A stretch of 48,625 nucleotides of DNA, taken from contig JANYCN010000082.1 in assembly GCA_025360225.1 (NCBI GenBank), positions 1 through 48,625 of the forward strand, in the 5' to 3' direction. A program made the position numbers and the translations under genes. This DNA is from Actinomycetes bacterium (GTDB lineage Bacteria > Actinomycetota > Thermoleophilia > Gaiellales > F1-60-MAGs149). This document shows, in pieces, positions 1 to 48,625 of the stretch; position 1 is the first letter of the stretch; each line of letters begins with the position of its first letter. The notes below the pieces were generated by a model. The model saw only the letters and a program-made list of their open reading frames with translations, searched no databases and had not been told where the DNA came from.

Positions 1-253
1 CGCGCAGGGCTTGCCGATCGCGGGCGTGCTGGATAGCACGCCCGCTCGCACGCGTGTCAAGGCGAAGGCCTTGACACGCTAAGTGCAAGCGGCGCGCGAC
101 GTTCCCGCGAAGCCCACGACCCGGCACGCAGAGCGGGCCGGATCGTGGTCGGCGCAGCTCGCTGGCAGAGCCACCCGACGGGTGGCAGAGCCGGCAGGCG
201 CAGGACGATCCAGGCAGCCCGATGACCACGCCATCTCACAATCAGACCACGAG
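1..253. mobile_element. CTAG-type miniature inverted-repeat element, copy A (left end outside window)
   Basis: Non-coding. The stretch from about 85 to 250 aligns base for base, with scattered changes, to 2268-2521 and to the reverse complement of 38472-38701. Its right end carries the family's terminal motif (CCATCTCACAATCAGACCA, 231-249), followed by CGAG at 250-253 where other copies have CTAG. A hairpin GCCACCC-GAC-GGGTGGC lies at 170-186, and equivalents occur in the other copies. The left part (21-78) carries two perfect hairpins that are not in copies B and C but are found in the 1922-2267 element. No ORF in it looks real. I infer a non-autonomous transposable element; no transposase gene is in the window. 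Confidence 0.7.
21..78. repeat. Two adjacent perfect hairpins shared with the element at 1922-2267
   Basis: Hairpin 1 has arms 21-30 (CGGGCGTGCT) and 35-44 with loop GGAT. Hairpin 2 has arms 53-63 (CGTGTCAAGGC) and 68-78 with loop GAAG. The same two modules occur at 2087-2140 in the opposite order, that is, as the reverse complement, with hairpin 1 shortened by a small deletion in one arm. Confidence 0.8.
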
Positions 254-315
254 GACGCTGCCGAAGCGCGCTACGGCGGCGGCTAGGACGCTGCCGTAGC
301 GCGCTCCCAGACGAT
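250..315. repeat. 33-bp imperfect tandem duplication over the coaX stop codon
   Basis: Bases 250-282 begin CGAGGACGCTGCCGAAGCGC and bases 283 onward begin CTAGGACGCTGCCGTAGCGC. The second unit contains the coaX stop (TAG on the minus strand, 283-285). The first unit separates that stop from the end of element A. Removing one unit would put the coaX TAG directly on the element boundary, as seen for folB and for the gene at 38702. Confidence 0.75.
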
Positions 316-1056
316 GCGCAGCCCGACGAGCGTCAGCCACGGCTCGTGCGCCGTGATCGTGGCGCAATGGGGGCTGATGAGCGGGGCGAGCCCGCCGGTC
401 GCGACGACCGGACACGTCCCACCGAGCTCTCGCTGGATCCGTCCGACGATGCCGTCGACGAGCCCGGCGAAGCCATAGAGGGCGCCAGACTGCATGGCGG
501 TCACCGTCGAACGACCGATCGCCGATGGCGGCTCGACGAGCTCGACCCGCACGAGCCGCGCCGCCCGCTGGTAGAGCGCGTCCATCGAGATCGCGACGCC
601 GGGCGCGAGCGCGCCACCGACGAACTCCTCCCGCGCCGAGACGACGTCGAAGTTCGTCGACGTCCCGAAGTCGACGACGATGCACGGGCCGCCGTGCAGA
701 GCGAACGCCGCCACGGCGTTCGCGATCCGGTCAGGGCCGACCTCGCGCGGGTTGTCCGTGCGGACGGCGAGCCCGGTGCGCACCCCCGGACCGACGACGA
801 TCGGATCAGCCCCCGCGCGTCGTGCGAGCGCCGTCGTCCACGGCTCGACGAGCGTCGGCACGGTGGAGGAGAGCACGCTAGCGGCGATCACGCCCTCACC
901 GATCCCGCGACGCTCGAGCACCGCTGCGAGGTCGACGTCGACCTCGTCAGCGGTACGCAGCGGCTGCGTCGTCAGCCGCCACTCCTCGCGCAGCTCGTCG
1001 CCGTGAAACAGTCCGAGGACCGTCTGCGTGTTCCCGACGTCAACCGCCAGCAGCAC
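283..1056 (-). CDS. coaX: Type III pantothenate kinase
   Basis: Phosphorylates pantothenate, the first step of coenzyme A synthesis, in the cytosol. The 257-residue length is normal for the family. The ASKHA-fold phosphate-binding motif DVGNT lies at residues 6-10, the catalytic-aspartate motif GPDRIAN is near residue 107, and the FGTSTNFD segment near residue 130 is typical. The start is GTG. It lies 9 bases downstream of the DUF2469 gene and reads in the same direction as folK, folB, folP and ftsH, so it is probably the last gene of that operon. Close linkage of coaX to fol genes is common in Actinobacteria. Its 3' end carries a 33-bp tandem duplication next to a miniature element. Confidence 0.95.
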   Translation of the reverse strand: MLLAVDVGNTQTVLGLFHGDELREEWRLTTQPLRTADEVDVDLAAVLERRGIGEGVIAASVLSSTVPTLVEPWTTALARRAGADPIVVGPGVRTGLAVRTDNPREVGPDRIANAVAAFALHGGPCIVVDFGTSTNFDVVSAREEFVGGALAPGVAISMDALYQRAARLVRVELVEPPSAIGRSTVTAMQSGALYGFAGLVDGIVGRIQRELGGTCPVVATGGLAPLISPHCATITAHEPWLTLVGLRIVWERATAAS

Positions 1057-1065
1057 CGCGAACGC

Positions 1066-1413
1066 TCAGTCCGCTTCCGGCGGTGGAGCAGAGAAGTCCG
1101 GCGGGAGGCTCGTCGGGATGAAGCTGTCGGGCTTCAGCTCCTCGACCGTCACGTCCTGGGTGGTGTGAACGTCGGCACGCGGGATGATGCGCGTCGGTCT
1201 GTTCTTGTCCCACACCCACACGTCCTCCATCGAGAGGTGCACGAGCGGGTACGACGGCTGGTTCTGGATCTTCATGTCGAGCTTGTTGCACAGGTACGTC
1301 GCCTCCTGCGTGAGCACGCAGTAGCGGAACATCCCGAACACGGTGGCGTACTCGCGCTTGAGCGCGAGCTCAAGCTCTGCGTCGTACTCCTCGAGGTCCT
1401 CGAGATGGGACAC
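1066..1413 (-). CDS. DUF2469 family protein
   Basis: Small 115-residue protein. The N-terminal LEDLEEYDAELELALKREY and the later VWVWDKNRPTRIIPRADVHT match my memory of the actinobacterial DUF2469 family (LEKYE-x-EMELxLYREY, then WVWDxxRPARF). The family has no firmly established function as far as I know; members are acidic, small and cytosolic. The start is GTG. It begins 3 bases after the folK stop and ends 9 bases before coaX, so it is almost certainly co-transcribed with both. Residues after about 95 form a proline-rich acidic tail. The family call rests on motif memory rather than a search. Confidence 0.8.
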   Translation of the reverse strand: MSHLEDLEEYDAELELALKREYATVFGMFRYCVLTQEATYLCNKLDMKIQNQPSYPLVHLSMEDVWVWDKNRPTRIIPRADVHTTQDVTVEELKPDSFIPTSLPPDFSAPPPEAD

Positions 1414-1416
1414 CGT

Positions 1417-1920
1417 TCACCCCTCGGTCGCGGTCGTGTGTTCAATCCTACCTGTCTCGACGGGCACGAGCCGCAGGACGGCCTGGTCGAGCGTCGCGGC
1501 GATCCGACGCAACGATCGGCCGTCGGCAAGCTCGCCATGATGCACGTCGAGCAGCGGCAGGATCGCGAACAGGCGCTCGCCGACCCGGGGGTGCGGAACG
1601 ACAAGGTCCTCCGTCGCGACGTCCGGCCCATCCCACACGAGGATGTCGAGGTCGAGCGTCCGCGGGCCCCAGCGCACCCGCCGGACACGGCCCGCAGATC
1701 GTTCGATGGCATGGAGGCACGCGAGCAGCGCGTGCGGGTCGAGAGGGACGTCGACGACGACGGCCGCGTTCAGGTAGTCCGGTTGTACCGGCCCCCCGAC
1801 GGGGGCCGTTCGGTACAGCGCGGACGTCGCGACCACCCCCGGTAGCGACGCGACCGCCGCGGCGATCGTTGCTGCCGGGTCGCCGAGGTTCGCTCCGATC
1901 CCAACGACGTAGCGCGGCAT
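1417..1920 (-). CDS. folK: 2-amino-4-hydroxy-6-hydroxymethyldihydropteridine diphosphokinase
   Basis: Transfers pyrophosphate from ATP to 6-hydroxymethyl-dihydropterin in folate synthesis. Near the N-terminus it has the GIGANLGD motif, and near residue 85 it has the HPPK signature RWGPRTLDLDIL, followed by the VPHPRV segment. I start at ATG 1920 (MPRYVVGIGANLGD, 167 residues). A longer reading to 2016 would add 32 residues without homology that lie inside repeat DNA. CTAG stands 2 bases upstream of this ATG and marks the edge of an inserted element. Without the inserts, folB and folK would have been separated by one base. Confidence 0.95.
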   Translation of the reverse strand: MPRYVVGIGANLGDPAATIAAAVASLPGVVATSALYRTAPVGGPVQPDYLNAAVVVDVPLDPHALLACLHAIERSAGRVRRVRWGPRTLDLDILVWDGPDVATEDLVVPHPRVGERLFAILPLLDVHHGELADGRSLRRIAATLDQAVLRLVPVETGRIEHTTATEG

Positions 1921-1921
1921 C

Positions 1922-2267
1922 CTAGTGCACCGTCTCGAAACCACGTGGCGGTTCGAGCGCCGCGGAGCGGCGCCTGAACCTCGCCCGACACGTCGGGACG
2001 AGAGCTGGGCAAGCAATGCTTGCCCAGCGTGCCAGGTGATCTGGTATCCACCAGATCACCGACTCTCCAGCTCGGTCACGTAGCGTGTCAAGGCGAACGC
2101 CTTGACGCGTGCGAGCAGGCGGGCTATCCAGCACGCCCGCGATCAGCAAGCTCGCTCGCTGTCGCTTGTCAGACGTGCTCCTCACGACGAACCACCAGGT
2201 ACGTACAAACGGTACACGAGGATGATCCCGTCCGACTGACCACGCCATCTCGCAATCAGACCACTAG
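1922..2267. mobile_element. CTAG-flanked repeat element D with hairpin array
   Basis: Non-coding segment bounded by CTAG at 1922-1925 and 2264-2267. Its right end (CCATCTCGCAATCAGACCA, 2245-2263) matches the terminal motif of the other elements. Its left end matches only over CTAGTG, so it is a divergent or composite relative. The interior is a chain of hairpins, two of which are shared with copy A. It abuts copy B and shares the CTAG between them. It sits in the folB-folK gap, directly before the folK start, and probably changes read-through or translation coupling there. Confidence 0.6.
2004..2140. repeat. Run of consecutive short hairpins
   Basis: Seen directly: arms 2004-2014 and 2018-2028 (GCTGGGCAAGC, loop AAT); arms 2035-2045 and 2050-2060 (GGTGATCTGGT, loop ATCC); arms 2087-2094 and 2099-2106 (GTCAAGGC, loop GAAC); arms 2119-2125 and 2130-2140, imperfect, loop ATCC. 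The first three stems are perfect. Upstream, 1983-1997 also has CCCGAC facing GTCGGG. Several loops are ATCC or its complement GGAT, which suggests one repeated design. Confidence 0.8.
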
Positions 2268-2525
2268 TGAGGTGATTGCGAGATGGCGCGTTCATCGAGT
2301 GTCTGGAGCGAGCGGGAGCGTTGCGCGTCGCGCAGGGCTTGCTGGAGCAAGTGCAGGCGGCGCGCGACGCTCCCGCGAAGCCCACGGCACGGCACGGCGC
2401 GCGCAGCGCGTCGGGCCGTGGGCTTCGCAGCTGGACGGCGGAGCACCCGACGGGTGGCGCAGCCGACCAGCGCAGGACGATCCAGGCAGCCCGATGACCA
2501 CGCCATTTCCCAATCAGACCACTAG
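2264..2525. mobile_element. CTAG-type miniature inverted-repeat element, copy B (complete)
   Basis: A 254-bp interior (2268-2521) flanked by CTAG at 2264-2267 and 2522-2525, consistent with a 4-bp target duplication. The right end read inward is TGGTCTGATTGGGAAATGG; the left end is TGAGGTGATTGCGAGATGG. The inverted repeats stay recognisable for about 40 bp (both continue through GGCG-GT-TCATCG). The folB stop codon TAG (2522-2524) lies inside the right CTAG. No ORF inside looks coding. CTAG target duplications are known for some IS5-family groups, so an IS5-like parent is possible, but this is inference. Confidence 0.75.
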
Positions 2526-2899
2526 CCCCGTCGACGAAGGGTGACCGTGACACCCACCGTGTCGATCACGTGCCGGACGGGCGCCGACGGCTTCGACACG
2601 CGCACCGTCACCTCGTCGACCGAGAACTCCTCGAGCACGGCCTCACAAACCCGCTGAGCAAGGTGCTCGAGCAGCCGGTACGGCCCGCCTGCGGCGATCG
2701 CGACGACGCGGTCGGCGACGAGCCCGTAGTCGACCGCGTCGGACAGCGTGTCGGTGTCACACGCCGCGTCACGGAGCGGGATCATCCGCACGTCGAGGAA
2801 GAACCGTTGCCCGAGCGCCTGCTCCTCCGCGAGCGCGCCGTGGTGGGCAAACACCGCAAGGCCTTCGATCGCAACCTCGACCTCTCGCTCGTAGCTCAT
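2522..2899 (-). CDS. folB: Dihydroneopterin aldolase
   Basis: Cleaves dihydroneopterin to 6-hydroxymethyl-dihydropterin and glycolaldehyde. The 125-residue length is normal. The HHGALAEEQALGQRF segment near residues 18-33 contains the conserved glutamate, and the VRVSKPSAPV segment near residue 100 carries the catalytic lysine. The ATG start overlaps the folP stop in ATGA. The stop TAG is shared with the CTAG that borders miniature element B, so the insertion left the protein intact while moving folK about 600 bases downstream. Confidence 0.95.
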   Translation of the reverse strand: MSYEREVEVAIEGLAVFAHHGALAEEQALGQRFFLDVRMIPLRDAACDTDTLSDAVDYGLVADRVVAIAAGGPYRLLEHLAQRVCEAVLEEFSVDEVTVRVSKPSAPVRHVIDTVGVTVTLRRRG

Positions 2900-3717
2900 G
2901 TGACCCCTCCGATTGCGTAACGCACCGCGAGGGCGTCACGGTGGCTCTCGACGTCGTGCACGCGCAGCATCCAGGCGCCGCGCGCGACCGCCTCCAGGCC
3001 GGCAACGACGCTCGCCGTTGCGCGGTCGCGGGAGAGATCACCGAGCACGCGGCCAAGGAAGCTCTTGCGTGACACGCCCACGACCACTGGGGCGCCGCAG
3101 GCGCGGTCGATCGTCGCCGTCGCCGCAAGGAGCGCGAGGTTGTGCTGCAGGTCCTTCCCGAACCCGATGCCGGGGTCGACGGCGATGTGGCCGCGCGGCA
3201 CGCCGGCGGCAACCGCGCGATCGACACGCTCGAGCAGCCAGGCAGCGACCTCGGCGACGACGTCGCCGTACGTCGGGTTGAGCTGCATCGTTCGTGGCGT
3301 GCCCTGCATGTGCATCAGGCAGAGATCGACACCCGTCTCGGCGATCAACGCGGCCATCTGCGGATCGGCGAGCGCCGTCACATCGTTGACCATCGTCGCC
3401 CCAGCCTCGATCGCCGCTCGAGCGACGACCGGCTTCGTCGTGTCGATCGAGATCGCGACCGGGCTCGCTGCCCGGATGCCGGCGATCACCGAGACGACGC
3501 GCGCGAGCTCCGTCTCGCTGTCGACCCCGTCCGAGCCTGGACGCGTCGACTCGCCACCGACATCGACGATCGCGGCGCCCTCCGCGGCGTGGCGTAACCC
3601 CTCGGCGATCGCCGCCTCACGTTCGAGGAAGCGACCGCCGTCAGAGAACGAGTCGGGGGTGACGTTCACGACGCCCATCAACGCGGGGCCCGGGAAGCGG
3701 GTGCGGAGATCAGACAA
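2896..3717 (-). CDS. folP: Dihydropteroate synthase
   Basis: Condenses hydroxymethyl-dihydropterin pyrophosphate with p-aminobenzoate; this is the sulfonamide target. It is a TIM-barrel of 273 residues with MGVVNVTPDSFSDGGRF (14-30), VDVGGESTRPG (near 51-61), the VNDVTAL strand, the DPGIGFGK motif near 180, and the C-terminal VGVSRKSF segment. The first codon as given is TTG at 3717, 2 bases after the ftsH stop; an ATG 13 codons in would remove residues just before the first motif, so TTG is preferred. folE, often found between ftsH and folP in Actinobacteria, is absent here and must lie elsewhere. Confidence 0.94.
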   Translation of the reverse strand: MSDLRTRFPGPALMGVVNVTPDSFSDGGRFLEREAAIAEGLRHAAEGAAIVDVGGESTRPGSDGVDSETELARVVSVIAGIRAASPVAISIDTTKPVVARAAIEAGATMVNDVTALADPQMAALIAETGVDLCLMHMQGTPRTMQLNPTYGDVVAEVAAWLLERVDRAVAAGVPRGHIAVDPGIGFGKDLQHNLALLAATATIDRACGAPVVVGVSRKSFLGRVLGDLSRDRATASVVAGLEAVARGAWMLRVHDVESHRDALAVRYAIGGVT

Positions 3718-3719
3718 CG

Positions 3720-5657
<1,938 letters not shown>

Positions 5658-5839
5658 GTCTCACGTCCCAACTGGAGAGGGGACGGCGAACTCGCCGCCC
5701 GACCGGACCCGGATGCTACCACGCGGGTTCTGATCGGCCGGGCTTGCGTTTGGCCTTAGCGGAATCCGAACCGTTCGTCAAGCTCACGCGAACATTCAGC
5801 ATGGCCACCACCGTCGCTCACCGTGCGATCATCTACCGC

Positions 5840-6391
5840 ATGTCGCCGGTGGAGGAATCGGACGGGGTACTGGTCGCCCGCTGCGGGGGTGGCGACGAGG
5901 ATGCACTCGCCGCGCTGTACGACCGACACGGCGGCGCGGCGTACGGGCTTGCGCTGCGGGTCGCTCGCGACGCAGGCCTCGCCGAGGATGCCGTGCAGGA
6001 AGGCTTTCTCGGCGTGTGGCGCGGCGCGCGCCGGTTCGACGAGCGACGCGGTTCTGTTCGCTCCTGGATCCTGTCCGTGGTACACCACAAGGCCGTTGAC
6101 CTGGTGCGACGCGAGGTGGCACGCCGGACCGATCCTTCGGAGTCCGTGCCGGAACAGGCCGGCGCGACCGACGTCCCGTCCGAGGTGCTGGCGTCGTTCG
6201 AGCGTCGTCGGATCGACGCTGCGCTCGAACGTCTTCCACGCGCACAGCGCGACGTGCTGGCCCTCGCCTACTTCGACGGACTGACCCAGCAAGAGCTCGC
6301 CCTTCGGCTGGGCGAGCCGCTCGGAACGATCAAATCGCGAACCCACGCGGCGCTCGGGCGGCTGCGCGAGATCCTGCAGGAGCAGCGATGA
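5840..6391 (+). CDS. ECF-type RNA polymerase sigma factor
   Basis: Sigma-70 family protein of 183 residues. Region 2 spans about residues 15-80 (LYDRHGGAAYGLALRVARD, then AVQEGFLGVWRGA and WILSVVHHKAVDLVRR). Region 4 spans about 125-180 (ALERLPRAQRDVLALAYFDGLTQQELA, then GTIKSR). I start at ATG 5840; the longer reading from 5744 adds 32 residues without family similarity. Its stop overlaps the anti-sigma start (ATGA), the usual arrangement for a sigma/anti-sigma pair. The third gene, a ferritin-like exported protein, may be a regulon member. The stimulus cannot be read from sequence. Confidence 0.93.
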   Translation: MSPVEESDGVLVARCGGGDEDALAALYDRHGGAAYGLALRVARDAGLAEDAVQEGFLGVWRGARRFDERRGSVRSWILSVVHHKAVDLVRREVARRTDPSESVPEQAGATDVPSEVLASFERRRIDAALERLPRAQRDVLALAYFDGLTQQELALRLGEPLGTIKSRTHAALGRLREILQEQR

Positions 6392-7056
6392 CTGACCACG
6401 ACGAGATCGCTCTGATGGTCGCCGCGCACGCGCTCAACGCGCTTGACCGCGCTGACGAGAGGCGGGTCGCGCGACACCTCGCGACGTGCAAGGACTGCAC
6501 CCGGGCATACCGCCTGGCGCTCGACGCCGTCGCCGCGCTCGCGGCATCGGTCGATCCCATTCCACCGCCGTTAGGCCTGCGCGGACGGATCCTCGCCGCG
6601 CTGCCTGCAGTGACGGCCGACGAGGTCGTGATCGACGAGCTCGCGGCGCAACGGGCACTCCGAGCGACCCGACGATGGAGGGCAACCACGGCGGCCACCG
6701 CCGTCGCAGCGATCGCCGCATCGATCCTGCTCGCCGCGCAGCACCGGACGATTGACGACCTTCGCGCGAGCCAGGCCGTCGTGGCAGCGGCCGGTCCGGT
6801 CGTTATCGTGTCCGGCTCGACCGGCCACCACGTGCTCCTGACGACGCTCAAGGACGCCCCGGCGGGACGGACATACCAGGTGTGGTCGATCTCCCCTGGC
6901 ACGGCCAGGCCCCTCTCCCTCGGCCTCGTCGCCGGCGGCGGAACGCTCCGTCTCGGGCAAGCGCTACCTGCCGGGACGACGATCGCGATCACGGTCGAGC
7001 CGATCGGCGGCTCAACAGCGCCGACAACCCCGCCGATCGCATCCGTCGCGATCTGA
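6388..7056 (+). CDS. Membrane anti-sigma factor, RskA-like
   Basis: A 222-residue protein with an N-terminal zinc-binding anti-sigma motif (HLATCKDC, about 30-37, of the H-x3-C-x2-C type), a single membrane helix at about 100-118, and an extracytoplasmic domain of about 100 residues containing YQVWSISPG, which resembles the RskA C-terminal domain. In known systems such proteins hold their sigma factor at the membrane and release it on regulated proteolysis. Translationally coupled to the sigma gene upstream. The leading histidine and both cysteines of the motif are intact, so a zinc-bound active form is likely. Confidence 0.9.
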   Translation: MTDHDEIALMVAAHALNALDRADERRVARHLATCKDCTRAYRLALDAVAALAASVDPIPPPLGLRGRILAALPAVTADEVVIDELAAQRALRATRRWRATTAATAVAAIAASILLAAQHRTIDDLRASQAVVAAAGPVVIVSGSTGHHVLLTTLKDAPAGRTYQVWSISPGTARPLSLGLVAGGGTLRLGQALPAGTTIAITVEPIGGSTAPTTPPIASVAI

Positions 7057-7113
7057 ACCGGAAACGCACCGCGCGCGAAGAGGAGGAGACACCCGACCTA
7101 GGAGGTACCCGAG

Positions 7114-7722
7114 ATGTCCACCACCGCGACCACCACCGCGACCCGCGCACAGTTCATGTCGCGCGGCGCACGCGGAGGGCTCGCGCTCGTCGCAGGCGGC
7201 ACGATGCTCGCCGCCGCCGCAGCGACTGGCACGCCGAGCGCGTTCGGCAAAGACACCACCGACCTCGATATCGCACGGCTGGCGGCAACAGCCGAGCTGC
7301 TCGCGATCGACTTCTACTCCCGTGCGATCCTGTCACGCAAGTTCAAGGGCGACGACCTTCGGTACCTCCGAGAGGCTCGGGCGAACGAGCGCGACCACTA
7401 CAACGCGCTGGCCCACGTGATCGGAACAGGAGCACCGGCCGGCCTGAAGTTCAAGTACCCGCGCGGCACGTTCGTCTCGGTGATGAGCGTCGCACGGATC
7501 GGCGTCGCGCTCGAGACGGCCTTCGTCGGCGCGTACCTCGGCGCCGTCGTCGCGCTCCAGTCGAACGATCTCAAGGCCGTCGCCGCCGCGATCGGCGCGA
7601 GCGAGGCGCAGCACCTGAGCGTGTTCAGTGACCTCGCCTCCCACCACCCGGTCGGCAAGTCGTTCCCGTCTGCCCTGACAGCGGCGCAGGCAACCGCCGC
7701 GGTGACGCCGTTCCTCGCATAG
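7114..7722 (+). CDS. Tat-exported ferritin-like domain protein
   Basis: A 202-residue protein. The N-terminus (SRGARGGLALVAGGTMLAAA, about 16-35) looks like a Tat-type or lipoprotein-like export signal with an arginine pair split by glycine-alanine, so the export route is uncertain. The body is a four-helix ferritin-like domain: helix with AELLAIDFY, helix with ANERDHYNAL, a helix rich in alanine and valine, and helix with GASEAQHLSVF. The E-x2-H pairs suit a di-iron site as in PF13668-type proteins. A very strong Shine-Dalgarno (AGGAGGT) lies 7 bases before the ATG. It follows the sigma/anti-sigma pair by 57 bases and is likely co-regulated, perhaps for oxidative or metal stress. Confidence 0.8.
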   Translation: MSTTATTTATRAQFMSRGARGGLALVAGGTMLAAAAATGTPSAFGKDTTDLDIARLAATAELLAIDFYSRAILSRKFKGDDLRYLREARANERDHYNALAHVIGTGAPAGLKFKYPRGTFVSVMSVARIGVALETAFVGAYLGAVVALQSNDLKAVAAAIGASEAQHLSVFSDLASHHPVGKSFPSALTAAQATAAVTPFLA

Positions 7723-7732
7723 CCGGCGGATC

Positions 7733-7770
7733 TCCCGTCAGAGAGGGCCATTCGGCCCTCTCTGACGGGA
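7733..7770. terminator. Bidirectional hairpin terminator
   Basis: Perfect 17-bp arms (7733-7749 and 7754-7770) around the loop ATTC, placed between two convergent genes 10 bases after the ferritin-like stop. There is no long T tract, as expected at this GC content. A smaller hairpin (ACCCG facing CGGGT) follows at about 7778-7793. Confidence 0.85.
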
Positions 7771-7792
7771 ACGAGTGACCCGTCGCACGGGT

Positions 7793-9835
7793 TCACCGAG
7801 AGCCGGTCGTCTGCACCCGTCCCCTACCGACGGCGCCCGCCGCAACAACGACCTCGACGCGGTTGTCGTGAAAGGTCGGCGCGCCGCCAAGGTCGGCGTC
7901 GCGTTCTGGCGTGCAGGCGTTCACGTTCGTCCCGCCAGGTGAGAGGGACGGCCACTGCGTCTTCAGCGTGAAGGCGACCCCCGCCCGGGTCGCGTCCGTC
8001 ACCTCGGCCAGTCCCTCCCACGCGCCGCGGTCGTTGTGGCAGCGCACCACGGTCCCGGTCTCGATCCCCCGGCTCGCGGCGTCAACGGGATTGAGGAACA
8101 CCGTCGGCGGTCCCTGCTTCGCCCGGTGCCATGGCAGCTGCGCGAAGGTCGAGTTGAGGAAGAACCGCCCGGCCGGCGCGAGGAGGACGAGCGGGAAACG
8201 CTCGGCAAGCAGGTCATCCGTCGCCTCGTGCGGCGGGACGTAGGTCGGGAGGGGATCAGCAAGCTCGATCCGCCCGGAAGCCGTTGGGAAGCCGCCGTCG
8301 GCGAACGGAGCAGAGCCGCGCGCCGGCCCGACGCGAACGAACCCTTCGCTGCGGAGCCGGTCAAGGTCGACGCCAGCGTGCTCGCACAGCTCGCGAGCCA
8401 CCTCGAGGTCGGAGCGGTGCAGCACTGGATGGTCGACACCAAGGCGTAGGAGCAGACGCCGCAGGAGCTCGCTGTTCGGCAGGCACGAGCCAGGCGCGTC
8501 GACCGCCCGCTCGTTCCACGACAGGTAGAGATGCCCGTAGGCGTCGTGGAGGTCGAAATGCTCGGGCTGCATCGTCGCCGGCAGGACGACGTCGGCGTAG
8601 CCACAGGTGTCCGTCAGGCGCTGTTCGAGCACCACGGTAAACAGGTCGTCGCGCTCGAGGCCGCGACGCACGGCGAGCTGGTCGGGAGACGTGGCGGCCG
8701 GGTTGCAGTTGAACACAACGAGCGCCTTCACCGGATCCGCGGCAGCGTTCAGGACCTCGCCGAGGCGCGACATGTTCAACGTCCGCACGGGCGGGTACAC
8801 GACGCCAGCACGCTTTGCCAGAGCGAGCGCCGGCATCTCCGGGAAGTGGCCACCGGTGATCCCTGCGAGCCCACCGCCGGGAAATCGCCAGTCGCCGCAG
8901 AGCGCGGTGATCGCCATGATCGCCCGCACCGCTGCGCCGGCACCTCCGTGGCGTTGTAAGCCGAGCCCGACGTTGATCGAGGTCGGCCGGGTCGCCGCGA
9001 CCCGGCGACCAAGCGTGCGGATCGTCTCCGCGTCGACGCGACAGATCGCCGCAGCCCGCTCAACCGGCCACTCCTCGAGACGCGCCGCGAGCTCGGGCCA
9101 GCCAGTCACGTGATCGGCGACCCAGCCCTCGTCAACGCCTCCCTCATCGCGGATCACCCGCATCAGCGCGAGCGCCAGCGCAGCATCGGTTCCGGGATGT
9201 ACCGCCACGTGCTCGTCACAACGCTCGGCAGTGCCGGAGCGCAACGGGTCGATGCAGACGACGTGCGCGCCGGCGCGCTGCGCCGCGAGGACGTACTTCC
9301 AGAGGTGCATCCCCGTCGAGAGCGGGTTCGCGCCCCAGAGGATGATCAGCCGCGCGTTCGGCAGGTCCTCGGGATCGCCACCGATGCTCGCCCCGAACGT
9401 CTGGCGCGCCGCGGCCTGCCACGCGGCCGTGCAGATGGTGGTGTCGAGGCGCGACGTACCAATGGCGTAGAGGAGCCGCTGCGGCAGCCCCATCGCCTGC
9501 AGGATTCCCTGCGTCCCCGCGAAGAAGAAGGGCAGGACCGACTCGGCGCCGTGCTCGTCGATCGCTCGCCGCAACCCGGCCGCCGCGACGTCGAGCGCCT
9601 CGTCGAGCGACACCGGCACGAGCGCCCCATCGCGCCGCACCAACGCCTCGGTGACGCGCTCGCCGTCAAGGAGGTCGAGGTAGCGGTTCACCTTGCCACA
9701 GAGCGCGCCGGCGGTGAACGGCTGCCGTTTCGAGCCGCGCAGCGCGACGACCCGGCCATCCTCGACGGTCGCCTCCCACGCGCAGGTGTCTGGGCAGTCC
9801 AAGGGGCAGCAGCCAAGGACCGTCGTGCGCGCCAT
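7793..9835 (-). CDS. Molybdopterin-dependent oxidoreductase
   Basis: DMSO-reductase superfamily enzyme of 680 residues. The N-terminal cysteines (C10, C14, C18 in CPLDCPDTC and C near 46 in ALCGKVNR) suit a 4Fe-4S cluster. Later come the Mo-bis-MGD segments (IILWGANPLSTGMHLWKY, GLGLQRHGGAGAAVRAI) and the C-terminal molydopterin dinucleotide-binding domain (LNPVDAASRGIETGTVVRCHNDRG). The substrate is not clear; such stand-alone enzymes with a CPLDCPDTC start are common in Actinobacteria and Proteobacteria and mostly uncharacterised. No Tat signal is seen, so it is probably cytosolic. The ATG at 9835 overlaps the hpt stop by one base (TGATG); a GTG one codon earlier is also possible. Confidence 0.9.
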   Translation of the reverse strand: MARTTVLGCCPLDCPDTCAWEATVEDGRVVALRGSKRQPFTAGALCGKVNRYLDLLDGERVTEALVRRDGALVPVSLDEALDVAAAGLRRAIDEHGAESVLPFFFAGTQGILQAMGLPQRLLYAIGTSRLDTTICTAAWQAAARQTFGASIGGDPEDLPNARLIILWGANPLSTGMHLWKYVLAAQRAGAHVVCIDPLRSGTAERCDEHVAVHPGTDAALALALMRVIRDEGGVDEGWVADHVTGWPELAARLEEWPVERAAAICRVDAETIRTLGRRVAATRPTSINVGLGLQRHGGAGAAVRAIMAITALCGDWRFPGGGLAGITGGHFPEMPALALAKRAGVVYPPVRTLNMSRLGEVLNAAADPVKALVVFNCNPAATSPDQLAVRRGLERDDLFTVVLEQRLTDTCGYADVVLPATMQPEHFDLHDAYGHLYLSWNERAVDAPGSCLPNSELLRRLLLRLGVDHPVLHRSDLEVARELCEHAGVDLDRLRSEGFVRVGPARGSAPFADGGFPTASGRIELADPLPTYVPPHEATDDLLAERFPLVLLAPAGRFFLNSTFAQLPWHRAKQGPPTVFLNPVDAASRGIETGTVVRCHNDRGAWEGLAEVTDATRAGVAFTLKTQWPSLSPGGTNVNACTPERDADLGGAPTFHDNRVEVVVAAGAVGRGRVQTTGSR

Positions 9836-10413
9836 CACGTCAGCTTCGATTCGTCAACGACGGCGATGTACGGGAGGTTGCGGAAGCGCTCGTCGAAGTC
9901 GAGGCCGTACCCGATCACGAACCGGTTCGGGATCTCGAAGCCCACGTAGCGCAGCGGAATCTCGACCTCTCGCCGGTCGGGCTTCGTCAACAGCGTGCAG
10001 ATCTCGATCGAGCGCGGCCGCCGCGCCTGGAGGCTCTTGACGAGGTACGAGAGGGTGAGGCCGGAGTCGACGATGTCCTCGACGACGAGCACGTCCCTCC
10101 CCTCGATCGTGATGTCGAGGTCCTTGACGATGCGGACGATGCCAGAGGTCTGCGTGCCGGAACCGTAGGAGGAGATCGCCATGAAGTCGACCGAGACCGG
10201 CAGGTCGATCGCCCGCACGAGGTCAGCGAGAAACACGAAGGCGCCCTTCAGCACGCACACGATCAGGGGCGGTCGACCGGCGTAGTCGCGTGCGATCTCC
10301 CCGCCAATCACGGCGATCCGCTCGCGGATCGCCACCTCGGAGATGAGGGTCTCGGCGATCAGCTCGTTCGGATCGACTCCGCTCACGCCTTGAAGCGTAC
10401 GCGGCAGGCTCAC
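9835..10413 (-). CDS. hpt: Hypoxanthine phosphoribosyltransferase
   Basis: Salvages hypoxanthine or guanine with PRPP to IMP or GMP. The 192-residue protein has the PRPP-binding signature VLVVEDIVDSGLTL (near 109-122), the CVLKGAFVFLADLVR loop, the flexible SSYGSGTQTSG segment, and the VGFEIPNRFVIGYGLD C-terminal motif. The GTG start overlaps the tilS stop (GTGA). The tilS-hpt pair is a classic bacterial neighbourhood that usually continues to ftsH; here ftsH is about 4 kb away with a Mo enzyme and the sigma locus between. Confidence 0.96.
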   Translation of the reverse strand: MSLPRTLQGVSGVDPNELIAETLISEVAIRERIAVIGGEIARDYAGRPPLIVCVLKGAFVFLADLVRAIDLPVSVDFMAISSYGSGTQTSGIVRIVKDLDITIEGRDVLVVEDIVDSGLTLSYLVKSLQARRPRSIEICTLLTKPDRREVEIPLRYVGFEIPNRFVIGYGLDFDERFRNLPYIAVVDESKLT

Positions 10414-11321
10414 GGACGCGCGCGGTGGAACGTCAAGGTCGCCCCGACGCGCCGGGCGAACGCGTTGCCGGGGAGCGACCTGAGCTCGCGACCTGTCCGT
10501 CCCAGCACGCGAAGGGCCTCGACATCGTCAAACCCGGGACGCACGTCCACGGCGTGGGCGGCGAGGCGGATCGCAGCTCGCTGTACCGCCGCAGGCTCGC
10601 CGTCCAGGCGGTCGAGATCGATCTGACCACGAAGATCGATGAGGGTACCAGCGAGCGCATCGATCACGGCGCGCTCGTCGGCGGCAAGGGCGCCAGCGCG
10701 CGCGATGTTGCGCTCAGCAGCCGGGTTCAGCGAGACCAGCGGCGGAAGGACGGTGGCGCGGATGCGGTTTCGCGCCGGCCCGAGCTCGTCGTTCGAGGGA
10801 TCGTCGCGCCAGGCGATGCCACGCCGGACGAGCTCGTCGCGCACCTCTCCGCGGGTCAGATCGATCAGCGGCCGGACGCGGTTGCCGTCACGCGCCGGCA
10901 ACGCCGGCAGCGCCATGATCCCGCCAGAGGTTGCCAGCCGATAGAGGATCGTCTCGGCCCGGTCCGATGCCGTGTGCCCCGTTGCGATCGCCATCTCTGC
11001 CGCCTCGGCGTCTGCCGCAGCCCGGCGGACGGCGCGGAGCCGGGCCTCCAGGTTCGGGCCGCTGCTGACCGCTCCGTCGACCCGCACGAGCGGCACGGCG
11101 AGCGCGGCGCAGACCGCCCTACAGGCGTCGTCGTCGGCCGGCGATCCCGCGCGGAGGGCGTGGCGGACGTGAAGGGCGCGCACCTCGTAGCCGAGCTCGT
11201 GCAGGACGACGACGAGCAGCGTGGAGTCGGCGCCGCCAGAGACCAGGGCGAGGACCCGTCCGCGGGCCGGCAGGAGCGCCTCACGCTCGATCGTCGCGGC
11301 GACGCGCCGGAGGACGCTCAT
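10410..11321 (-). CDS. tilS: tRNA(Ile)-lysidine synthase
   Basis: Converts cytidine 34 of the CAU anticodon of tRNA-Ile2 to lysidine, changing codon reading from AUG to AUA. It has 303 residues. The N-type ATP-PPase motif SGGADS is near residue 28, followed by HVRHALR and the GHTASDRAETILYRL segment with the catalytic region; RDDPSN is typical of the family. The C-terminal substrate domain is short, as in many actinobacterial TilS. The ATG overlaps the upstream gene's stop (ATGA), and its own stop overlaps the hpt start. Confidence 0.95.
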   Translation of the reverse strand: MSVLRRVAATIEREALLPARGRVLALVSGGADSTLLVVVLHELGYEVRALHVRHALRAGSPADDDACRAVCAALAVPLVRVDGAVSSGPNLEARLRAVRRAAADAEAAEMAIATGHTASDRAETILYRLATSGGIMALPALPARDGNRVRPLIDLTRGEVRDELVRRGIAWRDDPSNDELGPARNRIRATVLPPLVSLNPAAERNIARAGALAADERAVIDALAGTLIDLRGQIDLDRLDGEPAAVQRAAIRLAAHAVDVRPGFDDVEALRVLGRTGRELRSLPGNAFARRVGATLTFHRARP

Positions 11322-11767
11322 CGCCCGTGCAGGCGTGTCGCATAGCTCGTGCCAAGCTCGATGTAGCGGGCGTGCAAGGCCTGTTCGCGATCGTCGTCGC
11401 CCTCCTCGCGTGCCAGCTCCATCGCCGCGACGATCGCCGCTAGCCGGGCCTCAAACCGCGCAGCGAGCGCCGCCTCGCCCCCTCCCTCGGCCGTCGCGAG
11501 GCCGGCACGGCGTTCGAGCCACGGACGCCACACGCCGAGCAGGCGCCCGATCCGCGCGTCAGCAGGCGCCCTCTCTGCGAGCCGCTCGAGAGCCTTCGCC
11601 GCGTGAGGCGCGAACGCGGCATGGTCGACCTGACCATCGCGGAACACCTCCCCGGCCAGCCCCTGAAGGGCGGGGTCGTCGATCGCGAGGACGAGATTCG
11701 TCGCTCCAGAGAGCGACACGCGGAGCACCGCGGCCTCGAGGACGTGCTCGCGGAGGTCGACCGTCAT
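11318..11767 (-). CDS. Unknown small helical protein upstream of tilS
   Basis: Not recognised. It has 149 residues starting at ATG 11767 (MTVDLREHVLEA). A longer reading to 11884 would run into the divergent btpA gene and is rejected. The protein is alanine-, arginine- and glutamate-rich, with predicted helices in the second half (EAALAARFEARLAAIVAAMELAREEGDDD), and no cysteine, signal or membrane segment. It overlaps tilS by 4 bases (ATGA), so it is the first gene of the tilS-hpt-oxidoreductase operon. Translational coupling argues that it is real. No function is proposed. Confidence 0.7.
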   Translation of the reverse strand: MTVDLREHVLEAAVLRVSLSGATNLVLAIDDPALQGLAGEVFRDGQVDHAAFAPHAAKALERLAERAPADARIGRLLGVWRPWLERRAGLATAEGGGEAALAARFEARLAAIVAAMELAREEGDDDREQALHARYIELGTSYATRLHGR

Positions 11768-11800
11768 GCTGGTAGCTTGCCAAGGACGGCGCGCCCCGGC

Positions 11801-11812
11801 TACGGTGTACCC
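11801..11812 (+). promoter_or_regulatory. Leaderless-type -10 element before btpA-family gene
   Basis: TACGGT (11801-11806), then GTACCC, then the GTG start at 11813. The 6-base spacing would place transcription start at or next to the start codon. No Shine-Dalgarno is seen. Confidence 0.6.
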
Positions 11813-12667
11813 GTGACCACCGAGCCCGACGACGTGATGCGGCGGATCTTCGGCGTCGTGAAGCCGCTGATCGGCGTCGTCCACCTGCTCGCGCTGCCAG
11901 GATCGTCGTCGTTCAACCGGGAGCTGGGCATGGCGCCGATCGTCGCGGCAGCGCGACAGGACTCGGAGATCCTGCTGGAAGCCGGCGTCGACGGCCTGAT
12001 GTTCTGCAACGAAGGAGACCTGCCGTACCGCGTCGACGTCGGCACGGAGCAGGCCACTGCCCTCGCCGCCGTCGTCGGTGAGCTACGCCCGCTCATGACG
12101 CGCCCTTTCGGCGTCGACCTGCTCTGGGATCCGCTTGCGACGCTTGCCGTCGGCAAGGCGGTTGGCGCCTCGTTCGTGCGCGAGGTGTTCGTCGGCGTGT
12201 ACGAGAGCGACATGGGCCAGCTGCGACCCGACCCCGGGGCCGCGTTCTCCTACCGGCACACGATCGGCGCGGACGACATGGCGATCTTCACGAACCTGAC
12301 GCCCGAGTTCGCCTCCCCGCTCGGCACCCGCACCGTCGGTGACCGTGCCCAGGGCGCCCACTTCTTCGGCTGCACCGCGGCGCTGATCTCCGGCCCCCGG
12401 GCCGGCCAGGCGTTCCGGTTCTCCGATCTCGAGGACGCCAAGGCGGCAGTACCCGCGATGCCGGTGCTGGCGAACACCGGCGTGCGGCACGACACGGCCG
12501 AGCGCATCCTCGAGGTCGCCGACGGCGCGATCGTCGGGACGTCGCTGAAGGTGGACGGTCTGACGGCGAACCGCATCGATCCGGACCGCGCACGACGGAT
12601 GGTGCGCCACGCCGCGAATGCCCGCGAGCATCACCTCGCGCGCGTCGCGATCGCGGAGACGCCATGA
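11813..12667 (+). CDS. BtpA/SgcQ family protein
   Basis: A 284-residue TIM-barrel-like protein of the BtpA family. Typical stretches are KPLIGVVHLLALPGS near the start, EAGVDGLMFCNEGD, GVDLLWDPLATLAVGKAVGASFVREVFVGVYESDMG, and the C-terminal VLANTGVRHDTAERILEVADGAIVGTSLKVDG, which resembles a phosphate-binding barrel end. In cyanobacteria BtpA is needed for photosystem I stability, while SgcQ-type homologues in other bacteria are of uncertain, probably sugar-phosphate-related, function. I place the start at GTG 11813; an ATG at 11837 is the alternative. Its stop overlaps the acyl-CoA synthetase start (ATGA). Confidence 0.85.
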   Translation: MTTEPDDVMRRIFGVVKPLIGVVHLLALPGSSSFNRELGMAPIVAAARQDSEILLEAGVDGLMFCNEGDLPYRVDVGTEQATALAAVVGELRPLMTRPFGVDLLWDPLATLAVGKAVGASFVREVFVGVYESDMGQLRPDPGAAFSYRHTIGADDMAIFTNLTPEFASPLGTRTVGDRAQGAHFFGCTAALISGPRAGQAFRFSDLEDAKAAVPAMPVLANTGVRHDTAERILEVADGAIVGTSLKVDGLTANRIDPDRARRMVRHAANAREHHLARVAIAETP

Positions 12668-14433
12668 TCGCGATCGAACCGGGCACGGTGATCGACCACT
12701 TCTACGCCGCGGTCGCGACGGCCAGCGGTCCGTGGGCGCGGGTGCATCGCGACGGCGCCTGGGTCGACCTGCCGTACGAGGATCTGGCGACGAGCGTCGA
12801 GCGGCTCGCCGCGGGCCTGATCGCCCATGGCATCGAACGCGGCGATCGTGTCGCGATCCTCTGCGGCACCCGTCCGGAGTGGACGGCCTGCGACTACGCG
12901 ATCCTGCTCGCCGGCGCAACGTCGATCCCGATCTACCCGACGAACACGCCGGAGGAGTGCCTGCACGTGCTCCGCGACTCCGCGGCGCGGATCGTGCTCT
13001 GCGAGGACGCGGCGCAACGAGCGAAGGTGGAGCAGGTGCGAGGCTCGCTCACCGACCTCGAGCGGATCATCGTCCTCGATGACGAGACGATGGCCGAGCT
13101 CGAGTCCGTCGGCGCCGACCTGCTCGTCGCCACGCCGACCGCCGTCCGCGAGCGGAGCGCTACCGTCACCCCAGACGATCCATGCACGTTCGTCTACACG
13201 TCTGGCACGACCGGGCCACCCAAGGGTTGCGTGATCCTCCACCGCAACTATCACGCGATGGTCGAGATGGAGCGTTCTGTCGGGGTGATCGTACCGACGA
13301 CCGTTCTCTACCTGTTCCTGCCGCTCGCACACGTGTTCGCGCGACTCGCCCAGTTCCACGTCGTCGCTGACGGCGCGACGCTCGCGTTCACCCGCGGCGT
13401 CGAGCGCATCGCCGACGACCTCGTCGAGCTGCGCCCGACGGTGCTGCCCTCGGTGCCGCGGGTGTTCGAGAAGATCCACGCCTCAGCGATGGCGCGCGGC
13501 GACGCCGAACCGGGGCTGAAGCGACGCATCTTCCACTGGTCGATGGCGGTCGGCACCGCCGTCTCGCGCCTTCGGGAGGCGGGAGAACCGGTGCCGGGAA
13601 GCCTCGCGCTCCGGCACGCGATCGCCGACCGGCTCGTCCTCTCGAAGGTCCGCGCCCGGCTCGGCAGCGTCGACTGCTGCATCTCCGGCGGCGCCCCCGT
13701 CTCGGTCGACGTGCTGCGTTTCCTGCACGCGTGCGGGATCACGGTCCTCGAGGGGTACGGCATGACGGAGTCGGCGACAGGGATCTCGATCAACCGACCC
13801 GATCGCTATCGCCTCGGCTCCGTCGGGCCCGTGTTCCCGGGCGGGGAGCTCGCGATCGCCTCGGACGGCGAGGTGCTGTACCGCGGCCCAAACGTGTTCG
13901 CTGGCTACCACGGACAGCCGGCGGCGACCGCCGAGACGCTGGTTGACGGGTGGCTTCACACGGGCGACATCGGGCAGATCGACCCGGATGGGTTCCTCAC
14001 CATCACCGACCGCAAGAAGGACATCATCATCACGGCTGGCGGGAAGAACATCGCGCCGGCGAACCTCGAGAACGCGTTGAAGGTCTCGCCGTACATCGCC
14101 GAGGCGTGCATCGTCGGCGATCGACGACCGTACCTCGTCGCGCTGCTCACGATCGACCTCGACGAGACGCGTCGGTACGCTCGGGCGCACGGCATCGACG
14201 GCGAAGGCGAGGCGTTGCGCGATCACCCAGCGATCCGCGCGCTCGTCGACCAGCGCCTCGCCGAGGTGAACGCGAGGGTGGCACCGGTCGAGCAGGTCAA
14301 GCGCTACGCGATCCTCGACGTGGCGTTCTCCCAGGCGACCGGCGAGCTCACGCCGACCCTGAAGCTGAAGCGCTCGGTCGTCGTCGAGCGGTACGCAGCG
14401 ACGATCGACACGCTCTACGCCACCGCGCGGTAG
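12664..14433 (+). CDS. AMP-dependent synthetase, long-chain fatty-acid-CoA ligase type
   Basis: A 589-residue ANL-superfamily enzyme that activates a carboxylate to an acyl-adenylate and then an acyl-CoA. The P-loop motif YTSGTTGPPKG is near 178-188, followed by LPLAHVFARL, GGAPVSVDVLRF, the adenine motif LEGYGMTESATG near 365, WLHTGDIGQIDPDGFLTITDRKKDIIITAGGKNI, and the C-terminal catalytic lysine region (ELTPTLKLKR). This pattern fits FadD15/FAA1-like long-chain ligases. Coupled by ATGA overlap to the BtpA-family gene, an association I cannot explain. It converges with the gene at 14459. Confidence 0.93.
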   Translation: MIAIEPGTVIDHFYAAVATASGPWARVHRDGAWVDLPYEDLATSVERLAAGLIAHGIERGDRVAILCGTRPEWTACDYAILLAGATSIPIYPTNTPEECLHVLRDSAARIVLCEDAAQRAKVEQVRGSLTDLERIIVLDDETMAELESVGADLLVATPTAVRERSATVTPDDPCTFVYTSGTTGPPKGCVILHRNYHAMVEMERSVGVIVPTTVLYLFLPLAHVFARLAQFHVVADGATLAFTRGVERIADDLVELRPTVLPSVPRVFEKIHASAMARGDAEPGLKRRIFHWSMAVGTAVSRLREAGEPVPGSLALRHAIADRLVLSKVRARLGSVDCCISGGAPVSVDVLRFLHACGITVLEGYGMTESATGISINRPDRYRLGSVGPVFPGGELAIASDGEVLYRGPNVFAGYHGQPAATAETLVDGWLHTGDIGQIDPDGFLTITDRKKDIIITAGGKNIAPANLENALKVSPYIAEACIVGDRRPYLVALLTIDLDETRRYARAHGIDGEGEALRDHPAIRALVDQRLAEVNARVAPVEQVKRYAILDVAFSQATGELTPTLKLKRSVVVERYAATIDTLYATAR

Positions 14434-14458
14434 CCCGCGCCACCGCGGCGACGCCGTG

Positions 14459-15835
14459 TCAGCTGACGCTGAACGCGAGAACGCCGAGCTGGCTGAAGCG
14501 GCCGGCGACGCTCGCCCACACCGTCCACTGGTAGCGCCCGCGCGTCAGCCCGTGGACGGTCAGCGCGGGGACCAGCGAGTGGAGGTTCCGCGCCGCGCGC
14601 GAGGGGTTACAGCACGCGCCAGCGCGAAACAGCTGGACGTTGTAGGTCGTCGCCCGCGGAACCAAGCGCCACGCGAGGTGGATCGCGCCGTGGACGCGTG
14701 CGCCATCGAGCGGCGTCCGCAGGCCTGGGTCGTAGCGCGCGAGCCGAAGCCGCTCGGGTGGCGATGCGTTGCCGCTGGTATCGACAGCGAAGATCGCGTA
14801 CAGCACCGAGGTGGTCGAGAAGGGGTGATCGACCACGCCAATGACCCTGCCGTCGGCGACGATGGTGCCGTCATCAGGGCTCGACGGTGGACGGCCGAAC
14901 GCGCGAACGACGACGACCCTGGCGAGGTCGGCGTCGGCAGGGAGCCGCCAGGAGAGCGTCACGCCGGCTGGCGAGCTCTGGAGACGAGGCGCGAGGACGC
15001 GGCCTGGCGGGGTCACATCAGCCGACGCCGTTGGCGTCGCCGCGACGCGCACCGGCTCGGAGACGTCGCCACCGCCGGCAACGCAGAGGACGTAGGTGGA
15101 CGCGACGCGGTTCTGACGGCCCGTGTCGAGCAGGGGACCGGTGAGGACACCAACCCACCGGCGCTCGCCCTTGTCGGCGCACGTGGTGGTGGCGCCGGCT
15201 CCCGCGGACGCGCGGACGATGGTGAGCGACCGTCCGGCAGGCGGAGCGTCGAAGACGAGCATCACCTCGCCGTCGCCCGCGACCGCCACGGCTCCTGTCG
15301 GCGGAGCGGTCGCCGCGCTTGCGACGCCCGTCAGCAACGCGGCGATCACGCCGAGGTAGACGAGACAGAACGCGAGGAGGGCAAGCCCGATCCGTCGCTC
15401 GCGCGTGCGGATCGTCCGAGCCGACACACCAAGGCCGATGATCAGCACGCCGATCAGCACCACCCAGGCCTCGCGCGGCAGCGCGGAGGTGGATGACGGC
15501 TGGCTCGAGCCGCTGGTGGGCTTCGTCGTCGGCACCGTCGAGGTCACCGGCGGTGCGACGGTCGTCGTTGGTGGCGGCACGACGCCGCCGGGGTCGCTCG
15601 TCGTCGGCTGGGTGACGGGAGGCGTTGGCGCCGTCACCTGCGTCCCGTCCGCCTCGGCAAGGTCGGCGCCTGAGGCACCGTCGCCAACACCGACCGGGCC
15701 GGTGGGACGCGTCGTGGTGCCTGAGCCGGGCGCCGGCGTCGGCGTCGGCGCCGGCGTCGGTGCCGGGGCGGCGACGCCGAGAGCGGGAGCGAGCAGGACG
15801 ACGAGCGAGAGCAGGAGAACGAGCCGGAACCTCAC
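14459..15835 (-). CDS. Exported/membrane protein with Pro-Thr linker and FnIII-like domains
   Basis: Function unknown; 458 residues. Signal peptide at 1-22, a long Pro/Thr/Ser-rich stretch at about 23-130 that opens with PAP/PTP repeats (the DNA there, about 15727-15775, is a GCCGGCGTC-type repeat), then two membrane helices (about 135-155 and 165-190), followed by two beta-rich domains that look like fibronectin type III folds (VTLSWRLPADADLARVVVVRAFG near 285 and HLAWRLVPRATTYNVQLFR near 385). The domains probably face outside. The downstream minus-strand order (small coiled-coil, beta-helix, this gene) suggests a cell-surface cluster. It converges with the ligase gene, with only 25 bases between stops. 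Confidence 0.75.
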   Translation of the reverse strand: MRFRLVLLLSLVVLLAPALGVAAPAPTPAPTPTPAPGSGTTTRPTGPVGVGDGASGADLAEADGTQVTAPTPPVTQPTTSDPGGVVPPPTTTVAPPVTSTVPTTKPTSGSSQPSSTSALPREAWVVLIGVLIIGLGVSARTIRTRERRIGLALLAFCLVYLGVIAALLTGVASAATAPPTGAVAVAGDGEVMLVFDAPPAGRSLTIVRASAGAGATTTCADKGERRWVGVLTGPLLDTGRQNRVASTYVLCVAGGGDVSEPVRVAATPTASADVTPPGRVLAPRLQSSPAGVTLSWRLPADADLARVVVVRAFGRPPSSPDDGTIVADGRVIGVVDHPFSTTSVLYAIFAVDTSGNASPPERLRLARYDPGLRTPLDGARVHGAIHLAWRLVPRATTYNVQLFRAGACCNPSRAARNLHSLVPALTVHGLTRGRYQWTVWASVAGRFSQLGVLAFSVS

Positions 15836-15875
15836 CGTCCCAGGATACCGCCCCCGCCGGTCCGGCGCCCTACGA

Positions 15876-17438
15876 TCAGCGGCGCGGGCACCACGCGTTC
15901 GTCGGAACCCCGAGACACGGGTTCGCCATCGTCGGCTGGGCCGGCATCGGACGGATCACCGCCGGCTTCTTTTTCGGGTACGTCGGGGTCGGCAGGCCGT
16001 CACACGGCTTGCCGAGCACGCCAACGTTGCCGGCGCAGGCGATCTCTGCGATCAACGGCGAGAGCAGGGCGGCGCCGGCGCCAGGCACGCCGCACGTCGT
16101 GTGTGTCGCGCTCGTCGCCGGCTCGACGACGAGCGCTCCGGACGTCGCGTGGTTGTCGTGGATGCAGTTCACCTCGGCCTGGGCGCGCGGGTCGGTGCCG
16201 GACGCGTCGGCGATGTCGCCGTTGGTCGGGTTGGCGAAGGTGCCGTTGTTCGTGAACGTGTTGTCGCGCAGCTCGTTGCCCCAGTCGTCGTAGAAGCAGG
16301 GGATGCCGAGCGCCGTAAGCGAGATGCCGCCCTCGCAGTGGGAGACCGCCGGCGGCGCGCCGGTGTCGGGGAACGGGACGAGGATGATCCCCCACGACCC
16401 GTTGTCGTGGATCTGGTTGCGCATCACGATGTCGTGTCGACCACCGGCGATCGAGATGCCCGTGCCGACCGGCTCGCCAGCGACACCGAAGCCCGGGACG
16501 TCGCTGAGGTTGTTGTGGTGAACGTCGTTGTCTCGGAACACCGTGCAGCGGTTGCTCCCGAGGATGCCGATCGCCCCGACCGGGCAGGCGCCGTCCTGCG
16601 GTGATGGCGCGTCGTCGTTGTTCTGGCTGTTCGTCGAGATCCCGAGACCGTTGTGGTCCCACTCCGACGACTCGACCACGAGGTGGCCGCCGGCGTCCGT
16701 GCCGGAGTAGCCGAGCGCGTTGTACTGGGAGTGGATGAACCGCACGGTCACGTTGCAGTCCGGGCAGGCGCCCACGTACACGCCCGAGTCGTCCATGTTC
16801 GACGCGTACCCCTCCTCCAGCAGGCCGGGGCCCTTGCTGTTGGAGACGAAGAGCCCGTACGCAGCTGATGGCTTGCCGGCACGGTAGAAGGTGCTCGTGG
16901 CGCTCAGGTAGCGGCCGACGAACGGCCCCATCCCGATCTTGCCTGACCCGTCGCCACCGTTGAACCAGATCTGGTTACCGTCGCCGAGGAAGTTGCAGGC
17001 CGTCAGGTTCTCCACCGACACGCCGTCCGTCTTCCACACGACGATCCCGTTGCGGCCGTCGCCGCCCGGACCGAACTGCTGGTCGACGAGCCGGTTCGAG
17101 CATCGCCGCGCACCAACGCGCGTGCCGTCGAGGACGACGCCGTTGCGGTTCATGCCACGAAGGTGCACGCGCTTCGTGATCAGCACCGCTGCCCTTCGCC
17201 CCTTCGTGAAGAGGCGTCCCTTGGCGACGTGGTAGTCGCCCGGGCCGACGAGGATCCAGTCGCCGGGGCGTGCGGCGTCAACGGCCGCCTGGATGGTGCG
17301 GTAGCTGCCCTTCTTCCCATGGAACGACCCGACCAGCAGCACGCGAGCCCGGGAGGTGGCGGCCAACGAAGGCGCGATCGCAGCGACGAGCGCGCAGCCA
17401 ACCGCCAGAGACGCTCCAACCAGCTTGTACGCGCGCAT
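15876..17438 (-). CDS. Secreted right-handed parallel beta-helix protein
   Basis: A 520-residue protein with an N-terminal signal (MRAYKLVGASLAVGCALVAA). The pattern GSFHGKKGSYRTIQAAVDAARPGDWILVGPGDYHV at about 37-71 is the typical entry to pectate-lyase-like beta-helix folds (DUF1565/NosD type). Many later short strands with asparagine ladders follow (VVESSEWDHNGLGIST, FRDNDVHHNNLS, IVMRNQIHDNGSWG, LRDNTFTNNG). It may bind or cleave a polysaccharide, but no catalytic set is clear. A -10-like TATGCT lies about 40 bases upstream on the minus strand, and a G-rich Shine-Dalgarno-like stretch lies just before the ATG. Confidence 0.85.
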   Translation of the reverse strand: MRAYKLVGASLAVGCALVAAIAPSLAATSRARVLLVGSFHGKKGSYRTIQAAVDAARPGDWILVGPGDYHVAKGRLFTKGRRAAVLITKRVHLRGMNRNGVVLDGTRVGARRCSNRLVDQQFGPGGDGRNGIVVWKTDGVSVENLTACNFLGDGNQIWFNGGDGSGKIGMGPFVGRYLSATSTFYRAGKPSAAYGLFVSNSKGPGLLEEGYASNMDDSGVYVGACPDCNVTVRFIHSQYNALGYSGTDAGGHLVVESSEWDHNGLGISTNSQNNDDAPSPQDGACPVGAIGILGSNRCTVFRDNDVHHNNLSDVPGFGVAGEPVGTGISIAGGRHDIVMRNQIHDNGSWGIILVPFPDTGAPPAVSHCEGGISLTALGIPCFYDDWGNELRDNTFTNNGTFANPTNGDIADASGTDPRAQAEVNCIHDNHATSGALVVEPATSATHTTCGVPGAGAALLSPLIAEIACAGNVGVLGKPCDGLPTPTYPKKKPAVIRPMPAQPTMANPCLGVPTNAWCPRR

Positions 17439-17504
17439 GCTACCCCCGAGGCGTGGACGCTCCGAGCATACTACGACGCCCGACGTTGGCCGGCCGCGAC
17501 GACG

Positions 17505-17702
17505 CTACTCGACCGGAGGCGGCGGCGCCACGCGGGCGGCCCGTGTCGGGCGCTGTCGCGGCGTCGGCCGGGCGGCAGAAGCGATCTCGAGCGCCGCGAC
17601 GCGCGCAACGACCGCGTCGAGCTGCGCGCGGAGCTCGACGAGCTCGGAGGCGCCCGTCTCCGTCTCATCCTTTGCACCAGGGGACTTCTTCTTCTTGCCC
17701 AT
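17505..17702 (-). CDS. Small coiled-coil protein
   Basis: Not recognised; 65 residues from ATG 17702 (MGKKKKSPGAKDE). It has a lysine-rich start, then one heptad-like helix (ASELVELRAQLDAVVARVAALEIASAA) and an arginine/proline-rich tail. A longer reading to 17759 would overlap the PNP promoter and is less likely. An AGGAG sits directly against the ATG, which is too close for a normal ribosome site, so translation may be weak or leaderless. It lies upstream of the beta-helix gene and reads the same way. Confidence 0.55.
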   Translation of the reverse strand: MGKKKKSPGAKDETETGASELVELRAQLDAVVARVAALEIASAARPTPRQRPTRAARVAPPPPVE

Positions 17703-17735
17703 CTCCTGACTGTAGAGGAATGCCGGGCAGCCCGT

Positions 17736-17747
17736 TAGGATCACGCC
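17736..17747 (+). promoter_or_regulatory. Leaderless-type -10 element before PNP gene
   Basis: TAGGAT (17736-17741), 6-base spacer CACGCC, ATG at 17748. Confidence 0.6.
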
Positions 17748-18461
17748 ATGCCGATCCACCTCCGCGGCGAGGCCGCCGACTACGCCCCCGCCGTCCTGCT
17801 TCCTGGCGACCCGCTACGGGCGCGCTACATCGCCGAGACCTTCTTCGACAAGCCGCGCCAGGTGAACGCCGAGCGCGGGATGCTCGGCTTCACCGGCACC
17901 TTCGAGGGCAAACCGATCTCGGTGCAGTCGACGGGCATGGGCTGCCCGAGCGCCGCGATCGTCTGCGAGGAGCTCGCGCAGCTCGGGGTCAAGCGGATCG
18001 TCCGCGTCGGCACGTGCGGCGGACTCGCCCCCGGGCTCGAGCTCGGCGATGTGATCGTTGCCGCCTCCGCCGTGCCTGCCGACCACACGGCGCTGCACTA
18101 CACCGGCGGCGAGCCGCACGCACCAACGGCAGACTTCGACGTCGTGCACGCCGCCGTGCACGAGGCGAAGGGCACCGGGCTCAAGCTCCGTGTTGGCTCG
18201 GTCGCGACCTCCGACACGTTCTACGACCCGGACAGCGGTCGCCACCAGCGCTGGCGCGACCGCGGCGTCCTCGCCGTCGAGATGGAGGCAGCGGTGCTGT
18301 TCACGATCGCCTCGCTGCGGGGCATGTCTGCTGGCTGCCTGCTCGCCGTCTCCGACCTCGTGATCGGCGAGTTCGTCCGGATCTCCGACGCCGACCTGAA
18401 GAGCGCGGTCGACCGGATGACCGAGCTCGCGATCCGCGCCGCCCTCTCCGGGCTCGACTGA
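17748..18461 (+). CDS. deoD: Purine-nucleoside phosphorylase, DeoD type
   Basis: Phosphorolysis of purine (deoxy)nucleosides to base and ribose-1-phosphate. The 237 residues and the opening PIHLRGEAADYAPAVLLPGDPLRARYIAE match the hexameric DeoD class. GMGCPSAAI near 64, VRVGTCGGL near 86, and VAVEMEAA-like LAVEMEAAVLF near 180 form the phosphate and nucleoside sites; SDLVIGE carries the conserved aspartate near 204. With hpt and guaB elsewhere in the window it fits purine salvage, but it is in its own transcription unit with the lipid kinase gene 4 bases downstream. Confidence 0.94.
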   Translation: MPIHLRGEAADYAPAVLLPGDPLRARYIAETFFDKPRQVNAERGMLGFTGTFEGKPISVQSTGMGCPSAAIVCEELAQLGVKRIVRVGTCGGLAPGLELGDVIVAASAVPADHTALHYTGGEPHAPTADFDVVHAAVHEAKGTGLKLRVGSVATSDTFYDPDSGRHQRWRDRGVLAVEMEAAVLFTIASLRGMSAGCLLAVSDLVIGEFVRISDADLKSAVDRMTELAIRAALSGLD

Positions 18462-18465
18462 GGCG

Positions 18466-19395
18466 ATGCGCGCCGTCTTCGTCGTCAACCCGGCGTCCGA
18501 CAATGGCGGCACCGCGAAGGCCTGGCCCCAGCTCGCGAGCACGGCCCGCGGGCTGGGGATCGAGGTCGTCGAACGCCTCACGGAGTCGGCCGGCCACGCG
18601 ACGAGGCTCGTCCGCGAGGCGATCGCCGCCGGCGAGGAGCGGATCGTCGCGGTAGGCGGCGACGGCACCGTAAACGAGGTGGTGAACGGGTTCTGTGACG
18701 ACGCCGGGGTGCCGCTCGAGACCGCGGCGCGCCTCGCGGTGATCGAACGGGGCACGGGCTGTGACTTCATCCGCAGCTACGCCATTCCAAAGCGCGCCGC
18801 GGCGGCGCTCGCCGTCGTCGCACGCGGTAGCGAGCGTCGAATCGACCTCGGGCGAGCACGGTTCGCCGGCGCCGACGGCACCGAGAAGGTGCGGCTGTTC
18901 GCGAACGTCGCCTCCTGCGGCATGACCGGCGACGTTGCCGAGCGGGCGAACCGCTCAACGAAGCGCTTCGGTGGCACGGCGAGCTTCCTCTACGCCACGG
19001 CGACGGCGTTCATCGGGTGGGAAAACGTCGACTTTCACGTCGCGCTCGACGATGGCGAGCGTCGCCTGCGCGCAAACAACGTGGTCTGCGCGAACGGTCG
19101 CTACTTCGGTGGCGGGATCAAGATCGCGCCCGTCGCCGAGCCGGACGACGGGCTGCTTGATGTGATCCTGATCGGCGACGTTGGCAAGGCCGACCTCCTG
19201 CTGAACCTCCACCGCATGTACGGCGGCACGCTCTTCAAGCACCCACAGGTGGAGATGACGCGCGCCGCCCGGATCGTCTGCACGCCGGTGCGCCCGTTGC
19301 CGGTCGAGATCGACGGCGAGCAGCCAGGAACGACGCCAATCACGTTCGAGGCTGTTCCCAGTGCCGTGACGCTCCTGGTCGCGCCCGACCGCTAA
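18466..19395 (+). CDS. Diacylglycerol kinase family lipid kinase
   Basis: A 309-residue protein of the DagK/YegS/BmrU family, which phosphorylates diacylglycerol or a related lipid. The opening FVVNPASDNGGTAKAWPQL and the nucleotide loop VGGDGTVNEVVNGF (near 61-74) are diagnostic. The later NVASCGMTGDVAERAN and DDGLLDVILIGDVGKADLLLNL belong to the second domain, and the C-terminal VEIDGEQ motif is typical. It follows PNP by 4 bases. A membrane-lipid role fits the downstream polyprenyl-phosphate glycosyltransferase. Confidence 0.92.
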   Translation: MRAVFVVNPASDNGGTAKAWPQLASTARGLGIEVVERLTESAGHATRLVREAIAAGEERIVAVGGDGTVNEVVNGFCDDAGVPLETAARLAVIERGTGCDFIRSYAIPKRAAAALAVVARGSERRIDLGRARFAGADGTEKVRLFANVASCGMTGDVAERANRSTKRFGGTASFLYATATAFIGWENVDFHVALDDGERRLRANNVVCANGRYFGGGIKIAPVAEPDDGLLDVILIGDVGKADLLLNLHRMYGGTLFKHPQVEMTRAARIVCTPVRPLPVEIDGEQPGTTPITFEAVPSAVTLLVAPDR

Positions 19396-19461
19396 CCGGC
19401 CCCACAGGACCGCTCGTCGACGATGCCGCGCGACCGTCTCGCGGCCGCCGACGCTGCGGGC

Positions 19462-20181
19462 ATGAGAAGCGCCATCGCAGTCGTCCCGACCTACAACGAG
19501 TCGGAGATGCTCCCCCGGTTCCTCGACACGTTTCTGCGCGACGCTCCGGCGTTCGACCTCCTGATCGTCGACGACGCATCGCCGGACGGCACCGGGAAGC
19601 TCGCCGACGAGGCCGCCGCGGCGGATCCGCGCGTCCACGTGCTGCACCGGTCGGCGAAGAACGGGCTTGGCGCCGCCTACCGCGCGGGCTTCGCGTGGGC
19701 GATCGATCAACGCTACGAGCAGGTCGCGCAGCTCGACGGCGACCTCTCCCACCCGCCTGCCGAGCTCGTCGCGCTCGCCGACGCGCTCGGCGCGGGCGCC
19801 GACGTCGCCCTCGGCTCGCGGTACGTCGCCGGAGGCCGCACCGCGGGCTGGCCGATCCACCGTCGAGCGCTTTCACGGATCGGCTGCGCCGCCTCGAGCG
19901 CCACCCTCGGCCTGCCGTACGCCGACCTCACCGGCGGGTTCAAGCTGTGGACGGCCGAGGCCCTCCAGGCGATCGACGTCCAGACGACGACGGCGTCCGG
20001 GTACGTGTTCCAGGTCGAGACGACGCAGCGCGCTCACCGCGCGGGCCTCGTGATCGCCGAGCTGCCGTTCACCTTCGTCGAGCGGCTCGCTGGTGCGTCG
20101 AAGATGCGCCCGGCGATCGCGCTCGAGGGCGTTGGTGTTGTTCTCGCTCTGCGCGAGGATCCCTGGTGTCCGGCAGCCTGA
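19462..20181 (+). CDS. Polyprenol monophosphomannose synthase-like glycosyltransferase (GT2)
   Basis: Transfers a sugar, most likely mannose, from a nucleotide sugar to polyprenyl phosphate at the inner membrane face. GT-A fold: VVPTYNESEMLPRFLD, LIVDDASPDGTGKLADEAA, QLDGDLSHPP (the DxD-like metal site), GSRYVAGG, LTGGFKLW. It has 239 residues from ATG 19462. An in-frame ATG at 19423 would add 13 residues ahead of the fold; either start is possible. It lacks the fused acyltransferase domain known from some Ppm1 proteins. The next gene, a GT-C-like membrane protein, is a plausible user of the lipid-linked sugar. Confidence 0.88.
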   Translation: MRSAIAVVPTYNESEMLPRFLDTFLRDAPAFDLLIVDDASPDGTGKLADEAAAADPRVHVLHRSAKNGLGAAYRAGFAWAIDQRYEQVAQLDGDLSHPPAELVALADALGAGADVALGSRYVAGGRTAGWPIHRRALSRIGCAASSATLGLPYADLTGGFKLWTAEALQAIDVQTTTASGYVFQVETTQRAHRAGLVIAELPFTFVERLAGASKMRPAIALEGVGVVLALREDPWCPAA

Positions 20182-20183
20182 GG

Positions 20184-21563
20184 ATGCGGCCCTCGGCGGT
20201 CGGCGTCGCGATCGGCGTTGCCCTGACGACGGCCGCGATCGCCCTCTGGGGGAACCGGGAGCTGTCGAGCGACCTCTACTTCCTGCTCGCCGGAGGACGG
20301 TATGTCGTCGAGCACGGCTTCCCCTACCACGAGGTGTTCTCGACGATCAACGCCGGCGGCGACTGGTACTTCGCCCAGTGGCTGACGGGCGTGATCTTCT
20401 ACGCGCTCCACCAGGTTGCCGGGATCGCCGGGATCGAGGCGGCCTACGCGCTGGTGCTCGGCGCATCGCTCGTGCCGCTCGTGATCGGGTGCCGCGACCG
20501 ACGCCTCAGCGAGGTCGCCGTGGCGTGGCTCCTGCTGCTCCCGACGCTGATCGCGGTGCTCGACCCGCGTGCCGCCGGCTTCTCGCTCCTCGCCTTCGCC
20601 CTCACCGTCGTCCTCGTCACGGGAGAACGACGCACGTGGCGTCTCTGGCTCCTGCCGCCGTTGTTCCTCGTCTGGGCGAACCTGCACGCAGCGTGGGCGG
20701 CCGGACTCCTGCTCGTCGCGCTCGCGGCAGTTGGCGGCGCGATCGACGCTCGACGGCTTCCTGTCGGCGGATCACGACTGACGACGCGGCGGTTCGTCGC
20801 GCTCGGGCTCGCCGCACCGGCCGTGCTCGCAACGCCGCTCGGGCACACCGTCTTCGCCTACATGGGGATCCTCGCGACGGATCGCATCCTGCCGGTGATC
20901 TCGTTCGAGTGGCAGCCGACGCTCTGGCACCCGGCGCTCGTCGCGTACGTCGCGCTGGTGCTGGCGTTCGGCTCCTGGCTCTGGTGGAACCAGCCGCGCC
21001 CGCGTCCGGTCGAGCCACTGATCGTCCTCGTCGGCTTCTGCCTGCTCGCGCTGACGTCCGCCCGTCAGCTGGTGTGGCTCGGGCCGGTCGCGTTCTACGT
21101 CCTGCGCCAGGCCGGCCGTCAAGGCTCGATCGTCGTCAGTGGCATCGCGACACGGACGCTCACCATCGCCTCGAGCCTCGCGATCGTCGCCTGGTTCGCG
21201 CTCGACGCGCCCCGGCCGGCGGAGGCGCAGGTCCTGACGCCGCTTGGCGACTACGCGGCGTTGCACCCGCCGTCGTCTGGCCGGATCGTCGGGACGACAG
21301 GGATGGGCTCCTACCTGTTGTGGCGTGCACCAGCGCTCCCGATCGCGATCGACGGGCGGCTGGAGAACTACCCCGCGGAGACGATCGACCAGGCGTACGC
21401 GATCCTCCGCGGCGAACGTGCGGGGATCGCGCTGCTCGACGCGTGGGACGTCGGCGGCGTCATCACCTCGGACGCCAACGCGGTGCGGCCACTCGAGGCG
21501 CAGGGGTTCCGGCTCGCCCGGGCGAGCGACGGCGGGTTCTACCTCGTCCGACGCGACCGGTAG
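20184..21563 (+). CDS. Multi-pass membrane protein, GT-C glycosyltransferase-like
   Basis: A 459-residue protein with about ten membrane helices. Near the N-terminus SSDLYFLLAGGRYVVEHGFPYHEVFSTINAGGDWYFAQWL resembles the first loop of GT39/GT-C enzymes, where an acidic residue contacts the lipid-linked donor. The last ~90 residues (SGRIVGTTGMGSYLLWRAPALPIAIDGRLE and on) are a soluble domain. It begins at ATG 20184, 2 bases after the glycosyltransferase stop; GTG 20166 is an alternative overlapping start. Function inferred from context: use of polyprenyl-phosphate sugar outside the membrane. Confidence 0.7.
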   Translation: MRPSAVGVAIGVALTTAAIALWGNRELSSDLYFLLAGGRYVVEHGFPYHEVFSTINAGGDWYFAQWLTGVIFYALHQVAGIAGIEAAYALVLGASLVPLVIGCRDRRLSEVAVAWLLLLPTLIAVLDPRAAGFSLLAFALTVVLVTGERRTWRLWLLPPLFLVWANLHAAWAAGLLLVALAAVGGAIDARRLPVGGSRLTTRRFVALGLAAPAVLATPLGHTVFAYMGILATDRILPVISFEWQPTLWHPALVAYVALVLAFGSWLWWNQPRPRPVEPLIVLVGFCLLALTSARQLVWLGPVAFYVLRQAGRQGSIVVSGIATRTLTIASSLAIVAWFALDAPRPAEAQVLTPLGDYAALHPPSSGRIVGTTGMGSYLLWRAPALPIAIDGRLENYPAETIDQAYAILRGERAGIALLDAWDVGGVITSDANAVRPLEAQGFRLARASDGGFYLVRRDR

Positions 21564-21579
21564 GGTTCGCCGTCCTGCG

Positions 21580-23196
21580 ATGGGACGGACAGTACGACTA
21601 CGCCGCTGGCAGCGCGAGGCGCTGGAGCGGTTCGAGGCACGCCCTGACGCGGACTTCCTCGCCGTCGCGACGCCCGGCGCCGGCAAGACGACGTTCGCGC
21701 TCGTCGCCGCCCGCCGGTCGCTCGGCCAGCACCGCGGGCAGCGCGTCGTCGTGATCGCGCCGACGCAGGCGCTGAAGCGCCAGTGGGCTGACGCAGCAGC
21801 ACAGGTCGACCTGCACCTCGAGCACGAGTGGAGCGCCGGCCAGGGCGCGCTACCGCGCGACGTCCACGGCGTCGTCACGACCTACCAGCAGCTCGCATCA
21901 AGCGCCACGGCGCTGCGTGCTCTCGCCGTAGGCTCCTTCGTCATCCTCGACGAGCTACACCATGCTGGCGACGATCGGGCGTGGGGAGACGGCGTGCGGG
22001 CGGCGTGCGAGCCGGCGCGCTCGCGCCTCGCGCTCTCCGGCACGCCGTTTCGCTCCGACACGCAGTCGATCCCCTTCGTGCGCTACGACGATGACGAGGC
22101 AGTGCCCGACTACGAGTACGGCTACGGCGAGGCGCTCGCTGACCGCGGCGTCGTGCGACCGGTCTACTTCCCCCGCATCGACGGGCTGATGGAGTGGCTG
22201 ACGCCGGACGGCACGCACGTCTCGGCGTCGTTCGCGGACGCGCTCGACGCCGACCTGCGATCACAGCGGCTGCGCACGGCGCTCGCCGTCGACGGCGAGT
22301 GGCTCCCCGAGGTGTTGCGCCAGGCGCACCGACAGCTGCGGCGCGTGCGCGACGACCATCCGGCGGCGGCCGGGCTCGTGATCGCCACCGACCAGGAGCA
22401 TGCGCGCGGGATCACGGCGCTGATGCGCTCACGTCTCGGCATCGAGCCGGTGCTCGCCCTCTCCGAGGATCCCCGTGCGGCAGACCGGATCGCGCGCTTC
22501 GCACGTAGCGACGAGCCGTGGATCATCGCGGTGCGGATGATCTCAGAGGGCGTCGACATCCCGCGCCTGCGCGTCGGCGTGTTCGCGACGACGACGACGA
22601 CCGAGCTGTTCTTCCGCCAGGCGGTGGGCCGTCTGGTGCGCTGGACGCGCGGGCTCGGCACGCAACGCGCCTACCTGTTCGTCCCGGACGACCCGCGGCT
22701 GCGCCTGCATGCCGCCGGCATCGCCGAGCAGCGCCGCCACCTGCTGCGCCGCCGAGAGGACGGCGAGATCGCCGACGAGCCAGACACGCTCGACGAGCTC
22801 CCAGCCGAGGAGGCCTTCGAGCAGCTGTCGCTGTTCGCGGCGATCTCATCGGTGGCGATCGGCTCGCCGCTGCTGCTTGCCCCGGCTGACGTAGCAAGCG
22901 ACGAGGAGGACGTCTCCGACGACGGGGAAGGCGTGACGCTGATCGAGCTACCCGTCCTGCCGGGCGCGTTCGACAGCACGACGGGGACGAGCGTGCGCGA
23001 GCGACGGGGCGCGTTACGCGACGCGAACGCCAACCTCGCGCGTGATCTCGCGCGGCTGAGCGGGATGAGCCACGCGCAGGTAAACGCCGAGCTGAACCGC
23101 CTCGTCGGGCTGCGCCGCGTGTCCGAGGCGACGGTCGATGAGCTCGCGCTGCGCGTCGAGCGTGGCGACCGCTGGCGTCGACGGCTGATCGGCTGA
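21580..23196 (+). CDS. DEAD/DEAH-box superfamily 2 helicase
   Basis: A 538-residue SF2 ATPase. It opens RLRRWQREALERF (Q-like region), then Walker A TPGAGKTT at 31-38, motif Ia VIAPTQALKRQW, motif II LDELHH near 126, motif III SGTPFRSD near 153, motif V SEGVDIPRLRVGVFAT and motif VI RQAVGRLVRW. The arrangement resembles UvrB/RecG-like and type III restriction-like helicase cores. The C-terminal ~170 residues are unrecognised, acidic then helical (LARDLARLSGMSHAQVNAELNRLVG). TAGGGT lies 13 bases before the ATG. It precedes the MoxR gene by 14 bases, but that gene has its own promoter, so the two may be independent. Confidence 0.88.
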   Translation: MGRTVRLRRWQREALERFEARPDADFLAVATPGAGKTTFALVAARRSLGQHRGQRVVVIAPTQALKRQWADAAAQVDLHLEHEWSAGQGALPRDVHGVVTTYQQLASSATALRALAVGSFVILDELHHAGDDRAWGDGVRAACEPARSRLALSGTPFRSDTQSIPFVRYDDDEAVPDYEYGYGEALADRGVVRPVYFPRIDGLMEWLTPDGTHVSASFADALDADLRSQRLRTALAVDGEWLPEVLRQAHRQLRRVRDDHPAAAGLVIATDQEHARGITALMRSRLGIEPVLALSEDPRAADRIARFARSDEPWIIAVRMISEGVDIPRLRVGVFATTTTTELFFRQAVGRLVRWTRGLGTQRAYLFVPDDPRLRLHAAGIAEQRRHLLRRREDGEIADEPDTLDELPAEEAFEQLSLFAAISSVAIGSPLLLAPADVASDEEDVSDDGEGVTLIELPVLPGAFDSTTGTSVRERRGALRDANANLARDLARLSGMSHAQVNAELNRLVGLRRVSEATVDELALRVERGDRWRRRLIG

Positions 23197-23198
23197 AA

Positions 23199-23210
23199 TA
23201 CCATAGGGGC
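23199..23210 (+). promoter_or_regulatory. Leaderless-type -10 element before moxR-like gene
   Basis: TACCAT (23199-23204), 6-base spacer AGGGGC, ATG at 23211. Confidence 0.6.
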
Positions 23211-24113
23211 ATGCCGGACATGCGTTCCTCGCCCGACGACGTCGTTGCAGCGCTCGCCGAGCGCTCCTACCTTGCCGACCGCGGGCTCGGGACGGTCCTC
23301 TACCTCGCCCTGACGCTCGGTAAGCCGTTGCTGCTGGAGGGTGAGGCCGGGGTCGGTAAGACCGAGCTCGCGAAGGTCACCGCCGCCGCGCTCGGCACGC
23401 GATTGATCCGGCTTCAGTGCTACGAGGGGATCGACGTCAGCCACGCGCTGTACGACTGGTCGTACGCGAAGCAGATGCTGTACATCCGCACGCTCGAAGC
23501 GACCGGTCACGCGGCAGACGGCGACGTGCTCCACGAGCTGTTCGGCCCTCAGTTCCTCGAGCGCCGCCCGCTCCTCGACGCGATCGACAACGACGACGCC
23601 GTGCCGCCGGTGCTGCTGATCGACGAGATCGACCGCGCGGACGACGAGTTCGAGGCGTTTCTCCTCGAGCTGCTCTCCGACTTCCAGGTGACGATCCCCG
23701 AGATCGGCACGATCACGGCGAAGCGCCGGCCGGTGGTGTTCCTGACGTCGAACCGTACGCGCGAGCTGCACGAGGCCCTGAAGCGTCGCTGCCTGTACCA
23801 CTGGGTCTCCCATCCCGAGCTCGAGCGTGAGATCGAGATCGTCCGCTCACGCGTCCCAGGCGTCCCGGAGCGGCTCGCGGCCGAGGCGGCTCGCTTCGTG
23901 CACCAGCTGCGCACGATCGACCTCGCGAAGGTGCCGGGGATCGCCGAGACGATCGACTGGACGCAAGCGCTGATGGCCCTCGGACAGGAGGAGCTCGAGG
24001 CCGGCGTTGTTGACGCCACCCTCGGCTCGGTGCTGAAGTACCACGAGGATCTCGATCGGGTGCGGGACGCCGACCTCGCACGCCTGGTGGCGGGAGCGAA
24101 GGCGACGCTGTGA
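23211..24113 (+). CDS. MoxR-family AAA ATPase (CoxD-like)
   Basis: A 300-residue AAA+ ATPase of the MoxR class. Walker A GEAGVGKTELAK is near 44-55, followed by LIRLQCYEGID, the Walker B VLLIDEIDRADDEFEAFLLE near 134, the sensor-1 FLTSNRTREL near 178, and RCLYHWVSHP. These proteins act as chaperones in metalloenzyme maturation. The next gene is a VWA protein and the one after an XdhC protein, the same order as coxD-coxE-coxF/I in CO dehydrogenase clusters, so a role in loading the Mo/Cu site of an aerobic CO-dehydrogenase-like enzyme is a reasonable guess. No coxMSL genes are in this window. Confidence 0.9.
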   Translation: MPDMRSSPDDVVAALAERSYLADRGLGTVLYLALTLGKPLLLEGEAGVGKTELAKVTAAALGTRLIRLQCYEGIDVSHALYDWSYAKQMLYIRTLEATGHAADGDVLHELFGPQFLERRPLLDAIDNDDAVPPVLLIDEIDRADDEFEAFLLELLSDFQVTIPEIGTITAKRRPVVFLTSNRTRELHEALKRRCLYHWVSHPELEREIEIVRSRVPGVPERLAAEAARFVHQLRTIDLAKVPGIAETIDWTQALMALGQEELEAGVVDATLGSVLKYHEDLDRVRDADLARLVAGAKATL

Positions 24114-25300
24114 CCGTCGGCGCCGGGCCAGGCGACGCCGTCGTCCGCAAGCTCGTGACGTTCGGCCGGATCCTCCGCGAGGCTGGCGTCGAGGTTGGGC
24201 CGGGCCGGCTCCAGGACGCCGTGCACGCGCTCGACGCGGTGAGCCTCCAGACGCGCGACGAGGTGTACGCGGCGCTTGCCTGCACGCTCGTCTCGAAGCG
24301 CGACGACCTCGAGATCTTCGATCGCGCGTTCCGTGCCTGGTTCGAACGCGCGCCGACGAAGGGCCTCGCGCAGCGTCCACTCGACCTCGGCCTCGACCTC
24401 GGCAAGCCCGACCCGAAAGCGCTGCCTGCGCACGCGATGGCGCAGCTCGAACAGGACCCGTTCGCCGATCCCAACGACGCCGAGCTGGCGACGGCCGCCT
24501 CGTCGGCGACGGAGATGCTGCGCGGCAAGGACTTCTCCGAGATGACGGTCGATGAGCTGCGCGCGCTGCGCCGCGCCTGTGAGCGGCTCGCGCGGAACCT
24601 GCCGCGACGCCTGTCACGCCGCCTTGAGGCGGCCACGCGCGGTGATCGCGTCGACCCGCGCCGCACGCTGCGCGCGAGCATGCGCAGCGAGGGCGAGCCC
24701 CTCGAGAGGGCGTTCCGTCGGCAGAAGATGGTCGAGCGACGCGTCGTCTTCATCTGCGACATCTCTGGCTCGATGGAGCCGTACGCCAGGGCGCTCGTCC
24801 TGTTCTTGCAAGCAGCCGTCGCAACGGGCCGGCGGGTGGAAGCGTTCACCTTCGGCACACGCCTGACGCACCTGACGCCGTTCCTCGACGGTCGAGACGC
24901 TGACAGGGCCCTCGAACGGGCAGCGGCAGCGGTGAAGGACTGGGCGGGCGGCACGCGCATCGGCGAGAGCCTCGACTCGTTCAACCGCACGTACGCGCGC
25001 CGGGGGATGACGCGCGGGGCGATCGTCGTTATCGCCTCTGATGGGTGGGAACGCGGCGACACGACGTTACTCGGTGAGGCGATGAGGACGCTGCGCCGAC
25101 GCAGCCGTGCCGTCGTCTGGTTGAACCCGTTGAAGGGCGCGACCGACTACCAGCCGCTCGCAGGCGGCATGCGGGCGGCGCTGCCACACATCGACGTGTT
25201 CCTGCCCGGGCACAACCTCGCCTCGCTCGAGTCGATGGTGCGGGTGATCGAGCGGCTCGGCCGGACACGCGCCACGCAGCTGACAGGGAGCCACGGATGA
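24110..25300 (+). CDS. VWA domain protein, CoxE-like
   Basis: A 396-residue protein. The N-terminal half is helical (VRKLVTFGRILREAGVEVGPGRLQDAV). The C-terminal half is a von Willebrand A domain with the MIDAS motif VFICDISGSMEPY near 217 (D-x-S-x-S) and the later VVIASDGWERGD near 305. Known partners of MoxR ATPases. The GTG start overlaps the MoxR stop (GTGA) and its stop overlaps the XdhC gene (ATGA), so the three are one translationally coupled set. Likely cytosolic; no signal is seen. Confidence 0.9.
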   Translation: MTVGAGPGDAVVRKLVTFGRILREAGVEVGPGRLQDAVHALDAVSLQTRDEVYAALACTLVSKRDDLEIFDRAFRAWFERAPTKGLAQRPLDLGLDLGKPDPKALPAHAMAQLEQDPFADPNDAELATAASSATEMLRGKDFSEMTVDELRALRRACERLARNLPRRLSRRLEAATRGDRVDPRRTLRASMRSEGEPLERAFRRQKMVERRVVFICDISGSMEPYARALVLFLQAAVATGRRVEAFTFGTRLTHLTPFLDGRDADRALERAAAAVKDWAGGTRIGESLDSFNRTYARRGMTRGAIVVIASDGWERGDTTLLGEAMRTLRRRSRAVVWLNPLKGATDYQPLAGGMRAALPHIDVFLPGHNLASLESMVRVIERLGRTRATQLTGSHG

Positions 25301-26349
25301 ACGAGGAGACCCTCGCCACGATCGACGGATGGCTCGCGGAAGGCCACCAGGTGGCGGTGTCACAGGTGGTCCGCACCTACTCCTCCGCCCCGCGTCCGAT
25401 CGGCAGCATCTTCGCCGTCTCGTCGCATGGTCGGATGGCCGGTTCGGTGTCGGGCGGGTGCGTCGAGGGGGCGATCTTCCTCGAGGCAGAGGACCTGTTC
25501 GCCGGAAACGTCGGTGGGCCACGGCTCCTGCACTACGGCATCACCGATGAGATCGCCGGCAACGTCGGCCTCGCTTGCGGCGGTGAGCTCTGGGTGTCGC
25601 TCGACCACCACCGCGCACGCCCGGACCTGCGCCGCGGAGCGATCGTCACCGCCGTGACCGGCCCGAGTGCGGGGGCTCGCCTCGTCCTCGACGTCGATGC
25701 CAGCAGCGTCGAGAGCGAGCTCCGCGGGGCCCTCCACGACGCTGCGCTCGCCGCCGCGAACGACGCCGTCACCCGCGAGGAGTCCTCCGCACACGACCTC
25801 GAGACGAGCCAGCTGTTCGTCGAGGCGATCTTCCCGCCACACCGCCTCGTGATCGTCGGTGCCGTTGACACGGCCGAGGCGGTGTGCCGCCTCGCCGGGC
25901 AGCTCGGGTGGCGCAGCGTCGTGATCGACCCGCGCGGTCGGTTCGCGACGACCGAGCGGCTGCCGAGCGCGGGCACCGTGATCGCCCGTTGGCCGGAGGA
26001 CGGGTTCGCGACGATCGAGCTCGAGCAGTCCGACTCGGTGATCGTCCTCACGCACGACCCGAAGATCGACGATCCCGCGCTCGTCGCGGCCCTCGCCGCG
26101 GGCGCGAGCTACGTCGGCGCCCTCGGCTCGCGCCGTACGCAGGCGAAGCGCGCCGAGCGGCTGCTCGAGCAGGGCGTGCCGGCCGGCGACGTCGAGCGCG
26201 TGTACGGCCCGGTCGGGCTCGACATCGGCGCCCACACGCCAGCCGAGACGGCCGTCTCGATCGTCGCCGAGGTGATCGCCCACCGCGCCGGCAGGTCAGG
26301 CAGGCGGCTCGTCGTGACGACCGGACGGATCCATCCGACGACGGAGTAG
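25297..26349 (+). CDS. XdhC/CoxI family molybdoenzyme maturation protein
   Basis: A 350-residue protein. The N-terminal XdhC domain has VSQVVRTYSSAPRPIGSIFAV, MAGSVSGGCVEGAIFLEA and EIAGNVGLACGGELWV; the conserved cysteines in SGGC and LACGG are present. The C-terminal part is a Rossmann-like domain (HRLVIVGAVDTAEAVCRLA, VIDPRGRFA, LTHDPKIDDPALVAAL, YVGALGSRRTQAKRAERL). XdhC proteins bind or sulfurate molybdenum cofactor before insertion into xanthine dehydrogenase-family enzymes. With the MoxR and VWA genes it forms a CO-dehydrogenase-type maturation module. Its target enzyme is not in the window; the Mo protein at 7793 belongs to a different family. Confidence 0.92.
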   Translation: MNEETLATIDGWLAEGHQVAVSQVVRTYSSAPRPIGSIFAVSSHGRMAGSVSGGCVEGAIFLEAEDLFAGNVGGPRLLHYGITDEIAGNVGLACGGELWVSLDHHRARPDLRRGAIVTAVTGPSAGARLVLDVDASSVESELRGALHDAALAAANDAVTREESSAHDLETSQLFVEAIFPPHRLVIVGAVDTAEAVCRLAGQLGWRSVVIDPRGRFATTERLPSAGTVIARWPEDGFATIELEQSDSVIVLTHDPKIDDPALVAALAAGASYVGALGSRRTQAKRAERLLEQGVPAGDVERVYGPVGLDIGAHTPAETAVSIVAEVIAHRAGRSGRRLVVTTGRIHPTTE

Positions 26350-26355
26350 CACCGC

Positions 26356-26955
26356 GTGATCCTCTACAACTCGCAGGTCTCGGGCAACTGCTACAAGGTG
26401 CGCCTCGTGCTTGCCCGTCTCGGCGCGAGCTACGAGCGCCGTGAGCTCTCCGTCAGCGACCGCACGGACCGCGCCGAGGTGCTCGGTGGACTGAACCCGG
26501 CGCTGCGCGTGCCGACGCTGGTGCTCGATGACGGGCGCGCGCTCGGCGAGTCTGGCGCGATCACGTGGTTCCTCGCCGAGGGCACCGACCTCGTGCCATC
26601 TGACCCGTTCAGCCGCGCGCAGGTGCTGCAGTGGTTGTTCTTCGAGCAGTACGACCACGAGCCGGCGATCGCCGCCGTGCGCTTCTGGGTCGCCTACTCG
26701 GGACGACCAGAGGCGTTCACCCACCTGCTGGAGGAGCGACGTGCGGCCGGCCACCGAGCCCTCGCCGCGATGGAAACGCACCTCACAGGACGCCAGTACC
26801 TCGTCGGTGAGACGCTCACCCTTGCGGACGTCGCGCTCTACGCGTACACCCACGTCGCGCCAGAAGGCGGCTTCGACCTCGCTGCGTACCCGTCGATCGG
26901 AGCGTGGCTTGATCGCGTCGCCGGAGACCCGCACCACGTGCCAATGGATGCATAA
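26356..26955 (+). CDS. Glutathione S-transferase family protein
   Basis: A 199-residue GST-fold protein. The N-terminal thioredoxin-like domain begins ILYNSQVSGNCYKVRLVLARLGASYERREL, with the serine/asparagine/cysteine segment at 6-12 where catalytic residues usually sit; LNPALRVPTLVLDDGRALGESGAITWFLAE contains the cis-proline and the glutathione-binding E-S pair. The helical C-terminal domain contains LTLADVALYAYTHVA. Actinobacteria rarely make glutathione, so the true thiol may differ. GTG start 6 bases after the XdhC stop. Its last codons overlap the thioesterase start by 8 bases. Confidence 0.88.
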   Translation: MILYNSQVSGNCYKVRLVLARLGASYERRELSVSDRTDRAEVLGGLNPALRVPTLVLDDGRALGESGAITWFLAEGTDLVPSDPFSRAQVLQWLFFEQYDHEPAIAAVRFWVAYSGRPEAFTHLLEERRAAGHRALAAMETHLTGRQYLVGETLTLADVALYAYTHVAPEGGFDLAAYPSIGAWLDRVAGDPHHVPMDA

Positions 26956-27340
26956 CGCTCGCGTCCGCGCACGGTTCGCCGAGACCGACGCGATGGGCGT
27001 CGTCCACCACGCCGCCTACCTGCCCTGGCTCGAGGAGGCCCGCGTCGCGTACCTGCGGGCGATCGGGCATCCCTACGTCGAGGTGCGCGCCGCCGGCATC
27101 GACATCGCGGTGATCGAGGTCGCCGTGCGCTACCTCGCTCCAGCACGCTTCGACGACGAGATCGACATCGACGTCACGCTCGGCGCAGCGACGGCGGCAC
27201 GGTTCCCGATCAGCTACGTCCTGTCTCGCGGCACCGAGACGATCGCGACAGCGACAACGACGCACGCCTGTCTCGACGCAGCGACGGGGCGGCCCGTCCG
27301 CGTGCCTGCGTGGCTACGAGGCGGTACCCTGACACCGTGA
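26948..27340 (+). CDS. Acyl-CoA thioesterase, YbgC/FadM-like hotdog protein
   Basis: A 130-residue single-hotdog 4-HBT family protein. RFAETDAMGVVHHAAYLPWLEEARVAYL near 8-35 holds the conserved aspartate of the 4-hydroxybenzoyl-CoA thioesterase family. The later EVAVRYLAPARFDDEIDIDV and ATTTHACLD fit the beta-sheet of the fold. Start ATG 26948; the much longer in-frame reading from 26528 lies in the GST shadow and is rejected. It is sandwiched between the GST stop (8-base overlap) and guaB (GTGA overlap). Confidence 0.85.
   Translation: MHNARVRARFAETDAMGVVHHAAYLPWLEEARVAYLRAIGHPYVEVRAAGIDIAVIEVAVRYLAPARFDDEIDIDVTLGAATAARFPISYVLSRGTETIATATTTHACLDAATGRPVRVPAWLRGGTLTP
27325..27336 (+). promoter_or_regulatory. 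Leaderless-type -10 element inside thioesterase end, before guaB
   Basis: TACCCT (27325-27330), 6-base spacer GACACC, GTG at 27337. It lies within the last codons of the thioesterase gene, so guaB can probably be transcribed separately. Confidence 0.55.
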
Positions 27341-28773
27341 CCGCTTTCCCGCTCGCCCTCACCTACGACGACGTGCTCCTCGTGCCCCGCCGCTCCGGCG
27401 TGCAGTCGCGCGGAGACGTCTCCACCGCGTCGCGCTTCACCCGCGCGCTGACGCTCGCAGCACCGATCGTCGCGGCGAACATGGAGACGGTGTGCGAGGC
27501 GCGGATGGCGATCGAGATGGCGCGAGTCGGTGGCATCGGCGTGATCCACCGGTTCCTCACCGTCGGCGCGCAGGTCGCCGAGGTTGAGCGGGTGAAGCGC
27601 GCCGAGAACCTCGTGATCGTCAACCCGTACGCGATCGCCGGGACAGCGTCGATCGCCGATGCGCGCGCCGAGATGCGACTGCGCGACGTCTCGAGCCTGC
27701 TGGTCGTTGACGAGGCAGGCCGCCTCGCCGGGATCCTGACAACACGCGACCTCGTCCTCTCGCCTGCGCCGAGCGACCGGGTCACCCTGCACGCCACGCC
27801 GCTCGACCGCCTGATCACGGCGCCGGTCGACACCGACACGGAAGCCGCGCGCGAGCTGCTGCACCGCCATCGGCTGGAGAAGCTGCCGATCGTCGACGGG
27901 GACGGGCGGGCGACAGGCCTGATCACGATGCGCGATCTCGTTGCGCTTCGCGATCGCCCGCTGGCGTCGAAGGACGCGCGTGGCCGGCTGCTCGTCGGCG
28001 CGGCGATCGGCGTCCGTGGGGACTGGATCGAGCGCTCCCACGCGCTCGTTGCGGCCGGCGCCGACGCCCTCGTGCTGGACATCGCCCACGGGCACGCTGA
28101 GCACGCCGTGCGCGCGCTCGAGCAGCTGCGCAGCGAGCTGCCTGGCACCCAGCTCGTCGCCGGCAACGTCGCGACCGGTGACGGTGCGCGAGACCTGTGC
28201 CTCGCCGGCGCCGACGCGGTCAAGGTCGGCGTCGGTCCCGGCTCCGCGTGCACGACGCGGATCGTTGCCGGCGTCGGCGTGCCGCAGCTGACGGCGGTGC
28301 TCGATGCCGTCGCGGCCTGCCGCGAGCACGACGTCCCGGTGATCGCGGACGGCGGCATCCGCGAGCCTGGTGACGTCGCGAAGGCGATCGCCGCCGGAGC
28401 TGAGACGGTGATGGTCGGCAACCTCCTCGCGGGGACGGACGAGAGCCCTGGCGTCGTCGTCAAGCGTGGCGGGCAGAAGTTCAAGGTGTACCGCGGCATG
28501 GCCTCGGCGGAGGCAACCCGGGTGCGGATGGCAGCGGAGGGCGCTGAGCCGCAAGAGGGCACCGAGCTCACCCAGGTCGTGCCGGAAGGGGTCGAGGCGA
28601 CGGTTCCCTACAGCGACGGTGCGGCCGGCATCGTCGGCCGACTCGTCGGAGGTCTCCGCTCAGCGATGAGCTACGCAGACGCGCGCAGCGTCGCCGAGTT
28701 CCACGCGAACGCCCAGTTCGTGCAGATCACGTACGCGGGTCTGATCGAGTCTCGCCCGCACGATCTGCACTAG
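27337..28773 (+). CDS. guaB: IMP dehydrogenase
   Basis: Oxidises IMP to XMP, the committed step to GMP. It has 478 residues from GTG 27337. [22 protein letters not shown] opens the barrel, and [10 protein letters not shown] is the first substrate motif. Two CBS domains lie at about 90-205. The DIAHGH segment near 250 and the active-site loop [20 protein letters not shown], with the catalytic cysteine at about 305, fit IMPDH rather than GMP reductase; the mobile flap contains [10 protein letters not shown] second guaB-like gene elsewhere is common in Actinobacteria and cannot be excluded. Its 3' end overlaps the convergent small gene at 28727. Confidence 0.93.
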
Positions 28774-29026
28774 ACGCGTCGTCCGTCAGGCGAGGACGCG
28801 TGCCGAAGATCGGCACGCGGCGCAGACGCTTGCGTTCCGTCGTGATTGCCCGCAGGTTCGCGTACGGCACCTCGACGAGGTCGAGCGTGTGCTCATCCGG
28901 GTCGAGGATCTCGACGAGCGCGACGCCGGTGCGAGCCAGCCGAACCCGTCCGATCGTCCCGACCGGCCAGCCGTCGACCACATCGAGCAGGGCGACGCGG
29001 TCGCCAAAGCCAGCGCGGGTGATCAC
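28727..29026 (-). CDS. Small unknown beta-rich protein
   Basis: Not recognised; 99 residues. GDRVALLDVVDGWPVGTIGRVRLARTGVALVEILDPDEHTLDLVEVPYANLRAI (residues 8-61) reads as a short beta-barrel of SH3/KOW type; the tail after about 70 is charged and disordered-looking. The start is GTG with a GGAG six bases upstream. It follows the phosphoesterase-hemoglobin gene by 49 bases on the same strand, and its last 47 bases overlap the convergent guaB end. The ribosome site and beta pattern favour a real gene. Confidence 0.55.
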   Translation of the reverse strand: MITRAGFGDRVALLDVVDGWPVGTIGRVRLARTGVALVEILDPDEHTLDLVEVPYANLRAITTERKRLRRVPIFGTRPRLTDDASSADRAGETRSDPRT

Positions 29027-29075
29027 TGCACTCCGGATTCGCCCGGCGGCGCGTACCTCCTTCCGCGGGGCGCCG

Positions 29076-30059
29076 TCAGGTTCTGACGGTTTCCCGACGG
29101 TTCACGAGGGCGTCCGCCGCGCCGATCAGGTAGTCCCAGAGCATGTCGTCGAGGTCGTCCGCCAGGTGCTCCTCGTCGAGCGCGCGCCGCATGTGCTGCA
29201 GCCAGCGGTCGCGGGCCTGCTCGTCGATCGGGAACGTCGCGTGACGCATCCGCAGGCGAGGGTGTCCGCGCTCGTCGGAGTACGTCGTCGGGCCGCCCCA
29301 GTACTGCTCGAGGAAGCCCCGGAGCCGGTCCTCGGCCGGCCCGAGATCGGCGCCCGGATAGAGCGGCCGGAGAATCTCGTCACCCGCGACGCCACCGTAG
29401 AAGCGCAGTACCAGGCGCTCGAAGAACGGGTGCCCGCCGAGCCGCGCGTACGGCGTCGCGACGGCCCGGGCCTCGAACTCGACGACGACCTCGTCGGGAG
29501 AAGGCGGAGACGGAACGAGGTCGCCGTCGTAGCGCGTGCGGCGAAGCTCGACGTCGGGGCCGAGGATCGCCCAGTACGCCCCGGGCGCGACCTCGTAGGG
29601 CATGCCGACGCTGCCCGGATTCACGATCCGGTGCCGACCGTGCCTGCGGTCGAGCTGCATGTGCGTGTGGCCACCGACCACGACGCTCTCGACGACGCGC
29701 GCGAGGATCGGCGCGAGACGATCAGCGGGAGTCGCCCGTGTCACGATCTCCTCGTCGGAGCGTGGCGTCCCGTGGCAGAACCGCGTCGGGCCGAGCCCGG
29801 CGATGTCGAGGACGACCGTCACGGCGCGCGTGGCGAGCTCGGGATGGGCGTCGAGCAGCTCGCGGTCGGCGTTCCCCATGATCGCGTGCACCGGCAGGGC
29901 GACGGCCGCGAGGAGCCGCAACGTCTCGGCGGGGGACGGCCCGGCAGCCACGTCGCCGCAGTCGACGATCGCGTCGACCTCCTCCTCTCCGATCTCCGCC
30001 AGCACCGCCGCCAGCGCCGGGGCGTTGCCGTGGGCGTCCGCGATCACCGCGACGCGCAT
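29076..30059 (-). CDS. Metallophosphoesterase fused to group II truncated hemoglobin
   Basis: One uninterrupted 327-residue frame with two domains. Residues 1-180 are a YfcE/MJ0936-like calcineurin phosphoesterase with all metal motifs: DAH (8-10), GD (35-36), GNAD (62-65) and GHTH (130-133). After a proline-rich linker, residues 205-322 are a trHbO-type globin. The proximal histidine is at 273 (RMRHATF), with aromatic heme-pocket residues Y221 (B10), Y234 (CD1) and W286 (G8), plus the strongly conserved [12 protein letters not shown] and [10 protein letters not shown] stretches. Cytosolic. It overlaps the MOSC gene by 16 bases. A heme-gas-sensing or oxygen-coupled phosphodiesterase is possible; the substrate is unknown. 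Confidence 0.9.
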
Positions 30060-30688
30060 GCCAGCCGCTCCTCGATGTCTGCGCGGGCACGGATCGCGAT
30101 CGGCGCGCGCAGCGCGTCCGCGAGCCGCTCCGCTGACGCCTTGCGGTCGTAGTAGAGCTCCGCCAGCGCGAGGATCGGAAGCTGCGACCGGTTCGAGAGG
30201 TCGAGCGCCACCTGATCACCGGAACGCACCGATCCGGTCGCGAGCACGCGAAGGTACGGCCCTGGCCGGCCGGCGCGGGCGAAGCGCTTGACGAACTGCG
30301 GGTCGCCCATCCGCGCCGCGAGCGTCGCGCACGGGATCCGCGGCGACGTCACCTCGAGCACCAAGTCGGCGCCGACGCGAAGGCGATCGCCGATGAACAG
30401 GTCGGCGCTCTCAAGCCCCTCGACGGTGAGGTTCTCACCGAACGTGCCAGGGGCAAGCTCGCCGCCGAGCTCGCTCGACCACCAGGCGTAGTCCTCGGTC
30501 GTGTAGGCGTAGACCGCCTGGTCGGGACCGCCGTGGTGCCGGGTCGACGCGACGCGGTCTCCCGCGAGCCCACCCATGCCAACCTGCACGGCGCGTACCG
30601 TCGCCAACTTGTTGATCGCGGTCCGATGCCGGCGACCGGCAAGGTCGACGAGATGAGGCGTGCCGACGTTGACCGAGGCGAGGCGCAT
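30044..30688 (-). CDS. MOSC domain protein, YiiM-like
   Basis: A 214-residue protein. [48 protein letters not shown] and [24 protein letters not shown] are typical of the YiiM/MOSC family; the conserved cysteine is in [17 protein letters not shown] proteins handle the sulfur of molybdenum cofactors and are involved in detoxifying N-hydroxylated compounds. The C-terminal ~60 residues are a helical 3-alpha-type extension. It is divergent from the amidase, with about 20 bases between the starts. Its stop lies 16 bases inside the phosphoesterase-hemoglobin gene, so the two are probably co-expressed. Confidence 0.88.
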
Positions 30689-30696
30689 CCGAGCAG

Positions 30697-30708
30697 TATC
30701 CTGTACCC
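30697..30708 (+). promoter_or_regulatory. Leaderless-type -10 element before amidase
   Basis: TATCCT (30697-30702), 6-base spacer GTACCC, GTG at 30709. The spacer is identical to the one before the btpA-family gene. Confidence 0.6.
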
Positions 30709-31842
30709 GTGAGCGAGCCGCTGAACGTCTTCATCACGCCGGTCCCGTCAACCGGGACGCGCCGCTGCGGCGTGAAGGACCTGATCGACACGGCAGGGAT
30801 CCGCACGACGTACGGGTCGCGTGTCTACGGCGACCATGTCCCGACGGCTGACGCGACGGCCTGGGCGAGGTTGAAGGCGGCCGGGTGGACGCTGGTCGGT
30901 AAGACGAACCTGCACGAGTTCGCCTACGGCACGACCTCACAGAACGAGTGGTACGGCGCGGTCGGCAATCCGCGCGATCCGCTGCGCTGTGCGGGCGGCA
31001 GCTCCGGCGGGTCAGCGGCGGGCATCGTCACCGGCGACTTCGAGCTCGGGCTCGGCACGGACACCGCCGGTTCGATCCGTATCCCCGCCGCGTGGTGCGG
31101 CGTGGTCGGCTTCAAGCCGACGTTCGGCGCTGTCCCGACGGACGGCGTGTTCCCGCTCGTTCCGTGGATGGATCACGTCGGCCCGATCGCCGCCGATGTC
31201 GCGACCTGCGCGGAGGCGTTCGCCGCGCTCGCCGACCGGCCGTTGGTGTCGGCGGCACGCCCTCTCGCCGGCGCTCGCGTCGGCGTCCCGCGGGAGAGCG
31301 GCGACCTCGATCCGTCGATCTCGGGCGTCGTCTCCGCCGCCCTCATGCGATGCCGCGAGGCAGGGGCGGAGCTCGTGCTGTACGACCACGTCCACCCGCC
31401 CGCCTCCGCCCTCCGGCTCCGTCAGGCGGCGGTGGCGTTCGTCCACCGCGCGACGTATCCAACACGCCGCGACGAGTACTCCGAGAACGTGCGGAGGAAG
31501 ATCGACCTCGGGCTCGAGCCGTTCAGCCACCTCGAAGCCCTCGCGGCCTGGGCCGAGCTTGAGGCGTGGAAGGCGGCGTACGCGGAGGCGACCGCGCACG
31601 TCGACGTGGTCGCGATGGCGACGGTGCCGATCCCACCGCCGCTCCTCGACGTCGACGAGGCGGTGGTGCGCAAGGGCGCGACGCTCCACACGGCGGCGTT
31701 CAACTACCTCGGCTGGGCGTCGATCACGCTCCCGTGCGGCGCCGACGCGCGCGGCCTCCCGGTGGGCCTGATGCTCTCGGCGCCGTCCGATGACGCCGTC
31801 CTCGCCGTCGCACGCAGCGTCGAGCGGCTCCTCCGCTCGTAG
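30709..31842 (+). CDS. Amidase signature family enzyme
   Basis: Hydrolyses an amide bond; the substrate is unknown. The Ser-cisSer-Lys triad is visible: lysine in GVKDLID (21-27), GGSSGGSAAG (near 93-102), and the nucleophile serine in GTDTAGSIRIPAAWCGVVGFKPT (near 117-139). At 377 residues it is shorter than typical amidases (~450); the region before the catalytic lysine is nearly absent. It starts at GTG 30709 behind a leaderless-type promoter. It is not a GatA: no gatB or gatC is nearby and the N-terminal helix is missing. Confidence 0.88.
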   Translation: MSEPLNVFITPVPSTGTRRCGVKDLIDTAGIRTTYGSRVYGDHVPTADATAWARLKAAGWTLVGKTNLHEFAYGTTSQNEWYGAVGNPRDPLRCAGGSSGGSAAGIVTGDFELGLGTDTAGSIRIPAAWCGVVGFKPTFGAVPTDGVFPLVPWMDHVGPIAADVATCAEAFAALADRPLVSAARPLAGARVGVPRESGDLDPSISGVVSAALMRCREAGAELVLYDHVHPPASALRLRQAAVAFVHRATYPTRRDEYSENVRRKIDLGLEPFSHLEALAAWAELEAWKAAYAEATAHVDVVAMATVPIPPPLLDVDEAVVRKGATLHTAAFNYLGWASITLPCGADARGLPVGLMLSAPSDDAVLAVARSVERLLRS

Positions 31843-31899
31843 CGCCACCGGGTCTGGACCGGAGCGGCGTCGGAACGCGCCGCGGAGCGAGACCTCGCC

Positions 31900-32214
31900 T
31901 CAGAAGAACAACGACCGCATGCGCATCGCGAGGCCGATGTCGCCCTTCACCTTTAGCCGTCCCGTCATGAAGGCAACCTGCGGGTCGAGCGATCCGGCGA
32001 CGACCTTCAGCCAGCTCTCAGCCGACGAGATGACGGTGATCGTCGGCGCAGGGTGCTCCCCGCTCGCAACGCTGCACGTGCCGTCGTGCACGACGACGTG
32101 CCAGCTCCCGCCGCCATCACCCGACAGCACGAACTGGAACACGGCCGCGAGTCCCGTCGCACGGTCTGCGTGGAAGTGGTCGGGAAGGTCAGCAAAGAAC
32201 TGTTGAGCGGTCAT
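31900..32214 (-). CDS. SCP2 sterol-binding domain protein
   Basis: A 104-residue single SCP2-fold protein. It starts MTAQQFFADLPDHFHADRATGLAAVFQFVLSG and includes the hallmark TITVISSAESWLKVVAGSLDPQVAFMTGRLKVKGDIGLAMRM. Such small proteins bind hydrophobic ligands, perhaps acyl-CoA. It is transcribed away from the acyl-CoA dehydrogenase gene through a shared 52-base AT-rich intergenic region; GGAGGCG precedes its ATG. A role with the neighbouring acyl-CoA enzyme is likely but not proven. Confidence 0.9.
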   Translation of the reverse strand: MTAQQFFADLPDHFHADRATGLAAVFQFVLSGDGGGSWHVVVHDGTCSVASGEHPAPTITVISSAESWLKVVAGSLDPQVAFMTGRLKVKGDIGLAMRMRSLFF

Positions 32215-32221
32215 CCGCGCC

Positions 32222-32261
32222 TCCGAATCCTATATTCTATGAACATTACACTCTGAAGGAG
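32222..32261. promoter_or_regulatory. Divergent promoter between SCP2 and acyl-CoA dehydrogenase genes
   Basis: An AT-rich patch in a GC-rich genome. Plus strand: TACACT (32247-32252), then a Shine-Dalgarno AAGGAG before GTG 32267. Minus strand: TAGAAT (32240 to 32235), then GGAGGCG before ATG 32214. The two -10 elements are back to back and within reach of one regulator; the GntR gene downstream is the obvious candidate. Confidence 0.55.
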
Positions 32262-32266
32262 CTCCG

Positions 32267-33454
32267 GTGTCCCGCAGTTCGACCACGACGCGCCCGATCA
32301 ACCCCCACGACTACCTCGAGATCGACACCTTGCTCGACGACGAGGAGAGGCTCGTTCGCGACACGGTACGACAGTGGGTGCGCGATCGCGTCCTACCGGA
32401 GATCGGTCACTGGTTCGAGGAGGGCTACCTGCCGATGGAGCTCGCGCCCGAGCTTGGCAAGCTCGGGCTGCTCGGCATGCACCTCGAGGGCTACGGCTGC
32501 CCGGGGGCAAGCGCGGTCGCCTACGGGCTCACGTGCCTCGAGCTCGAAGCGGGCGACTCCGGCCTGCGCAGCCTCGTGTCGGTACAGGGATCGCTGGCGA
32601 TGTTCGCGATCCACAACTGGGGCTCCGAGGAGCAGAGACAGCGGTGGCTGCCTCGCATGGCCGCCGGGGAGGCGCTAGGGTGCTTCGGCCTCACGGAACC
32701 GGACGCCGGCTCCGATCCCGGTGCGATGCGTACCCGCGCGCGCCGCGACGGTGACGACTGGGTGATCAACGGAACGAAGATGTGGATCACGAACGGGTCG
32801 GTTGCTGACGTGGCAGTCGTGTGGGCGCAGACCGACGACGGGATCCGCGGCTTCCTCGTCGAGAAGGGCGCGAAGGGGTTCACGACACCCGACATCAAGC
32901 ACAAGATCTCGCTTCGCGCCTCGATCACCTCGGAGCTCGTGCTCGAGGACGTCCGCGTCCCGGCCGACGCGATGTTTCCCGACGTCAGGGGCCTCCGCGG
33001 GCCGTTGTCGTGCCTGAACGAGGCGCGTTACGGGATCGTCTGGGGCGCCGTCGGGGCTGGCCGCGCATGCTACGAGTCAGCGCTCGAGTACGCGAAGACG
33101 CGCATCGCGTTTGGCAAGCCGATCGGCGGGACGCAGATCCAGCAGCAGAAGCTGGCCGAGATGGCCCTCGAGGTGAACCGCGGGATGCTCGTGGCGCTCC
33201 AGATCGGCCGCCTGAAGGACGCGGGGACGGTGCGGCCCGAGCACGTCAGCATGGGAAAGTTTGGCAACGTCCGCGGTGCGCTGGAGATCGCGCGGTCGGC
33301 GCGCACGGTGCTTGGCGGCAACGGCATCACGCTCGAGTACCCGGTCATCCGGCACATGAACAACCTCGAGTCGGTCTACACCTATGAGGGCACGCACGAC
33401 GTGCATGCGCTGGTGATCGGCGGCGCCGTCACCGGGATCCAAGCTTTCCGATGA
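32267..33454 (+). CDS. gcdH: Acyl-CoA dehydrogenase, glutaryl-CoA dehydrogenase-like
   Basis: A 395-residue FAD enzyme. ALGCFGLTEPDAGSDPGAMRTRA (near 142) and WITNGSVADVAVVWAQT are acyl-CoA dehydrogenase signatures. The C-terminal RTVLGGNGITLEYPVIRHMNNLESVYTYEGTHDVHALVIGGAVTGIQAF has the catalytic glutamate (YEGTHDVH, near 375) as in glutaryl-CoA dehydrogenases, which also decarboxylate. The substrate is therefore probably glutaryl-CoA from lysine or aromatic degradation, though a related short-chain acyl-CoA is possible. The GTG start has a strong AAGGAG. The GntR regulator gene overlaps its stop by 4 bases. Confidence 0.85.
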   Translation: MSRSSTTTRPINPHDYLEIDTLLDDEERLVRDTVRQWVRDRVLPEIGHWFEEGYLPMELAPELGKLGLLGMHLEGYGCPGASAVAYGLTCLELEAGDSGLRSLVSVQGSLAMFAIHNWGSEEQRQRWLPRMAAGEALGCFGLTEPDAGSDPGAMRTRARRDGDDWVINGTKMWITNGSVADVAVVWAQTDDGIRGFLVEKGAKGFTTPDIKHKISLRASITSELVLEDVRVPADAMFPDVRGLRGPLSCLNEARYGIVWGAVGAGRACYESALEYAKTRIAFGKPIGGTQIQQQKLAEMALEVNRGMLVALQIGRLKDAGTVRPEHVSMGKFGNVRGALEIARSARTVLGGNGITLEYPVIRHMNNLESVYTYEGTHDVHALVIGGAVTGIQAFR

Positions 33455-34107
33455 GCGCGGTTCTGGCGACGGCGCAGCAGGTCGCTGTCGCGTGGCTGCG
33501 GCGAGCGATCACCAACGGCGAGCTTCGCCCGGGTGATCGGATCGGGCAGGAGGCTGTCGCGAGCCGCATCGGCGTGAGCTTGATCCCGGTGCGCGAGGCG
33601 CTGAGGATCCTCGAGTCGGAGGGGCTCGCGACGTACGCCCCCCGCCGCGGGTACACCGTCACGCAGCTCGACCTCGCCGATCTGGCGGAGATCTACCGTC
33701 TGCGTGCGCTCGTCGAGAACGATGTCGTGCGCCGTGGGTTGCCGCTCGCGACCGACCTCGACCTCGACGCGATCGCGAAGGCCGAGCACGCCTGCCGGGA
33801 CGCCGCCGCGGAGGGCGACATCGCCGGCGAGCTGGCAGCGAACCGGCGCTTCCACTTCCTGCTCTACGCGATCGGCGCGAGCGATCACGCCCTGCGGCTG
33901 ATCGCTGGCCTGTGGGACGCCACGGAGGCATACCGCGCCCTGTACTACGACCTACCGGATGGCCAGGAAGAGACCGACAGGGCGCACCGGGCGATCGTTG
34001 ACGCCGCGACCGCGCGCGATGCGCACCGGTGCGTTGCAGCGCTCGACGCACACCGCAACCACGCCCTTATGTTGCTAGACGGCGTGCTGGCGCGCGCCGT
34101 CTCGTAG
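33451..34107 (+). CDS. GntR-family transcriptional regulator with FCD domain
   Basis: A 218-residue FadR-subfamily regulator. The winged-helix domain spans about 8-75 (LRRAITNGELRPGDRIGQEAVASRIGVSLIPVREALRILESEGLATYAPRRGYTV). The all-helical FCD ligand-binding domain follows (LRALVENDVVRRGLP, ELAANRRFHFLLYAIG, RAHRAIVDAATARDAHRC) with histidines typical of a metal/ligand site. Translationally coupled to the acyl-CoA dehydrogenase, so it most likely controls that gene and the divergent SCP2 gene in response to an acyl-CoA or organic acid. Confidence 0.9.
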   Translation: MSAVLATAQQVAVAWLRRAITNGELRPGDRIGQEAVASRIGVSLIPVREALRILESEGLATYAPRRGYTVTQLDLADLAEIYRLRALVENDVVRRGLPLATDLDLDAIAKAEHACRDAAAEGDIAGELAANRRFHFLLYAIGASDHALRLIAGLWDATEAYRALYYDLPDGQEETDRAHRAIVDAATARDAHRCVAALDAHRNHALMLLDGVLARAVS

Positions 34108-34117
34108 AGTACGAGCC
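34105..34117 (+). promoter_or_regulatory. Leaderless-type -10 element before ferredoxin gene
   Basis: TAGAGT (34105-34110), 7-base spacer, GTG at 34118. It overlaps the stop codon of the GntR gene. Confidence 0.5.
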
Positions 34118-34429
34118 GTGACGTACATCATCACCGAACCCTGCATCGACGTGATGGACAAGTCCTGCGTCGAGGTCTGCCCCGTCGACTGCATCCACGA
34201 GACGGACCACATGCTCGTGATCGACCCCGAGGAGTGCATCGACTGCGGGGCCTGCGAGCCAGAGTGTCCCGTCGAGGCGATCTTCCCGGAGGACGCCGTT
34301 CCCGACGTGATGGAGGCGTTCATCAAGATCAACTACGCCTACCCCGACGGTCTTGACAAGGTTGCCGAGCTCGTTGCCAGCCGGATCGCCGATTGCCCGC
34401 CGCCGCCGATCGCCGGGCACCGCGAGTAA
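34118..34429 (+). CDS. fdxA: Ferredoxin (7Fe / 4Fe-4S type)
   Basis: A 103-residue small electron carrier. The N-terminal cluster motif has C9, C17 and C21 (CIDVMDKSCVEVCPVDC), as in seven-iron ferredoxins with a 3Fe-4S site. The second motif CIDCGACEPECPVEA (near 43-57) is a full C-x2-C-x2-C-x3-CP 4Fe-4S site. The ~40-residue C-terminal extension is usual for the actinobacterial FdxA type. Its electron partner is not evident; the acyl-CoA dehydrogenase uses electron-transfer flavoprotein rather than this protein, and cytochrome P450 genes are not nearby. Confidence 0.92.
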   Translation: MTYIITEPCIDVMDKSCVEVCPVDCIHETDHMLVIDPEECIDCGACEPECPVEAIFPEDAVPDVMEAFIKINYAYPDGLDKVAELVASRIADCPPPPIAGHRE

Positions 34430-34435
34430 CGCAGA

Positions 34436-36310
34436 TCAGCCGTCGCCGGCGTCGGTGCTCGCACTGATGCCCCGTCGAACCTCGCCAAACGACAGCCCTT
34501 CACGGCTGAGGAAGACGAGGCCGAGGCCCGCACCGAGTGCGATCTCGATCACCTGGAGCCCGATCGCGAACGCGACGCCCGTGGTGAAGTCGATCCCGTA
34601 GATCGTCGACATCGCACCGGCGACGGTGAGCTGGAAGGAGCCGACGTTCCCGGGCGTGACCTGGATCAGCCCGATGATGTTCGACGCGAGGAACACGACG
34701 GCAGCGACGCCGAGGGCGTCCTTGGTGATGCCGAACGCGCGCAGCGTGAGCCAGATGCCGATCACCTGAGCCGCCCACGAGACGAGCCCCCCCATGAGGC
34801 TCCGGACGGTGCGGACCGGATCGCGGAGAAGCCGCTGGCCGTGCCCCATCTCGCGGATCACCGCCTCGGCGCTGCGCAAGAACGTGCGCCATGACCTCGC
34901 AACGGGCTCGTCCGGCTGGTCGTTTGGGTGCCAGCGCCGCTGCCACCACGACACGAGCTGGACCGCACCGACCGCAAGCACGAGCGCACCGATCGCCGCG
35001 AGCAGCGTGACGAAGCTGTCGATCGCACCGGCCGGCACGTCGGGAAGCACGAGGAACATCGCGGCGACAACGAGGACGAGCGTCGCACCAAGGATCACCT
35101 GCTCCATCACCAGCGTGCCGGCGATCGTCGCCATCGGGATCGTCACGCCGGCATCTTTGACGACGCGTCGGCGCAGGACGAAGAGACGTCCGACCTCGCC
35201 AAGCCGCGCGACCAGCGCAGAGTTGAGCAGGAAGCCGACGAAGATCGCCGGCACGACCTGGCGGTAGCGGAAACGCGGGACCCCGGGGATCGTGTCGAGG
35301 CTCGCCTTCCAGACGACCGCTTTGAACCAGACTGACACGAGGTTCGCGACGAGCGCCCCCGCGACGAGCGGCAGCGACAGCGAGCGGAACATCACCGCGG
35401 TGTCGTGGAGGTTTTGCCGGTTCAGACGCTCCGAGGCGACCGTCACGAGGACAGCAGCCACGGCGACAACGAGGCCGACGCGCGGCCACGAGGTGCGTCG
35501 TTCTGGCGCGAGCGCTGCAAGCTCGCCGACCGTGACGGCCGAGAATCCCGCGTCGTCGACGGCGCGGAGGATCGTAGGTAAGGCGTCGGCGGTCTGGCCG
35601 CGATCGGCGGAGCCGTTCCCATCCGCGTCGTGGAGGAGCAGGATCGCTCCCGGTCGGATCGCCTTCAGTGATCGGTCGGCGATCACCTCGGCACCCGGGA
35701 GGGCCGTGTCGAACACGCCTTTCGTCCAGCCGACGACGCGGTAGCCGAGCCGTTGACACGTCCGTACAACGAGCGGGTTGCGAAACCCGTGCGGTGCGCG
35801 GAGGTAACGCACGTCGTCGGCGCCGCACTCAGCGAGCACCTCCTGCGTTCGCCAGAGCTCGTCCGCGATCGTCTGGCTGCGACAGAACACGAGGATCCGG
35901 TGCGTGTAGGTGTGGTTCGCGACCTCGTGTCCCTCCTCGACGATCCGCCGCACGATCTCGGGATGCGCCGCTGCGTGCCGCCCCAGGATGAAGAACGTGG
36001 CGTGCTTACCGGCGTCGCGCAGCGCGTCGAGGATGCGCGGTGTCGTGTCCGGCGATGGACCGTCGTCGAAGGTGATCGCGATCACCGGCGCCGTCACGCC
36101 CGTGCCGTCGATGACCCGCCCGAACACGGGGGAGTTTGGCGCGAAACACCCGAACGAGGTGAGCGTCAGGGTGCTCGCGTAGGCGACGTCGACGGTCCAG
36201 GCAGCCCAGCCGAGGTGAAGCGACACGAACGACAGGTCAAGCCCGACGGTGATCACGGCGCCGCCAAGAGCGACGGCGACGTAGCGGACGAGCGTCTCGT
36301 TCCGGGTCAT
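34436..36310 (-). CDS. Polysaccharide deacetylase (NodB) fused to LPG-flippase-like membrane domain
   Basis: A 624-residue single frame. Helices at about 8-24 and 32-52, then a NodB domain at 75-265 with TFDDG (80-84), H133 and H137 (HTYTH), RAPHG (171-175) and LLLHD (224-228), so the metal and catalytic residues look intact. A helix at 278-293 follows, then a UPF0104/LPG-synthase-TM-type domain at about 305-610 (FVGFLLNSALVARLGEVGRLFVLRRR and ASNIIGLIQVTPGNVGSFQ are typical). Start ATG 36310, overlapping the GT4 gene (ATGA). The frame reading back to 36364 is inside the GT4 gene. It may N- or O-deacetylate a glycan or glycolipid and also help flip it. Confidence 0.88.
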   Translation of the reverse strand: MTRNETLVRYVAVALGGAVITVGLDLSFVSLHLGWAAWTVDVAYASTLTLTSFGCFAPNSPVFGRVIDGTGVTAPVIAITFDDGPSPDTTPRILDALRDAGKHATFFILGRHAAAHPEIVRRIVEEGHEVANHTYTHRILVFCRSQTIADELWRTQEVLAECGADDVRYLRAPHGFRNPLVVRTCQRLGYRVVGWTKGVFDTALPGAEVIADRSLKAIRPGAILLLHDADGNGSADRGQTADALPTILRAVDDAGFSAVTVGELAALAPERRTSWPRVGLVVAVAAVLVTVASERLNRQNLHDTAVMFRSLSLPLVAGALVANLVSVWFKAVVWKASLDTIPGVPRFRYRQVVPAIFVGFLLNSALVARLGEVGRLFVLRRRVVKDAGVTIPMATIAGTLVMEQVILGATLVLVVAAMFLVLPDVPAGAIDSFVTLLAAIGALVLAVGAVQLVSWWQRRWHPNDQPDEPVARSWRTFLRSAEAVIREMGHGQRLLRDPVRTVRSLMGGLVSWAAQVIGIWLTLRAFGITKDALGVAAVVFLASNIIGLIQVTPGNVGSFQLTVAGAMSTIYGIDFTTGVAFAIGLQVIEIALGAGLGLVFLSREGLSFGEVRRGISASTDAGDG

Positions 36311-37458
36311 CCGCGCATGAGCTCGAGGTAGTGCTGCTCCAGTTGCTCGGCGACACGAGACCACGCGTAGGTGGACACCGCCGTCTTTCGCCCTTCGCGG
36401 CCCATCCGCGCTCGCTCGGCGGGTCGGTCGAGAAGGTACATCAACCCTTCTGCGAAGCGGCTGGCATTGTCGGCCGGCGACACCATCAGCCCGTGCTTGC
36501 CGTGCTCCATCACGAGCTGAAACCCTGAGATGCGACTGGCGACGACGGGGCGTCCGCAGCTCATCGCCTCGAGGAGCACCATCCCGAACGACGCGCGGTT
36601 GCAGGGCGTGCAGTGCACGTCAGCGCTGGTGTAGTAGCGCGGGCGCTCCCAGTTGACGCGGCCGGCCCAGACGACGTCACGCTCGAGCGCGGCAGGCACC
36701 CGGCTGCGGTAGAACGACCGCAATGGCCCGTCGCCGACGACGACGAGCCGCACGTCGGCACCCCACTCTCGGCGAACGTGCCGGAACGCCTCGATCATCG
36801 TCCCAAGCCCGTTACGGGGATCGAAGCGACCGAGAAACAGGATGGTCTTCTTGCCGTCTGCAAGGTGCTCGAGCGGGTCGGCGTCTGGGGAGAAGTGGCG
36901 CTCGTCGATCCCGTTCGGGATCACGGTGTACTCGAACGGGAAGTACGGGGTGAGCGATCCGATGCACGCCTCAGACACGACGACCTTACCGTCGAGCCGC
37001 TTGATCGAGGCGCGTAGGAGCCAGCCGAACGCGTCAAGGAGCGGCCCAGGCGCGAACACCGAGTGGAACGTGCCGACGGTGATCGCCGAGTCGGGCGCCG
37101 CGATCGGTGCGAGCATCACCATGCCCGGGTTGTACGGCGCGTGGGTGTGGATGACGTCGAACCGGCGATCGCGAAACAGCTTCTTGAGCCGGTGGAGCAT
37201 TCGGAAGTCGACGGTGTGCAGGGTCTGAGAGGCGTTGCCGTAGAGGCGGACTGCTTGGCCCACTCGCAGGACCTCAAACGGCGCATGCTGCTCTGGGCGG
37301 TAGCCGGGGTCGACGACCGGCGGCGGGCGGAACAGGTTGCCGGTGATCACCGTCACCTCGTGCCCGCGCGCCTGCAGGTGCGTCGCCTGCCCGTGCACGT
37401 GCTCGGTGATCCCACCGAGCTGCGGGTAGTAGTAGTCGGTTACGATCGCGATTCGCAC
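36307..37458 (-). CDS. GT4-family glycosyltransferase
   Basis: A 383-residue GT-B fold enzyme. RIAIVTDYYYPQLGGITEHVHGQATHLQARGHEVTVIT opens the N-terminal Rossmann domain, and VVVSEACI and IPNGIDERHFSP mark the middle. The C-terminal nucleotide-sugar domain has LFLGRFDPRNGLGTMIEAF, VVVGDGPL and the ExxE region RASFGMVLLEAMSCGRPVVAS near 305. It resembles PimB'/PimC-type mannosyltransferases. Start GTG 37458 (the listed longer frame to 37677 crosses the divergent FmdB promoter). Coupled to the deacetylase-flippase gene downstream, suggesting a shared glycolipid product. Confidence 0.9.
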   Translation of the reverse strand: MRIAIVTDYYYPQLGGITEHVHGQATHLQARGHEVTVITGNLFRPPPVVDPGYRPEQHAPFEVLRVGQAVRLYGNASQTLHTVDFRMLHRLKKLFRDRRFDVIHTHAPYNPGMVMLAPIAAPDSAITVGTFHSVFAPGPLLDAFGWLLRASIKRLDGKVVVSEACIGSLTPYFPFEYTVIPNGIDERHFSPDADPLEHLADGKKTILFLGRFDPRNGLGTMIEAFRHVRREWGADVRLVVVGDGPLRSFYRSRVPAALERDVVWAGRVNWERPRYYTSADVHCTPCNRASFGMVLLEAMSCGRPVVASRISGFQLVMEHGKHGLMVSPADNASRFAEGLMYLLDRPAERARMGREGRKTAVSTYAWSRVAEQLEQHYLELMRG

Positions 37459-37472
37459 CGCCGAGGATCGTA
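37459..37472 (-). promoter_or_regulatory. Leaderless-type -10 element before GT4 gene
   Basis: On the minus strand TACGAT (37472 to 37467), 8-base spacer, GTG at 37458. Confidence 0.5.
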
Positions 37473-37498
37473 GCCGGGTAGCGCCGCACGCGGGATCG

Positions 37499-37525
37499 TT
37501 GGCACTGTCTGTGCCGGAGTGCCAA
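37499..37525. promoter_or_regulatory. CIRCE-like inverted repeat (HrcA operator type)
   Basis: TTGGCACTG, 9 bases, GAGTGCCAA. This has the exact 9-N9-9 geometry of CIRCE (consensus TTAGCACTC-N9-GAGTGCTAA). GC-rich actinobacterial versions have G and C at the third and seventh positions as here. The only broken pair is the innermost one (G facing G). It lies over the -35 region of the fmdB promoter and 40 bases from the divergent GT4 start, so it could repress either or both. Confidence 0.65.
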
Positions 37526-37530
37526 TCTGG

Positions 37531-37542
37531 CATACTGGGTGG
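37531..37542 (+). promoter_or_regulatory. Leaderless-type -10 element before fmdB gene
   Basis: CATACT (37531-37536), 6-base spacer, GTG at 37543. Slightly weaker than the other copies. The CIRCE-like site ends 5 bases before it. Confidence 0.5.
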
Positions 37543-37875
37543 GTGCCGATCTACGAGTACCGCTGCGCGAACGGGCATCTGACGGAGCGCTTCCAGCGCA
37601 TGTCTGACCCCGCTCTTGAGACGTGCGACACGTGCGCTGCGCCGGTGAAGAAGGTCCTGCACCCGGTCTCCATCCACTTCAAGGGCAGCGGTTTCTACAA
37701 CACCGACTACGGCCGCGGCAAGGGCGCCAACGCGACCGGCGACGGCAAGACGTCCGGAGAGGGATCCACATCAGAGCCATCAGGCTCGGCCGAGACCTCG
37801 AGCACGTCCTCGAGCTCGGCTCCTCCCGCTTCGTCGAGCCCACCGTCCAGCTCCTCGGGCAGCTCCGACAGCTAG
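37543..37875 (+). CDS. FmdB-family zinc ribbon protein
   Basis: A 110-residue protein. PIYEYRCANGHLTERFQRMSDPALETCDTCAAPVKKVLHPV (2-43) is the FmdB zinc ribbon: C7 with a following histidine in place of the usual second cysteine (CANGH), and CDTC near 29-32. The tail from about residue 60 is Ser/Pro/Gly-rich and unstructured. Start GTG 37543; the 8-codon longer frame to 37519 overlaps the CIRCE-like site and lacks homology. The family is often called a putative regulator with no proven role. A CIRCE-like operator upstream suggests heat-shock control. Confidence 0.88.
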   Translation: MPIYEYRCANGHLTERFQRMSDPALETCDTCAAPVKKVLHPVSIHFKGSGFYNTDYGRGKGANATGDGKTSGEGSTSEPSGSAETSSTSSSSAPPASSSPPSSSSGSSDS

Positions 37876-38088
37876 CCCCCGCCGCGTAGCTGGCGGTCGC
37901 TGCGAGGCGCGAACGAGCCCCGGCCCGCGACGATCGCTGGAGACCTTCAGCCTCGAGAAGCTGCCGCAACGCCACCGCCGTTTCGCCCGTCGCTCCGCGA
38001 CGGCAGGCGACCTGCCGCGGCCACGTCCCGATGAGAGCTCACTTGAAAGATCCTCATCACCCAAGGCGCTGATGGTTGCTCGGGCCCA

Positions 38089-38122
38089 CTCCAACTGCAC
38101 CGTGCCCACCGTGCACTTGGAG
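38089..38122. repeat. CAAGTGCAC dyad 1
   Basis: Arms 38089-38100 (CTCCAACTGCAC) and 38111-38122 (GTGCACTTGGAG), 10-base spacer, one mismatch. Confidence 0.7.
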
Positions 38123-38183
38123 TATCGCCGCAAAGGCAACGATCTCGCGATTGTGCTGTTCGATACGATCAACGCCTCGGTGC

Positions 38184-38211
38184 CAAGTGCACGGCGCGCG
38201 CGGTGCACTTG
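38184..38211. repeat. CAAGTGCAC dyad 2
   Basis: Arms 38184-38192 and 38203-38211, perfect 9 bp (CAAGTGCAC / GTGCACTTG), 10-base GC-rich spacer. The following bases (ACCATGACCACCCCC) resemble those after dyad 3. Confidence 0.75.
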
Positions 38212-38354
38212 ACCATGACCACCCCCACTGACAGCTCGTTCCTCCACTTCGGTTACCGGGAGCATCCCCCGGCCCGTCGCCTGCCGTCGCGGAGCGACAG
38301 GCGAAACACAGAGCGCGTCGTCGCCGTGACGGCGCAGCGATCCGGGGCAGTACA

Positions 38355-38382
38355 CAAGTGCACGGCGCGCGCCGTGCACTTG
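38355..38382. repeat. CAAGTGCAC dyad 3, full 28-bp palindrome
   Basis: Bases 38355-38368 and 38369-38382 are exact reverse complements (half-site CAAGTGCACGGCGC). It shares its architecture with dyad 2. A single half-site, CAAGTGCACG, recurs at 47691-47700 after the chemoreceptor-like gene. Confidence 0.8.
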
Positions 38383-38467
38383 GCCGTCGCCACCCCCGGC
38401 CGAGGCCCCCGTCACAAGAGGTCGGCGTTGGCGCGTGGGTGGGATCGAACGGGCTTCTTACGGGCTC

Positions 38468-38705
38468 CTAGTGGTCCGATTGTGAAATGGCGTGGTCATT
38501 CGCGCGCCTGGATCGTCCTGCGCTTGCCGGCTCCGCCACCCGTCCGGTGGCTCCGCCAGCCAGCTCCGTCGACCACGCCCCCGGCCCGCTCTGCGTGGCC
38601 GGATCGTGGGCTTCGCGGGAGCGTCGCGCGCCGCATGCGCTTGCCCCGCGCGCCGGCTCGCTCCGGACACCCGATGACGCCGCTCTTTGACAATCAGACG
38701 ACTAG
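38468..38705. mobile_element. CTAG-type miniature inverted-repeat element, copy C
   Basis: A 230-bp interior (38472-38701) between CTAG at 38468-38471 and 38702-38705. The left end is TGGTCCGATTGTGAAATGG; the right end read inward is TCGTCTGATTGTCAAAGAG. The orientation is opposite to copies A and B. The TAG stop of the minus-strand GGDEF/HD-GYP gene (38702-38704) lies inside the right CTAG, as in copy B with folB. No coding frame. Confidence 0.75.
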
Positions 38706-40873
38706 AGCCGACCGACGCGCAGGCGTTCGGCAGCAGCGGCCTGCTGCGTTTCGAGGACGGAGATTAGGGCTTCGACTGCGTCGGTGTCGAGGTGGGTGCC
38801 GGCACTGCGGCGGAGCTCGGTGACGGCGTCGTCGATGCTCTGACCGTCGTGGTAGGGTCGGTCGGAGGTGATCGCAGAGAACGCGTCGGCGACAGCGACG
38901 ACGCGAGCTTCGACCGCGATGTTCGTGCCGGCTTTGCCGTCGGGGTAGCCGGTTCCGTCCCAGCGTTCGTGGTGGGAGCGGACGGCGTCGCCAGCGTCGG
39001 CGAGGCCGGGGACGCGGCGGATGATCTGCTCGCCGATCTCAGCGTGGGCGCGCATGGTGATCCACTCGTCGTCGTCGAGGGGGCCACGCTTGGCGAGGAT
39101 GCGGTCGGGGATCGCAACCTTGCCGACGTCGTGCAGCCAGCCGCCCAGCTGGCAACGGATCACCATCGCCTCCTCGAGGTTCATCTGTCGCGCGATCAGT
39201 CCCGACAGCTCAGCGACCTGCTGGGAGTGCAGCTCAGGCATTCCCTCGCGCACTGCGGCGCTGAGCGCTAGGGCCTGCGCCAGACGCAGAGCCTCGGGCT
39301 CCTCGGCGACGAAGTCCTCGACCGTCATCTCGGTGAACAGGCGCACCTGGTCGCGCCCGCGGCGCTTCGCGGCGTACAGGGCACGGTCGGCGGCGTCAAC
39401 GATGCCCTCCGGCGACCAGAGCGACTCAGACGCTCTGACGGCGCCAACGGAGACGGAGACGGGCAAGGAGAAGTCGTCACCGGCCTTGATCGGCTCGACG
39501 TTCACCGCGCACCGTAAGGCGTTGCCGACGGCGCGCAGCGCCGCGTCGTCGCCGATGCCGGGAGCGACGACACAGAACTCCTCGCCGCCCCAGCGTGCGA
39601 CGGTGTCGTACTCACGCACGGCGGAGCGCAAGCGCCTGCCGATCTCCATCAGCACCTCGTCGCCGGCATGGTGGCCGTAGGTGTCGTTCACACGCTTGAA
39701 GCGATCGGCGTCGAGGAGGAACACGCCTGGCGGGTTGCCGTCGCGCAGAGCGCGGCGAAGCTCGCCGTTGAGGGCCTCAAGACAGCCGCGGCGGTTCCAG
39801 AGACCGGTGAGCGGATCGATCTTCGAGCGCGACTCGGCCTCGTCGCGCTCGCTCTCCATACGGGCAAGCGCGGCCCAGTTCTCGGCCCGCGCCCGACGAC
39901 CGGTGACCAGTCCGAACGCGAGGAACAGCACAGCGAAGCCGAGCAACACCAGCGAGAACGGCCCAACGCCGTCGAACGAGAGCAGCGGAGTGAGCGGCGC
40001 CGACGCCGCGAGAAACCAGTCGTTCGCGTTCCCAACGGACCTGGCGACGACCTGGGTTGCAACGCGGGCGCCACCAGCGTCGGCAACACCACCGATCGCC
40101 CCGCGACTGATCGAGCGCCACTGCAGCTCGCGCGGCCAGCCGAGCGCGGCGTCCCGCCGCTGCGGGCGACGCGAGTTAATCAGCGAGGCGCCGCTGTCCC
40201 GGTCGACGACGTCAACCTCAAGCCCCGGCGGCACGGCGTTGGCAATCGCCTCACGGAAGCTCTCGATCGTCACCTCGTAGTGGATGATCGCGAGAGCGCC
40301 GACAGGCCCGTCGAGGGGCGTCGAGTTCGAGATCACCCACTCATGGGTATCGGGAGACTCGTACGGCGCGGCCTGGTAGACCTGCCCGCTTGCCAACGCG
40401 ATCGTCGGCGCGAAGAACTTCTGTACCGACTCGTTCGGTGAGAGGCTCGCCGTGGAGGCGGTGATGCCGCGCACGACGCGCGCGTTCTCGCTACCCGACA
40501 CGTCGATGAAGCAGGCCTCGCCGATCGCGCCCGGATGCAGCACCTGCAGGTAGTTCAAGGCACCGGATACCTGGGCGGTCGTCGAGACGTCGGCGACCTT
40601 CGTCTCGCGTGGCCTTCCGTCAGCGTAGAACTGTGCGAACGCCGGGTTGCGCGACGTGATGAGCACGATGTCGCGAGCCCGCTGGAAGTACGCGTCAAGG
40701 ACCGCCGTCGCTGCCTGGACGGCGCTCCGGAGCCGCTCGTCCCGTGCCGCGTCATCCTGGGCGCGCTGCGTCGCGATCGATGTGACGCTGAGCAGCGCGA
40801 GCAGCACCGCAGCGCCGTACGCAGCGAGGGTGAGAGGGCGCGATCGCACGTCCCCGCGTCTATCGACCGTCAA
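38702..40873 (-). CDS. Membrane sensor with GGDEF and HD-GYP domains
   Basis: A 723-residue protein for cyclic-di-GMP turnover. Membrane helices at about 15-33 and 300-322 bracket a large extracytoplasmic Cache-like sensor (about 45-295). The GGDEF domain (about 345-510) has the intact site RWGGEEF and, five residues before it, the inhibitory I-site RxxD (REYD). The HD-GYP domain (about 530-720) has WLHDVGK, the HAEIGEQII helix, RSHHERWDGTGYPDG and the rest of the metal set. Both synthesis and breakdown look possible in one protein. Its stop codon abuts element C. The LCP-like gene upstream ends 24 bases before its start. Confidence 0.95.
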   Translation of the reverse strand: MTVDRRGDVRSRPLTLAAYGAAVLLALLSVTSIATQRAQDDAARDERLRSAVQAATAVLDAYFQRARDIVLITSRNPAFAQFYADGRPRETKVADVSTTAQVSGALNYLQVLHPGAIGEACFIDVSGSENARVVRGITASTASLSPNESVQKFFAPTIALASGQVYQAAPYESPDTHEWVISNSTPLDGPVGALAIIHYEVTIESFREAIANAVPPGLEVDVVDRDSGASLINSRRPQRRDAALGWPRELQWRSISRGAIGGVADAGGARVATQVVARSVGNANDWFLAASAPLTPLLSFDGVGPFSLVLLGFAVLFLAFGLVTGRRARAENWAALARMESERDEAESRSKIDPLTGLWNRRGCLEALNGELRRALRDGNPPGVFLLDADRFKRVNDTYGHHAGDEVLMEIGRRLRSAVREYDTVARWGGEEFCVVAPGIGDDAALRAVGNALRCAVNVEPIKAGDDFSLPVSVSVGAVRASESLWSPEGIVDAADRALYAAKRRGRDQVRLFTEMTVEDFVAEEPEALRLAQALALSAAVREGMPELHSQQVAELSGLIARQMNLEEAMVIRCQLGGWLHDVGKVAIPDRILAKRGPLDDDEWITMRAHAEIGEQIIRRVPGLADAGDAVRSHHERWDGTGYPDGKAGTNIAVEARVVAVADAFSAITSDRPYHDGQSIDDAVTELRRSAGTHLDTDAVEALISVLETQQAAAAERLRVGRL

Positions 40874-40897
40874 GAAGAGGGCCTTGAGGGGCGCCGC

Positions 40898-41617
40898 TCA
40901 GACGCCGGCTCGACAACCAGGCTGGAGCGGGTCAGTCGTGCTCCGTGACGGCGCTGCCGCGACACCGAGAAACGCATCGCGCACCGCAGCGTTGGCGCTC
41001 GAGGCCTGGAGAAATGTCGCACCGGCGATCGTCGTCGGCACTCCGCCGAGCGAGCAGGTGATCCGCCGCGACGCACGCAGGTCAACCCACACCATCGAGA
41101 CGGCGGTTGACACGTCGATGTCCGTGACCACGCCGCCGCGCACCAAGGCCGAGACATCGGGAAGACCGGCGTCAGCAACGATCGCGACGTGGTTGACTGG
41201 CACGCGAAGGTAGGCCACGACCGCACGGATGGTATCGTCGAGGCGCCCGCTCGCCCAGCTCGAACCGAGCGCGCCGAGACCGCCGCCCTGTCGCTGGACG
41301 CGGAGCGCCGCGGGAACGACGAGCACGGACACGAGCCCGTGGACAGGGTCAAGGCGCAACAGCGCGACCCCCTGACGGGCCCGTTGCGGGTCAGCGGGCA
41401 CCAGCAGCACGACGGTCGGCTGGGAGAGCGGGGCTTCGGCCGGTGAGAGCACCCCGGCGACGGCGCCACCGCCCGGCATCGCTGCGAGCCGGGCGTGCGC
41501 CTCGTCGAGCGCCGAGGCGAGCGCCCGGTAGCGGGCCAGACCAGCCCCACCCGCACTGGCGACGATGCCGGCGAGGAGGATCGCAGCGATCCAGCGAGGT
41601 CGGAGCAGCCGGCGCAC
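40898..41617 (-). CDS. Divergent LytR-CpsA-Psr (LCP)-like membrane protein
   Basis: A 239-residue protein with an N-terminal membrane anchor (WIAAILLAGIVASAGGAGL, 9-27). TVVLLVPADPQRARQGVALLRLDPVHGLVSVLVVPAALRV and LDDTIRAVVAYLRVPVNHVAIVADAGLPDVSALVRGGVVTDID follow the order and spacing of LCP domains (DSR strand, SIPRDT strand, gvpvdhy helix, lvdxlGGV). The usual SIPRD arginine/aspartate is replaced by VVPAA, so the phosphotransferase activity may be lost. The call rests on pattern memory and is tentative. It precedes the c-di-GMP gene on the same strand. Confidence 0.55.
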   Translation of the reverse strand: MRRLLRPRWIAAILLAGIVASAGGAGLARYRALASALDEAHARLAAMPGGGAVAGVLSPAEAPLSQPTVVLLVPADPQRARQGVALLRLDPVHGLVSVLVVPAALRVQRQGGGLGALGSSWASGRLDDTIRAVVAYLRVPVNHVAIVADAGLPDVSALVRGGVVTDIDVSTAVSMVWVDLRASRRITCSLGGVPTTIAGATFLQASSANAAVRDAFLGVAAAPSRSTTDPLQPGCRAGV

Positions 41618-41645
41618 GCCGGCAGCGTACCGACGAGCGCTCGTT

Positions 41646-41657
41646 TACGCTTGGCTC
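41646..41657 (+). promoter_or_regulatory. Leaderless-type -10 element before ROK kinase gene
   Basis: TACGCT (41646-41651), 6-base spacer TGGCTC, GTG at 41658. Confidence 0.6.
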
Positions 41658-42539
41658 GTGGCTGCGATCGGTGTCGACCTTGGTGGTACGAAGATCCGCG
41701 CTGGACGTGTCGCGACCGATGGGGCGATCACGGGCGAGCTCGAGGTCGCCACAGACGACAGCTCCCCCGACGCGATCCTCGACCAGATCGTCGCGCTCGT
41801 CCGCGCGCTCTCTGCAGGCGAGCCGATCCCTGTCGGCGTCGGCCTCCCGGGCACCGTCGACCAGCGGAGCGACACGCTCGTACAGGCCGCGAACCTGCCG
41901 CTGTGGAACGTTCCCGTCCGCGCACGGCTCGCCGCAGCGCTTGGCGTGCCCGTGTCGATCGACAACGACGCGAACTGCGCCGCCCTGGGAGAGCACCGGT
42001 TCGGTGCCGCGCGCGGCACCGCCTACTCTGTCATGTTGACCCTCGGCACGGGCGTTGGCGGCGGCGTCGTCGTCGACGGCGCGCTCTATCGTGGTGCGCG
42101 CGGAACGGGCGCGGAGCTCGGGCACACCGTCGTCGCGTTGAACGGTCGTCCGTGCCAGGGGTCATGCCGTGGCCGGGGGCACCTGGAGGCGTACTGCTCG
42201 GGCACAGCGCTCACCCTCGCGGCCAGCGCGCACGGGCTTGGTGATGCACACGCGGTGGTGGCGCTCGCAGCGGAAGGCAACGTGGTCGCGCTGCGCCTGC
42301 TCGCAGACGTGGCAGACGCGCTCGGTGCGGGGCTCGTGACGTTCGCGAACGCGTTCAACCCGGAGATCTTCGTCATCGGCGGGGGGCTCGGTGAGGCGGC
42401 AAGCAGCTTCCTCCTCGACGCCGTGACCGTCATCCTCCGCGCGGAGTCGCTTGCTCCGAACGGCGACGTGCCGGTCGTCGCAGCGCGACTCGGGAACGAC
42501 GCCGGGATGGTCGGCGCGGCCGCGCTCGTCCTGCCGTGA
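41658..42539 (+). CDS. ROK-family sugar kinase (glucokinase-like)
   Basis: A 293-residue protein. The phosphate-1 motif GVDLGGTKIRAG is at 5-16, IDNDANCAALGEHRFGAARG near 103 contains the catalytic aspartate, GTGVGGGVVVDGALYRGARGTGAELGH follows, and the ROK zinc motif GRPCQGSCRGRGHLEAYCSG is near 163. Most likely an ATP-glucokinase; no helix-turn-helix domain is present, so it is not a repressor. First gene of a coupled run with rsmI (GTGA overlap). It is divergent from the LCP-like gene, with 40 bases between the starts. Confidence 0.9.
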   Translation: MAAIGVDLGGTKIRAGRVATDGAITGELEVATDDSSPDAILDQIVALVRALSAGEPIPVGVGLPGTVDQRSDTLVQAANLPLWNVPVRARLAAALGVPVSIDNDANCAALGEHRFGAARGTAYSVMLTLGTGVGGGVVVDGALYRGARGTGAELGHTVVALNGRPCQGSCRGRGHLEAYCSGTALTLAASAHGLGDAHAVVALAAEGNVVALRLLADVADALGAGLVTFANAFNPEIFVIGGGLGEAASSFLLDAVTVILRAESLAPNGDVPVVAARLGNDAGMVGAAALVLP

Positions 42540-43357
42540 CCGGCATCCTGCGGGTCTGCGGTACGCCGATCGGGAACCTCGCCGACACGACGCCGCGCGT
42601 GCTTGACGCGCTACGCGCGGCATCCGTCGTGGCGTGCGAGGACTCCCGACGCACGGGAACGCTGCTTGCGGCGAACGCGATCAGCGTGCCGATGGTTCGC
42701 GTCGACGAGCACCGTGAGGCCGCGGAGGTGCCACGTCTCGTTGCCCGACTCGTCGCCGGCGAGAGCGTCGCGCTCGTCTCCGACGCCGGCATGCCCGGGG
42801 TTTCCGACCCCGGCCGGCGCCTCGTCCGCGCGGCGCTCGCCGCTGGCGTGCCGGTCGAGGTGCTGCCAGGTGCGTCTGCCGTCACCACCGCGCTTGTCGC
42901 CTCGGGGCTGGTCGCTGATCGTTTCGCGTTCGTCGGGTTCCTGCCACGCACCGTCGGTGGTCTCGAGGCGGTCCTCGCAGAGGTCGACGCCTGGGCGATG
43001 CCGGTCGTGGCGTTCGAGGCGCCCGGTAGGCTGCCCCGCACGCTCGCCGCGATCGCCACCCGCGATCCCGACCGCTCGCTCGCGGTCTGCCGCGAGCTGA
43101 CGAAGCTGCACGAGGAGATCACGCGCGGCCCGGCGCGTGATGTGGCGGAACGCTACCGCGACCAGCCTCGCGGCGAGGTGACGCTCGTCCTCGCTCCCGT
43201 CAGCAACACGCGCGAGGCGCCGGCCGACGAAGACCTCGACAAGACGCTCGCGGCGCTCGCCGCCGCGGTCGGTGCGCGGGAGGCCTCGGCGATCGTCGCG
43301 CGGCTGACGGGGCTGCCGCGACGCGACCTCTACGCCCGCATCACCGCCACGCGGTAG
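42536..43357 (+). CDS. rsmI: 16S rRNA (cytidine-1402-2'-O)-methyltransferase
   Basis: A 273-residue SAM-dependent tetrapyrrole-methylase-fold protein acting on 16S rRNA C1402. ILRVCGTPIGNLADTTPRVLDALRAASVVACEDSRRTGTLL is diagnostic at the N-terminus; ALVSDAGMPGVSDPGRRLVRAA and VLPGASAVTTALVASGL form the cofactor site; RSLAVCRELTKLHEE is conserved near 180. The GTG start overlaps the ROK stop. rsmI beside metG, tatD and rsmA is a well-known actinobacterial order. Confidence 0.95.
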   Translation: MTGILRVCGTPIGNLADTTPRVLDALRAASVVACEDSRRTGTLLAANAISVPMVRVDEHREAAEVPRLVARLVAGESVALVSDAGMPGVSDPGRRLVRAALAAGVPVEVLPGASAVTTALVASGLVADRFAFVGFLPRTVGGLEAVLAEVDAWAMPVVAFEAPGRLPRTLAAIATRDPDRSLAVCRELTKLHEEITRGPARDVAERYRDQPRGEVTLVLAPVSNTREAPADEDLDKTLAALAAAVGAREASAIVARLTGLPRRDLYARITATR

Positions 43358-43366
43358 CGTGCGGCT
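43355..43366 (+). promoter_or_regulatory. Leaderless-type -10 element before metG
   Basis: TAGCGT (43355-43360, overlapping the rsmI stop), 6-base spacer GCGGCT, GTG at 43367. Confidence 0.6.
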
Positions 43367-44887
43367 GTGCAGCGCTACTACCTCACGACACCGATCTACT
43401 ACGTCAACGCGAACCCGCACCTCGGACACGCGTACACGACGATCGCCGCCGACGTCGCCGCGCGCCACATGCGCCAGCGCGGCGCCGACGTGTTCTTCCT
43501 CACCGGCACGGACGAGCACGGCTCCAAGGTCGCCCGCGCGGCGGAACGCGAGGGCGTCGAACCACAGGCGTTCGTCGACCGTGTGTCGAGCGTCTTCCGG
43601 CAGTTGGCGCACGACGTCAACGCCACGAACGACTTCTTCATCCGTACGTCTGACGCCGAGCACGAGGCGTTCGTCCAGCGTTTCGTCGAACGGATGAAGG
43701 ACGCTGGCGACATCTACGAGTCGACGTACGCCGGGCTCTACTGCACGGGCTGCGAGGCGTTCTACACCGACGCGGACCTCGTTGACGGGCGCTGTCCACA
43801 GCACGGCACGGTGCCGGAGCACCTCGAGGAACGAAACTGGTTCTTCCGCCTCTCCGCGTACGCCGACCGGCTGCTCGCACGCTACGAGGCGGCACCGGAG
43901 TTCGTCCTTCCACGGGTGCGCGCCAACGAGGCGCGTGCCTTCATCGAGGGCGGGCTCGAGGACATCTCTCTCTCGCGCGCGTCGATCGAGTGGGGCGTCC
44001 CGGTGCCCTGGGACAGCGGCCAGACGATCTACGTCTGGATCGACGCCCTGATCAACTACGCATCGGCGTTGACGTACGCGCGGCCTGGCGACGATCTGAC
44101 GGCGCGGTACTGGCCGCCTCGCTGGCAGATGCTCGGCAAGGACATCCTCAAGTTCCACGCGGTGATCTGGCCGGCGATGCTGATGAGCGCCGGTCTTGCG
44201 CTCCCCGACCAGCTCCTGATCCATGGCTATCTCACGGTGCGCGACGCGAAGATGTCGAAGTCGGTCGGCAACGTCCTCGACCCGTTCCTCGTGATCGACC
44301 GATACGGCCTCGACGCGCTGCGGTACTACCTCCTGCGTGACGTGCGTTTCGGCGGCGACGGTGACGTGTCGTACGAGCGGGTGCATGCTCGCTACAACCA
44401 GGAGCTCGCGAACGACCTCGGGAACCTCGTGTCTCGCACGGTCGCGATGATCGGCCGCTACCGTGAAGGCGTCGTGCCGGGTGGGACGACCGACTCGACG
44501 GTCGCGGCGGCGATCATCTCAGCTGCCGAGCAGTTCGCCGCCCGGGTCGACCGCCTGGAGCTGACGGACGCAATCGACGCTGCTTGGCAGGTCGTCCGAG
44601 ATCTGAACCGGTTCGTCGAGGACCGTGCGCCGTGGACGCTCGCGAAGGAGACGACCCGCGCCGTCGAGCTCGACAACGTGCTGTACACGCTCGCGGACGG
44701 CATCCGCGCCGTCGCGGTGATCCTCGCCAGCGCCATGCCCGACGCGTGTGCCCGGGTGCTCGCGACGCTCGGCGCGCCGCCTGGCGTCGCATGGAGCCAG
44801 GCGGCGCCCGGCCTCCTCGCCGCTCTCGCCGTGACACAGCCAGCCGGCCCGCTGTTTCCCCGCATCGACGACGCTCTCGGCGCGTGA
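43367..44887 (+). CDS. metG: Methionine-tRNA ligase
   Basis: Charges tRNA-Met. It has 506 residues. The HIGH-type motif HLGH (18-21) is in PHLGHAYTTIAADVAARH, TGTDEHG is near 44, and a zinc knuckle CTGCEAF with later CPQHG near 125-145 is present. WPAMLMSAGLALPDQLLIHGYLTVRDAKMSKSVGN contains the KMSKS loop. The anticodon-binding helices fill the C-terminal 150 residues. The optional C-terminal EMAPII-like tRNA-binding domain is absent, as in many Actinobacteria. The GTG start is 9 bases after rsmI, and the stop overlaps the tatD start. Confidence 0.97.
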   Translation: MQRYYLTTPIYYVNANPHLGHAYTTIAADVAARHMRQRGADVFFLTGTDEHGSKVARAAEREGVEPQAFVDRVSSVFRQLAHDVNATNDFFIRTSDAEHEAFVQRFVERMKDAGDIYESTYAGLYCTGCEAFYTDADLVDGRCPQHGTVPEHLEERNWFFRLSAYADRLLARYEAAPEFVLPRVRANEARAFIEGGLEDISLSRASIEWGVPVPWDSGQTIYVWIDALINYASALTYARPGDDLTARYWPPRWQMLGKDILKFHAVIWPAMLMSAGLALPDQLLIHGYLTVRDAKMSKSVGNVLDPFLVIDRYGLDALRYYLLRDVRFGGDGDVSYERVHARYNQELANDLGNLVSRTVAMIGRYREGVVPGGTTDSTVAAAIISAAEQFAARVDRLELTDAIDAAWQVVRDLNRFVEDRAPWTLAKETTRAVELDNVLYTLADGIRAVAVILASAMPDACARVLATLGAPPGVAWSQAAPGLLAALAVTQPAGPLFPRIDDALGA

Positions 44888-45633
44888 TCGACACCCACAC
44901 CCACGTGACCTCGTGCCGTGACGACTCGGCAGAGGTGCTCGCCCGCGCTCGCGCAGCCGGCGTCACCCGCGTGATCACGATCGGCTCATCACTCGCGGAG
45001 ATGCCGACCGCAGCGGCCCTCGCGCGCGACCACGCCGACGTTTTCACGACCGCGGGGATCCACCCACACGCCGCCGACACCTGGTCGCCCGCCACGGAGG
45101 CGGTCGTGCGTCACCACGCGACGCTGCCACGCTGCGTCGCGATCGGCGAGACAGGCCTTGACTGGTTTCGCATGCACGCGCCGCGCGAGGCCCAGGTCAG
45201 AGCGTTTCGAGGACAGCTCGAGCTTGCCCGCGACCTGTCGCTTCCCGCGGTGATCCACTGCCGCGACGCGGACGACGACTGCTTTGCGATCCTCCGCGAC
45301 GAGGCGCCGGCGACGGTCGTCCTGCACTGTTTCGCCGCGACGCGGCACCTTGACGAGGCGATCGAGCGCGGCTGGTACTGCTCGTTCGCGGGAAACCTTA
45401 CCTACCCGTCGGCAACCACCCTGCAGGACGCCGCCCGACGCGTTCCCGACCACCTCGTGCTGGCAGAGACGGACGCTCCGTACCTCGCGCCCGTCCCGCA
45501 CCGCGGTCGTCCGAACGAGCCCGCGTACGTGATGCACACCCTCCTCTACCTCGCCAGCCTGCGTGGATGCGACCCGAACGAGCTGGCGACGCAGATCGAT
45601 GAGAACGCCCGTGTCGCGTTCAACCTGAGATGA
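44884..45633 (+). CDS. tatD: TatD-family metal-dependent hydrolase
   Basis: A 249-residue TIM-barrel DNase/hydrolase. It has the opening metal pair IDTHTHV (2-8), TAGIHPHAAD (near 58), the bridging acidic ligand in AIGETGLDW (near 88), PAVIHCRDADDD (near 121), VLHCFA (near 145) and LAETDAPYLAP (near 195). All the usual ligands are present. The start is GTG 44884, overlapping the metG stop (GTGA); longer in-frame readings are in the metG shadow. The stop overlaps the rsmA start (ATGA). Confidence 0.93.
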   Translation: MIDTHTHVTSCRDDSAEVLARARAAGVTRVITIGSSLAEMPTAAALARDHADVFTTAGIHPHAADTWSPATEAVVRHHATLPRCVAIGETGLDWFRMHAPREAQVRAFRGQLELARDLSLPAVIHCRDADDDCFAILRDEAPATVVLHCFAATRHLDEAIERGWYCSFAGNLTYPSATTLQDAARRVPDHLVLAETDAPYLAPVPHRGRPNEPAYVMHTLLYLASLRGCDPNELATQIDENARVAFNLR

Positions 45634-46451
45634 GCGGCCAGATCACGATCGCACGGCTGCGTGAGCTCGGAATCACGCCCGACACGCGACTCGGCCAGCA
45701 CTTCCTCGTCGATGATAACCTCGTGCGTGCCGCGCTGCGGCTCGGCCAAGTGCACGGGACCGACGTGGTATTGGAGATCGGCCCTGGCCTCGGCGTTCTC
45801 ACGGCGGCGCTCGCCGACACCGCAGCGCACGTTCACGCCGTTGAGATCGACCGACGGCTCGAGCCGGCCCTCGCCGTCACCCTCGCCGGCCGCGCAAACG
45901 TCACGTTGACGTGGGGGGACGCGATGACGACCGACCTTGCCGCGCTCGTGCCGGCACCGACGGCGTTCGTCGCGAACCTGCCGTACAACGTTGCGACGCC
46001 GCTCATCGCCGAGTCGCTTGGGTCGCTTCCCAGCGTGCAGCGCTGGTGCGTGATGGTGCAGCGCGAGGCGGCCGACCGCCTGTTCGCATCGCCCGGGACT
46101 GCTGCCTATGGCGCGGTCACGGTGTTGCTCGCGCTCGCCTGTGACCGCACGGGGTCGCACCGTGTCTCCCGTGCCGTTTTCGCGCCGCCACCGAACGTCG
46201 ACTCGACGTTGATCGCGTTCCGCCGCGCCGAGCGCTTTGCAGCGGTCGTCGACCGTTGGACCGACCTGTCGCGGCTCGTGCACGGTGGCTTCGCACACCG
46301 GCGAAAAACGCTCGCAAACGCGCTCGCCCTGAGCGGCGTCGCGGAACGGGCTGACGCCGAACGCGCCCTCCTGTCGCTCGGCGTCGACCCACGCGTCCGC
46401 GCAGAAGCGCTCCCACCGGAGCGGTGGGTCGAATTGCTCGCGCTCCTGTAA
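45630..46451 (+). CDS. rsmA: 16S rRNA (adenine-1518/1519-N6)-dimethyltransferase
   Basis: Dimethylates two adjacent adenines in helix 45 of 16S rRNA; loss gives kasugamycin resistance. It has 273 residues. RLGQHFLVDDNLVRAAL and VVLEIGPGLGVLTAALADTA form the SAM site (22-70), and VANLPYNVATPLI near 112 is the NLPY catalytic motif. FAPPPNVDSTLIAFRR and VHGGFAHRRKTLANAL are conserved C-terminal segments. Last gene of the rok-rsmI-metG-tatD-rsmA run. Its stop codon TAA is inside the stem of the terminator hairpin that follows. Confidence 0.96.
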   Translation: MSGQITIARLRELGITPDTRLGQHFLVDDNLVRAALRLGQVHGTDVVLEIGPGLGVLTAALADTAAHVHAVEIDRRLEPALAVTLAGRANVTLTWGDAMTTDLAALVPAPTAFVANLPYNVATPLIAESLGSLPSVQRWCVMVQREAADRLFASPGTAAYGAVTVLLALACDRTGSHRVSRAVFAPPPNVDSTLIAFRRAERFAAVVDRWTDLSRLVHGGFAHRRKTLANALALSGVAERADAERALLSLGVDPRVRAEALPPERWVELLALL

Positions 46452-46492
46452 GGAAGGGCGTCGAACAGGGCGCCCGGTCCTTACAGGAGCGC
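46440..46492 (+). terminator. Long hairpin over the rsmA stop codon
   Basis: Perfect 15-bp arms 46440-46454 (GCGCTCCTGTAAGGA) and 46478-46492 with a 23-base loop that itself can pair (GGGCG with CGCCC). The TAA stop lies in the left arm, so the coding end and terminator overlap. No T tract. Confidence 0.8.
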
Positions 46493-46662
46493 GAGAGACG
46501 TCAACGACGCCGACGTAACCTCCCCCCACCGCCGACCCGTGCCACCACCAACCGCGCCAACGAACCGCACACGCGCTCGCTATACGACGGACGATCGAGC
46601 TGACCCATCGGGCGAGGCAGAACGGCCTTCAGGCGGCCGCTTGAAGTGCCGATACGCGCACC

Positions 46663-47658
46663 ATGGAACCTCGAGGCGCGGGAACTACCATGGTCGGCGG
46701 CGTGATCGCGCTCGCAGTGCTCTTCGTGATGAACCTCGTCGCAGCGCTTCGCCACGCGCCGACGAGCATCGCCATCGCCATCGCCATCGCTGGCATTCTC
46801 AGTGCAACGTATGTCATGTACGTCACCGTGCGGCGCGTCGTCGCGCCGCTCCGAGCGGCGTCGACCGCCGTTCGCGAGACCGCCGCTGGCCTCGCCAGCG
46901 CGTCAGCGGACCTTTCGACGAGCGCGGGACAGACGGAGCGAATCGTGTCGGAGATCGCAGACGCGATCAACGAGGTCGCGCGCGCGACGGAACGCCAGAC
47001 CGCCGCAGCGGAGTCCGCCCTTTCGACTGCGGAGAGCGCGCGCGTCAACGCGAACACCGGACTTGAGACAGCACGCGAGGTTTCGACGGTGATGTCCGCC
47101 GCGCGCCTCGCGTCCGACTCGGTCGTCGCCGCAATGGCCAGCCTCCGAGACCGCTCACACGAGATCACCGGGATCGTCCAGACGATCGGCCAGATCGCCG
47201 AACAGACGAACCTCCTCGCCCTGAACGCCGCCATCGAAGCGGCCCGCGCCGGCGAACAAGGCCGGGGCTTCGCGGTCGTCGCCGACGAGGTACGCAAGCT
47301 CGCCGAAGAGTCCCACCGCGCCGCGGGATCCATCTCCGCCCTGATCCGGGAGATCCAGGCCGACACCCTCTCAACCGCCGACATCGTCGAAGCATCCGGC
47401 CACGGCGTCGAGCAGGGCGCCGAGATCGCCAGCGCCGCACGAGAGGCCTTCGAACGCATCGCCGATGACGCCAGCGTCGTCTCCAAAGCCCTTGAAGGCG
47501 TCGTCAACGACGCCGCCCAAACGTCCGCCGCTGCCGAGCAGGTCACCGCCGCCACCGACGAGAGCCGCGCCGCCGCCGACCAGGTCGCCAACGCCTCCCG
47601 GCTGATCGCCGACCGCGCCACCGAACTGCACACGCTCGTTGGACGGCTGACGATCTAG
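46663..47658 (+). CDS. Methyl-accepting chemotaxis-like protein without sensor domain
   Basis: A 331-residue protein. Two membrane helices (about 10-29 and 36-55) are separated by only a few residues, so there is no periplasmic sensor. A HAMP-like turn ([22 protein letters not shown]) and a long coiled-coil signalling domain follow, with the hairpin tip [40 protein letters not shown] near 183-222, which is typical of chemoreceptors. The second helix is encoded by four tandem ATCGCC-type hexamers (46768-46791, IAIAIAIA). ATG 46690 is an alternative start. No che genes are in the window. The 3' half of the gene has more C-ending codons than its neighbours. Confidence 0.88.
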
Positions 47659-47660
47659 CC

Positions 47661-47688
47661 CGCCCCCGCCTTGGGCTTTGGGGGGGCG
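47661..47688 (+). terminator. Probable terminator after chemoreceptor-like gene
   Basis: CGCCCCC (47661-47667) faces GGGGGCG (47682-47688) around a 14-base loop, directly after the stop TAG at 47656-47658. Confidence 0.6.
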
Positions 47689-47980
47689 CCCAAGTGCACG
47701 GAGTGGGCCGAGCGAATGCGCTCTGCCGCGCCGGACCCGGCGATCGGCGAAACGAGACGGTGAGGGAGCTCGTCCTCCGTCCCGGAGCGCCGGACGACTG
47801 GCGGGCCGACCCGGCCACGAGAACACCTTGCGTTTCGTGCCGACGCTCGAGAACCGACGCCCGATACGCGTGAACCGTCCCTGACCGGGTAGCAGCATCC
47901 AGCAAAACAGACACAGCTCGCGCGCCGCGCGCGCGTTTCCCCGCGATACCCGACGCACCCGCCACGGCATAGTGGTATCG
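47689..47980. other. Intergenic stretch without recognised gene
   Basis: It holds one CAAGTGCAC half-site (47691-47700) and an alternating CG-rich palindrome (CGCGCGCCGCGCGCGCG, about 47919-47935). No coding frame has a credible start and sequence. TAGTGG at 47970-47975 may be a weak -10 element for the following gene. Confidence 0.5.
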
Positions 47981-48625
47981 ATGACAAGCGCCGCAACGCC
48001 AACGGAAATCGATGACGAACGCGACCCGAACCGGGAACTCGCCGTCGCGGTCTGGGCGAAGCACCGACGCGGCCCAGTACGCCGCTACAAGGGAGCAGGA
48101 CGCGGCCCCGCAAAGGCAAAGCGCTGCGTTGCCTGCTTTCCATCCTCCGTCGCCGGCGAAACCGTACCGCTCAGCTACGGCGTGACGATCGTGCTCTGCG
48201 CCGACCATCGAGACGTCCGGTTCATCCAGAGCCGCGGCGGTCGCGACTTCCTCGCTTCGATCGGCACCATCTTCGAAAGCATCGGCCTGACCGGCGCTCG
48301 ATACCACCGCGCCGCAACGAAATTCGTCGACCAGATCCGATACCGCGACACACCGACACCCCGCCGCCGCCCCGGGTCCTACACCTGGCCAAGGCTGCGC
48401 GACGCAGCAGAGCGAGTCTGGCAAGACGGCGGCGCATACCACGACGGAGAGATGGTGATCCTCCGCGGGTTCCTCGACCAACCACCAGGCCTCACCAACC
48501 CACCAAGCCCGCACACCATCCGACGCTGGTGGCGCGAACGCCGCTGGATCTCCCGCCGCCCAGGCGAAGAACCCAACGCGACCCCTCGGACAAGCGTCGC
48601 CCTCCGCGACGGCCGCGTCACGCGG
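47981..48625 (+). CDS. Unknown protein with zinc-finger-like motif (runs off window end)
   Basis: An open frame of 215 codons from ATG 47981 to the last base with no stop, so the C-terminus is missing. Not recognised. It has an N-terminal acidic-then-basic segment; C49-x2-C52 and C73-x2-H76 form a zinc-ribbon-like set (KRCVACF and VLCADHR). A middle helical part (SRGGRDFLASIGTIFESIGLTG) follows, and near the end HTIRRWWRERRWISRRPGEE could be a DNA-contacting basic helix. Codon use differs from the rest of the window (frequent CCA, GGA, GTA, GCA). No Shine-Dalgarno. Possibly an acquired or phage-like gene. Confidence 0.65.
   Translation, partial: MTSAATPTEIDDERDPNRELAVAVWAKHRRGPVRRYKGAGRGPAKAKRCVACFPSSVAGETVPLSYGVTIVLCADHRDVRFIQSRGGRDFLASIGTIFESIGLTGARYHRAATKFVDQIRYRDTPTPRRRPGSYTWPRLRDAAERVWQDGGAYHDGEMVILRGFLDQPPGLTNPPSPHTIRRWWRERRWISRRPGEEPNATPRTSVALRDGRVTR

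What the first reader, a model, noticed from the sequence alone, without database searches (positions are those of the whole stretch)
37499..37545. CIRCE-like operator in front of an FmdB zinc-ribbon gene
TTGGCACTG-N9-GAGTGCCAA has the geometry of the HrcA operator and sits upstream of a leaderless-type promoter for fmdB, divergent from a GT4 gene. CIRCE normally controls groE and dnaK. Heat-shock control of an FmdB protein would give this poorly understood family a stress role.
Basis: partly seen in the sequence, partly recalled or inferred. Interest (0 to 1): 0.6.

Follow-up and report, generated by a model that had tools for sequence, protein, structure and literature searches.

The report
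HrcA heat-shock operator before fmdB (ruc)
The bacterium carries a genuine heat-shock switch in front of a small zinc-binding protein gene, the same arrangement already shown in the tuberculosis bacterium for the stress-activated chaperone Ruc, so the finding is real but mostly already known.

Summary
The palindrome is real: TTGGCACTG-N9-GAGTGCCAA at 37499-37525 (one mismatch to CIRCE), ending 17 nt before the fmdB GTG. The genome holds only three CIRCE-like sites: this one and two in tandem before groES-groEL. It also encodes a full HrcA.

The site is conserved before fmdB in relatives. Best matches split into 0-5 mismatches or 6 and more, while the backward-consensus control never scores below 5. 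The operator stays with fmdB although the upstream neighbour changes (GT4, glycyl-tRNA synthetase, galU). All 18 non-fmdB CIRCE sites I checked lie before groES.

The idea itself is known. In M. tuberculosis HrcA represses Rv0991c (Ruc), heat induces it, and it is an FmdB-type zinc ribbon with a disordered tail acting as an oxidation-activated chaperone (PMC7448276). The window protein has that anatomy, no Hsp33 was found, and fmdB is single-copy.

Small new points: the operator is conserved in deep-branching Actinomycetota and mostly lost in one sister family that keeps HrcA; the promoter looks leaderless; the first zinc knuckle is C-x3-H instead of CxxC. No expression data were available; heat induction and chaperone activity here are inferred.

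The parts
37499..37507 (+). CIRCE left arm TTGGCACTG (last base departs from consensus C)
37517..37525 (+). CIRCE right arm GAGTGCCAA
   Evidence: conserved before fmdB in relatives
37531..37536 (+). -10-like hexamer CATACT, preceded by TGG (extended -10 type), 6 nt before the GTG; relatives have TATACT/TATAGT at 6-10 nt
   Evidence: inferred promoter
37543..37875 (+). fmdB/ruc-like gene, 110 aa: zinc ribbon (C8, H12, C28, C31) plus Ser-rich disordered tail
   Evidence: PF09723 47.7 bits; TIGR02605 50.4 bits; AlphaFold pLDDT above 90 for residues 1-40, 46-58 for the tail
37467..37472 (-). -10-like TACGAT of the divergent GT4 gene, 8 nt before its start; the operator lies just upstream of where its -35 would be
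   Evidence: sequence (inferred)
36307..37458 (-). GT4-type glycosyltransferase, divergent neighbour; may or may not share the operator
   Evidence: PF00534/PF13439; divergent GT4-fmdB pair also in relatives

Best explanation
37499-37525 is a genuine HrcA operator (CIRCE). At normal temperature an HrcA dimer bound there covers the -35/spacer region of a leaderless promoter and keeps fmdB low; when heat or unfolded protein inactivates HrcA, fmdB is expressed together with groES-groEL, the only other CIRCE-controlled operon in this genome. The product is the clade's counterpart of M. tuberculosis Ruc (Rv0991c), a small zinc-ribbon protein with a disordered Ser-rich tail that most likely acts as an oxidation-activated holding chaperone. 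Shown here: site, HrcA, regulon content, conservation, protein anatomy. Inferred: binding and repression, heat induction, chaperone activity.
For: Site and rarity: 3 CIRCE sites in the genome, 2 of them before groES-groEL. HrcA present and in 57 of 61 genomes of the relatives set. Conservation before fmdB: 1 mismatch in most of family f1, 1-4 mismatches in all five f2 genomes, 0-3 mismatches in many named Solirubrobacterales, other Actinomycetota and an Acidimicrobiales genome, and in three genomes of family f32, whose FmdB begins MPTYTYAC like Ruc. One of these (L146) has a 5-formyltetrahydrofolate cyclo-ligase-like ORF upstream (my reading). The backward-consensus control stays at 5-9 mismatches. 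The operator follows fmdB while the upstream gene changes. All 18 other relatives' sites checked are upstream of groES. Precedent: HrcA directly represses ruc in M. tuberculosis, heat induces it, oxidised Ruc prevents aggregation (PMC7448276). Hsp33 not found in this genome, matching the Hsp33/Ruc anticorrelation reported there.
Against: No binding, expression or mutant data for this organism. The operator is missing before fmdB in nearly all of family f3 (about 3 of 37 have it) and all of f4, although HrcA is kept, so the link is not obligatory. The window protein lacks one of Ruc's four zinc-binding cysteines, and identity to the f32 homologue is only 37%. The -35 element is unrecognisable.
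Confidence: 0.88

Rival explanations
1. The operator primarily (or also) controls the divergent GT4 glycosyltransferase gene.
For: The site lies between two divergent leaderless genes, 40 nt from the GT4 start; the GT4-fmdB pair with a site between is kept in families f1 and f2.
Against: In Solirubrobacterales, Acidimicrobiales and other loci the site is kept before fmdB while the neighbour is glycyl-tRNA synthetase, galU or something else. The operator overlaps the fmdB -35/spacer region but only abuts the GT4 promoter.
Confidence: 0.12
2. The palindrome is bound by another repressor with a CIRCE-like site, not HrcA.
For: The innermost left-arm base departs from consensus; some genomes of genus g3 carry a different, shorter-spaced palindrome (GTAGCAC...GTGCTGC) at this place.
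Against: Same motif and N9 spacing as the groES sites of the same genome; HrcA present; HrcA is the proven repressor of ruc in M. tuberculosis.
Confidence: 0.04
3. Chance palindrome in GC-rich DNA without function.
For: None beyond the ease of finding loose palindromes in GC-rich DNA.
Against: Expected 0.04 per window with 3 mismatches; 0 control hits genome-wide at up to 2 mismatches; conserved position across families.
Confidence: 0.01
4. fmdB is HrcA-controlled but the protein is a transcriptional or metal-related regulator (the older FmdB annotation), not a chaperone.
For: Family name history; activity demonstrated in one species only; one zinc ligand differs here.
Against: Anatomy (zinc ribbon plus disordered tail) matches Ruc; co-regulated only with groESL; no Hsp33 found.
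Confidence: 0.2

Closest known systems
M. tuberculosis ruc (Rv0991c) promoter, HrcA regulon
   Same: HrcA site directly upstream of a GTG-started FmdB-type gene; regulon otherwise chaperonin genes; small zinc ribbon with hydrophilic disordered C terminus.
   Different: In M. tuberculosis SigH also activates from an overlapping site; I saw no obvious SigH motif here by eye. Here the promoter is leaderless-like, the neighbour is GT4, and knuckle 1 is C-x3-H rather than CxxC.
CIRCE/HrcA operators of groESL
   Same: Same sequence and N9 spacing as the two sites before groES in this genome.
   Different: Single site instead of tandem; target is fmdB.
Hsp33
   Same: Redox-switched zinc chaperone role, by analogy with Ruc.
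   Different: No sequence relation; not found in this genome.

Membership tests
CIRCE (HrcA operator) | TTAGCACTC-N9-GAGTGCTAA with few mismatches | tested here: met
   0 mismatches to TTRGCACTSN9SAGTGCYAA, 1 to the stricter TTRGCACTCN9GAGTGCYAA
CIRCE (HrcA operator) | HrcA encoded in the same genome | tested here: met
   TIGR00331 217.5 bits, cut-off 197.2; PF01628 132.9 bits
CIRCE (HrcA operator) | Same motif controls groESL | tested here: met
   Two sites before groES-groEL; 18 of 18 checked in relatives
CIRCE (HrcA operator) | Bound by HrcA, derepressed by heat | not testable with these tools
   Needs experiment
Ruc (Rv0991c) family | FmdB-type N-terminal zinc ribbon | tested here: met
   PF09723, TIGR02605 above cut-offs; pLDDT above 90
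Ruc (Rv0991c) family | Four zinc-coordinating cysteines (CxxC ... CxxC) | tested here: not met
   C8, C28, C31 present; C11 deleted, H12 kept. Shared with most of the 132 distinct homologues examined (91 in all), many otherwise typical
Ruc (Rv0991c) family | Hydrophilic, disordered C terminus | tested here: met
   Residues 57-110 entirely small/polar/charged types; pLDDT about 46-58 from residue 51 on
Ruc (Rv0991c) family | Oxidation-activated chaperone activity | not testable with these tools
   Needs purified protein

The most novel reading that the evidence does not exclude
A branch of HrcA-controlled Ruc proteins has replaced one cysteine of its zinc site with histidine (C-x3-H plus CxxC), so its redox switch would work with a single possible CxxC disulfide, and its sister family uncoupled the gene from HrcA while keeping both: a natural series for asking which part of the Ruc switch and its heat control is essential.
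Probability: 0.45. Interest if true: 0.4.

Novelty: new member of a known kind. Interest (0 to 1): 0.3.

Why it matters
It suggests that HrcA control of the FmdB/Ruc chaperone is not a mycobacterial peculiarity: it recurs in deep-branching Actinomycetota, always paired with groESL in the genomes examined. The minimal HrcA regulon there is chaperonin plus Ruc, supporting a proteostasis role for this widespread family often annotated only as 'FmdB family zinc ribbon protein'.

Tried and rejected
A search for papers with both 'FmdB' and 'HrcA' found none, because the tuberculosis work uses Rv0991c/Ruc. PDB search of the protein: no relatives. Rfam on the window: nothing. Sigma-70 scan of the intergenic region: nothing. 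One Python run on the repeat failed and was repeated. Chance palindrome rejected. A strict phylum-wide pattern (no mismatch, fixed start codons) hit only 6 of 296 genomes: it demonstrates presence in family f32 but is too strict to estimate frequency. The shorter-spaced palindrome in five genus-g3 genomes remains unexplained; HrcA is found in four of them (not in G009, 85% complete), and the groES site was confirmed in the two checked (G015, G009).

Full report
Observation. The sequence TTGGCACTG-N9-GAGTGCCAA stands at 37499-37525. It is one mismatch from TTRGCACTC-N9-GAGTGCYAA and the only hit in the window with up to 3 mismatches (expected 0.04). Across the 3.24-Mb genome three sites have up to 2 mismatches and the backward control has none. 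The right arm ends 17 nt before GTG 37543.

Genome context. The other two sites are in tandem, 68 bp apart, just upstream of groES followed by groEL. HrcA is encoded on contig C60, directly after a HemN-like ORF (HemN is my reading of the translation), and passes the equivalog cut-off of TIGR00331. No site was found at hrcA or elsewhere. So the predicted HrcA regulon is groESL plus fmdB.

Protein. The gene encodes 110 aa: MPIYEYRCANGH..., FmdB-type zinc ribbon (PF09723, TIGR02605), conserved HFKGSGFYNTDY, then a Ser/Gly/Thr/Pro-rich tail. AlphaFold gives pLDDT above 90 for residues 1-40 and about 46-58 from residue 51 onward. It is the only FmdB-type match in the genome. Hsp33 was not found.

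Conservation. Upstream regions of 58 fmdB genes from the genome and its relatives and of 80 from named genomes were scored against CIRCE. In family f1 nine genomes have 1-3 mismatches, one has a 5-mismatch but well-formed palindrome, and five of genus g3 have a different palindrome. In family f2 all five have a site (1-4 mismatches). Family f3 has three clear sites among about 37, f4 none, although HrcA is present almost throughout. Among named loci, sites with 0-3 mismatches occur in Solirubrobacterales, other Actinomycetota/Thermoleophilia and Acidimicrobiales; one is in a bin labelled Acidobacteria (L098) whose fmdB start and operator nearly equal those of a Miltoncostaeales bin (L105), so the label may be wrong. 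None were seen in loci labelled Proteobacteria or Gemmatimonadetes. The backward-consensus control scored 5-9 throughout. Three genomes of one further family (f32) have the site too; their FmdB (MPTYTYAC/MPTYSYAC in the two read) resembles Ruc, and in L146 the upstream ORF looks like 5-formyltetrahydrofolate cyclo-ligase. Family f32 is unnamed in the tool; that it is Mycobacteriales is my inference.

Which gene is the target. In f1 and f2 the neighbour is a divergent GT4 gene as in the window; elsewhere it is glycyl-tRNA synthetase, galU or another gene, read by eye from the translations. The operator stays with fmdB. All 18 other sites fetched from relatives lie directly upstream of groES.

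Promoter. In the window and the relatives with a site, a -10-like hexamer (CATACT, TATACT, TATAGT, TAGAAT) mostly lies 6-10 nt before the start codon with no Shine-Dalgarno sequence, consistent with leaderless transcripts; a minority of more distant loci have a Shine-Dalgarno instead. The operator covers the place of the -35 and spacer, which suits a repressor.

What is known. In M. tuberculosis HrcA directly represses Rv0991c (ruc) as well as chaperonin genes; Ruc rises at 45 C and in an hrcA mutant; it binds zinc through four cysteines, has a disordered C terminus required for activity, and prevents aggregation when oxidised (PMC7448276). A second paper lists rv0991c-rv0990c as an HrcA-controlled operon (PMC8557902).

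What differs. The window protein and 90 others of 132 distinct homologues have C-x3-H instead of CxxC at the first knuckle. That H12 replaces C11 as a zinc ligand is inferred. In Ruc, Cys-to-Ser pairs abolish zinc binding and make the protein constitutively active, so this change could matter for the switch.

Limits. No experiment was available. Taxonomy of the window is not given; nearest named hits point to Actinomycetota, probably Thermoleophilia. Absence of the site in fragmentary bins was not corrected for phylogeny.

Noticed in passing
window 38467-38705; further copies at about 73-257, TIR matches at 2236-2264 and 2494-2522: A dispersed MITE-like element, about 240 bp (a longer form has an extra stretch of about 80 bp), with terminal inverted repeats CTAGTGGTCTGATTGTGAAATGGCGTGGTCAT and CTAG at both ends. 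88 TIR matches per strand in this genome and none in 40 relatives; many lie at contig ends.
   Followed up: partly
window 37980-38400: Three copies of a palindrome CAAGTGCACGGCGCGCGCCGTGCACTTGG (38092, 38184, 38355) and a 41-nt inverted repeat (37980-38020 / 38267-38307) between fmdB and the next gene.
   Followed up: no
window 34436-36364 (-): One 642-aa ORF combining a polysaccharide deacetylase domain with an LPG_synthase_TM membrane domain, next to the GT4 gene.
   Followed up: no
window 38702-40873 (-): TTG-started ORF with GGDEF and HD domains (HD_5, HD) in one 723-aa protein.
   Followed up: no
L025, L033, L035, L042, L055 upstream of fmdB: Five genomes of genus g3 have a different palindrome (GTAGCACTCACGCCCGTGTGCTGCCGG, shorter spacing) where relatives have CIRCE; HrcA was found in four of the five.
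   Followed up: partly
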